From Bacillota bacterium (GTDB lineage Bacteria; Bacillota; Sulfobacillia; Sulfobacillales; JAIMBI01), in assembly GCA_021846505.1 (NCBI GenBank), contig JAJZWV010000004.1:68074-106330 (forward strand): a DNA stretch of 38,257 nt, read 5' to 3'. The notes beneath the pieces are model-generated. The model saw nothing but the letters and a program-made list of their open reading frames with translations. It had not been told where the DNA came from and did no database searches. Of this stretch, positions 1 to 38,257 are shown piece by piece (position 1 is the first letter of the stretch; the number at the start of each line of letters is the position of its first letter). Made by a program: the position numbers and the translations under genes.

Positions 1-397
1 GATCCCACGGCCCGATGGCGGTAATGTTCACATGGCCGTGCCGGTCCACCTGGGCCGGGTTGATCCAAATTCGAAACCGGTCCAGGAAAATGGCATCAAA
101 GATATCCTCCATGGTGAGCGGAATCCCCTGCTGCGCATCGGTCAAAAATTGCCCCAGCGTCAGCGTGGGGATGGGAGCCACCTCCATGCCCGACTCCGGC
201 GTGGACAGCACGGCCAAATCGGGAGCGTGGGTGCGCTTGGCCAGGTGAGCGGCCAGTGCGCCCAGCGCCGTGACCGAACTGACCAGCACCTCTCCCTGCA
301 GCTGGCGCGCCATGACCGTGATCATCAGCTCGTCGATCGTGTAGGCCGCCTCCGCCGCGGGCGGGCTGGCCGGTCCTGCTGAGCGCTGCTCTGACAT
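1..397 (-). CDS. CoA-transferase beta subunit, IpdB-like (3' end beyond the window)
   Basis: The reading frame starts at ATG 397 behind a GGGAGGGATAG ribosome binding site and stays open for 132 codons to the left edge, so the C-terminal half is missing. The visible part begins MSEQRSAGPASP and contains a YTIDELMITVMARQL segment and a later FRIWINPAQVDRHGHVN segment. Both are typical of beta subunits of class I CoA-transferases of the glutaconate/IpdB type. It lies 51 nt downstream of the alpha subunit gene on the same strand, with no terminator between, so the two should form one heteromeric enzyme. Known IpdAB enzymes open a ring in CoA thioesters during steroid C/D-ring breakdown. The substrate here cannot be read from the sequence, and an ordinary 3-oxoacid or glutaconate CoA-transferase remains possible. 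Confidence 0.8.
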   Translation of the reverse strand, partial: MSEQRSAGPASPPAAEAAYTIDELMITVMARQLQGEVLVSSVTALGALAAHLAKRTHAPDLAVLSTPESGMEVAPIPTLTLGQFLTDAQQGIPLTMEDIFDAIFLDRFRIWINPAQVDRHGHVNITAIGPWD

Positions 398-448
398 CTC
401 TCTATCCCTCCCGTGTGGCGCCTCTCATCATCTGCAGCCCGGTGAGCC

Positions 449-1312
449 TCACACTTCCAGACGCCCAATGAGCGCCTCAGCGCCGCCCACGGCGGCGATG
501 TAGTCCTGATGCCGGTCGCCAATAAACCGGTCTACGTATTCGGCCCAGCTGGACGGGTCGCGAGCGGCCGCGAGGTAGTCCTGCACATGGCGGAGGTCAG
601 CCCGGTAGTAGGGGGCGCATCCCGTGAAGTGCGCGCCCCACTGGGCTTCCACCACGCCGTCCACGTGAATGCGGTGAATTTGGACGTCGCGGCCGTAGCG
701 CTGCAGCTCTTCGGCGGACACCACCCGCTCGGCGGACAAAATTGTCCGCTTGGCGGCTTTGGCGCACAGCACGTCGACGTGGCCATCGCCTAAAATCACG
801 CCGTTGCCCTGCGGGTCCGCCAAGTTGACATGAATCAGGGCAAAGTCGGGGGCCAGCGCGGGCACCGCCACCAGGGTTTCCCCCCCGAAAGGATCGGCGA
901 AGCGCCGAAAGGCGCCGTTCACCGCCAGGACATCCGTTCCCAAGCCCACGTGGGTGGGCAGGAACGGCACCCGCTTGACCGTGGCGTCCAGCCCCGCCAT
1001 CACCGTGAATTCGGTCCACTCCTGAAACGCCACGCTCCCGGACTCCCGCGCGCGCCGAAAGTGGGGGGACAGCCCCATGATTTCAAAGCCGACAAAGGCG
1101 TAAATCACTTCACGCACCTTTTCGGTGCCCAGCAGCATGTCCACCTCGGGGCCCCCGACATCCACGATGAGGCGGAAGTCGCCGCGCCCGCGGGCCGCCA
1201 GCGCCCGCACCAAGCTCATCGGCTTGCGCGACAGGGAGGATCCCCCCACGGCGATGGTGGCACCCGCTGGGATGGCACCCACCACCTCATCGATGCGCAT
1301 CAGCTTGTTCAT
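449..1312 (-). CDS. CoA-transferase alpha subunit, IpdA-like
   Basis: A 287-residue protein starting at ATG 1312, with AAAGGAG eight bases upstream. Features of class I CoA-transferase alpha subunits are visible: an N-terminal IPAGATIAVGG segment (about 14-24), EWTEF around residues 98-102, then PFLPTHVGLGTDVL near 116-129. The length matches IpdA and GctA families (about 280-320 residues). IpdAB of actinobacteria is a CoA-transferase relative that hydrolyses a carbon-carbon bond in a steroid-derived CoA thioester. The neighbours here (two SDRs and a crotonase) resemble that gene neighbourhood. It is the penultimate gene of a minus-strand cluster. The leader carries four AGGAG-containing 10-bp repeats (1341-1380). 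The family call is firm; the steroid role is inference. Confidence 0.85.
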   Translation of the reverse strand: MNKLMRIDEVVGAIPAGATIAVGGSSLSRKPMSLVRALAARGRGDFRLIVDVGGPEVDMLLGTEKVREVIYAFVGFEIMGLSPHFRRARESGSVAFQEWTEFTVMAGLDATVKRVPFLPTHVGLGTDVLAVNGAFRRFADPFGGETLVAVPALAPDFALIHVNLADPQGNGVILGDGHVDVLCAKAAKRTILSAERVVSAEELQRYGRDVQIHRIHVDGVVEAQWGAHFTGCAPYYRADLRHVQDYLAAARDPSSWAEYVDRFIGDRHQDYIAAVGGAEALIGRLEV

Positions 1313-1340
1313 GCGCTGCTCCTTTCTTCAAGGACGTTCT

Positions 1341-1380
1341 CAGATCTCCTCAAATCTCCTCAAATCTCCTCACATCCCCT
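1341..1380 (-). repeat. Four tandem 10-bp repeats containing AGGAG
   Basis: On the minus strand the unit AGGAGATTTG occurs twice exactly, flanked by one copy ending in CTG and one degenerate copy (AGGGGATGTG). The array lies 29-68 nt upstream of the CoA-transferase alpha start, between that gene and the stop of the FabL-like gene. Each unit contains a Shine-Dalgarno-like AGGAG, in addition to the properly spaced AAAGGAG at 1318-1324. Confidence 0.85.
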
Positions 1381-1409
1381 GGCTTCCACCGGTCCTCATG
1401 CCGAGCGCG

Positions 1410-2198
1410 TCAGCGAATTTCTTCAAAGGGGCCCGAGGCGAGCGACAGCCCACCGTCCACCTGGATCACTTGGCCGGTCACAAACTGCGCCAAATCGCTG
1501 GCCAGCCACACCGCCGCCCCGGCGACATCGTCGGGCACGCCCATGCGGCCCAGCGGCGTGTCGCGCGCGACCGCTTGATCCAGTCGGTCGAACGTGTCTT
1601 TCAGATAGTAGCGGGCGGAGTCCGTGTCGATGACGCCGGGCGAGATGCAGTTGGCGGTAATGCCTAACGCGCCCAGCTCATAGGCGAGATACCGCGTCCA
1701 GGTCTCCACAGCGCCTTTCGCCGAGCCCAGCGCGGCGTAGTGGGCCAGGGTGAACCGCGTGCCGTGGCCCGACACCGTGATGATGCGGCCGGGGCGGCCC
1801 TTCATGAGCGGCACCGCTTCCTGCACCGCCAGCATTAAGCTGCGCACAATCAGATTAAAGGTCCGCTCGAAGTGATGCGGCTGCATGGCCAAGGTGGGCT
1901 TAAAGGCGGTCGCCGCCGCGTTGGCCACGTAGATATCGAGCCCCCCGACCTGCTCGCGCACCCCGGCAAACAGGGCCGCGATTTGCTCCGGATCCTCCAG
2001 ATCGGCGCTCATCACCCAGGCGCGCCGGCCGCGAGCCCTCACCGCGGCAGCCGTTTCCTCAGCCAGCTCCCGTGCCTGGCGGCAGTGAACCACCACATCG
2101 GCTCCGTGGTCCGCCAGCGCGAGCGCGGTCGCACGCCCTATGCCGCGGGAGCTGCCGGTGACCAGCGCGGCCCGCCCCGCCAGCAGTGTGCTGGTCAT
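1410..2198 (-). CDS. SDR-family oxidoreductase, FabL-like (enoyl-ACP reductase III type)
   Basis: Starting at ATG 2198, the protein has 262 residues. The start forms an ATGA overlap with the stop of the upstream gene; an in-frame ATG at 2222 would add eight residues and is less likely. The Rossmann motif TGSSRGIG lies at residues 14-21. The catalytic pair is Y154 and K161, a Y-x6-K spacing as in FabI/FabL enoyl reductases, instead of the Y-x3-K of ordinary SDRs. The phrases ISPGVIDT, TPLGRMG and VDGGLSL also match the FabL family. Expected activity is NAD(P)H reduction of a 2-enoyl thioester. Inside a CoA-thioester catabolic cluster, an enoyl-CoA or unusual ring intermediate may be the true substrate rather than acyl-ACP; that is inference. 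Confidence 0.8.
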   Translation of the reverse strand: MTSTLLAGRAALVTGSSRGIGRATALALADHGADVVVHCRQARELAEETAAAVRARGRRAWVMSADLEDPEQIAALFAGVREQVGGLDIYVANAAATAFKPTLAMQPHHFERTFNLIVRSLMLAVQEAVPLMKGRPGRIITVSGHGTRFTLAHYAALGSAKGAVETWTRYLAYELGALGITANCISPGVIDTDSARYYLKDTFDRLDQAVARDTPLGRMGVPDDVAGAAVWLASDLAQFVTGQVIQVDGGLSLASGPFEEIR

Positions 2199-2998
2199 GA
2201 GGACAGACCCTTTCCCAGCCACTCGCCGCCATCGATCACCAGCACTTCGCCGGTGATGAAGTCCGCATACGGTGAAAGCAGGTAGCCCGCGGCGTTGGCC
2301 ACTTCCTCCACGGTGCCGAAGCGCCCGCGCGGGATTTTGGCCAGCAGCCGAGCCGCGGAGGCATCATCCGGCCACAAGCCGGCGCGGGCGCCCTCGGTGT
2401 CGGTCGGGCCCGGGCACACGGCATTCACGCGAATGCCCTTCGATGCCCACTCCACCGCCAGCGTCCGGGTGAGCGTCACCACCCCCGCCTTGGCCACCGC
2501 CGAGTGCAGATTTTTCGGCCCGCCCATCCAGGCATAGCTGGCTACGATATTCACGATGCTGCCGCCGTGGCCAGCGGCCATCATCGCCAGGCCCGCGGCC
2601 CGGGTGCAGTAAAAGGTGCCGTGCAGCACGCTCGCGACGACGGCATTGAACCCGTTGACCGACAGCTTGTCCGCGTCGACGGTGAAGTTGCCCGCCGCGG
2701 CATTGACCAGCATGTCCACCCGGCCAAATTTGGCCAAGGCCTGCTGGATCAGCTGGTCCACCTGATCGGGCTGGCGCACGTCGGTGGGCACGCCGATGGC
2801 CTCCAGGCCCGCGGCCTCCAAGCGCTCGGCCGCCGGGTGGACGTGCTCGGGGTTGCGGCCCGCCAGCACCACCCGCGCCCCATGGCGGCCCAGCATTTCG
2901 GCGATGCCAAACCCGATCCCCGTGCCGCCACCCGTGACCACGGCGACCTGCCCCGCAAACGTTTCCTCTGGCAACATTCCAAACCCTCCTGATGACAT
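2195..2998 (-). CDS. SDR-family 2,4-dienoyl-CoA reductase-like protein
   Basis: A 267-residue SDR. The nucleotide-binding TGGGTGIG lies at residues 22-29 and the NAAAGNF motif at 99-105, a hallmark of the DECR branch of SDRs. The region around residues 155-170 aligns without gaps to human DECR1: Y155, S166 and K170 fall on its catalytic Tyr199, Ser210 and Lys214. PGPTDTEG near 196-203 also fits. DECR enzymes reduce 2,4-dienoyl-CoA with NADPH, which allows beta-oxidation of polyunsaturated or ring-derived chains. It overlaps the next gene by four bases and follows the crotonase by 81 nt, so co-transcription is likely. Exact substrate unknown. Confidence 0.85.
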   Translation of the reverse strand: MSSGGFGMLPEETFAGQVAVVTGGGTGIGFGIAEMLGRHGARVVLAGRNPEHVHPAAERLEAAGLEAIGVPTDVRQPDQVDQLIQQALAKFGRVDMLVNAAAGNFTVDADKLSVNGFNAVVASVLHGTFYCTRAAGLAMMAAGHGGSIVNIVASYAWMGGPKNLHSAVAKAGVVTLTRTLAVEWASKGIRVNAVCPGPTDTEGARAGLWPDDASAARLLAKIPRGRFGTVEEVANAAGYLLSPYADFITGEVLVIDGGEWLGKGLSS

Positions 2999-3079
2999 CT
3001 AGCCCCCACCCAACCGGAGAAAACCTGGAACTAGGTCATAAATTTTGTCGAACCATCAGTCTCGCTCTCACCGCGCAGG

Positions 3080-3892
3080 CTACCGGCCGTGAAACGTGGG
3101 CGGGCGCTTGGACAAGAAGGCGTCCAGCGCCTCGCGGTGGTCTTGGCTGGCTCCGAGCCGGTCCTGCCACTCGGCCTCCAGCGCCACCACCTCGTCAAAG
3201 GAGCTGTCGGCGGCTGCGTGCAGAATCGCCTTCACGCCCGCTTGCGCCAGCGGGGCGCCCGCGGCCAGGCGGGCTGCCCAGGCTGTAGCGTCGGCCGCCA
3301 GGGAGGCGGCATCCTCGCTCACCTGCGCGATCAGGCCAAGAGATAGGGCCTCCGCAGCGGACAGCGGCTGGCCGGTGAGGCTCATCTCCATGGCCTTGGA
3401 CAGGCCCAGCAGGCGCACCAGCTGATGCGCGGCGCCCGAGTCCGGCACCAGGCCTACACCCACAAACGCCGCGATAAAGCGGGTGCGGGCTTCGGCGAGC
3501 CGGATATCAGCCGCCAGGGCCAGAGACAGCCCCCCGCCGGCGGCCGCGCCGTTGACCGCGGCGATGACGGGCTTCGGCAGCCGCCGCATCGCTTCCACCA
3601 AGGGCGCCCACTCGTCATAAATTAGGCGGGCCAAAGCCGGCGGGGCCCCTTCGTAGTTGCTCACCAGCTCGGCCACGTCTTGGCCGACCGAAAAAGCGCG
3701 GCCGGCGCCGGTCAGGACCACCACACGGACCGCCTCGTCGTCGCGGGCTTGGCCCAGTGCGGACAGCAGCGCGCGGCGCGCCGGCCGGTTTAAGGCGTTG
3801 AGCGCCGCCGGCCGGTTCAGCGTGATGGTGGCAATTTCGTCGGCGGCGTGGTACAGAACCTCGTCCTGGCCATCCTCGGCGCTGTCTTGCAC
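3080..3892 (-). CDS. Enoyl-CoA hydratase/isomerase family protein, PaaG-like
   Basis: A 270-residue crotonase-fold protein. The oxyanion-hole segments are GAGRAFSVGQD (62-72) and GAAAGGGLSLA (115-125). The two hydratase glutamates of classical enoyl-CoA hydratase are absent (S123 and F143 at the aligned positions), while D151 in GLVPDSG is kept. That pattern is typical of PaaG-type isomerases and related ring-modifying crotonases, so simple hydratase activity is unlikely. It lies upstream of the two SDRs and the CoA-transferase pair on the same strand. EchA20, a crotonase of actinobacterial steroid D-ring opening, is an alternative comparison. Family sure, reaction unsure. Confidence 0.85.
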   Translation of the reverse strand: MQDSAEDGQDEVLYHAADEIATITLNRPAALNALNRPARRALLSALGQARDDEAVRVVVLTGAGRAFSVGQDVAELVSNYEGAPPALARLIYDEWAPLVEAMRRLPKPVIAAVNGAAAGGGLSLALAADIRLAEARTRFIAAFVGVGLVPDSGAAHQLVRLLGLSKAMEMSLTGQPLSAAEALSLGLIAQVSEDAASLAADATAWAARLAAGAPLAQAGVKAILHAAADSSFDEVVALEAEWQDRLGASQDHREALDAFLSKRPPTFHGR

Positions 3893-4028
3893 GTTGATGC
3901 TGATCCCTCCCCGAAGCGGTTCAACGATTTAAGGGCTCCCCGCATGCAATTCTCAGTGGGTGCGCGATCTCCTGCCCGCCCAGCCGTTTGGGACACAATA
4001 TCGTGCGACGAGTTTCGCGCGCGCGGCG

Positions 4029-4892
4029 CTAAAACTCGCGGCCGGGGGCCGTGGGCTCCGGCACCCACTCGTGCCACCGCCGGTCCTCGGTGATATTGGG
4101 AATGTTTAGCATGCGCAGCTGATCCGTGGTCAGCGGGAAGGCTGGCACGTGCTCCCCCAGCGACACCAGCGGCCGCATGAGGCTCAGGGGCACATGAAAC
4201 TTCGGCACGGGCGGCCGCCGACCTCCCAACTCGGCCACCCAATCAATAAGCCCATCCAGGGTCATGCGCACGGGCCCCCCAACTTCAAACACTTGGCCGG
4301 CCACGTCGGCGGCCGGGGCCGTCAGCAGCTTGGCCAGCACCGCGGCCAAATCGCCGCGCCACAGCGGGTCGAACAGAGCATGGCCGTCGCCGGGCACGGG
4401 CACGACCGGATTTCTGGCCAGGCCGGCCAGGGTTGCAAAAAAGTCGGCATGGCCGCCAAACACCAGCGAAGGCCGGACCACCACCGCCTCAGGCAGATTG
4501 CGGCGCACCAGCTGCTCCGCCTGCCACTTGGTTTCGAAGTAGCGGCTGCCGCCCCGGGGGCTCACCCCCAGTGCCGACATTTGAACGTACCGCGGCACCT
4601 GGGCCTGGCGCACCGCGTCCACCACCCGCTGCGTCACGCCCACATGCAACGCCTGGTAGGTGACGCCGTCGGCAGGATTTTCGCGAATGATGCCCACCAG
4701 GTTCAGCACCCCGTCCACCCCGTCCAGCAACGATCCCAATGCGTCGCGCTGCAGATTGCAAGCGGCGCCGGCCGCGCCGGCCACCGCCCGCCCGCGGCGG
4801 CTCACGGCCACGACGTCGTGGCCCTGGGCCACGAGCGCCGCTTGAACCGCTTCCCCCACATAGCCACTGGCTCCGGTGACGAGATACCGCAT
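4029..4892 (-). CDS. NAD(P)-binding epimerase-like protein, complex I NDUFA9 subfamily
   Basis: A 287-residue atypical/extended SDR with the nucleotide-binding TGASGYVG at residues 6-13. Further family marks are a NLVGIIRE segment near 85-92 and GVSPRGGSRYFETKWQAE near 129-146, where YxxxK is read as Y138-FETK. This pattern is typical of NDUFA9-like and NmrA-like NAD-dependent epimerase/dehydratases, often annotated as complex I NDUFA9 subunit family without real evidence of respiratory function. The start ATG 4892 follows AAGGGAGGGTC. It is the first gene of the minus-strand cluster but is separated from the crotonase by 136 nt, so it may form its own unit. Substrate unknown. Confidence 0.8.
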   Translation of the reverse strand: MRYLVTGASGYVGEAVQAALVAQGHDVVAVSRRGRAVAGAAGAACNLQRDALGSLLDGVDGVLNLVGIIRENPADGVTYQALHVGVTQRVVDAVRQAQVPRYVQMSALGVSPRGGSRYFETKWQAEQLVRRNLPEAVVVRPSLVFGGHADFFATLAGLARNPVVPVPGDGHALFDPLWRGDLAAVLAKLLTAPAADVAGQVFEVGGPVRMTLDGLIDWVAELGGRRPPVPKFHVPLSLMRPLVSLGEHVPAFPLTTDQLRMLNIPNITEDRRWHEWVPEPTAPGREF

Positions 4893-5154
4893 GGAGAGAC
4901 CCTCCCTTTATGACACTTCGCAACTCAGTGTGACCCTCGGTCTCCTGCGCTTCCCCAGAGCCGCTGGATCGTGCCGCAATCGGGCCGACCCAGACTATCG
5001 GGCCACCCCCAGGCTGGCCGGTGGCACATTGAGCGGCTCTGCCCGTGAGTTTACCAGCCCACGCGCCCGTTCGTGTGAAGGCGAAGGCGGTGTAACCGAC
5101 CGCCCCGAGCGGCCGTTGGACTTGGCGAGAGGAGCCAGCCGTGGAGGTGCCGCG

Positions 5155-6204
5155 ATGTCCCCGCAGTCATGGAAATTGTGGAAGTCGGGAGGACCGCCGC
5201 GAAGGCCAGTGTGGGTCCTGGCGGCCGCCTTTGGGGCGGTGGCCGTGGCCGCGTGGGCGGCGCGGCCGGCACCGGCGGCATCCCTGGCGGGAGCCACCGT
5301 GGTTCGCCTGCCCACCCCGCCCCAGGGATGGACCACCCGCTACGTCCCGGGGCGGACCCGCTGGGCCCTGCAGCGTGCCAACCAGGCTTGTGCCTTTCAG
5401 GAGCCCTACACCGTGTGGGTGGCCCGGCCGGGGCACGCGTGGGTGCCGGTGGTGCGCGGGCCGAGTGCCTGCACCCCTGCAGCATGGCAGCGCGGCGCGC
5501 TGGGGCCGTCCGGGTATCCGGAGGCGATCGGGCCCGGGCCGGCCGGCACGGCGCTGCTGGTGATGTGGAGCCCGGCGGCCGGGACCCTCACCGTGGCCCA
5601 GGTGAGCCCGAGCGGTGCGAAGGCGTTCTGGTCGCTGCCTGCGGGCGGCACCGGATTGTCTGCCGTGCGGCTCCGCGAAATGCATGCGGGGAGCGGCGTG
5701 TGGCAGGTGCGCTTCACCGTCGAGGGCCCGTCGCCCGCTCACTGGCGCGTGATCCTGCACCACACGCGGGCGGGCGGCTGGACCGCCGCGCCCCATCTCC
5801 AGGGCACCAGCGAGCAGCTGACGCTCCCGAATGGCGCCGTGGTGAGGGCCGGCGGCGCGTCCGCCGCCTGGCAAGGCGATTCGGTGTCATGCCAAGTCGT
5901 GGGCGTGCCGGCCAAAAGCCCGACGGGGCTTGCCACCGTGGGCAATCACTCCGCCATTTTGCAGCAGGGCGATCGGACGGTGGCGGGCCACCGAATGTAC
6001 ACCGCGCTGGTCGAGTCAACCCCACCGGCCGCCGCCGCCCACCACGCACCCACGTACGCCTGGTGGGTGGTGCAGTATCGCCCGCTGCCCGGGTCCGCCA
6101 CCCGGGACTTGGCCTATGCGGTCGTGATCGAGGTGCCCAGCGCCAGGACGCCCTGGCCCAGCTGGGCCTCGTCCGCGCTGGCCCACTGGGCGGTGGGCAC
6201 TTAA
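5155..6204 (+). CDS. Secreted or membrane-anchored protein of unknown function
   Basis: I do not recognise a family. The start chosen is ATG 5155, preceded by GGAGGTG at good spacing; the open frame extends further upstream but lacks a second plausible start. The 349-residue product begins with a short polar stretch, then a hydrophobic segment (VWVLAAAFGAVAVAAWA, about 19-35) and an Ala-Pro-Ala-Ala-Ser boundary, so it is a signal peptide or anchor. The rest is rich in Trp, Pro, Thr and Gly with few charged clusters, as in extracytoplasmic beta-rich proteins. Its stop shares a TTAA with the convergent MMPL gene. The gene stands alone on this strand. Confidence 0.75.
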   Translation: MSPQSWKLWKSGGPPRRPVWVLAAAFGAVAVAAWAARPAPAASLAGATVVRLPTPPQGWTTRYVPGRTRWALQRANQACAFQEPYTVWVARPGHAWVPVVRGPSACTPAAWQRGALGPSGYPEAIGPGPAGTALLVMWSPAAGTLTVAQVSPSGAKAFWSLPAGGTGLSAVRLREMHAGSGVWQVRFTVEGPSPAHWRVILHHTRAGGWTAAPHLQGTSEQLTLPNGAVVRAGGASAAWQGDSVSCQVVGVPAKSPTGLATVGNHSAILQQGDRTVAGHRMYTALVESTPPAAAAHHAPTYAWWVVQYRPLPGSATRDLAYAVVIEVPSARTPWPSWASSALAHWAVGT

Positions 6205-8294
6205 GGCGCGCGGGCGCCCCCGGGCCAAAAGGCCCGGGGGCCCAGCCAGACGACCGAGGACGGCACCAGCAGGGTGCGCACCAGCCAGGTGTCCAGCAAA
6301 ATGGCCGCCGTCATGCCGATGGCCAGGGTTTTCATGATTTCCAGGGGACTTAAAATCAGCGCCAGAAACACGGCCACCATGATCATGCCGGCGCCGGTGA
6401 TCATGCCGCCGGTGGCGGCCACCCCGTCGCGCGCGGCCTCGGCGGCGCCCGCGGCGGCGAAGCGCTCTTGGATGCGGTGCAGCAGGATCACCTCGTAGTC
6501 CATGGACAGCCCAAACAGCAGCACAAAAATCAGCGGCGTGATGCTGCTGTCGGGCGCCAGCGGCAAAAGCCCCAAGCTGCCCCGCTGGACCGTCGCCACC
6601 AAGACCCCGGCGGTGGCCAGCGCCACCAATCCGTCAAACGCCACCCCCAAGAGGGCCTGCCACAGGGACCCGGTCGCCACCAGCAAGACGCCGAACGCCA
6701 CGGCTGCCACCGCCCCAATGATCCAGGGCAGGCGCTGGGCCGTCAGCCGGTTGAAGCCGTGCAGCAGCGCGGTGACGCCGCCCACCCCGGTGCGCTGGCT
6801 CGGCAGCCAGCGCCCCAGCTGCCGGTCCAGCCGCTGCACCAGCGCCACCGTGCCGGCCGCGTCCGGGCCTTGGCGCGAGGTCACATACAGGACCGCGAGG
6901 TGCGGCGCCGACTTAGGCGCGGCAAAGCTCCGGAGGCCCTGGGCCAGTGCGGCCGGGATGCCGGGCGCCCCCTCGGCGGCCCGCGCCAGGGCGGTCGGCG
7001 GCGCGAGCGCCGTGGGCGAGGAGACGGAGCGGACCGTGGGGTCCCGCTGGATGCGGCCGGCAATCTGCGCCACGCGAGTCCAGGCGGCGGGGCTGGTAGT
7101 GCGCTCTGGGAGCTCCATCACCACCGCCAGCGGCGATGATGATCCGGCGCCCTGCACGCGCTGGAGCAGAAAGACGGCTTCGCGCAGCGGATCGTGCGCG
7201 GGCAGCAGCACCGCCAGGTTGGCCGGCGTGTTCATGCGGATGGCCGGGCCCTGGCTGGCCGGCACGCCCAGCAGCACGGCGGCGGCTAAGAAGGCCCACC
7301 CCGGGTGCCGGCGGACCCACCCGCCCAGCCGCTCCCAGAAGTGGCCGCGCTTGATCGGCACCCGGCCCCAGTGGATGCGCGGCCCCAAGGCGCCCAGCAC
7401 CGCTGGCAGCAGCGTGTGGGTGCACATCAGCACCACGGCCACCGTGATGGCGCCGCCGACCGCGATGCCCCGCCAGTAGGCATTGCCACCCAGCGCGAGG
7501 GTGGCCAGTGCCAGCGCCACCGCCAGCCCGGAAAACAGCACCGACCGGCCGGCGTGCCCCATGGCTTCATCCAGCGCGGCAATGGCGTCGCCCGATGTCT
7601 TGGCCAGGGCCTGGCGATACCGCACGCTGATAAAGAGGGCGTAGTCCACCCCGACACCCAGGGCCAAGAAGCTCACGATGTCGGTGAGATAGGCCGACAG
7701 TGTCATGCTGTTTTCCAACAGGTCAATCACCGCCAGCGCCACCACCGTGCCCACCGCCGCGATGCCCAGCGGGAGCGAGGCGGCCGCCACCGTGCCAAAC
7801 ACCAACAGCAGCAGCACCAGCAGCAAGGGTAGGGCGACCGGCAGGCTGGTGGCCAGCGTCGATTTGGTGTCGCGGATGACCCGCTGCCCCACCGAGAGCT
7901 GGTTGACGGGCACTAAGGTCGCCCCGCGCCCGCGGGCGTAGGACTGAAACCCGTGCAGATGGGGGGCACTTACCCCGGTGGGCAGCACCACGGCGCTGCC
8001 GTCGGGCAGCGGGTGCACATTGGCCGCGGGCACGTGAAACCGCACCGCCCAGGCGCGGACGGCGCCAGACGAAGCATGCTCCACCAACAGCGGGGCGGCC
8101 GCCGGCGGCCCCCGCAGCAGGGCCAGCTGGCGGTCGGCCCACACGGCGCGGCTTCCCGGGGCATCTAGCCCGCTCGCGGTTAAATGGTGGGTCACGTTTT
8201 TGGCCAGCGGGGCGGCCACGGCCAGCACCACCACCCACAGGGCGATGACCCACCAGCGGTGGCGCCCCATGAACATCCCGAGTCGTCCGAGCAT
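6201..8294 (-). CDS. MMPL/RND-family membrane transporter
   Basis: A 697-residue protein starting at ATG 8294 behind an AGGAGGCGCAC ribosome binding site. TM1 lies at about residues 14-32, followed by an extracytoplasmic domain, a first bundle of helices from about 150 to 310, a second outer domain, and a final bundle from about 515 to 690. The paired MMPL signatures are GVGVDYALF (213-221) and the matching GLSMDYEVILLHRI in the second half. The length is normal for Gram-positive MMPL/YdfJ-type exporters. These proteins use the proton gradient to move lipids, drugs or small hydrophobic compounds. No adjacent regulator identifies the substrate. It converges on the preceding secreted-protein gene. 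Confidence 0.9.
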   Translation of the reverse strand: MLGRLGMFMGRHRWWVIALWVVVLAVAAPLAKNVTHHLTASGLDAPGSRAVWADRQLALLRGPPAAAPLLVEHASSGAVRAWAVRFHVPAANVHPLPDGSAVVLPTGVSAPHLHGFQSYARGRGATLVPVNQLSVGQRVIRDTKSTLATSLPVALPLLLVLLLLVFGTVAAASLPLGIAAVGTVVALAVIDLLENSMTLSAYLTDIVSFLALGVGVDYALFISVRYRQALAKTSGDAIAALDEAMGHAGRSVLFSGLAVALALATLALGGNAYWRGIAVGGAITVAVVLMCTHTLLPAVLGALGPRIHWGRVPIKRGHFWERLGGWVRRHPGWAFLAAAVLLGVPASQGPAIRMNTPANLAVLLPAHDPLREAVFLLQRVQGAGSSSPLAVVMELPERTTSPAAWTRVAQIAGRIQRDPTVRSVSSPTALAPPTALARAAEGAPGIPAALAQGLRSFAAPKSAPHLAVLYVTSRQGPDAAGTVALVQRLDRQLGRWLPSQRTGVGGVTALLHGFNRLTAQRLPWIIGAVAAVAFGVLLVATGSLWQALLGVAFDGLVALATAGVLVATVQRGSLGLLPLAPDSSITPLIFVLLFGLSMDYEVILLHRIQERFAAAGAAEAARDGVAATGGMITGAGMIMVAVFLALILSPLEIMKTLAIGMTAAILLDTWLVRTLLVPSSVVWLGPRAFWPGGARAP
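6216..6241. terminator. Perfect 11-bp hairpin with AAAA loop at a convergent gene end
   Basis: The arms GCCCCCGGGCC and GGCCCGGGGGC (6216-6226 and 6231-6241) pair perfectly around an AAAA loop. It starts 12 nt after the stop of the secreted-protein gene and lies within the last codons of the opposing MMPL gene. There is no downstream T tract, so it may work as a weak or factor-assisted terminator, or as an mRNA-end stabiliser. Confidence 0.5.
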
Positions 8295-8609
8295 GTGCGC
8301 CTCCTGTCCGATCCCCTGCGCCCTATATTACCCGCTGGTCCTCGGCCTTTCCGGGCCCGTCCGTGGCCTTTGTCACCGAGCGCTTGGTCCGAAGCATGCG
8401 CCAAGCGCTTTGCGGCAGGCGCCGGAGCCCATACGGGTTTTGAGGGTGAACGGTCCCTGCCGAAAAGGGCCAGGATGAAGCACACGGCCATCGAGGGGCG
8501 GCAGTGGTCAGCATCGCCAGAGAAGCGCCCAGGTCGGCCGGCGGCAGGCGCGCGAAGGTCGCGCTTGCCCAATTAGGCGGCAAGGCCAGCATGACGGCCG
8601 CCTGGGGAA
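8295..8609. other. Intergenic region upstream of the MMPL gene
   Basis: This 315-base stretch contains the MMPL ribosome binding site (8300-8305 on the plus strand) and a possible -10 box TAATAT on the minus strand (8325-8330) without a convincing -35. Open frames here have no family resemblance. I see no repeat or RNA structure of note. Confidence 0.4.
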
Positions 8610-9149
8610 TTAGCGGGCGAAGACGTCTCGCACTGCCAATGTCAGCCCGAGAAACGCAATCCTGTCACCGTCCCCCCGCGTGCCGATATCAACCAAGGCG
8701 CCGTTTTCCTGGCGGAAGACCTGCACCGTGTTCGCGTCCGGGTCGATGACCCAGTATTGGCCCACCCCAAAGCGGCTGTAGGCGCGCAGCTTGCGCCCCA
8801 GGTCTATATTTCGGGTGCTGTCAGAGAGCACTTCGACCACCAGGTCCGGTGGGCCGCTTACATTGGTCTCGGTCACGATGCTGGTCCGGTCCGCCTGGAT
8901 GAACACCACGTCCGGCTCGAAGACATTGTGGCGGTCGAACACCACATCCAGCGGAGCCGTGAATACATCTCCCGTTCCCGCCGTTTGCAGCTCACGGAGC
9001 AGGGCGAAGACGTTGCCGACGACGCGCTGGTGCCGTGGATTCGCCGATGGGCTCACGAGAAAGTCCCCCTCAAGGAGTTCGTACCGCTGTCCGTCGTCTG
9101 GCATCGTGAGGAGGTCTTGATACACGTATCGGGGATCCACACGGGCCAT
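8610..9149 (-). CDS. Uma2-family endonuclease-like protein
   Basis: A 179-residue protein of the Uma2 (DUF820) PD-(D/E)XK nuclease-like family. The start ATG 9149 is set by GGGAGGTG with proper spacing, and MARVDPRYVYQDLL is a typical N-terminus. Family motifs are YELLEGDFLVSPSANPRHQ (about 23-41), FEPDVVFI, then PDLVVEVLSDSTRNIDLGRK with the conserved D, E and K residues, and YWVIDPD. Uma2 proteins are abundant in cyanobacteria and some Bacillota; their biological role is poorly known. The frame stays open upstream through the degenerate zinc-ribbon gene, so a read-through fusion is formally possible. Confidence 0.85.
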   Translation of the reverse strand: MARVDPRYVYQDLLTMPDDGQRYELLEGDFLVSPSANPRHQRVVGNVFALLRELQTAGTGDVFTAPLDVVFDRHNVFEPDVVFIQADRTSIVTETNVSGPPDLVVEVLSDSTRNIDLGRKLRAYSRFGVGQYWVIDPDANTVQVFRQENGALVDIGTRGDGDRIAFLGLTLAVRDVFAR

Positions 9150-9611
9150 GGCCGCACCTCCCTGTGCCGTTATGATACACCCCACGCTGCGGCAGAGCGG
9201 AGCCCGGGCATCGGTGGGCGCCACCGCAAAGGCTGGCGAGAGGGCGCACCCAGTCAATGTCGTCGCCGCGCCAGCATGCCACCCCCGCGATGAGGTCGGC
9301 CGCCGCCGTGGTGCCGGCACATTGGCGGTCGTCGTCATGCCGCCCCAGGCCATCCACCCGGGATGGGCCCTTGTGGGCAAGACAATCGGCGCAAAGGAGC
9401 CGGCATGCCCATTGAAGACGAGATCGGGGGTGCAGGTGCCCACCGGAAACCGGGCGCCACAGGCCGCGCATCCGACCAGGACCAGCGCCTCGTGGTCGGC
9501 GTAGGTGTCCTGGTCGCCCGGCTGAAACGGCGTGGAGCAGGGCACCCCCTGCCAGTCGTGCCAGAGCGGCGGCCCCAAGCGATCGCGCAGATCGCGGTAG
9601 AGCGGGTACAT
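9150..9611 (-). pseudogene. Zinc-ribbon-like hypothetical protein, probably frameshifted
   Basis: An AAAGGAG site precedes ATG 9611. The first 60 or so residues (MYPLYRDLRDRLGPPLWHDW, later CAACGARF with a Cys-x2-Cys pair) look like a recurrent small hypothetical protein of actinobacteria and high-GC Bacillota that I recall only from its N-terminus and its His/Cys-rich middle. After about residue 85 the frame turns compositionally poor, while another minus-strand frame reads GRHDDDRQCAGTT and CWRGDDIDWVR, which better fits the rest of such a protein. A frameshift near plus-strand 9340-9370 would explain this. The first frame then runs in phase into the Uma2 gene. The family memory is uncertain. 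Confidence 0.45.
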
Positions 9612-9635
9612 CGCGGGCTCCTTTCGCTCCCAGGA

Positions 9636-9667
9636 TAAAATAGCCCCCGGCGCCGGGAGGGCCGGGG
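9636..9667 (-). terminator. Candidate terminator after the collagen-like gene
   Basis: On the minus strand, CCCCGGC pairs with GCCGGGG around a 9-nt loop and is followed by GCTATTTTAT. It lies about 45 nt past the stop of the collagen-like gene. The T tract is interrupted, so this is only a moderate candidate. The AT-rich part may also serve as a -10 for the next minus-strand gene. Confidence 0.4.
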
Positions 9668-9710
9668 ACTTGCGGGCGCCGTGCCGGGCGGGGGAGTCGA
9701 CCGATGAAGG

Positions 9711-11255
9711 CTAGGGATCGTTCACTTGCGGTGTCCCGGTGGTCAGCCACCCGCCAAGAATCCCGGGGGACATTGGGGCTCTGTTGTTGTCCACCTGCGC
9801 CACGCCGTTGAGATTGAGAGTGCCAAAGTTTGCGATCCCGCCGCCCTGGCCGGCGGCAGCGTTGTTGTCCACCTGCGCCATATCGTTCAGCGTAACGACG
9901 CCGACCCTAGTAAAGATCCCGCCGCCGTACGCGCCGCTCGTGCTCGCCGTGTTGTTGTCCACCTGCGCCATATCGTCGAGGGTGAGGTCGCCCCCGTTGA
10001 CGATCCCGCCCCCGCTCGAGGTGCTGCTGTTGCGGTCCACTTGGGTGGCCCCGGTCAGCGTCAGCGTGCCGTTGTTCACAATCCCGCTGTTCGTGCCCCC
10101 GGTAACGATGAGATTGTCAAAGGTGACCGTCGCCCCGTTGCTGATGGTCAACACAGTCCCGCCGCCGCTCACCGCGGCCATCGGCAAGCCCTCCAGAGTC
10201 AAAGTGGCTGCGGGGATCGTAACCCCCCCGGCGCAGATCCCCGTGACCACTAGGGTATCCGTCGCCCCGGCTGTCACCTGGGCCAGTGCACTCGCCAGGC
10301 TAGTGTAGGTCGTGCTGCCCAATGTGACCTGGCAGGCGCTAGCGCTGAGTCCCTGAGGGCCGCGAGGCCCGGTGGCCCCGGACGGTCCCGCCGGCCCGGT
10401 GCCCCCCGTCGCGCCGCGCGCTCCCACCGGCCCTCGCGGCCCCACTAAGCCCACCGGGCTGCCCCAGCCCGTGGGGGTCTTGGGCCCATACAGGGTTTCC
10501 GTCGCCGTGTCGAGATACATGTCCCCGATGACTCCGATGGCCGTGGTCGGCGCGGTCGGGCCATTGAGAAACATCGTGGGCTGGCTGCCGATGGACAGCA
10601 CCGCGCTCGGCAGCGGATGCGCCATGGCCGAGCCGGCCGGCTCGGTGTACGCGATGGCGAGATACGTGCCCACCGTGTGCGGCGTCACCGTGTAGGTAAA
10701 GCCGCCGCTGGAGGACCACACGCCGGCCGGATTCCGCACCCAAAACTGATACACCGGGTGGGACACCTGATGCGCGGTCGCCGTGAGCGTCAGTGGCTGG
10801 CCCGGGGTAATGGTTGCAGCCGAGGCGGTCAGCGTGAGCTGGCTGCCCACCAGCAGCGTGGACACCGCCGACGTGGCTTCGGGGGCCGTGCCCCCTTGGG
10901 CGATTGCGGACGCGGCATCCACGGTGGCCCTGACCAGATACGAGCCCGGCTGCACATCGGTGAGCGCGTAGGTACTGGTGTCCGAGTACGGCGCCACTTC
11001 CTGCCAGGTACCGCCGGGCGCTTCTGCCCACCAGGCGTACTCGGGATGCGTCACCTGCAGGGCGTGGGCCGTGAAAATGACGGTCTGGCCGGTGGTGGCC
11101 TGCGTGGCGCTGGCCGCCAGCGTGACGGCGGGCAGGCTCTGGGCGCGGGTGACGGCGCCAATGAGCCCCAGCATGCCGGCCAGGGCGGCTCCGGTGGTGA
11201 CGCCGCGCAGCCAGCGCGGGCGGGGGCGAGACAGCGGAGACATCCCGGTTGTCAC
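9711..11255 (-). CDS. Secreted protein with Ig-like domains, collagen-like repeat and beta-helix repeats
   Basis: A 514-residue protein starting at GTG 11255, nine bases after AAGGAG. Order of parts: signal peptide (about 1-39, hydrophobic TGAALAGMLGLIGAV); two related Ig-like beta domains (about 42-135 and 139-222, each with an HPxYxxW/FW pattern: VTHPEYAWWAEAP and VSHPVYQFWVRNP); a linker with GDMYLDTATETLYGPKT (244-260), usual before collagen-like tails; twelve Gly-X-Y triplets (269-304); then a C-terminal half with four degenerate GGGI/NGTLTL/QVDNN repeats (about 385-495), typical of a parallel beta-helix. It is probably an exported surface, spore or matrix protein. It has no sortase motif, and the only clear cysteines are C308 and C341. 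Partner and function unknown. Confidence 0.85.
   Translation of the reverse strand: MTTGMSPLSRPRPRWLRGVTTGAALAGMLGLIGAVTRAQSLPAVTLAASATQATTGQTVIFTAHALQVTHPEYAWWAEAPGGTWQEVAPYSDTSTYALTDVQPGSYLVRATVDAASAIAQGGTAPEATSAVSTLLVGSQLTLTASAATITPGQPLTLTATAHQVSHPVYQFWVRNPAGVWSSSGGFTYTVTPHTVGTYLAIAYTEPAGSAMAHPLPSAVLSIGSQPTMFLNGPTAPTTAIGVIGDMYLDTATETLYGPKTPTGWGSPVGLVGPRGPVGARGATGGTGPAGPSGATGPRGPQGLSASACQVTLGSTTYTSLASALAQVTAGATDTLVVTGICAGGVTIPAATLTLEGLPMAAVSGGGTVLTISNGATVTFDNLIVTGGTNSGIVNNGTLTLTGATQVDRNSSTSSGGGIVNGGDLTLDDMAQVDNNTASTSGAYGGGIFTRVGVVTLNDMAQVDNNAAAGQGGGIANFGTLNLNGVAQVDNNRAPMSPGILGGWLTTGTPQVNDP
9771..10058 (-). repeat. Degenerate repeats encoding beta-helix coils
   Basis: The DNA GTTGTTGTCCACCTGCGCCA (plus strand) recurs three times, at about 9782, 9861 and 9950, with a diverged fourth copy near 10029. 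Each encodes a coil ending AQVDNN or TQVDRN. The spacing of 80-90 bases corresponds to one repeat of the protein. Confidence 0.75.
10344..10451 (-). repeat. Collagen-like Gly-X-Y coding segment, 12 triplets
   Basis: Codons for residues 269-304 read as uninterrupted Gly-X-Y triplets, including several GPR, GPV, GAT and GPA units. Proline occupies mainly the X position. Twelve triplets is short for a stable triple helix by itself, so trimerisation would need a flanking domain. Confidence 0.85.
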
Positions 11256-11423
11256 GGGGTCACACTCCTTAAGTTTAGTGCGTCAGAAAAAGCCTCGTGG
11301 CGTCGCCGTTCGCCACGGCGCGGAGAAAATCCTGCCATCTCTGCAACTATCGGAATGGCTCGCATCGCATTTTGGTGCGCTGGAGCCGGTGGCGCGTGCT
11401 TCAGACAGATCGGGGCAGAACCC

Positions 11424-12339
11424 GTGAGACCGCATATCTATGGCGCGCCGCGAGAGTTTGGAGTCGAGCCGCTGCGCCTAATGCAGGGCCTGACCCAAGA
11501 AGTCACCATCCTGCGGCCGGAGGTTCTCGTGGGGGATGCGACCGTCGGGGAACTGGCCCGGAACCTCGGCAAGGGCGGGGCGGCGATGGGCGACACCTGG
11601 CGTGTGCGCTTGTGGCAGCGTGCAGACGGCACCGGCCGCTTGGACGCCTGGGCTTGGGTGCAGCTGCCGCTTTCCGTCACGCGAACCGATGGCTCCGTGG
11701 CCACATCCTCGAGCGCCAAGTTGACGTGGCAGGTGCATCCGGACCGCCCGGACTTATTGGACGAGATTCTTGACTGGTACGCCGAGCAGGCGGGCGGCAT
11801 CGATCAGGGCGCCACGCCGCAGGATGGAGATGCGGACATGCTGGGCCGCCTGGCTGAGCGCGGCTGCACGCGTGATGCGGAGGCCGCGGGTGATGGCGGC
11901 GACTGGCACCAGTTTAGCCGCCGGCCGCTCGCCGACCTCGCAGAGGCCGTCCTGCCGGCGGGCTTTCGGTTCCGCACGGCCGCGGAGGTGGGCACAGGGG
12001 CCGCTACCCGTGCACACGTGGACGCGTGGCATCCGTCAAGCGTCCAGCCAGGCGGTATGGCCGGCGTGCAGGCCACCTGGCCGTATCGGGGCGATTTGCA
12101 TGTGCTGGCCGAGGCACCCGACGGCACTTTGGCTGCCACCGCCATCATCTGGTTTGACCCGGTCAGCCGCACCGCGGAATTTGAGCCGGTGGGGACGCAT
12201 CGAGCCTACCGGCGCCAGGGTCTGGCTACCGCCCTGATGTGGCACGGCATGCACCGCGCCCGCGGCCCGCAATCTGTATTGCGGGGTGGGCTTTGCCCCC
12301 ATCAGCTGCGACCTGCCACACATCAAGCGCGCCCAGTAG
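11424..12339 (+). pseudogene. GNAT-family acetyltransferase, broken near its 3' end
   Basis: A frame open from GTG 11424 encodes a two-part GNAT protein. A first half contains MGDTWRVRLWQRADG and LTWQVHPDRPDLLDEIL. A second half has RGDLHVLAEAPDGTLAAT and the acetyl-CoA loop FEPVGTHRAYRRQGLATAL. Just after HGMHRARG (about 12267) the frame loses similarity. The family's last segment reappears in another frame as LYCGVGFAPISCDLPHIKR, ending at TAG 12337-12339. About 15-20 codons between these parts also seem to be missing. The simplest reading is a small deletion plus a frameshift. The original frame continues as nonsense. The gene opposes the collagen-like gene head to head. Confidence 0.65.
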
Positions 12340-12495
12340 CGAAGTCCCCGGTGGGGGCGCATGGGTGCTGCGGACCACGGCCAGAAGCCTTTGGGCAACG
12401 CCGGCCCGGCGGCGCGCCGGCCGCCGGGTCCGGGCCGTCGTGCAGATGTCGTGGCACGTCCCCATGCCGCGGCCATTCTTGCTTCCGAGAAATGC

Positions 12496-12524
12496 TTGCT
12501 CCGCCGCCCAGGGTTTGCTATAGT
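12496..12524 (+). promoter_or_regulatory. Sigma-A-type promoter upstream of the small ORF
   Basis: TTGCTC (12496-12501) and TATAGT (12519-12524) are separated by exactly 17 bases. Transcription would begin near 12531 and give an 84-nt leader. That leader can fold: GCCGGCTC pairs with GAGCTGGC (12572-12594, one G-U pair), and CACCTC near 12534 can pair with the GAGGTG of the ribosome binding site. Confidence 0.65.
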
Positions 12525-12614
12525 CACGTGCGCCACCTCGCCATGACAAGTCTGAGGATGGCGGGACCCGAGTGGCCGGCTCCTGCGAGCTGGCGTAGTC
12601 AAGGAGGTGCACCG

Positions 12615-12698
12615 ATGGCAAGCACTGGGCGGATTCGACTGGCCGGCGGCATTGCCATGGGTGTTTCTGTGCCTCCTGCACTGGGTCCGACTAGCTAG
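12615..12698 (+). CDS. 27-codon ORF, possible leader peptide
   Basis: ATG 12615 follows an ideal AAGGAGGTGC site by seven bases, and the frame closes at TAG 12696-12698. The peptide (MASTGRIRLAGGIAMGVSVP, then PALGPTS) has no known family. It lies between a 17-bp-spaced promoter and a strong intrinsic terminator, and an ABC exporter operon follows. Within the ORF, GGCCGGCG (12641-12648) is complementary, with one G-U pair, to the 5' arm of the terminator (12716-12723), so an antiterminator can form. CCTCCT (12672-12677) can pair with the ribosome binding site. This is consistent with translation-coupled attenuation of the ABC genes. A free-standing small protein or a structured small RNA are the alternatives. 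Confidence 0.5.
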   Translation: MASTGRIRLAGGIAMGVSVPPALGPTS

Positions 12699-12714
12699 GC
12701 GCCAACCTTTGGAC

Positions 12715-12748
12715 GCGCCGGTCGGGACCACCCGACCGGCGCTTTTTC
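12715..12748 (+). terminator. Strong intrinsic terminator before the ABC operon
   Basis: GCGCCGGTCGGG (12715-12726) and CCCGACCGGCGC (12731-12742) form a perfect 12-bp stem with an ACCA loop, followed by TTTTTCT. It is 16 nt after the small ORF and about 158 nt before the ABC ATPase start. Confidence 0.9.
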
Positions 12749-12905
12749 TGTGTGAGTGCGGCAGCGCATGACCAGCGCAGGAGCGCCGCGGGGTGGGAGA
12801 GACGAAGACCGGCCGGACCCAACCCGACGGTACCAGGAACGCAAACATGAATCGGCGCCCTGCGGGATGGCAGCGCGCCCCGCCGAACACAAGGGAGGCA
12901 GCAAC

Positions 12906-13754
12906 GTGGCCACAGTGCCCGATATGTTGGGCCCGCTGAATATCAGTGCCGACACCCCCGCCCTGCGGATCAGGGGGGTGGAGAAGCACTTTCGCGAAAA
13001 GGATCCAGAGACCGGGCGGTGGCGGCCGGTGGCGGCGGTGGCAGGGCTGGATCTGGAGGTGCCGCGGGGAGAGATCCTCGGCATTTTGGGCCCCAATGGC
13101 TCGGGCAAGTCCACCCTGATTCGGCTGGTGGCGACGCTGCTGCTGGCGGATCGGGGGCGAGTCGAGGTGTTTGGCTTGGACGTGGAGCGCAATCGCCTGC
13201 TGGTGCGCCGCCTCATCAATCGGGTGTCGGTGGAAGCCAGCTTCTTCAAGAAGCTGACGGCCGCGGAAAATCTCGCGTACGCCACCGGCCTCTATGGGGT
13301 GCCCAACCGCGTCGCGCAGGCGCGGGCGCGGGAGATTCTCGAGCGGTTGGGCCTGCCCGCGAAAAAGCTCAGCGTGCCCTTAGAGCAGCTGTCGCGCGGC
13401 CAGCAGCAAAAGGTGGCCATCGCCCGGGCGCTTCTGACCTCCCCCACCCTGATGCTGCTGGACGAGCCGACCACGGGCCTGGACCCGAAGTCGCGGCGCG
13501 AGGTGCAGGAGTTTGTGCTGGAGGTGCGGGCGACACACGACGCCACCATCGTGATTTCCACCCATGACATGGACGAAGCCGACCGCATCTGCGACCGGGT
13601 GGCGATTATCAACGCGGGCCGGTTCGCGGCCATTGACCGGTCCGACCGCTTGAAGGCGCGGTGGGGGGGCAGTGCCGGCACCATGGAGCAGGTGTTTTTC
13701 ACGCTCATCGGAGAGCATTTGGACGAGGCGGATGCCGAAGAGGGAGGGGACTGA
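12906..13754 (+). CDS. ABC transporter ATP-binding protein
   Basis: A 282-residue ATPase. GTG 12906 is chosen because AAGGGAGG lies seven bases upstream; longer in-frame starts lack a site. The motifs in order are Walker A GPNGSGKST (about 62-70), signature LSRGQQQKV (about 162-170), Walker B LMLLDEP (about 183-189) and the H-loop STHD (about 218-221). The C-terminal part after the H-loop is short and ends in acidic residues. It resembles DrrA/NatA-type ATPases, which pair with an ABC-2 permease for export of lipids, drugs or ions. The permease gene starts three bases after its stop, so they are co-translated. Substrate unknown. Confidence 0.93.
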   Translation: MATVPDMLGPLNISADTPALRIRGVEKHFREKDPETGRWRPVAAVAGLDLEVPRGEILGILGPNGSGKSTLIRLVATLLLADRGRVEVFGLDVERNRLLVRRLINRVSVEASFFKKLTAAENLAYATGLYGVPNRVAQARAREILERLGLPAKKLSVPLEQLSRGQQQKVAIARALLTSPTLMLLDEPTTGLDPKSRREVQEFVLEVRATHDATIVISTHDMDEADRICDRVAIINAGRFAAIDRSDRLKARWGGSAGTMEQVFFTLIGEHLDEADAEEGGD

Positions 13755-13757
13755 CCG

Positions 13758-14621
13758 ATGCAGGCCAGTGAGTCACGGCCGGATCCACTGAGCGGCCGCC
13801 GAAGACCGCTGTCCGCGCTGGAGCGAGAGCTCCGCGCGGTGTGGGCGCTGGTGCGGCGCAACTTTCATCTCATCCGGCGGTACTTGGGCTGGGAGATTGT
13901 GTTTCTGTTTTACAACGTGGTCAACACCCTCACGATTGGGCTGATTGGGCTGGCCCTGCCGGCCGGGGCCGCCCGCAACCGGGAGGTTGTCTATCTGGCG
14001 ATCGGCGCGCTGCTCTGGAACTTTTTATCGATCCTGTTCCAAGAAGTGTCCAACTCGGTGCAGTGGGAGCGGTGGGAAGGCACCATCGAGTACAGCTTCA
14101 TGGCGCCGATTCACCGGCTGACGTACTTGCTGGGGGTGTGCGTGTGGGCGGTGCTGTACGGCTTGGTGCGCACTATGGTGGTGCTGGTGGGCGTGGCGCT
14201 GTTTTTCCACGTCAGCATCGCCCGCGCCGACTTGGCGGGCGCGGGCTTGGTGCTGCTGGCGTCCAGCGTGCCGTTCATTGGCCTCGGCCTCATCGCCGCC
14301 ATCCTGCCGCTGCTGTCAACGGAGCGCGGGGCCCAGGCGACGCAGGTCATCCAGGGCGTGCTGCTCCTCATCTCGGGGGTGTACTACCCCGTCTCCGTGC
14401 TGCCCGGCTGGATTTCCTGGGCGTCGGTGCTGTCGCCCGCCACCTACACCCTGGAGTATGTGCGCAGCACGATCCTCAATGGCGCGAGCGTCAGGGGCGT
14501 GCTGCCGATCTCAGGTCTCCTGCTGCTGTGGGGCGTGGTGCTCATTCCCGTGGGGCTCGCCTTGTTCATGTGGGCCGAGCGCCACGCGCTCCGGGTCGGG
14601 GCCCTAAAGCGCAACGGCTAA
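13758..14621 (+). CDS. ABC-2-type transporter permease
   Basis: A 287-residue membrane protein with about six hydrophobic segments. The first, near residues 45-65, contains IVFLFYNVVNTLTIGLIGLAL; others lie near 76-90, 118-150, 155-185, 200-225 and 245-270. The pattern QVIQGVLLLISGVYYPVSVLP, then a Ser-Pro-Ala-Thr-Tyr motif, is typical of ABC-2 exporter permeases. It follows the ATPase gene by three bases. The last four bases overlap the stop of the convergent spermidine synthase gene. It would form a homodimeric exporter with two ATPase subunits. The upstream promoter, small ORF and terminator suggest inducible expression. Confidence 0.9.
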   Translation: MQASESRPDPLSGRRRPLSALERELRAVWALVRRNFHLIRRYLGWEIVFLFYNVVNTLTIGLIGLALPAGAARNREVVYLAIGALLWNFLSILFQEVSNSVQWERWEGTIEYSFMAPIHRLTYLLGVCVWAVLYGLVRTMVVLVGVALFFHVSIARADLAGAGLVLLASSVPFIGLGLIAAILPLLSTERGAQATQVIQGVLLLISGVYYPVSVLPGWISWASVLSPATYTLEYVRSTILNGASVRGVLPISGLLLLWGVVLIPVGLALFMWAERHALRVGALKRNG

Positions 14622-15541
14622 GCCTGCGCCGCCGCCACCCGGCTGGGCACCCGCTCGGCCACCAGCGGCGGCAGGGCAAAGGCGGCCGCGTGCACGCGCG
14701 GGGTGTACCAGCGCGTGGTGGCCGCCTCCGGCAGGCGCCGGATGGGGACAATCGGCTCGGGGCCCAGCGATCCCATGGTGAACGTAAACAAGCTGCCGGG
14801 ATACGTGGGCACCGTGCACCAGTAGACCCGGCACACTGGAAATTCCTGGTCCACATCGCGCGCGACCCGCTCCAGCACCTCAGGGTTGTACACCGGCGTG
14901 CCGGACTGCTGGGCATACATGCCTTCCGGCAGCAGCGCCGCGCGAACCGCCCGGTGGAATTCCGTCGTGTACAGCACCTGGCCCGGCCCGTCGCCGTCGG
15001 GGTCGGTGGCATCCACCAAAATCACGTCAAAGGCGTGCGATGGGTCCAGATGGCTTAGGTACTGCACCCCGTCTTCATACCGAATCGTGAGCCGGGAATC
15101 GCCCAGCGCGGCAGTGTGCCCGGGCAGAAAGCGCCGCGCCACCTCCACCACCGCTTGGTCAATTTCCACCATCACGACCTGCTCGACGCCCGGGACGCGC
15201 AGCACCTCCCGCACCAGCCCGCCGTCGCCGCCGCCAATCACCAGCACGCGTGCAGGGTGGGGGTGGGCCAGCAGTGGCACCAGCGCCAACATCTCGTGGT
15301 AGATGTACTCGTCGCCGGCGGTCGTTTGCAAAATCCCGTCCAGCACCAGCGCGGTGCCAAACTGCTCGGTGTCCAGCACTTCGATGTGCTGGTAGGAGGA
15401 GTCGGCGGCGTAAAGCGTGCGCCGCACCTTCCACTGAAGCCGGTGGTGCGGCGACGCCGCTTCCGCAAACCAGGCGGGGGTTGGGTCGGCGCTCCCACGG
15501 GGCCCCGTGTTCGCCAGGCTGTCTGGTGGCAGGTTCTTCAA
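14618..15541 (-). CDS. speE: Spermidine synthase-like aminopropyltransferase
   Basis: A SpeE-family protein of about 307 residues. TTG 15541 is preferred because GGGAGGAG lies five bases upstream; in-frame ATG 15565 and an earlier start at 15631 are possible. Family marks are LDGILQTTAGDEYIYHEML (about 68-86), the SAM-binding GGGDGG (103-108), E126-I-D, and DATDP (177-181), where most homologues have DSSDP. SpeE transfers the aminopropyl group of decarboxylated S-adenosylmethionine to putrescine. No speD is visible here. The arginase farther along could supply ornithine for polyamine synthesis, though the genes are not linked in one operon. Confidence 0.87.
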   Translation of the reverse strand: MKNLPPDSLANTGPRGSADPTPAWFAEAASPHHRLQWKVRRTLYAADSSYQHIEVLDTEQFGTALVLDGILQTTAGDEYIYHEMLALVPLLAHPHPARVLVIGGGDGGLVREVLRVPGVEQVVMVEIDQAVVEVARRFLPGHTAALGDSRLTIRYEDGVQYLSHLDPSHAFDVILVDATDPDGDGPGQVLYTTEFHRAVRAALLPEGMYAQQSGTPVYNPEVLERVARDVDQEFPVCRVYWCTVPTYPGSLFTFTMGSLGPEPIVPIRRLPEAATTRWYTPRVHAAAFALPPLVAERVPSRVAAAQA

Positions 15542-15643
15542 CGAAACTCCTCCCGGTCTCCCCATGCAGGAGTGGTAGCCGCGGACCGGCTCGCGATGCT
15601 TGCTTCTGACGATAGCATGCGCGGCCCGCAAGCGCCAATCGCT

Positions 15644-16600
15644 TCAGGGGTCCGCCCGGTATCCCAGCCGGCGGCAAAACTCTTGGACGAAGCGCGGCGC
15701 ATCCACCGCCACCGCCACGTCGATGGGATGGGGGGGGGCCGGCACCCGGCTGCGCGCATCCACCACCGTCATGCCGCGCGTCGCAGGGTCATGGAGCGAC
15801 ACCGTGACGGCGTAGGGGCGCGTCGTGATGACCGAGGGATCTTCCGCGACCGCCACCGCCAGCGGATCGTGGAGTGGGCACGTCCGATCGCCTGGAGCCG
15901 CCCCCGGGTTGTACGCGCGCATGTAAAACTCGCTGGCGGCCGCCAGCACCTCTGCATAGGGCCGCGCCGACTGTCCGGCGGGAGATCCGAGATGGCGATC
16001 CGCGAGGCAGGCTTGGTGCGTGACGTCCAAGCCCACCATGGTGATGGGGATGCCGCTTTGAAACACCAGCGCCGCGGCCTCCGGGTCGCCCCAGATGTTG
16101 GCTTCGGCCACCGGGGTGACGTTGCCCGGGCAGAAGGCGGCGCCGCCCATCACCACCACGCGGGGGATGCGGCGGGCCAGCGCCGGGTACAAGGCCAGCG
16201 CCAGCGCCAAGTTGGTCAGGCGCGCCGTCGCCACTAAGGTGGTGGATCCGCCTTCCAGCGCGGCCGCCAAATATTCCGCGGCCGGCTGGCGCTCCGCCCG
16301 CCCCTGGACGGGCGGCAGCTGGGCCTCACCCAGCCCGTTTTGCCCGTGAAACGCCTCCGCGGTATCGATCGCGGCGCTGGCGAGGGGGTGGGCCGCCCCT
16401 TGATAGACGGGCACGTGGCGGCCGGACAGCTCCACCGCCAGCAGAGTGTTGCGAGTGGTGACCTCAATGCCGCCGTTGCCAAAGCACGTGGTAATGCCTT
16501 GCACGTCCAAGCGCGGCGAAGCCAGCGCGTACCAGATGGCCATGGCGTCATCGATGCCGGTGTCGACGTCCAACACCACCGGCAGGCGGCTTTCACTCAA
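15644..16600 (-). CDS. Nucleoside hydrolase (inosine-uridine preferring type)
   Basis: A 318-residue enzyme. The start is TTG 16600 behind GAGAGGTGAG, since no suitable ATG lies nearby. The calcium-binding N-terminal motif DVDTGIDDA lies at 11-19, and the other conserved elements are N168 in ANIWGDPEA and H244-D245 in LHDPLA. These enzymes cleave the N-glycosidic bond of purine or pyrimidine nucleosides to give free base and ribose. The family is normally about 310-330 residues, so the gene is complete. The usual ATGPLTNLA motif is ATARLTNLA here. It stands between spermidine synthase and a glycosyltransferase on the same strand. Confidence 0.9.
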   Translation of the reverse strand: MSESRLPVVLDVDTGIDDAMAIWYALASPRLDVQGITTCFGNGGIEVTTRNTLLAVELSGRHVPVYQGAAHPLASAAIDTAEAFHGQNGLGEAQLPPVQGRAERQPAAEYLAAALEGGSTTLVATARLTNLALALALYPALARRIPRVVVMGGAAFCPGNVTPVAEANIWGDPEAAALVFQSGIPITMVGLDVTHQACLADRHLGSPAGQSARPYAEVLAAASEFYMRAYNPGAAPGDRTCPLHDPLAVAVAEDPSVITTRPYAVTVSLHDPATRGMTVVDARSRVPAPPHPIDVAVAVDAPRFVQEFCRRLGYRADP

Positions 16601-16711
16601 GGAAACTCACCTCTCACCTGTGACGGTTGCGCCCGCGGCCGCCTGGCCCCCTCCATGCCCGCCGCGCGCATGGGGCCATGATAGCCCGACCGGGCCGGAC
16701 CCGCCAGTCGG

Positions 16712-17947
16712 TCACCCGCCCAGCACCAGCCGCGCCGCCACCGCCGCGCCGTCGTCGGCCGCTAGCTGCTTGGCCAAGGCCGTGGGGAAGCGCTGTGCCA
16801 AGGCTTGGGCGCTGGCGCGGGACAGTGCGCTGGCTGTGAGGCCACGCCGAGCAATCTGGACGCCCGCCCCCAGCTGCCGGACGCGCTCCGCCCAAAACCA
16901 CTGGTCCCCAAAGTGGGGCACGACCACCGACGGCACCCCGGCGCTGAGTGCGGCCGCGGTGGTGCCGGCGCCTCCATGATGGACGACCGCCGCCACCCGG
17001 GGGAACAGCCACGCGTGGGGTATGTCGTCCTCCAGAACGTGGATCTGCGGCGACGAGGAGGGACCGCCAATGCCGCTCCACCCGCGGTGCACAATCCCGC
17101 GCCGGCCCAACTGGGCCAGCGCCGCCTCCACCAATTCGCGCAGGCCAGCGGGATCCGGCTGGGACAGGCTGCCGAATCCGATGTAAATCGGCGGCGGGCC
17201 GTCCGCCAAAAATGCGGCGACGTCGGCGGGCGGGGCAAAGCCGGGCGGAAGCGGCAGCCGCCAGTAGCCCGTGAGGTGTACGGCCGGCGGCCAATCCGGC
17301 GGCCGCGGCACCACCCGCGGACTGACGGCCACCAAAGCCAGGTGGGTGGCAAGATGCTCCGCGAAGGGGGCACGCCGCGGCACCACCATCTCCGGCACGT
17401 GCTGCGCCAGCGCCACAGCGCCGGGGCGAGCCTGGCGCCAAAACATGGCGATCGCGGCGTGGTGGGACCAGCGATTAAGAAGCCGGCCGGGCAAGGGCCA
17501 CGGCAGGGCCGGGCTGGCAAACGCGGCGGTGGGCAGCAGCGGCTGCAGATGGGCGGCGATGCCCCGGATGCCCAGGTGCTGGGCGAGATAGTGCCCCTGG
17601 AACGCGAACGTAGAAAACACCAGCACCTCGCGGTCGGCCAGGGCGGCCAGCGCGGCGTCCCAGCTGTCTGCGGCCAACTCCGCGGTCAGCTGCCGAAAGG
17701 CCCCCAGGAAGCGCGCTACATTTCTTCCTGAGGCGATGGCGCGGCGGCCGGCCTCGGTCGCCATCATGGCAGCGGGGTCGCCCGGCAGCGCGGCAAACGG
17801 CACCCCATAGCTTTCGGCCAGCCCCCGAAACCGCTCGTGGGTGGCCAGGCGCACGTCGGCCCCTTGGCGCCGGAGTGCCAGCGCCAGCGCCACAAACGGC
17901 TCCACATCTCCGCGGCTGCCCACTGTCAGGAGACCCACGCGCGTCAA
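16712..17947 (-). CDS. Family 1 glycosyltransferase (UDP-sugar, sterol/macrolide type)
   Basis: A 411-residue GT-B enzyme of the MGT/sterol glucosyltransferase branch. The N-terminus has GSRGDVEPFVALALAL (10-25), the acceptor-side loop typical of this branch. The donor-site motif HHGGAGTT (323-330) is followed by AGVPSVVVPHFGDQ (336-349), where D348-Q349 would contact the sugar. The start is read as TTG 17947, with only a weak upstream GTGGCGGA site, so a later start is possible. Such enzymes glycosylate lipids, sterols, macrolides or flavonoids from nucleotide sugars. No biosynthetic cluster surrounds it, so the acceptor is unknown. Confidence 0.88.
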   Translation of the reverse strand: MTRVGLLTVGSRGDVEPFVALALALRRQGADVRLATHERFRGLAESYGVPFAALPGDPAAMMATEAGRRAIASGRNVARFLGAFRQLTAELAADSWDAALAALADREVLVFSTFAFQGHYLAQHLGIRGIAAHLQPLLPTAAFASPALPWPLPGRLLNRWSHHAAIAMFWRQARPGAVALAQHVPEMVVPRRAPFAEHLATHLALVAVSPRVVPRPPDWPPAVHLTGYWRLPLPPGFAPPADVAAFLADGPPPIYIGFGSLSQPDPAGLRELVEAALAQLGRRGIVHRGWSGIGGPSSSPQIHVLEDDIPHAWLFPRVAAVVHHGGAGTTAAALSAGVPSVVVPHFGDQWFWAERVRQLGAGVQIARRGLTASALSRASAQALAQRFPTALAKQLAADDGAAVAARLVLGG

Positions 17948-18043
17948 GGAGTTCCGCCACCCCCTCGTCCCATGCTCCTAGCATACGGGTTGCGTGCCGG
18001 TGCCGCACATCAGCCTGGCGTAGTGGCGGCGGCCGGAGATTTG

Positions 18044-18049
18044 TATACT
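18044..18049 (+). promoter_or_regulatory. Candidate -10 box upstream of the acyl-CoA synthetase
   Basis: TATACT fits a sigma-A -10 box in the 221-nt gap between divergent genes. The sequence 17 bases upstream (TAGTGG) is a poor -35, so an activator or another sigma factor may be involved. Confidence 0.35.
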
Positions 18050-18168
18050 GGCAGCAGTGCTCCACGCGGCACAGCGCGCGGGCCGGGGATGTTCCGGCCA
18101 GGAGCGTTGGCTGGCCGAAATCAAGCGGCGCCACGGCGCCGAGACCGCAAAAAGAAGAGGTGCGACAG

Positions 18169-19662
18169 ATGCTGACGATTGGTGAGGCGCTCCGAACAGC
18201 AAGCCAGCGGTATCGCAGCAAAACGGCGTTGGTGTTTGGCGCTGAGACACTCACCTACGAGCAGCTGGACCGGCGGGCCAACCAGTTTGCCAACGCGCTT
18301 TCTGCGTGGGGCGTAAGCCCGGGCGACCGGGTCGCGCTGCTGCTGCCCAACGGCTTGTGGATGGCGGTGGCTTACTTTGGGGCCGCCCGCGCGGGCGCAG
18401 TGGCGGTGCCCATCAATTTGCGCTGGGCCGCTCCCGAGGTGCAGTACGTCCTGTCTGATGCCGACGTGCGGCTGGTGCTGGCGGACGAGGATTTTCGCGC
18501 CCTCTTGCCCGAGGCTCCCCACATTCGGGTCGGGAGGGACTGGCAAGCGGCGGTAGAAGCGGCGAGCGCCGAGGATCCCGGGGTGTCGGTGGCGGAGACC
18601 GATCCCTGGGTCATCGTGTACACGTCTGGCACGACGGGCCGCCCCAAAGGGGCCGTCCGGGACCACCGGTCGAACCTCATGATTGCACTGGTGCTGCTGA
18701 CCGAGCTGTCCATCACCACCGACGATGTGGGCATGGCGCTCTTGCCCATGTTTCATGTGAACTCCATGTGGTTTGTGACCCTCTCCCTGGTGATTGGGAC
18801 CACCTGCGTGATTTATCCCCACCGGACCTTTCACCCCGGCCACATCGTGGAAGCGTTTAACGCGCACCGCGTCACGTATTCGATGTTTGTGCCCAGCATG
18901 CTGGCGATGCTGGCGGAGGCGGCCGAGCGCGGCGCGCTGGAGCCGGCGCACCTGCGGGTGGCGCTCACGTCGTCGGCGCCGCTGGATCTGGCGCTGCGGG
19001 ACCGGCTGCTGCGGGTATTTCCCCGTGCTCGGCTGTACGACATCTACGGCGCCACCGAATACGGCGGTGTGACCCTCATGCGGCACGCGCCCGACGAAGC
19101 GGTGGGCAGCGTCGGCTGGCCGGTTGTGGGCGTGTCGGTGCGGATTTTGGGCGAAGACGGCCAGGCGGTGGCCCCGGGCGCGGTGGGGGAGGTGTACGTC
19201 TCGGCGCCCAGTCTCATGCGGGAGTATTGGCGCAATCCCGAAGCCACGCGCGCCGCGCTAGTGGACGGCTACCTGACGCTGGGCGACATGGGCTTTCAGG
19301 ACAGCGCCGGGCGGCTGTGGCTGGTGGACCGCAAGCAAGACATGATTATCGCGTCCGGGGAAAATGTGTACCCGCGCGAAGTCGAAGAGGTGCTGCTGGC
19401 CGACCCCGATGTGCTGATGGCGGCAGTGGTGGGCATTCCCGACGCCGTGCGCGGTCAGGTGGTGGTGGCAGCCGTGGTGCCGCACCCCGGGCGGACGCCC
19501 AGCCAGGACGCCCTCCGAGAGGTATGCCGCACAAAGCTCGCCGACTACAAGCGGCCCCGTGAGATCCGCGTGGTGTCAGAGCTGCCAACCGGCCCGACTG
19601 GCAAGGTGGTGCGTCGGCTCGTGCGAGATCAGTGGAGCGATCTTACTCATCAGGGGCGCTGA
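18169..19662 (+). CDS. AMP-dependent acyl-CoA synthetase/ligase
   Basis: A 497-residue member of the ANL adenylating family. ATG 18169 follows AAGAAGAGGTG. The core motifs are YTSGTTGRPKG (151-161), YGATEYGG (about 299-306), the GDMGFQD and DRKQDMIIASGENVYP hinge region, and the C-terminal lysine in PTGPTGKVVRR. It activates a carboxylic acid as the acyl-AMP and then forms the CoA thioester. The length and the short N-terminus fit medium/long-chain or aryl acyl-CoA ligases. It may feed the CoA-thioester cluster at the left end of the window, but that link is only functional guesswork. It overlaps the convergent GNAT gene by 13 bases. Confidence 0.92.
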   Translation: MLTIGEALRTASQRYRSKTALVFGAETLTYEQLDRRANQFANALSAWGVSPGDRVALLLPNGLWMAVAYFGAARAGAVAVPINLRWAAPEVQYVLSDADVRLVLADEDFRALLPEAPHIRVGRDWQAAVEAASAEDPGVSVAETDPWVIVYTSGTTGRPKGAVRDHRSNLMIALVLLTELSITTDDVGMALLPMFHVNSMWFVTLSLVIGTTCVIYPHRTFHPGHIVEAFNAHRVTYSMFVPSMLAMLAEAAERGALEPAHLRVALTSSAPLDLALRDRLLRVFPRARLYDIYGATEYGGVTLMRHAPDEAVGSVGWPVVGVSVRILGEDGQAVAPGAVGEVYVSAPSLMREYWRNPEATRAALVDGYLTLGDMGFQDSAGRLWLVDRKQDMIIASGENVYPREVEEVLLADPDVLMAAVVGIPDAVRGQVVVAAVVPHPGRTPSQDALREVCRTKLADYKRPREIRVVSELPTGPTGKVVRRLVRDQWSDLTHQGR

Positions 19663-20519
19663 AACTGATACTCCTCGACGTCGGCGACTGGTCGGTACCC
19701 AATCCGCTGGTAGAGGCGGTTGGAAGTGGGATTGGCCAAGTCGGTAAAGAGAAAGCAACGCTGGCGCCCTTCATCCAGAAGCTGCTGGGAGAGCTCGGCC
19801 ACCAGCGCCGAGGCGTAGCCGTGGCCCCGCCGGGCCGGCGGGGTGTAGACCGGCCCGAGCCGGATGCCGGTCGGGGTGGGCCCGCCGTAGCCCGCTAAGG
19901 ACGCCGGCCCGCCGTCTTCCCACAGCACCAAGCCGCCGTGGGGGCTTCCGAGGCGGTGCTGCAGCGTGGCAGCGGCGACGGCCTCGGCGTCGCCGCTGGT
20001 GCCGCCCGCCCCGGCTTCCACGAAAAAGGCGATGAGCCAGTCCATGAGCAGCACGCGGTCTTCCGCGGTGGCGACGCGCCGGCGCCCGGGCACCGGCCGC
20101 GGCGGCTCCACCCGAGACAGCTCGTAGATGCGCTCCGCCATCGTGCGGCGCGACACCTGGGCGGAGCGGCGCGCCCAGCCATCCGCCGCCCCCTCGGCCA
20201 CCGCCCGCGGGCCCAGGAGCCCAGGCAGATCGGGATAGAGGGACCACACGTCGTCCAGCAGAGCATTGGGCGCGTCCAGATCTTCGCTGCGCGACAGCAC
20301 CAGGAAGCGTGGCGGGGTGCGAATGGCGGCCATGACCACCTCGCCGCCCGCGCGCTCCACGGTGGCGAGATAGACGGGCGCGGCATAGGCGTTGGGCTGG
20401 GTGTCCAGCGTGTGGGCGAGGCCAAACAACAGGTTCTCCGCGGCTTCGTGGCGGGCCAGAAAGGAGCCCGCGCGGGACAGAAACTCGGAGGGGCGATGCC
20501 GGTGTACGGCGAGCCGCAT
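19650..20519 (-). CDS. GNAT-family N-acetyltransferase
   Basis: A 289-residue protein starting at ATG 20519 behind AAAGGAGGC. The N-terminal half (about 1-130) is a non-catalytic domain with ENLLFGLAHTL and a FLVLSRSEDLDAP stretch. The C-terminal half holds the GNAT fold, with the acetyl-CoA loop ARRGHGYASALVAEL (about 237-251) and a FTDLANPTSNRLYQRIGYRP segment. This two-domain layout is common in Bacillota for acetyltransferases of unknown substrate. It overlaps the end of the acyl-CoA synthetase gene and follows a structured 233-nt gap. Confidence 0.87.
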   Translation of the reverse strand: MRLAVHRHRPSEFLSRAGSFLARHEAAENLLFGLAHTLDTQPNAYAAPVYLATVERAGGEVVMAAIRTPPRFLVLSRSEDLDAPNALLDDVWSLYPDLPGLLGPRAVAEGAADGWARRSAQVSRRTMAERIYELSRVEPPRPVPGRRRVATAEDRVLLMDWLIAFFVEAGAGGTSGDAEAVAAATLQHRLGSPHGGLVLWEDGGPASLAGYGGPTPTGIRLGPVYTPPARRGHGYASALVAELSQQLLDEGRQRCFLFTDLANPTSNRLYQRIGYRPVADVEEYQFQRP

Positions 20520-20604
20520 GGCGGCCTCCTTTCAGCTCCTGGTTCCCCATTCTACTTCTACCTTGCGCGTCAGGTCGGTGCTGCGGAGCTTTCGCGCTGT
20601 CGGC

Positions 20605-20653
20605 GAGTCCCCCTTCGCAGGCGCGCGGCATTTCGCCGCAAGGGAAGCGACTC
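20605..20653 (-). other. Nested inverted repeats upstream of the GNAT gene
   Basis: Three pairs of arms are nested: GAGTC/GACTC (20605-20609 with 20649-20653), CCCTT/AAGGG (20611-20615 with 20640-20644) and GCGGC/GCCGC (20625-20629 with 20635-20639). The element lies 86-134 nt upstream of the GNAT start within its presumed leader. I cannot match it to a known riboswitch class. Confidence 0.4.
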
Positions 20654-20752
20654 GAGGGAAACCCCGCCCGCGGGCGCGGCGGCGCCAAACAAAATCTGCG
20701 GCTCGATGATACCACTCGCTGGCTAGGCGTGAGGTTGAGTCTGGGCGGCCGC

Positions 20753-22771
20753 CTAGCGCGTGGAGGGCGCCAGCACGGTGTGCGGCGCCCAGGGCCCGGT
20801 CCAGAGGCCCTCTCCCGGAATAAAAACCTCGAGACGGCCCGCGGCGCCGACCGGGACCAGGCCGTCCACCAGAGAATACCCGCTGCGTCCCATCAGAGGA
20901 AGATTGACCGTGGTGGCGGTGTGGCCCCCGCGGATGATCACCAGCGAGCTCAGGGCGGATACCACCAGGGTATTGCTGGGCACGATGTACAGGCCGCTGC
21001 TCGCCAGCGGCACGTGCACCGGGACGGGGTGCCAGGTGCGTCCCGCACTCTCGGTCTCCAGCAGGCGGACACTCCTGTCGGGGTGCGCTAGGCTTTTTAA
21101 GGACTGCAGGGCGAACCCGACGCGCGCCGACGAAAACACCTCGGTGATGCTGCCCGTGGGCAGGTGCCCGGCGGCCCGCCAATGCTGGCCGGCATCCGTG
21201 GTGGTGTACAGCGTGCCCGACGCGCCGGTGCACGGCCCGGCCAGCGCCACGCCCTGGGAGGCGCTCGCAAACCAGATGTTCGTCACACTGGGCGCCGGCG
21301 GCGGCACCGGCGCCCAGCGGCGGCCCGCGTCGCCACTGCGAAACAGGGTGGAGCCGTCCAGCAGGTAGACGACCTGGGCCGAAGGATCCGCGACCATCAC
21401 CGCGCCGCAGCCGGTGGCGCGCACGCGGGGGATGGTGCCGGCCACCTGCCACACGGTCCCGTGGTGGCTAGTTAAGAAGGCATCGGGGCTGCCGGCGGTG
21501 AGCCCCCACCACCGGCCCGCCGCGGGGTGTCCCACCGTCACGCTGGGGATGAAGTTGGTGCCGGCGCCGACGAGTGACCAGGAAAACCCACCGTCCGAGG
21601 TGGTGGCCAGCACCGTCTGACAGCTGGGGTCCCCAAAACAGGCGGAGGGCTTCCCCACGGCCCAGCCGTCTTGGGCGGAGCGGAAAGACACGGCCTCGGC
21701 GTCCAGCGGCAGTCGGGACGCCACCCGCGTGGCGGCAAAGCCGTCCGTGGTCCCGATCGCGATGTTGGTGTGGGGATGGCCCGGCACGGGATTGCCGCCG
21801 GTCTGTCCCATCATGATGTCGGTCCCCACCTTCGGCCCCACCATGTGGAGCCACCCGCTCTCGGTGCCGCCCCAGTCCAGGACATCGCGAAACGTCTGGC
21901 CCCCGTTAGTGGACTGGAAGACGGACATGGGGCAAGCCCCGCCGCCGCCGGCAGCGGTGTTGCAGGTGCTGATATCCACGAGGCCGGGACCGGGCACGGC
22001 AATATTCCCGCCGAACGCCGACAGGCCACTGGTGCTTTTTGGAGTGGGCAGCGTGGAGAGAAGCGTCCAGCGGCGCCCGCCGCTTGTCGACTGATACACA
22101 GACTGCGACGCGAGTCCATAGGCGGACGCGCCGCCGTTCGTCCAGATCGCGGCGAAGTTCGGGATATGTTGGCCCGACGCTAAGAGCGTCCAGGAGGCCC
22201 CCGCCGTCGAGGACCCATACAGGGCCGACACCGGGCGGCACCTCGCGTAGCACTGGGCGGAGGTGGCGCTCAGCCAAAGCCCAGCGGCGCCGTAGGGCGT
22301 GGAGGCTTGCCACGTCACGTTGCCCGCCTTCAGCACGACGGCGAACGTGCGGCCCCCGTCGCGGCTCCGCAGCACCTCGGCCACACACGTCTTGCCGCTG
22401 CCCGTGCAGGCCGGCGTCTCAGCCCACACCACCACATCCTCGGCGGAGCGCACATACAGCCCCACGTACGTTAGGCCGGAGGGCAAGATCTGGGTGGCCC
22501 AGGTGGTGCCCCCGTCGGCCGTGCTGAGAAGCGCCCCGCCGGTATTTTCCGTGCCGGTTAGCTCTAAGACGTACCCGACGCGAGCGCTGACCGAGGCCAC
22601 CGCGATGGGGGTGCCGGCAATCGGCGACTGAAATCGCGCCGAGATGGGTGGGTCGACCGCGACATGCGCTCCGATGGCCGAAGGTGCGTGAGCGGCCCGC
22701 GGGGCCGTTGCGGCGCCGCAGCCGGTCATAAAGAGTAACAGCCCCATCACGAGGGCCCGCGCGACCTTCAA
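20753..22771 (-). CDS. Lipoprotein with BNR/beta-propeller-like repeats
   Basis: The likely start is TTG 22771, nine bases after AAGGAGG, giving 672 residues; the open frame extends upstream without a credible start. The N-terminus MKVARALVMGLLLFMTGCG ends in a lipobox with Cys18, so the protein should be lipid-anchored outside the membrane. The body repeats a pattern of the type STADGGTTW, SRDGGRTF, STSGGRRWT, STNGGQTF, TSDGGFSW and TTTDAGQHW at roughly 50-90 residue intervals. These are Asp-box/BNR-like turns of a sialidase or photosystem-stability-factor-like propeller. There is no sign of sialidase catalytic residues. Function unknown. Confidence 0.82.
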   Translation of the reverse strand: MKVARALVMGLLLFMTGCGAATAPRAAHAPSAIGAHVAVDPPISARFQSPIAGTPIAVASVSARVGYVLELTGTENTGGALLSTADGGTTWATQILPSGLTYVGLYVRSAEDVVVWAETPACTGSGKTCVAEVLRSRDGGRTFAVVLKAGNVTWQASTPYGAAGLWLSATSAQCYARCRPVSALYGSSTAGASWTLLASGQHIPNFAAIWTNGGASAYGLASQSVYQSTSGGRRWTLLSTLPTPKSTSGLSAFGGNIAVPGPGLVDISTCNTAAGGGGACPMSVFQSTNGGQTFRDVLDWGGTESGWLHMVGPKVGTDIMMGQTGGNPVPGHPHTNIAIGTTDGFAATRVASRLPLDAEAVSFRSAQDGWAVGKPSACFGDPSCQTVLATTSDGGFSWSLVGAGTNFIPSVTVGHPAAGRWWGLTAGSPDAFLTSHHGTVWQVAGTIPRVRATGCGAVMVADPSAQVVYLLDGSTLFRSGDAGRRWAPVPPPAPSVTNIWFASASQGVALAGPCTGASGTLYTTTDAGQHWRAAGHLPTGSITEVFSSARVGFALQSLKSLAHPDRSVRLLETESAGRTWHPVPVHVPLASSGLYIVPSNTLVVSALSSLVIIRGGHTATTVNLPLMGRSGYSLVDGLVPVGAAGRLEVFIPGEGLWTGPWAPHTVLAPSTR

Positions 22772-23069
22772 AAGGCATTGCCTCCTTGCTGCTAGCAACG
22801 ACTGCCAGGCCGCGGAGGTTGCCGAATAGGGGCAGCGTGGCCGGGTTCCGGTGGGCTGGCCGCGGCCCGCCGGTTCTTCAGCCAGCTGTCCCGGGCGAAG
22901 GGGGCGTGCGGCACCCGGAACCGCCGCCTGGACGGACTCGTCCACCATCCACGGGTGGAGCCCGGGACGCCGGCGCCCGAGCGTGCCGCCACACCCGGGA
23001 CACGTCGCCAGCCGCCACCTAGAGCCAGCACGCTGCTGCAGTGGGATTGCCATGTGATAGCGCGGAGCT
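22772..23069. other. Intergenic region between lipoprotein and toxin-antitoxin genes
   Basis: About 300 bases with the lipoprotein ribosome binding site at its left edge. A minus-strand open frame here contains CPGCGGTLGRRRPG, which recalls a zinc ribbon, but it has no start of its own and no other support. I see no convincing promoter or repeat. Confidence 0.35.
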
Positions 23070-23291
23070 ATGAAAACGCTTTACCTTCGCAACGTTCCGG
23101 ACGAAGTTGTTCGGAACCTGGAGCGATTGGCGGTTCGGGCCGGTATGTCATTGAGTGCCATGGCTATCCGTGCGGTGGAAGAATCTGTCCGGCGAGCCCG
23201 TGATCCTGCCGTGCTGTCGGAGTTGCCGGGTCTCCACGTAGAGGCAGGTGCCGTCGTGCGGGCGGTGGACGAAGGCCGCTCGACGCGATGA
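23070..23291 (+). CDS. FitA/VapB-like ribbon-helix-helix antitoxin
   Basis: A 73-residue protein beginning MKTLYLRNVPDEVVRNLERL. The N-terminal beta strand and following helices (about 1-45) match the ribbon-helix-helix DNA-binding domain of FitA-type antitoxins; the tail (about 46-73) would wrap the toxin. It ends in an ATGA overlap with the PIN-domain gene, the standard VapBC/FitAB arrangement. The ribosome binding site is weak (GCGGAG close to the ATG). Autoregulation by the antitoxin-toxin complex is expected from the family. Confidence 0.82.
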   Translation: MKTLYLRNVPDEVVRNLERLAVRAGMSLSAMAIRAVEESVRRARDPAVLSELPGLHVEAGAVVRAVDEGRSTR

Positions 23292-23674
23292 TCGTGCGGG
23301 ATGCGTCGGCAGCGGCAGCCGGCTTGGTCCGTGATGGGCCGGCGAGACTCCTGATGGCGCAAGAGCGCACGCAAGCTCCACACCTTATCGACGCAGAGGT
23401 GGCGCATGCCGTGTGCCGACTGGCGTTGACCGGCCAGGTATCGGCGGAGGCGGCTCAAGCCTGCCTTGATGCTTGGAGCCGCTTCAGTCTGACGCGGCGA
23501 GCCACATGGCCCTTCCTGGGGCGGATCTGGGAGCTGAAAAGCAACATATCGGCGTATGGCGGCTCATATGTTGCTCTGGCAGAATCGCTGGAGTGTGCTT
23601 TGATCACGGCCGACCAGCGTCTCGGGAAGGCGGCGGATTCCGCCCGGTGCCTCATTTCCATCGTCCCACGCTGA
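23288..23674 (+). CDS. PIN-domain (VapC-like) toxin with an altered active site
   Basis: A 128-residue PIN-domain protein. Conserved acidic positions D5 (MIVRDAS), E37 (LIDAEVAHAV) and D109 (LITADQRL) are present. The usual YDAxYVALAE motif reads YGGSYVALAE (90-99), so the third acidic residue is glycine (G91, codon GGC at 23558-23560). VapC toxins are metal-dependent RNases that need this cluster, so activity may be reduced or lost. Length and ATGA coupling to the antitoxin are normal. Confidence 0.82.
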   Translation: MIVRDASAAAAGLVRDGPARLLMAQERTQAPHLIDAEVAHAVCRLALTGQVSAEAAQACLDAWSRFSLTRRATWPFLGRIWELKSNISAYGGSYVALAESLECALITADQRLGKAADSARCLISIVPR

Positions 23675-23743
23675 GTGTCTCCTGGGCTCTCATGACCGCA
23701 TTGCGATCGCTGCCGATGCGAGGCATGCTGTGAGCCCCACGGG

Positions 23744-23774
23744 AAAAGGCGGCCCGCAGCCGGTGCGGTCCGCC
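23744..23774 (-). terminator. Intrinsic terminator after the S9 peptidase gene
   Basis: On the minus strand GGCGG pairs with CCGCC and CCGCA with TGCGG across one mismatch, with loop CCGGC, followed directly by TTTTC. It lies 16 nt after the stop of the S9 peptidase frame. Confidence 0.75.
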
Positions 23775-23789
23775 TCGGTATGATGGAGC

Positions 23790-25778
23790 TTAAAGGTTCT
23801 CCGCGAACCAGTTGGCGAGGCGGCGCACTACATCCACACGGAAGCCGGGCTTGGCGCCCAGGATAAAGCCCTGGTGGCTTTCGTCGGGGTAGCGTACAAG
23901 AGTGACGTCTCGCCCCAGTGCCTTCAAGTCCTCGCAGAACTCTTCGGTTTGCCCAATGGGGCAGCGGTCGTCGCGCTCGGCGTGGTACAAGAGGGTTTTG
24001 GTTTTGACGTTCTGCACATAGGCCAGCGGAGACATCGCCCACAGGTGCTGCATGCCGTCCCACACGGTTGTGCCGTGCTGAAGCGGCCCCAGTACCACCC
24101 GATGTCGGGCGTGCCGTGGAAGCTCACCAAGTTGGTGGCGCAGCCCCCTGGCGCCGCTGCCTTGAACCGGTCTGTGTGGCCGATGGCGCACATGCTCATG
24201 AACCCGCCGCAGCTGCAGCCGGCAACCCCCAGGCGGGCGGGATCCGCAATGCCGCGCTCCACGGTGGCATCAGCGGCCGCCATCAGGTCCTGGCAGTCCT
24301 TATGGCCCCAGTTGTCAATCACGGCGTTGGCAAACGCCCGCCCGTACGTGTCGCTGCCTCGCGGGTTGACGCACAGCACCACCATGCCGCGGGCCGCCAG
24401 CACTTGCGCATCGAAGTGAAAGCGGTGTCCGAAGCAGTCGCGCGGGCCGCCGTGAATCATGAGCACTAGAGGATGAGGCCGCTCGCGGGCGGGCGAGTCC
24501 GGCGGCCGCTGCAAGAACCCTTCCACCGCCCAGCCGTCCGCCGCCTGGCAGGTGAAGGGCTCCGCCGGCCGCAAGCGCCACGACGCCCGGAGCTCCTGAT
24601 TCAGCGCGGTGAGGGCGTGCTCTTGTGCGTCCGGATCCAGCCAGTACAGCTCGTCGGGGCCGGTGGAGTCGCTCGCCACATACAGCAGCAAGCCATTGTC
24701 GGCCTGGGCGTATTGGCCCACGGCGCAGCGTGCCGCCGGCGTCACGGCCGCGAGCGATCCGGATGCGGCGCCCACCTCATAGAGGCGGGACTCTCCGCGG
24801 TCGGTGGCCACGAACCGCACCGCCTGGGCCGAGGCCGTGAAGGTGGGGCCCGGCGGGGCCAGGGCCGAGCGGAGCGAGCTGGTGGCCATGGCGGGGCGGT
24901 CAAAGTCAGGCACTAAGTCCCGCGGGCTTGGCCGCCGGACGCATCCACGCCCCACACGGCCACGGTGCTGTCGGCCACCACATCGCTGCGTGAGGCCAGA
25001 AACACCAGCGGGCGGCTGTCGGGGCTGAACGCCGGCAGCATGGCGGCACCGCGCCCCTGAAACACGGTTCGGGTTTTGCCGCTCTCCACGTTCGCCACCA
25101 GCACGTCCTGAAGGAACTCCGACGTGTCATCGCCGTGGGCCACCGCGAAGGCAAACTGCCGGCCGTCCGGTGGGAGGGCGGCCGATAGGATGGCGCCTGC
25201 GCGCGCCAGGATCCGGCGATCCGACGACCATCCAGAGCTCCCTGCCACAGCTCGGTCACGGCGGGGTCCACCAGCCCCGAGCCGTCCGCCTTGTCGCACG
25301 GGGACTGGTACACCCGAATGCCACCGGGGCTCACGTCTGCCCGCGCCCGTGCTACGAACACGGACTCGCCGTCGGGCGACCGGTGTGCGGCGCCGCCCAG
25401 CCCTTGCTCCTCAAACAGGGTTTGAATGGCGATGCCGGTCGTGCCGCTGATATCTCCTTGGGCCAAAATGTCGCTGACGCGGGCGACCGCAAGGTGGCTT
25501 CGGTTGTCAGCTTCGGCTATCCAGGCCAGCAGGCGGCCATCCGGCGACAGCGCGAGGCCCCGGGCGGACTCCCCGGGCTGCCTGACGACCCCGGATTGGC
25601 GGGGGGCTAGCTCTACGACGTGAAGGGTGCGGCAATACCGGTTGCCGGCCTCCTCGGCTTCCTCCACCCAATGGGCGGCCCGGCGGCCGTCCTTGGTGAT
25701 GGCAGGATCCTGAACCGTCCTGAGGCGCCAGTAATCCTCCGCTTGAATGGCGCGATGCGTCTGCGCACGTCCCATCAA
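23790..25778 (-). pseudogene. S9-family prolyl oligopeptidase-like peptidase with three frameshifts
   Basis: The homology is continuous but changes frame three times. The N-terminal propeller begins MGRAQTHRAIQAEDYWRL and runs in one frame to about 25235. It continues in a second as FAVAHGDDTSEFLQDVLVAN to about 24915, and in a third as LVPDFDRPAMATSS to about 24085. The last part, MSPLAYVQNVKTKTLLYHAE to ENL, is in a fourth frame. The hydrolase residues survive: Ser in GCSCGGF, Asp in ERDDRCPIG and His in DESHQGF. Added together the parts give a normal length of about 660 residues. S9C enzymes (dipeptidyl or acylaminoacyl peptidases) act on short peptides. Either a recent pseudogene or a run of indel errors explains this; separate genes are unlikely. 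Confidence 0.8.
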
Positions 25779-26047
25779 GTCAGCGCGCCCTGTCTTCCTC
25801 TGGCTGCAGGCGTTCGATGGGGCCGACCGCGCTCATGGTGGCCGCTCGGAACCTCGGCACCGGCAACTGTGCAAGCGCTTGGTGCCGTGGCACAGCGGGG
25901 GAAGCTGCGGCTCCGGCCCGGGTGCAAGCGACCTTGGCTCGGCACCAGCTGACCCGAGGCGCCTTCCCGATCCAATCGTGCCGATCGATCAGCCAGGGTG
26001 CCGCCGCGGGCCTCTGGCCGCGATCGCCTGCCAAGGTGAGACCGCGC
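25779..26047. other. Intergenic region between the S9 peptidase remnant and rplM
   Basis: I see no recognisable coding fragment on either strand, only low-complexity Arg/Pro-rich open frames. The rplM promoter and leader follow it. Confidence 0.4.
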
Positions 26048-26075
26048 TTGACGCTTGGGTGTGCAGGCTGATAAA
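26048..26075 (+). promoter_or_regulatory. Promoter of the rplM-rpsI operon
   Basis: TTGACG (26048-26053) and GATAAA (26070-26075) are 16 bases apart; TAAACT with an 18-base spacer is an alternative -10. The start would lie near 26082, giving a leader of about 55 nt. Confidence 0.65.
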
Positions 26076-26078
26076 CTG

Positions 26079-26114
26079 GCGTGCGGCTTCAATGCACGCG
26101 CACGCTTCGGTGTG
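26079..26114 (+). promoter_or_regulatory. Two hairpins in the rplM leader, possible autoregulatory L13 leader
   Basis: GCGTGC pairs with GCACGC (26079-26084 and 26094-26099), and CACGC pairs with GTGTG around a UUCG tetraloop (26101-26114). Bacillota often carry an L13-binding leader before rplM; equivalence to that family is inference from position only. Confidence 0.35.
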
Positions 26115-26136
26115 GCGCACGTGACGGAGGGATTTC

Positions 26137-26571
26137 GTGTCGACCTACATGGCTCGTCCCGCGGAAATCACGCGGACGTGGTACGTGATTGACGCAGCGG
26201 GCAAGCCACTGGGCCGATTGGCCACCGAGGCGGCCACCTTGCTGCGCGGCAAGCACAAGCCGATTTACACCCCCCATTTGGACACCGGCGACCACGTGAT
26301 TATCGTGAACGCGGAGCAAGTGGTGCTGACGGGGCGGAAGCTTCAGCAAAAAATTTACTTTCATTATTCGGGGTATCCCGGCGGCGGCAAGCGCGAAGTG
26401 TACAGCCGGCTCATGAAGCGGCGGCCGGAGTTTGCGGTGGAGAAAGCCATTCGCGGGATGCTCCCGAAAAACAGCCTGGGTCGGGCCATGTTCCGGAAGT
26501 TGCGGGTTTACCGCGGTGCGGAGCACCCGCACGCAGGGCAGCAGCCGGCCGTGTGGGAGGTCAAAGGTTAA
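26137..26571 (+). CDS. rplM: Ribosomal protein L13
   Basis: A 144-residue L13 with clear family segments: [20 protein letters not shown] (about 14-33), [16 protein letters not shown] (about 44-59), [14 protein letters not shown] (about 80-93), the [13 protein letters not shown] motif (about 104-116) and [13 protein letters not shown] (about 124-136). It starts at GTG 26137, five bases after GGAGGGAT. L13 is an early-assembly protein of the 50S subunit that binds 23S rRNA. It is followed by rpsI after two bases, the usual conserved pair. The gene appears intact, in contrast to several frameshifted neighbours. Confidence 0.97.
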
Positions 26572-26573
26572 TC

Positions 26574-26969
26574 ATGGCGGACGTCGTACAAGTCTGGGGC
26601 ACCGGCCGGCGCAAGAACGCCGTGGCCCGCGTGCGCATCATGCCCGGCACGGGCGAGTTTCGGGTCAACGGCCGCGCGGTGGAGCAGTACTTTCCCACCA
26701 ACACCCAGCGCCTGGTGATTTTTCAACCGCTGAAGGCGCTGTCGGCGGATGGCCGCTTTGATGTCATCGTGCGAGTGCACGGCGGCGGAGTGTCGGGGCA
26801 AGCCGGTGCGGTGCGGCACGGCTTGGCGCGCGCCTTGGTGCGGCTCGACCACAACTTTCGGCCGCAGCTGAAGCGGGAAGGGTACCTGACGCGAGACGCC
26901 CGCATGAAGGAGCGCCGCAAGTATGGCCTGAAAAAGGCGCGCAAGCGGCCGCAGTTTTCGAAGCGCTAA
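26574..26969 (+). CDS. rpsI: Ribosomal protein S9
   Basis: A 131-residue S9. The start at ATG 26574 follows the rplM stop by two bases and has GGGAGG upstream inside rplM. Motifs are [14 protein letters not shown] (about 9-22), [19 protein letters not shown] (about 69-87) and the C-terminal [20 protein letters not shown] region (about 100-119). It ends in the invariant SKR tail, which contacts tRNA in the 30S P site. Complete and ordinary in length. A strong terminator follows directly. Confidence 0.97.
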
Positions 26970-26972
26970 TCC

Positions 26973-26999
26973 AACGCCGCCCAGTGGGCGGCGTTTTTC
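26973..26999 (+). terminator. Intrinsic terminator of the rplM-rpsI operon
   Basis: CGCCGCCC (26975-26982) and GGGCGGCG (26986-26993) pair perfectly, extended by two A-T pairs, with loop AGT and a run of five T. Confidence 0.92.
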
Positions 27000-27067
27000 T
27001 TGCGCGCGGCCGGCATACCCTTCCTCCAGTGACCAGCGCTCGGGGCGCTGGAGGGCGGAGGCGACTC

Positions 27068-27796
27068 GTGCAGAAAGCGTGGCGCACCGTGGTTGCCGTC
27101 GCGATGGCGCTGTCGGCCCTGCTGATGGGGGTCCGGGTGTGGTCCGCGGGCCCAGCGGGGCCACCCCCGGCGGCTGCCCCCTACGCCGGCCTCCTGGCGG
27201 GGCGGACCGTGGTCATCGACCCGGGGCATGGCGGGTGGGACCCGGGGGCGATGACCCGGCGAGCGCGGGAGGCCGACATCAACCTGGCCATTGCTGAGAT
27301 GCTCCGGCGACTGCTGGTGGGCACCGGGGCACGGGTGCTGCTGACGTGGTCGCGCGCGCGCCCGATTCCCACCCACCGCAAGTATCGGGTGCAGGCACGC
27401 TCGCAGTGGATCAACCGGCAGCACGCCGACCTCTTGGTGGACATTCACACCAATGTGGGGTCAGGCGGCGTGGGGCCGCAGGTGTTTTACTGGGATGGGC
27501 TCCCGTCGCGGCTGTTGGCTGACGCCATCCAAGAGGAGCTGTCGGGGTTCACCCGAACCCACCGGCGGGTGACGCGCATCGATCAGTACGTGCTCCGCCA
27601 CAGCCTGATTCCGGCCGTGAACGTGGAGGTGGGCTTTCTGTCTCATGCCCAGGAGGGCGCGCGCCTCACCGCCCTGCAGTATCAGCGGGACCTGGCGTGG
27701 TGCATTTTTGTCGGTGTGCTGCGGTGGTTTGTTGGCGGGGCGATGCCGCCGGAGTCTCTGCCGCCGCCCAACCCCGCGGAGCTGCTGCAGCGGTAG
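27068..27796 (+). CDS. cwlD: N-acetylmuramoyl-L-alanine amidase, CwlD type
   Basis: A 242-residue amidase_3 protein. GTG 27068 lies behind GGCGGAGGCG and just before a membrane segment (about residues 6-24); an earlier open start at 26984 overlaps the rpsI terminator. The zinc ligands are H54 (VIDPGHGG), E68 (READIN) and H127 (DIHTN), and the catalytic glutamate is E187 (NVEVGFLSH). CwlD removes peptide side chains during spore-cortex muramic-lactam formation. Its place just after rplM-rpsI is the classical Bacillota arrangement, and it suggests a spore former or a descendant of one. Other amidase_3 functions cannot be excluded. Confidence 0.9.
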   Translation: MQKAWRTVVAVAMALSALLMGVRVWSAGPAGPPPAAAPYAGLLAGRTVVIDPGHGGWDPGAMTRRAREADINLAIAEMLRRLLVGTGARVLLTWSRARPIPTHRKYRVQARSQWINRQHADLLVDIHTNVGSGGVGPQVFYWDGLPSRLLADAIQEELSGFTRTHRRVTRIDQYVLRHSLIPAVNVEVGFLSHAQEGARLTALQYQRDLAWCIFVGVLRWFVGGAMPPESLPPPNPAELLQR

Positions 27797-27820
27797 GGCG
27801 GGCTGTCTCGGCCCGGGCGG

Positions 27821-27826
27821 TATACT
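27821..27826 (+). promoter_or_regulatory. Candidate -10 box upstream of arginase
   Basis: TATACT lies 27 nt before the arginase ATG. No good -35 is visible at 16-18 bases. Confidence 0.35.
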
Positions 27827-27853
27827 ACCGCTGGAGGGAGGCGGCCGACCAAC

Positions 27854-28765
27854 ATGCATGGCCCAACCGAGGCAAAAAGTGTGCGCGTCATTGGGGTGCC
27901 CCTGGACTTCGGGGCGGATCGACGCGGAGTGGACATGGGGCCGAGTGCAATTCGGTATGCCGACTTGCACGAGCGGCTGAAGCGCATTGGCCACACCGTG
28001 GTGGATGTCGGCAACATTCCGGTGCCTGTCCCGGAAAGTCGCGAGCCGCAGGATCACCACCTCAAGTTTCTGCCGGAAATCGTGAAGGTCAACCGCGTGC
28101 TTGCCCGGGCGGTGGAGCGGGCTTTCCTGGAGGGCGACTTCCCGCTAGTGCTGGGCGGCGACCACTCGCTGGGGATGGGGAGCATCGCCGGCCTGCTGCG
28201 GGTGAAGCGGAGCCCCGGGCTTCTGTGGGTAGACGCGCACGGCGATTTCAACACCGCCGACACATCGCCGTCTGGGAACATTCATGGAATGCCGGCGTCG
28301 GCGGCCTGCGGCTTGGGGCACCCCGACCTGCTGGCTCCGTTCAAGGGCCGCTTCGTGGATCCCCATCGCGTCGCCTACATCGGGATTCGCACGCTGGATC
28401 GCGACGAGGAGCGCCTGATGCATGAGCAGGGTGTCACCGTGTTCAGCATGTACGAGTTGGACAAATACGGCATGCGGGAAGTGGTGGCGCGCGCCCTGGA
28501 AGTGGCAGCCCACGGCACCGATGGCGTGCATGTGAGCTTCGACATCGATGCCGTGGACCCGCTGTTTGCGCCCGGCTCTGGCACGCCGTACTCCGGTGGG
28601 CTGACCGAGCGCGAGGCGCACTTGCTGCTGGAGTTGGTGGCGGAGGCGGGCGTCATGACCTCGATGGACATGGTGGAGGTCAACCCTATTTTGGACGAAC
28701 ACAACCGCACCGCCGCCCTGGCCGCCGCCCTGATTGCGTCGGCCCTGGGGCAGCGCATTTTCTGA
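27854..28765 (+). CDS. rocF: Arginase
   Basis: A 303-residue ureohydrolase of normal arginase length. The manganese ligands are all present: H104 in GGDHS, D127, H129 and D131 in DAHGDFNT, and D230 and D232 in SFDIDAVDP. The end DMVEVNPILDEHNRTA separates arginase from agmatinase. It hydrolyses arginine to ornithine and urea. The ATG at 27854 has GGAGGGAGG about 13 bases upstream, a slightly long spacing. It is followed by an M20 amidohydrolase 68 nt later on the same strand, and the two may form a nitrogen-scavenging unit. No ornithine aminotransferase or urease is in the window. Confidence 0.93.
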   Translation: MHGPTEAKSVRVIGVPLDFGADRRGVDMGPSAIRYADLHERLKRIGHTVVDVGNIPVPVPESREPQDHHLKFLPEIVKVNRVLARAVERAFLEGDFPLVLGGDHSLGMGSIAGLLRVKRSPGLLWVDAHGDFNTADTSPSGNIHGMPASAACGLGHPDLLAPFKGRFVDPHRVAYIGIRTLDRDEERLMHEQGVTVFSMYELDKYGMREVVARALEVAAHGTDGVHVSFDIDAVDPLFAPGSGTPYSGGLTEREAHLLLELVAEAGVMTSMDMVEVNPILDEHNRTAALAAALIASALGQRIF

Positions 28766-28833
28766 TCTCCAGTGCACGTCCCCACGACGTTTCTACCACG
28801 TGTCTTGCACGCACAAAGAGGAGGGATCGGCTG

Positions 28834-29994
28834 ATGGGAGCGGAGGCAGTGGGAGAGGCTTCAAAGCTTACGACCTGGCGCCGGGATTTGCATGGCATGG
28901 CGGAGGTGGCCCACGACGAGGTGAAAACGGCCCAGTACGTGGAGCGCCAGCTGACCGCCTGGGGGCTTTCCCCCCGGCGGCCCACGCCCACGGCGGTGGT
29001 GGCCGACATCGAGGGCCGCCAAGGACCGGGGCCGCTGGTGGCGCTGCGCGCCGACATGGATGGGCTCCCGCTCACCGAAGACAGCGGGGAGCCGTTTAGC
29101 TCCACGCATCCGGGCGTGATGCACGCCTGTGGCCACGACGGCCACATGGCCATCCTGCTGGGCACTGCCGAGCGGCTGCTGGCGCGGGACTTTGCCGGCA
29201 CGGTTCGGCTCTTGTTTCAGCCCGCGGAAGAGCGGCCGCCGGGTGGGGCCATTGAGTTAATTCGGGCGGGCGAGCTGGAAGGGGCCCGCGCGGTGCTGGG
29301 ACTGCACCTGCAGGCGGGCTGGCCGGTGGGCTGGGTGGGCTTGAAGCCCGGTCCCCTGATGGCGTATTCCGACCGGTTTCGGATCCGCATTCATGGCCGC
29401 GGCGGCCATGGATCTGAGCCGCAAAACACTCAGGATGCCGTCCTCATTGCCGCCGAGACGGTGATGAGCCTGCAGACCATCGTGAGCCGGCGGATGGCGC
29501 CGACCGAGACGGTGGTGGTCACGTGCGGGACCATCACGGCCGGCCAGACGTTTAACATCATCGCGGAAGCGGCAGAAATCACGGGTACGGTGCGCACCTT
29601 CGCCCGCGACATTCAGGCCCAGGTGGAAGAGGAGATTCGCCGCCGCGCCAGCCACATTGCCGCCATTTATGGCGCGGTGGCGGAGTTCGAGTACCTCGCG
29701 GGCTACCCGGCCGTGATCAACGACGCGGCGGTGGTCGAAGAGTGGTCGAAAATCCTGGCCGACGTGGCCACGGTCGAGCAGCCAGCCGCCATGCCCCAGG
29801 GCGAAGACTTTGCCTACTACCTGCAGAAAGTCCCGGGAGCATTTCTGTGGCTGGGTGCCGCGCCGGACGGCGACAGACATCCCCATCACTCGCCGCATTT
29901 CCGCATTCACGAAGCCGCGCTGCCGCTGGGGGTGACGGTCATGGAGCGGGGCGCGCGGCACTTTCTGGCCCACCCGCCGGCGGTGCGCCACTGA
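28834..29994 (+). CDS. M20-family amidohydrolase (hippurate/N-acyl amino acid hydrolase type)
   Basis: A 386-residue M20D metallopeptidase starting at ATG 28834 after GAGGAGGGATC. Metal-site elements are C99, H101 in HACGHDGH (97-104) and the acidic pair at 132-133 in FQPAEERPPGG. A dimerisation (lid) domain spans about 180-290 with HGRGGHGSEPQNTQDAV. Members remove acyl groups from amino acids, hippurate, N-acetyl-diaminopimelate or indole-acetyl conjugates; the sequence alone does not decide which. Its position after arginase favours amino-acid catabolism, which is inference. The gene is complete. Confidence 0.9.
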   Translation: MGAEAVGEASKLTTWRRDLHGMAEVAHDEVKTAQYVERQLTAWGLSPRRPTPTAVVADIEGRQGPGPLVALRADMDGLPLTEDSGEPFSSTHPGVMHACGHDGHMAILLGTAERLLARDFAGTVRLLFQPAEERPPGGAIELIRAGELEGARAVLGLHLQAGWPVGWVGLKPGPLMAYSDRFRIRIHGRGGHGSEPQNTQDAVLIAAETVMSLQTIVSRRMAPTETVVVTCGTITAGQTFNIIAEAAEITGTVRTFARDIQAQVEEEIRRRASHIAAIYGAVAEFEYLAGYPAVINDAAVVEEWSKILADVATVEQPAAMPQGEDFAYYLQKVPGAFLWLGAAPDGDRHPHHSPHFRIHEAALPLGVTVMERGARHFLAHPPAVRH

Positions 29995-30007
29995 ATCCGG
30001 GCTGGCT

Positions 30008-30036
30008 CCAGGGCGCGGAGGGCTGTCGCGCCCTGG
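30008..30036. terminator. Perfect 10-bp hairpin between convergent genes
   Basis: CCAGGGCGCG (30008-30017) pairs with CGCGCCCTGG (30027-30036) around a 9-nt loop, in the 47-nt gap between the amidohydrolase and the DUF3048 gene. No T tract follows on either strand, so termination would be weak or bidirectional. Confidence 0.55.
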
Positions 30037-30041
30037 CTGTG

Positions 30042-31157
30042 CTACGGCGCGGCCGCGGCGGACAGCGTCAGGCGAAAGTTGGTACCGGAGGCGGCCGTGG
30101 GCACCACTTCAATCCACGTCTGGCCGGGGTCAAAGCGGGCTGGCTGGCCGTTGGCCAAGTAGAATTTGGTGGGCTGGCCGGGGCCGGCATTGCGCCAGGT
30201 GCCGACGTAGTACCGGTTGCCCAGAAACATCTTGGCCACGCCCTGTCCGTGGGTGTCGATCAAGATCCAGCGGTCGCCCGGGTTGGGATTGGGGTCGCTG
30301 TTGTCTAGGTACTCGGTGGTGTATTGGAACACAATGTTTTTGGCAACCACCGGCTGGTGAGAGTTTTCTCCCATCACCTGGGTATAGCCGGTTTGGCTGC
30401 AGGACACCGGGCACATCACCCAGCGCGTGTAGCCCGCCGCCTGGCTGTTCCACCGCCACTGCTCAATAGTGTTGCGGGCATTCCAGCGCATGGTGATGGT
30501 TTGGTACGGCGGGGCACTGGCCCCGCTGGGTGTGGCGGGCGCAAAGGACCACTGGGGTGTCACCGGGGGATTGCCCCAGTGCCGCCGAGCGTAGGCCATG
30601 AGATTCACCATATCGGAAAACAGGTTGTGGGGAGGCGGCGCCGCTGTGCGGTAGTAGAGGGACTGCGCGTTGGCCAAGCCATCCATGTTGTGAATCCCGT
30701 CGTTCACGATAGCTTGGTCGCCCAGGGTCGATCCGCCCGCATGCGCGTAGGCAGCCCCCCACGAATGCACCCAGCTGACGAAGTATGGGCGGGCGGAGCG
30801 CACCGGCCCGACGGTTTTCGGGGCGTGGCCCCAGTACAGCAGCATGAAGCGGGTATAGTAAAAGCTCTCCATGTACGCCTCGTACACCACGTCCGCGGAC
30901 GACAGCCCAAATTGGGGCCGCGCGTACTCGGAGTTCTCAATCATCAGTGCCACCAGTGGACCGTGCACCGGCGTCGCCAGCCCGGTCAGGGGGTCGAGGC
31001 GGCCGTGGCTCTGGGACACCGGCGCCGACGGCGACCCTTGGTGCGCATGGTGAGCGTGGTGAGGCGCGGCCACGGGTGGGGGCCCGCCACAGGCGGCCAG
31101 CAGTCCGATGCTGACCGTCAGCAGGGCGGACCATATCAAGCGGAAGCCGGTGGGCAT
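30042..31157 (-). CDS. DUF3048-family (YerB-like) lipoprotein
   Basis: From ATG 31157 the product has 371 residues and begins with a compact lipoprotein signal (MPTGFRLIWSALLTVSIGLLAAC, Cys23 in the LAAC lipobox). An in-frame ATG at 31214 would add 19 charged residues; there a ribosome binding site is separated from the start by a small hairpin, so both starts are possible. After a His-rich linker (about 25-45) come DUF3048 features: PLTGLATP, VALMIENSEYARPQFGL, ADVVYEAYMESFYTRF-like and VGPVRSARPYFV. The C-terminal domain holds FSPA-like, MRWNARNTIEQW and VFQYTTEYLDN segments. YerB-like proteins are surface lipoproteins of Bacillota whose role is unknown. Confidence 0.87.
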   Translation of the reverse strand: MPTGFRLIWSALLTVSIGLLAACGGPPPVAAPHHAHHAHQGSPSAPVSQSHGRLDPLTGLATPVHGPLVALMIENSEYARPQFGLSSADVVYEAYMESFYYTRFMLLYWGHAPKTVGPVRSARPYFVSWVHSWGAAYAHAGGSTLGDQAIVNDGIHNMDGLANAQSLYYRTAAPPPHNLFSDMVNLMAYARRHWGNPPVTPQWSFAPATPSGASAPPYQTITMRWNARNTIEQWRWNSQAAGYTRWVMCPVSCSQTGYTQVMGENSHQPVVAKNIVFQYTTEYLDNSDPNPNPGDRWILIDTHGQGVAKMFLGNRYYVGTWRNAGPGQPTKFYLANGQPARFDPGQTWIEVVPTAASGTNFRLTLSAAAAP

Positions 31158-31284
31158 CGCCCTTCGGGGGCGTGGATCGCCACCGGCGAAGAATGCTCTG
31201 GCCCTCAATTTCATGTACTAGCGGACAAGCCGCTCCCTCCCTTGTCGATCGCCGCATTGTGGAAGCTTGCGACTGCCGGCCCGT

Positions 31285-31317
31285 CACGTTCTGTCAGAAC
31301 GTGTCCGGGCACCGGAC
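31285..31317. promoter_or_regulatory. 19-bp palindrome next to a second inverted repeat
   Basis: CACGTTCTGTCAGAACGTG (31285-31303) is a perfect 9-1-9 palindrome. It abuts GTCCGG-GCA-CCGGAC (31303-31317). Both lie in the 360-nt gap between the divergent DUF3048 and Fur-family genes. The first looks like an operator for a dimeric regulator. The rest of the gap holds only the Fur-gene promoter and a small hairpin (about 31341-31358). Confidence 0.55.
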
Positions 31318-31451
31318 GGTTGCAGTGAGTGTATCACGTGCCGGCAAGGTCCGGCATGGAGGGCCCCGGGCGCGTCTGGCGGTGCCCTACCGCGATCCGC
31401 TGCCTGCGCGGCTGACCAGTGCGGCGGCGTTCGCCAAAGGGCGACTCGGGT

Positions 31452-31480
31452 TTGCACCCTTGCCACTCTCCTTCTATGCT
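31452..31480 (+). promoter_or_regulatory. Promoter of the Fur-family gene
   Basis: TTGCAC (31452-31457) and TATGCT (31475-31480) are separated by exactly 17 bases. The predicted start near 31487 gives a 31-nt leader. Confidence 0.65.
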
Positions 31481-31517
31481 GGACAGCACAAGCTTAGGCG
31501 GATAAGGTGGTGTCCCC

Positions 31518-32030
31518 GTGCAGCTGGCGGAGGTGTATCGGCGACTGGAGGCGGGATCCTACCGACTGACACCTCAGCGGCACCTGCTGTTGCGCACGCT
31601 GGCGGGGCATGGCGACACACCCCTGTCTGCCGAGGAGCTGCAGGGGCAAGCGGAGGCTGAGCACCGGCAGCGGGTGGGGCTGGCCACGGTGTACCGCACG
31701 CTGGATCTGCTGGTGTCGCTGAACGTCGTGGCGCGCGTGGAGCCGGGAGAGCAGGACCCCTCCCCGGCGCAGGACGGGTCGGCGCGCTTCGTCTGGGCGG
31801 GGGAACACGGCACCGGCCAGCCTACACGCGTGTGCGTGCGCTGTGGAGAAGTGGATGTGATGGCCAGCGACTGGCTGGCGGAGATGTCGCGCCGCCTGAG
31901 AGACGAGCAGGGATTCGAGGTGGTGGACCAGGAAGTGCGGTTGTACGGCGTGTGCCAGCCGTGCCGTGCACGCCACGCAGTGCGGGGGCGGCTGGCCGAC
32001 GCCGACGACCTCCCGGCCGCCCCCGCGTGA
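31518..32030 (+). CDS. Fur-family transcriptional regulator with atypical metal site
   Basis: A 170-residue Fur/PerR/Zur-family protein, starting at GTG 31518 behind an AAGGTGGTG site. The winged helix contains YRLTPQRHLLLRTL (15-28) and the recognition helix ATVYRTLDLLVSLNVV (56-71). Two CXXC pairs (C106/C109 and C146/C149) should bind structural zinc. The HHxH motif that normally precedes the first pair is missing and reads GTGQPTRVCVRC (98-109); H97 is the only nearby histidine. Regulatory metal sensing may differ from Fur, PerR and Zur. It has its own promoter and lies 79 nt upstream of the TGA-containing ArsC/Spx-like gene, with no terminator seen between them. Confidence 0.87.
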   Translation: MQLAEVYRRLEAGSYRLTPQRHLLLRTLAGHGDTPLSAEELQGQAEAEHRQRVGLATVYRTLDLLVSLNVVARVEPGEQDPSPAQDGSARFVWAGEHGTGQPTRVCVRCGEVDVMASDWLAEMSRRLRDEQGFEVVDQEVRLYGVCQPCRARHAVRGRLADADDLPAAPA

Positions 32031-32109
32031 TGGGTCGCAAGCCTCACTGGCGGTCAGGCCGCGCCTGAATGCAGGAATGCAGGAACACTGGGAGCATAGG
32101 GGGATGGGC

Positions 32110-32466
32110 ATGATTCGGCTGTATCACTATCGGGGCTGAAGCACCTGCACCAACGCGAAGGCGTGGCTTTCGCAGGCGTTGGCGAAGATCCCTGACCACG
32201 AGGCCGTGGACGAGCGGGACCTGATTCGCCAGCCTCTGTCGGCGTCGGAAATACGGGAGCTGGCAGAGCGGGCGGGGGGACTTGAGGCGGTGCTGGCCAC
32301 GCGGAGTCCGGCGTATCGGGCGCGCGCGGCCGCCGTCCAGGACCAGGCCGGCTGGGTAGCGGCGATGGCTGAGGAGCCGCGGCTCATTCGGCGGCCCATC
32401 TTGGAGACCAGCCGCGGCATGGCCGTGGGATTTTCGGAAGTGAACTGGCAGCGGCTGTTGGGGTGA
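32110..32466 (+). CDS. ArsC/Spx-family protein with in-frame TGA at the CXXC motif, candidate selenoprotein
   Basis: The frame from ATG 32110 reads MIRLYHYRG, then TGA (32137-32139), then STCTNAKAWLSQ, and continues without other stops to TGA 32464-32466. Reading the first TGA as selenocysteine gives 118 residues, the normal ArsC/Spx length. The TGA falls exactly on residue 10, the first Cys of the family's CXXC (Cys10/Cys13 in Spx), giving U10-S-T-C13. Later family marks are present: ERDLIRQPLS (35-44), LATRSPAYR (62-70) and RRPIL (94-98). A stem-loop follows the TGA at SECIS-like distance. GGGAG and AGGGGG precede the start. Role: probably a thiol/selenol oxidoreductase or redox switch. Alternatives are a nonsense-mutated gene or sequencing error; a start downstream (TTG 32179) would remove the active site. 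Confidence 0.72.
32150..32182 (+). promoter_or_regulatory. SECIS-like stem-loop downstream of the in-frame TGA
   Basis: CCAAC (32150-32154) pairs with GTTGG (32178-32182) and GCGAA (32155-32159) with TTCGC (32169-32173), with an AGGC bulge on the 3' side. The 9-nt apical loop starts with GG at 32160, 20 nt after the TGA. Bacterial SECIS models, as I recall them, require a small apical loop with G in its first two positions some 16-37 nt after UGA; this fits. The pairing also lies within coding sequence, as in known bacterial cases. Confidence 0.6.
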
Positions 32467-32520
32467 ATCTGCGCAGCCCGCGGTGGAAAGGGTGCGGCCC
32501 GACCGCTTCTGCCACCTCGT

Positions 32521-32558
32521 CGGCTCGCTTGACAACCCGGCTCGCTTGATGCGAGCCG
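32521..32558 (+). repeat. Duplicated arm with two possible hairpins between the ArsC-like gene and moaA
   Basis: CGGCTCGCTTGA occurs at 32521-32532 and again at 32538-32549. GCGAGCCG (32551-32558) is fully complementary to the first eight bases of either copy, so two mutually exclusive 8-bp hairpins can form. No T tract follows. The rest of the 258-nt gap shows only the moaA promoter. Confidence 0.6.
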
Positions 32559-32675
32559 ACGGCGACGAGAGCTTCGCCCCCCAACGACCCGGGCACCTCC
32601 CCCATCAGCCAGCCGCCCCTCAAGCGTGCGCGGGCCGACGCGGCCACCCGTGCGCCGGGCGCCTTGACGCGCGGC

Positions 32676-32681
32676 TATAAT
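32676..32681 (+). promoter_or_regulatory. Consensus -10 box upstream of moaA
   Basis: A perfect TATAAT is present, but the sequence 17 bases upstream is not a -35. Transcription would begin near 32688-32689, which coincides with an in-frame GTG at 32689, 36 nt before the preferred ATG. Confidence 0.5.
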
Positions 32682-32724
32682 TGAGGCCGTGGCAGAAACA
32701 GTGCAAGCGAGGGAGGTGCTGCGC

Positions 32725-33732
32725 ATGATGGTGGAACCGCGGCTAGCGCGCCCAGTGCTCCGGGACAAATTTGGGCGAGTAGTCCGCAAGCTGCGCATTT
32801 CCCTGACCGATCGGTGCAACTTCCGGTGCGTCTACTGCATGCCGGAGGATGCCACGTTTCTGCCGCACGAGGAGCTGCTGACCGCCGACGAGCTGGTCCG
32901 CGTCGCGGGGCTGTTTGCCGAGATGGGGGCGGACACCATTCGGCTCACGGGGGGCGAGCCGCTGATGCGGCCCGATGTGGCCGACATTACGCGGCGTCTG
33001 AAGCAGCTGCCGGGCGTGCACCGGGTGTCGATGACCACCAACGGGTTCATGCTGCCGCATCTGGCGCCCGCGCTGGTGGCGGCGGGCCTCGACGGCGTCA
33101 ACGTCAGCCTCGACACGCTGGACCCGGTGCGCTTTCAGGTGCTGGCGCGCCGCCGGTACCTGAGCCATGTGCTTGAGGGCATCCAGGCCGCCGAAGCCGC
33201 GGGGCTCACGCCCGTGAAAATCAATACCGTGGTGATGCGGGGGGTCAATGACGGGGAAATCGGCGAATTTCTGGGTTGGGCGCGCGACACGGGGCACGTG
33301 GTGCGCTTTATCGAGTTTATGCCGCTCGATGCGGACAACATTTGGCAGCGGCAGACCGTGGTGACGCTGGCAGAAGTCCTGGAGGTGGCGAGGGCCATCG
33401 GCCCGGTGGACGAGGTGAGCGAGGATAAAGCGAGCCCTGCGCGCCTATTTCGCTTTCGCGACGGGCGCGGCACCTTCGGCGTGATTGCATCGGTCTCTGA
33501 GCCGTTTTGCGCGGACTGTGACCGAGTGCGCCTGACGGCCGAGGGGCGCATCCGCAACTGCCTGTTTGCAACCGATGAAACAGACCTGCGGAGCCTGCTG
33601 CGGTCGGGGGCCAGCGACGATCAGCTGGTGGAGCGCATGCGGGGGGCCGTGGCGGACAAGTGGGCCGGCCACTTGATTGCGCAGCCCGGGTTTGTCAAGC
33701 CGGAGCGCACCATGCACCGGATTGGCGGCTGA
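32725..33732 (+). CDS. moaA: GTP 3',8-cyclase MoaA
   Basis: A radical-SAM enzyme of 335 residues from ATG 32725, six bases after GGGAGGTG; an in-frame GTG at 32689 would give 347. The radical-SAM cluster is C31-x3-C35-x2-C38 (TDRCNFRCVYCMP), the GGEPL motif lies near 86-90, and the C-terminal cluster is CADCDR then C after 13 residues (C-x2-C-x13-C). The protein ends in the double glycine tail needed for activity. MoaA with MoaC converts GTP to cyclic pyranopterin monophosphate, the first step of molybdenum cofactor synthesis. No other moa gene is in the window. The stop abuts the convergent gene (TGATCA). Confidence 0.95.
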   Translation: MMVEPRLARPVLRDKFGRVVRKLRISLTDRCNFRCVYCMPEDATFLPHEELLTADELVRVAGLFAEMGADTIRLTGGEPLMRPDVADITRRLKQLPGVHRVSMTTNGFMLPHLAPALVAAGLDGVNVSLDTLDPVRFQVLARRRYLSHVLEGIQAAEAAGLTPVKINTVVMRGVNDGEIGEFLGWARDTGHVVRFIEFMPLDADNIWQRQTVVTLAEVLEVARAIGPVDEVSEDKASPARLFRFRDGRGTFGVIASVSEPFCADCDRVRLTAEGRIRNCLFATDETDLRSLLRSGASDDQLVERMRGAVADKWAGHLIAQPGFVKPERTMHRIGG

Positions 33733-34581
33733 TCAGACAGAGGACGGCAGGCTGGTGAGCGCGTCGCGATACTGGGACAAGCTTTCCGCCCGCTCAGGGT
33801 CGCTGGCGCTAAACAGCTGAATCAGGATGGTCAGCATGCGCACCAGCATGAAGCGGGTTGGGGTGGGGCTGAGATACGATGGATGATACCCAAAGCCGTT
33901 CGTGACCAAAAACTGCACGCAGTCGGCGCGCGACAGCAGCTGGCCCCCATGAAACGGGTCGATGAAGAAGGCATCGTTGTACTGGAGCAGAAAGTGGCCT
34001 GGCATGCCAATACCCGTGACCGGCAGCCGGAGCCGCCGCGCAAGGAGAAGGTAAACCGCGGACAGCTGAATCGGCATGCCGAGCCGCCGATCCAGCACAC
34101 GGTTCAAGTAGCAATTGTCGGGGTCGTAGTAGTTTTCCTCATTGCCCCGAAAGCCGAGGTCGCCAAACAGATAGTCGTTCATCGCCAAAATCACTTCGCG
34201 GCCTTTGGGCACGCCCACCAAGCGATCCGCGATCTCCAGCGCCATGGCATCCAGCTGGTCGTGGTACCGATCTCGATCCAGCGCCGGATAGGCGGACTCG
34301 GCCACTAAAAAGGCGCCGTCCTCCAGGTCCAGCCAGGCCGTGGGCAGACTGGCAAAGCGCTGAAACCGGGATCCCAACTCGTCGAGCCGCAGGGTTTCCA
34401 AGATGCCGTAGACGCGGGTGCGCACATGGGGATCGTCCGCTTCGCGCGACGCTTCCAGGTAGGGGCGAGCTTGCTGCCGCGCTTCCAGCAAGGTTTGCCG
34501 GGCAATGCGGGCGGTTTTGATATCGTCATCGCCCAACAGCACGATGAGCGCCCGCAACTCGTTGTCGGTCCAGGTTTTCAT
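33733..34581 (-). CDS. SirB1-family transglutaminase-like protein
   Basis: A 282-residue protein starting at ATG 34581 behind GGGGAGGGATAG. The N-terminal half is helical (about 1-80, HEAT-like: ALIVLLGDDDIKTARIARQT). The middle holds the SirB1/transglutaminase-like fold: NDYLFGDLGFRGNEENYYDP, NCYLNRVLDRRLGMPIQLSAVYL and TGIGMPGHFLLQYND. In the segment DPDNCYLNRVLDRRLG the cysteine is in the N-x-x-L context typical of the family, and the GMPGHF histidine and following Asp (FIDPFHGG) complete a triad-like set. Function is unknown; these proteins are often near methyltransferases in proteobacteria. Here it only neighbours moaA tail to tail. Confidence 0.85.
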   Translation of the reverse strand: MKTWTDNELRALIVLLGDDDIKTARIARQTLLEARQQARPYLEASREADDPHVRTRVYGILETLRLDELGSRFQRFASLPTAWLDLEDGAFLVAESAYPALDRDRYHDQLDAMALEIADRLVGVPKGREVILAMNDYLFGDLGFRGNEENYYDPDNCYLNRVLDRRLGMPIQLSAVYLLLARRLRLPVTGIGMPGHFLLQYNDAFFIDPFHGGQLLSRADCVQFLVTNGFGYHPSYLSPTPTRFMLVRMLTILIQLFSASDPERAESLSQYRDALTSLPSSV

Positions 34582-34800
34582 CCCCTATCCCTCCCCTGCG
34601 GCTTCCCGCGACACCTCCGTGGACCTTATCCTTATGACCCCGGCACCACAGACAGACGGCTCGGGATCCGGATCGGGCCGGTTGCCCCCACTATATGGCA
34701 TATGCCGGGGGTGGATTGGCCACAGGCCCCTTGCGGAAGAATTTCGCCCTGCCGCGCCGGATTCCTGCCCGCTGCCTGTGCCTTGGCTCAGCAATTGTTG

Positions 34801-35205
34801 TTAGAAACCCCAGAGCCCGGTGGTGAAGCCGCGGGCCGCCAGCAGAAACATCACCAGCGTCAAAATCGCGTACACCAGCGGCTCATTGAACCGGCCGTAG
34901 TCCTGGGTGAGCACGTCGCGCAGCCCGCGCCCGGGGCGCATCGCCTGTTCGGCCACCACCGCCAGCAGCAGAATCGCGCCGTACAAGTAATGCAGAGGGT
35001 CTTTGGCATGGCCGACCGTGAAGTACAGCACCACGCCCACCACGGCCTGCAGCCCCACCAGCCGGTCCACATGCGTGAGGCCCGTCCACACCGAAGCCGG
35101 GACGGCGCCGGAGGGCCGCGCGCGAAATGTCATGATGCTGAGTGTCAGCGTGCCACCCATCAGGGCGATGGCCAGCACCAGATGTACGTACAATAACCAC
35201 TGCAC
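34801..35205 (-). CDS. Small integral membrane protein, unknown function
   Basis: GTG 35205 has AAGGGGAG at good spacing and gives 134 residues; ATG 35223 would add six. Four hydrophobic segments are visible: LLYVHLVLAIALMGGTLTL (about 4-22), GLQAVVGVVLYFTV (about 51-64), YLYGAILLLAVVAEQAM (about 73-89) and PLVYAILTLVMFLLAARGF (about 109-127). A conserved-looking His in the first helix and the HVD and HYLY positions recall cytochrome-b-like or CopD-like small membrane proteins, but I cannot assign a family. It is isolated, with 219-nt and 280-nt gaps on its two sides. Confidence 0.75.
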   Translation of the reverse strand: MQWLLYVHLVLAIALMGGTLTLSIMTFRARPSGAVPASVWTGLTHVDRLVGLQAVVGVVLYFTVGHAKDPLHYLYGAILLLAVVAEQAMRPGRGLRDVLTQDYGRFNEPLVYAILTLVMFLLAARGFTTGLWGF

Positions 35206-35485
35206 AGAATCTCTCCCCTTCATGGCCCTTCGGGGGCAAGGGTCGTGGAGGGTTTCGCTCCCGGGGCCCCGGATCCTGCCTCTCCTCGCTCCGGTTTGGC
35301 GCTTCTTCGCTTGCTGCCTGCTCCGGCCGGTCTGTCCCTACCTCCCACCTGCCCTGCCACAGGATTTCCCGCCCGGCGATAGAAATCCCCCGGTGACCAA
35401 TTTCCTCCGCCGGTGGCGGTAGAGTAGAGTGAATCCCAAGCAGGCGAGCCACGCCAGATGGCGCGGGGGCGGGAAGGGGTGCGGC

Positions 35486-36583
35486 GTGCTAACAGACGTC
35501 GTGGTAGTGGGCGGCGGGCTTTCGGGCCTGATGGCGGCCGAGCGGCTGGCGCGCGAAGGGCTGTTTGTGACGGTGGTGGACCGCGGCGAGCCTGGTGCGG
35601 CCTGGGGCGGCACCGGGCTGGTGGCCCCGGTGCTGGACGGCACCGCTCCCGACGCGCTCTGGGACTTGGTGGATGACGCCGTCCGCCGCTGGCCCGACTG
35701 GCTGGTGGATGCCGATTTGGAGGAGCAGGTGCCGCGGGCCCGCGGCCTCTTGGCGGCGGCCGAGAGCCCGTTTCACCGGCAGGAGCTCGAGCGCATTCGG
35801 GGGCGGTGGCAGCGGCGGCACCCGGCGGTGGATTGGCTGACCGGCAGCAGCTTGGCGGGCACTGTCGCGGGCCTGGGGCGCCACGTGGAAGCCGGCCTCC
35901 TGCATCACGACGCCCTGCGGGTGGATCCTCACCGGCTGGGGGCGCTTTTGGCCGCGTCGATCCAGGGGCGAGGCGCCCGCATACGCTGGGGGACGCCCGC
36001 TCTGGCGCTCGAGGTGCGCGGGGACCGCGTGCATGGGGTGCGGCTGCCGGGAGAAATTCTGCCGGGCGGCGCGGTGGTGCTGGCGACGGGCGCCGAGGCG
36101 GCGGGGCTGTGGCCCGAAGCCGCAGCGCCCCTGCCGGCCAGCGTGCAGCGGTGGACGTCGGTGACACTGGTGGGGGTCGCGGCGCCAAGGGTGCCCATCG
36201 CGGGCCGCGGGCGAATGGTGCTGCCGCTGGACAGCGGCGCAGCGGCGCTGGTTTCGGTGGCGGACGGGGCTGACTACCGCGGCGCGCCGTCTGCGGCGGG
36301 CCTGCGCCGGGCGCTGGACGCGGCCGACCTGCTGCCGGCCATGGCGGAGGGCCGTGTGGTGGGCCTGGCGTCGCGCTTGACCCCGGCGCTGCCCGGCGGG
36401 CTCCCGCTGTTGGGTGGATGGCCGGGACTGGAAGGGCTGGGCGGCTTGGTGGCGGCGGTGGGCGTCGGGCCGCACGGGCTCACGCTGGCACCGCTCATGT
36501 CTGATGTGGTGTACGCCTTGCTGTGTGATGTGCCCGTGCCGTTCGACTTGGACCCGTTTCGCCCGGACCGGGGGGAGGACTGA
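35486..36583 (+). CDS. FAD-dependent oxidoreductase, DAO/glycine-oxidase-like
   Basis: A 365-residue flavoprotein. GTG 35486 follows GGGAAGGGG and directly precedes the dinucleotide-binding strand VVVVGGGLSGLMAAERL (about 5-21); an upstream GTG at 35429 has no site. The acidic end of the second strand is in FVTVVDRGE. GGAVVLATGAEA near 195-206 and the C-terminal GVGPHGLTLAPLMSDVV also match the DAO (amino-acid oxidase) family. The family includes glycine oxidase ThiO, sarcosine oxidase and D-amino-acid dehydrogenases. Substrate unknown, no thiamine genes nearby. It may be co-transcribed with the next gene, 79 nt downstream. Confidence 0.85.
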   Translation: MLTDVVVVGGGLSGLMAAERLAREGLFVTVVDRGEPGAAWGGTGLVAPVLDGTAPDALWDLVDDAVRRWPDWLVDADLEEQVPRARGLLAAAESPFHRQELERIRGRWQRRHPAVDWLTGSSLAGTVAGLGRHVEAGLLHHDALRVDPHRLGALLAASIQGRGARIRWGTPALALEVRGDRVHGVRLPGEILPGGAVVLATGAEAAGLWPEAAAPLPASVQRWTSVTLVGVAAPRVPIAGRGRMVLPLDSGAAALVSVADGADYRGAPSAAGLRRALDAADLLPAMAEGRVVGLASRLTPALPGGLPLLGGWPGLEGLGGLVAAVGVGPHGLTLAPLMSDVVYALLCDVPVPFDLDPFRPDRGED

Positions 36584-36662
36584 CGGCGGCCGGGAGTTTA
36601 CGGGCGGCCGCAAGTTCGGTATCGTCAACGGATGCGGCCGGGGCGGCTGCAAGGGGGTAGCC

Positions 36663-37241
36663 ATGAACGACCTGACGGAATCAGAGGCCACGCGCCAAAC
36701 ACTGGCGCACCTCGCCCGGCTGACGATGTCCATTCCCCCGGCACACCTGATGGTGGGCTATCTGTTTGCCCACGCCGACCGCGTGCGCTTCACCCCCACC
36801 TTGGACATGGAGGCGGGGCTGGCGATGGCCTTTGGCGCTCACCGCCGCATTGAGGTGCCGCTGGTCCCGTGGGAGGGCTTTCAGCACGGGGTGCCCATTC
36901 CGGACCCGCTGCTGTGGATTGAGGCGGCCCGGGCGCATACGCGCACGCCCATCGCGGTCCGCGTCTCCACCGACGACCGCCTACTGGGGTCGCTCTTAGC
37001 GCGGCACTTTGAGCGCCGCCAGGTGGGCGACGCGCGCCGGGAGCGCGAGGACCAGGTGCGGCGCCTGCGGCAGCAGGTGGATCAGACGCTGGACATTTAC
37101 GCCGAGCTGAAGCGCCTGCTGGCGGATCCTGAGCGGGAAGCCGACGCTCAACTGCCGGAGTTTTTGGCCATGGCGGAGGAGCACATGGCACAGCTCAGCC
37201 AAGAGCTCACCGCGCTCAAGGGGCAGCTGGATCAGTCGTAG
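36663..37241 (+). CDS. Conserved-looking protein with C-terminal coiled coil, unknown function
   Basis: ATG 36663 follows AAGGGGGTAG and gives 192 residues. The N-terminal two thirds form a compact globular region (ATRQTLAHLARLTMSIPPAH, then MEAGLAMAFGAHRRIEVPLV and IAVRVSTDDRLLGSLLARHF). From about 118 onward there is a long charged helix with heptad-like spacing (REREDQVRRLRQQVDQTLDIYAELKRLLADPE). I recognise no domain and no enzyme motif. No signal peptide, so it is probably cytoplasmic. It lies 79 nt after the FAD oxidoreductase. Its 3' end overlaps a minus-strand glycosyltransferase remnant by ten bases. Confidence 0.72.
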   Translation: MNDLTESEATRQTLAHLARLTMSIPPAHLMVGYLFAHADRVRFTPTLDMEAGLAMAFGAHRRIEVPLVPWEGFQHGVPIPDPLLWIEAARAHTRTPIAVRVSTDDRLLGSLLARHFERRQVGDARREREDQVRRLRQQVDQTLDIYAELKRLLADPEREADAQLPEFLAMAEEHMAQLSQELTALKGQLDQS

Positions 37242-37600
37242 CGCGCGCCCACGTCCACTTGGCGCTGCACCCCGCGCAGGCCATCCCAGCATCCGCGCCA
37301 AGCGGCGGCCATCGTAGGCGGTCGCCCGCGCACCAGCGACCGCGCCGGCACCAGGCGTGCGGCCACCTGCCCTAGCCGATGGGCGCGCAGGGGCCGGGCT
37401 TTCCGGCAAGCAGCCAGGCGTTGCGCACCACGTACTACGCCAGCGGGTCCTGCCGTCGGCCGAGCGCGTTGTGTCCGGCATGCACCGCGTGCGCTTGGGG
37501 CACCACCACCACCCCATGCCTGCCGCGCCAGCCGAAGGCACAAGGCCAAATCCTCGCCGCAGTGAAAGAAGCGCGCGCCGCCTCGGCCGCAGCGCGCTTG
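37232..37600 (-). pseudogene. 3' remnant of a family 2 glycosyltransferase
   Basis: Fragments of one protein appear in two frames on the minus strand. One frame reads ARFFHCGEDLALCLRLARQA, then the other reads VVVVPQAHAVHAGHNALG. An in-frame TAG (near 37437) follows, then YVVRNAWLLAGKPGP, and the first frame resumes with LGQVAARLVPARSLVRGRPP to the stop at 37232-37234. The GED-x-x-L-x-R-x-x-x-A-G/W pattern and the VVRNAWLL segment match the C-terminal part of GT2 rhamnosyltransferase-like enzymes. No N-terminal half with the DxD motif is found, so this is a decayed remnant. Confidence 0.55.
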
Positions 37601-37636
37601 GGCGCTAGGCGCCCCGACCGCTGACAGGGGCCGTCC

Positions 37637-38125
37637 TCATGAGGAACTGGCCTCCTGTCCCGTGGGGTGAGGGAGGGTCACGCGCATGAGGGGAAGCTGG
37701 CGGCCGGGGATGGACCCCGAAGGCGCCCATCCCACTTGGACGGCCCCCATGCGGCGATAAAACGGCACGGCATGGGGGTCCGCGTCCCAGGTGAGGCTCT
37801 CGGCCCCAGCCAGCGCCGCCCGCTGCCGCGCGGCCTCCCACAGCGCGCGGCCGATGCCGCGCCGCACCCACCCGGGCGCCACGTAGAGTTTGTCCAGCCT
37901 CGCGCCCGGGTCCGCCGCATCCAGCACATAAAAGCCCAGCGGGGCCCCGCCCGCGTCAGGCTCGGCCACTTCCACCACTAGACGGCCGATATCGGCGGGG
38001 GTGACCGCCAGCTCCTGGCGGCAGCGCTCAAGAAACGCCGCCTCGTAGCCCCACACGCCTTTGGAATCTAGGGCCAGCTGCGACAGCGCTGCCGCCTCGG
38101 ACGCCCGGGCCGGCCGCACGCGCAT
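37637..38125 (-). CDS. GNAT-family N-acetyltransferase
   Basis: A 162-residue single-domain GNAT protein. ATG 38125 is set by AAGGAGGATGCGC; an in-frame TTG at 38170 is unlikely. The N-terminus is MRVRPARASEAAALSQLALD, and SKGVWGYEAAFLERCRQEL (about 21-39) is typical of a widespread subfamily that acts on small molecules or on unknown amines. The acetyl-CoA loop is WVRRGIGRALWEAARQRA (about 99-116), and VPFYRRMG near 129-136 supplies the usual C-terminal tyrosine. A palindromic element lies 27-44 nt upstream. Confidence 0.87.
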   Translation of the reverse strand: MRVRPARASEAAALSQLALDSKGVWGYEAAFLERCRQELAVTPADIGRLVVEVAEPDAGGAPLGFYVLDAADPGARLDKLYVAPGWVRRGIGRALWEAARQRAALAGAESLTWDADPHAVPFYRRMGAVQVGWAPSGSIPGRQLPLMRVTLPHPTGQEASSS

Positions 38126-38150
38126 TGCGCATCCTCCTTGTATATCAATC

Positions 38151-38257
38151 GTGAGAGACGTGTCTCTCAACCGTCGACTTGGACCGAAAACCTGGGAACC
38201 GGTAAGCGCGGAGCTGACCGTGGCCGAGGACGGGATCCAGGAGATCGGGGGAGGTTC
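38151..38257 (+). CDS. Possible 5' end of a gene running off the right edge
   Basis: A frame from GTG 38151 (or GTG 38160) is open to the window end and reads MRDVSLNRRLGPKTWEPVSA, then ELTVAEDGIQEIGGG. The composition looks protein-like, but no clear ribosome binding site precedes either start and the palindrome lies on the start region. I do not recognise the product. Confidence 0.25.
   Translation, partial: MRDVSLNRRLGPKTWEPVSAELTVAEDGIQEIGGG
38152..38169 (-). promoter_or_regulatory. 8-2-8 palindrome upstream of the GNAT gene
   Basis: TGAGAGAC (38152-38159) and GTCTCTCA (38162-38169) are inverted around GT. On the minus strand a TTGAGA overlaps its outer arm and TGATAT/GATATA follows 17-18 bases later, so it could sit in a promoter spacer. 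However, a start from that -10 would fall within the ribosome binding site. An operator role is a guess. Confidence 0.4.

Follow-up and report, generated by a model that had tools for sequence, protein, structure and literature searches.

A predicted ArsC/Spx-fold selenoprotein with a Fur-family partner gene, conserved in an order of Bacillota

The gene and its in-frame TGA codon

The window, by which we mean the whole 38,257-nucleotide stretch of DNA that was analysed, carries on its forward strand a frame of 118 codons and a terminal TGA (positions 32110-32466), in which a single internal TGA occupies codon 10 (32137-32139), while the terminal TGA (32464-32466) is read as a stop. It is preceded on the same strand by a gene for a Fur-family regulator (31518-32030) and followed by a moaA-like radical SAM gene (32689-33732; PF04055, PF06463); the latter is confined, among the flanks examined, to loci of the same family and does not extend across the order. 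Translation through the internal TGA gives MIRLYHYRG-U-STCTNAKAWLSQ...RRPILETSRGMAVGFSEVNWQRLLG, a protein with the motif U10-S-T-C13, whose residues 5-114 match the Pfam ArsC family (PF03960) with 47.8 bits against a gathering cut-off of 24. An earlier, sequence-only reading had proposed that an in-frame TGA here replaces the first Cys of the CXXC motif in an otherwise whole ArsC/Spx-like gene next to a Fur-family gene: its coordinates were all exact, the Pfam match supports the family identity and the neighbour indeed belongs to the Fur family. It had further foreseen that an automatic gene caller would start downstream at 32179 and lose the active site, and a mechanical caller did just that, choosing a TTG at 32179 and yielding a product of 95 residues. 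Because the true start precedes the TGA, standard annotation either overlooks the gene or cuts it short. No other ArsC/Spx-family gene was found in the window genome.

The protein is encoded by 36 of 42 genomes of the order, spanning 13 genera, with exactly one TGA in each; a Cys form was encountered in none of the 36. In all 30 loci that were read directly the TGA, and hence the U, falls at the same position of the alignment, which corresponds to the invariant Cys10 of Spx. Thus, the alignment proposed earlier as a check shows Cys at this position in Spx and a retained TGA in the sister genomes, which contain neither random stops nor frameshifts. Since independent genomes carry the identical TGA, a sequencing error is excluded as its source. 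Among four congeners, codons 1-9 show no nonsynonymous changes, although synonymous sites have changed at as many as 6 of 6.3, and a comparison of the part after the TGA between the window species and the other congeners gives a dN of about 0.22 and a dS of about 1.0-1.2. This purifying pattern both before and after the TGA implies readthrough translation under selection on both sides. That the TGA is instead a real stop or an artefact in a pseudogene, with only the 95-residue remnant from 32179 being made, would agree with the start chosen by the gene caller; however, the identical codon in 36 of 36 independent genomes, the two-sided selection and the covarying hairpin described below render this exceedingly improbable. 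We accordingly rejected a pseudogene and a sequencing error, as well as a global change of the genetic code, TGA being also used as the terminator.

Selenocysteine machinery and the SECIS hairpin

The window genome (3.58 Mb in 119 contigs, 96% complete) encodes the complete selenocysteine machinery for which a search had been suggested: a tRNA-Sec with a UCA anticodon (67.8 bits, above the curated cut-off), SelA (507.8 bits), SelB (319.7 bits over its first part, in an ORF of 674 residues) and SelD (354 bits). The SelD frame is itself broken by a TGA at SKSG-U-GCKLG, the SelD active site, which brings the number of independent Sec codons in this genome to two or more. This SelD (L018) is very probably a selenoprotein as well. 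Across the order, selA or selB is present in all 36 gene-bearing genomes, and the near-complete genomes G010 and G011, which are without the gene, are also devoid of tRNA-Sec, selA and selB. The exceptions are G005, a near-complete draft assembly in which the gene and selB were seen while tRNA-Sec and selA were not, and G007, where the machinery is present and the gene absent. We used selA and selB in these comparisons in place of a tRNA-Sec tally, which is approximate because some of the above-cut-off matches are tRNA-Sec-like tRNA-Cys.

These tRNA-Cys, with a GCA anticodon and a long variable arm, occur besides tRNA-Sec in several genomes of the order (L170-L173 and L175-L177, from G007, G036, G027, G028, G019, G038 and G009) and resemble the described selC* class of tRNA-Cys (PMC7609411); in the window genome there is no second tRNA-Sec match above the cut-off. 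Their existence in some members of the order could be taken to favour decoding of the UGA as Trp or Cys, via a code change or a suppressor, rather than as Sec, but those examined carry the GCA anticodon, reading UGC/UGU. Moreover, TGA terminates the window gene and the copies of its congeners, the UCA-anticodon tRNA found in the genome is the tRNA-Sec, and a SECIS is present, all of which make such decoding very improbable.

The candidate SECIS is a hairpin at 32155-32173 on the forward strand, GCGAAGGC-GUG-GCUUUCGC, with an 8-bp stem (5' arm 32155-32162, 3' arm 32166-32173) and a GUG loop (32163-32165), lying within the codons for A-K-A-W-L-S; its stem starts 15 nt and its loop G lies 23 nt after the TGA. 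Hence, of the GG-looped stem-loop previously predicted at the spacing of a bacterial SECIS, the spacing stands, whereas the apical loop is GUG. Throughout the order, the uninterrupted stem run beside the loop has a mean length of 6.3 pairs, whereas redrawing the synonymous codons gives 2.86 +/- 0.17, a null that draws on the codon usage of one window and is compared with related, non-independent sequences; Cys homologues, with a run of 1.8 that equals their own null, are missing the hairpin. The codon choice in the arms is correspondingly skewed: the Arg codons of the 5' arm are CGA in 20/22 cases as against 19/252 in sampled window genes, and in the 3' arm Leu is written as CTC or CTT in 29/30, CTG being dominant elsewhere. 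Pair counts give 19 cells with compensatory change against 5.8 after shuffling, none of 500 shuffles reaching as high, and this covariation signal vanishes when the arms are slid. RNAalifold, run unaided, recovered the six innermost pairs of this stem, and the same hairpin is found in several Sec forms beyond the order (e.g. L054, L060). The folding energy of the window hairpin as a single sequence is unremarkable (z = -1.14), and an Rfam scan of 32050-32480 gave no match; therefore, the SECIS call rests on comparison rather than on a library. From this comparative signal we conclude that the hairpin is a predicted bacterial SECIS, conserved by selection and with a G in its apical loop.

Every circumstance that the sequence-only reading had named as telling against a selenoprotein was looked for and none was encountered. 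Taken together, these observations indicate that 32110-32466 is almost certainly a genuine selenoprotein gene, in which UGA10 would be decoded as Sec by tRNA-Sec, SelA, SelB and SelD, as directed by the SECIS 15 nt downstream.

Family, fold and probable function

An AlphaFold model with Cys in place of Sec has a pLDDT of 95.9, and its closest matches among solved structures are YffB (Z 16.3) and Spx (Z 16.0), followed by ArsC (Z 13.4); Foldseek ranks Spx structures at the top (TM 0.83 to 3gfk). A separate profile for the structure database comprised order members only, with Spx rows excluded. In the model, Sec10 would occupy the N-terminal end of helix 1, the place of the nucleophilic Cys in relatives, and the protein has an invariant RP motif (R95-P96). 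It stays below the curated cut-offs of the Spx/MgsR, arsenate reductase and NF041106 families. The best NCBIfam match is Spx/MgsR (TIGR01617), with 55.2 against a cut-off of 75.05; the arsenate reductase family ArsC (TIGR00014) gives 26.8 bits against 106.05. Among the family models compared, those of the Spx subfamily score highest, and Sec takes the place of the first Cys.

The residues that are invariant in the order are Sec10, W19, R95-P96 and G107-F108. In contrast, the second position of the redox motif is variable: of the 30 relatives, 18 carry Cys there, 8 carry Ser and 4 carry Ala. The UXXC motif originally proposed is thus upheld at its first position in 30/30, but in 12/30 it is replaced by UXXS or UXXA; the window genus retains UXXC, but an Spx-type switch with two redox-active positions was not found as a shared property of the 30 relatives. 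Such a switch depends on the two residues together, whereas an enzyme of the ArsC/Grx type can do with the first alone. Hence, the loss of Cys13 against a background of strictly invariant residues argues against an Spx-type switch and for a thiol reductase with a Sec nucleophile, a reading which, taken alone, we consider probable from these conservation patterns. In such a small thiol reductase or redox relay, the attack would come from the selenolate of Sec10. Cys13 would then provide the resolving step in the window genus, and glutaredoxin, thioredoxin or a small thiol would do so in the members with Ser or Ala. As an overall explanation, a selenoprotein acting as a thiol reductase or relay is held with considerable confidence, a grading that applies mainly to the selenoprotein part.

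Two other functions might be envisaged for the same fold. One is a selenium-based transcription regulator like Spx/MgsR, which would bind the C-terminal domain of the RNA polymerase alpha subunit (alpha CTD) and use a Sec10-Cys13 selenenylsulfide as its redox switch. The top rank of Spx/MgsR among the NCBIfam families and of Spx structures in Foldseek point this way, and of the Spx positions that we take to be contacts for the alpha CTD, the equivalents of G52 and R92 are kept in 28/30 and 30/30 members, respectively. However, the R47 position is variable and K62 is changed to Pro in 28/30, the family score stays below its cut-off, the part beyond about residue 115 of Spx is missing, YffB fits equally well and the 12 members without Cys13 would have no intramolecular switch, leaving this function possible but doubtful. 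The other is a selenium-dependent arsenate reductase, which would be in keeping with the ArsC Pfam family, with the ArsC fold (Z 13) and with the known UxxS ArsC selenoproteins. Given the low TIGR00014 score, a conserved neighbour of the Fur family and no ars gene among the window genes examined, we regard it as unlikely. We rank each of these two functions below a thiol reductase in likelihood.

A tree computed with the Sec/Cys column masked unites the Sec forms of the order in one group (99/84). This group stands apart from the Cys forms and from the Sec forms of other Bacillota, of which there are at least three groups; the deep forks of the tree are weak because the sequence is short. Sec-containing ArsC/Spx-like genes are found in many other Bacillota families (L054, L057, L060, L061, L063, L064, L066, L068, L071, L073-L077). 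The intermixing of these non-order Sec forms with Cys forms in at least three tree groups suggests repeated exchange between Cys and Sec. A class-wide profile search recovered more candidate frames with TGA, and also stop-free candidates, in other families. Searches of named genomes with the window protein as the query found no relative, and an alignment search with a Cys-requiring pattern yielded Cys homologues only.

ArsC-type selenoproteins are already known as a kind. They were listed in 2006 (PMC1794560), and a 2008 ocean survey predicted 42 sequences of 'Arsenate reductase 2', assigned to cd03032 and with a UxxC motif, as bacterial selenoproteins (PMC2398784), in line with the marine metagenomic examples mentioned in the sequence-only reading. 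As cd03032 is the ArsC_Spx subfamily (PMC8755942), the suggestion of that reading that an Spx/MgsR-like form in a high-GC Bacillota lineage, next to a Fur-family gene, may be new overstated the novelty: an Spx-subfamily UxxC ArsC had been predicted in 2008. Arsenate-reductase-like selenoproteins of the UxxS and UxxC types are included in reviews from 2022 and 2026, with Spx unmentioned, and we found no direct link between Sec and Spx in the literature searched. Compared by description, the ocean-survey proteins resemble ours in having Sec at the first Cys of UxxC and probably in their Spx-subfamily domain; unlike those marine metagenome reads, the family described here is fixed in a Bacillota order (36/36), displays UxxC, UxxS and UxxA forms and lies behind a Fur-family gene. 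The 2006 proteins from Desulfotalea and Desulfuromonas, an ArsC-like protein and a distant ArsC homologue, also belong to the ArsC superfamily with Sec but come from other phyla, and the Symbiobacterium selenoproteins in that survey include no ArsC-like protein. The ArsC family (seleno)protein model NF041106 (ArsC_rel_Se_1) likewise describes ArsC-related UxxC selenoproteins, yet the window protein falls outside it (26.9 against a cut-off of 85). With Spx/MgsR our protein has in common the fold, the place of the CXXC motif and the RRPI and VGF/VGY motifs, but it differs in having Sec for Cys10, an unconserved second Cys and no C-terminal tail. YffB (PA3664, 1rw1), an ArsC-family member of comparable fold and length (114 residues), is a Pseudomonas Cys protein, in contrast to the Sec form with its SECIS and Fur-family partner. 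What appear undescribed in the literature searched are the order-wide fixation, the intragenic SECIS and the Fur-family coupling of this clade.

The Fur-family gene pair

In 28 of the 30 loci, the gene immediately upstream, in the same orientation, belongs to the Fur family. Counted up to the first residue of the alignment, the spacing ranges from an overlap of a few nucleotides to 38 nt, and in the window it is 79 nt; Sec forms beyond the order showed no upstream Fur-family gene in those tested. Co-transcription of the selenoprotein gene with this regulator is very probable, and the output of the former would therefore follow metal or redox status. The window genome has two additional Fur-family genes, and a search near the start of the upstream Fur-family gene revealed no Fur box, its best matches, with a mean of 8.5 mismatches, being no improvement on those in shuffles (8.7).

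The H-x-HHH metal cluster is present in 19 of the 28 upstream Fur-family proteins. In the other 9 it is lost while the CxxC...CxxC pair is kept; these are the window protein, in whose genus the His cluster is degenerate, and the upstream genes of L022-L026, L040, L044 and L049. Such a cluster-less neighbour may have lost the conventional mode of iron sensing.

In low-GC Gram-positive bacteria under disulfide stress, Spx has been linked to the Fur regulon and to the supply of iron (PMC12822559); by analogy, a role at the interface of redox and iron is plausible for the Fur-family/selenoprotein pair. A more specific proposal, which we offer tentatively and consider rather improbable, is that, across the order, the Sec protein of the Spx/ArsC fold serves the neighbouring Fur-family regulator as a dedicated redox partner, either reducing it, sensing on its behalf or acting with RNA polymerase, thereby coupling gene control to the selenium supply; in the window genus, the regulator without its His site may depend on this partner. 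More generally, the contrast between an invariant Sec and an often-replaced second Cys helps to tell enzyme-like from switch-like uses of the ArsC/Spx fold. Recognition of this gene, which standard annotation misses or truncates, would give a Bacillota order a conserved selenoprotein with a testable Fur-family partner.
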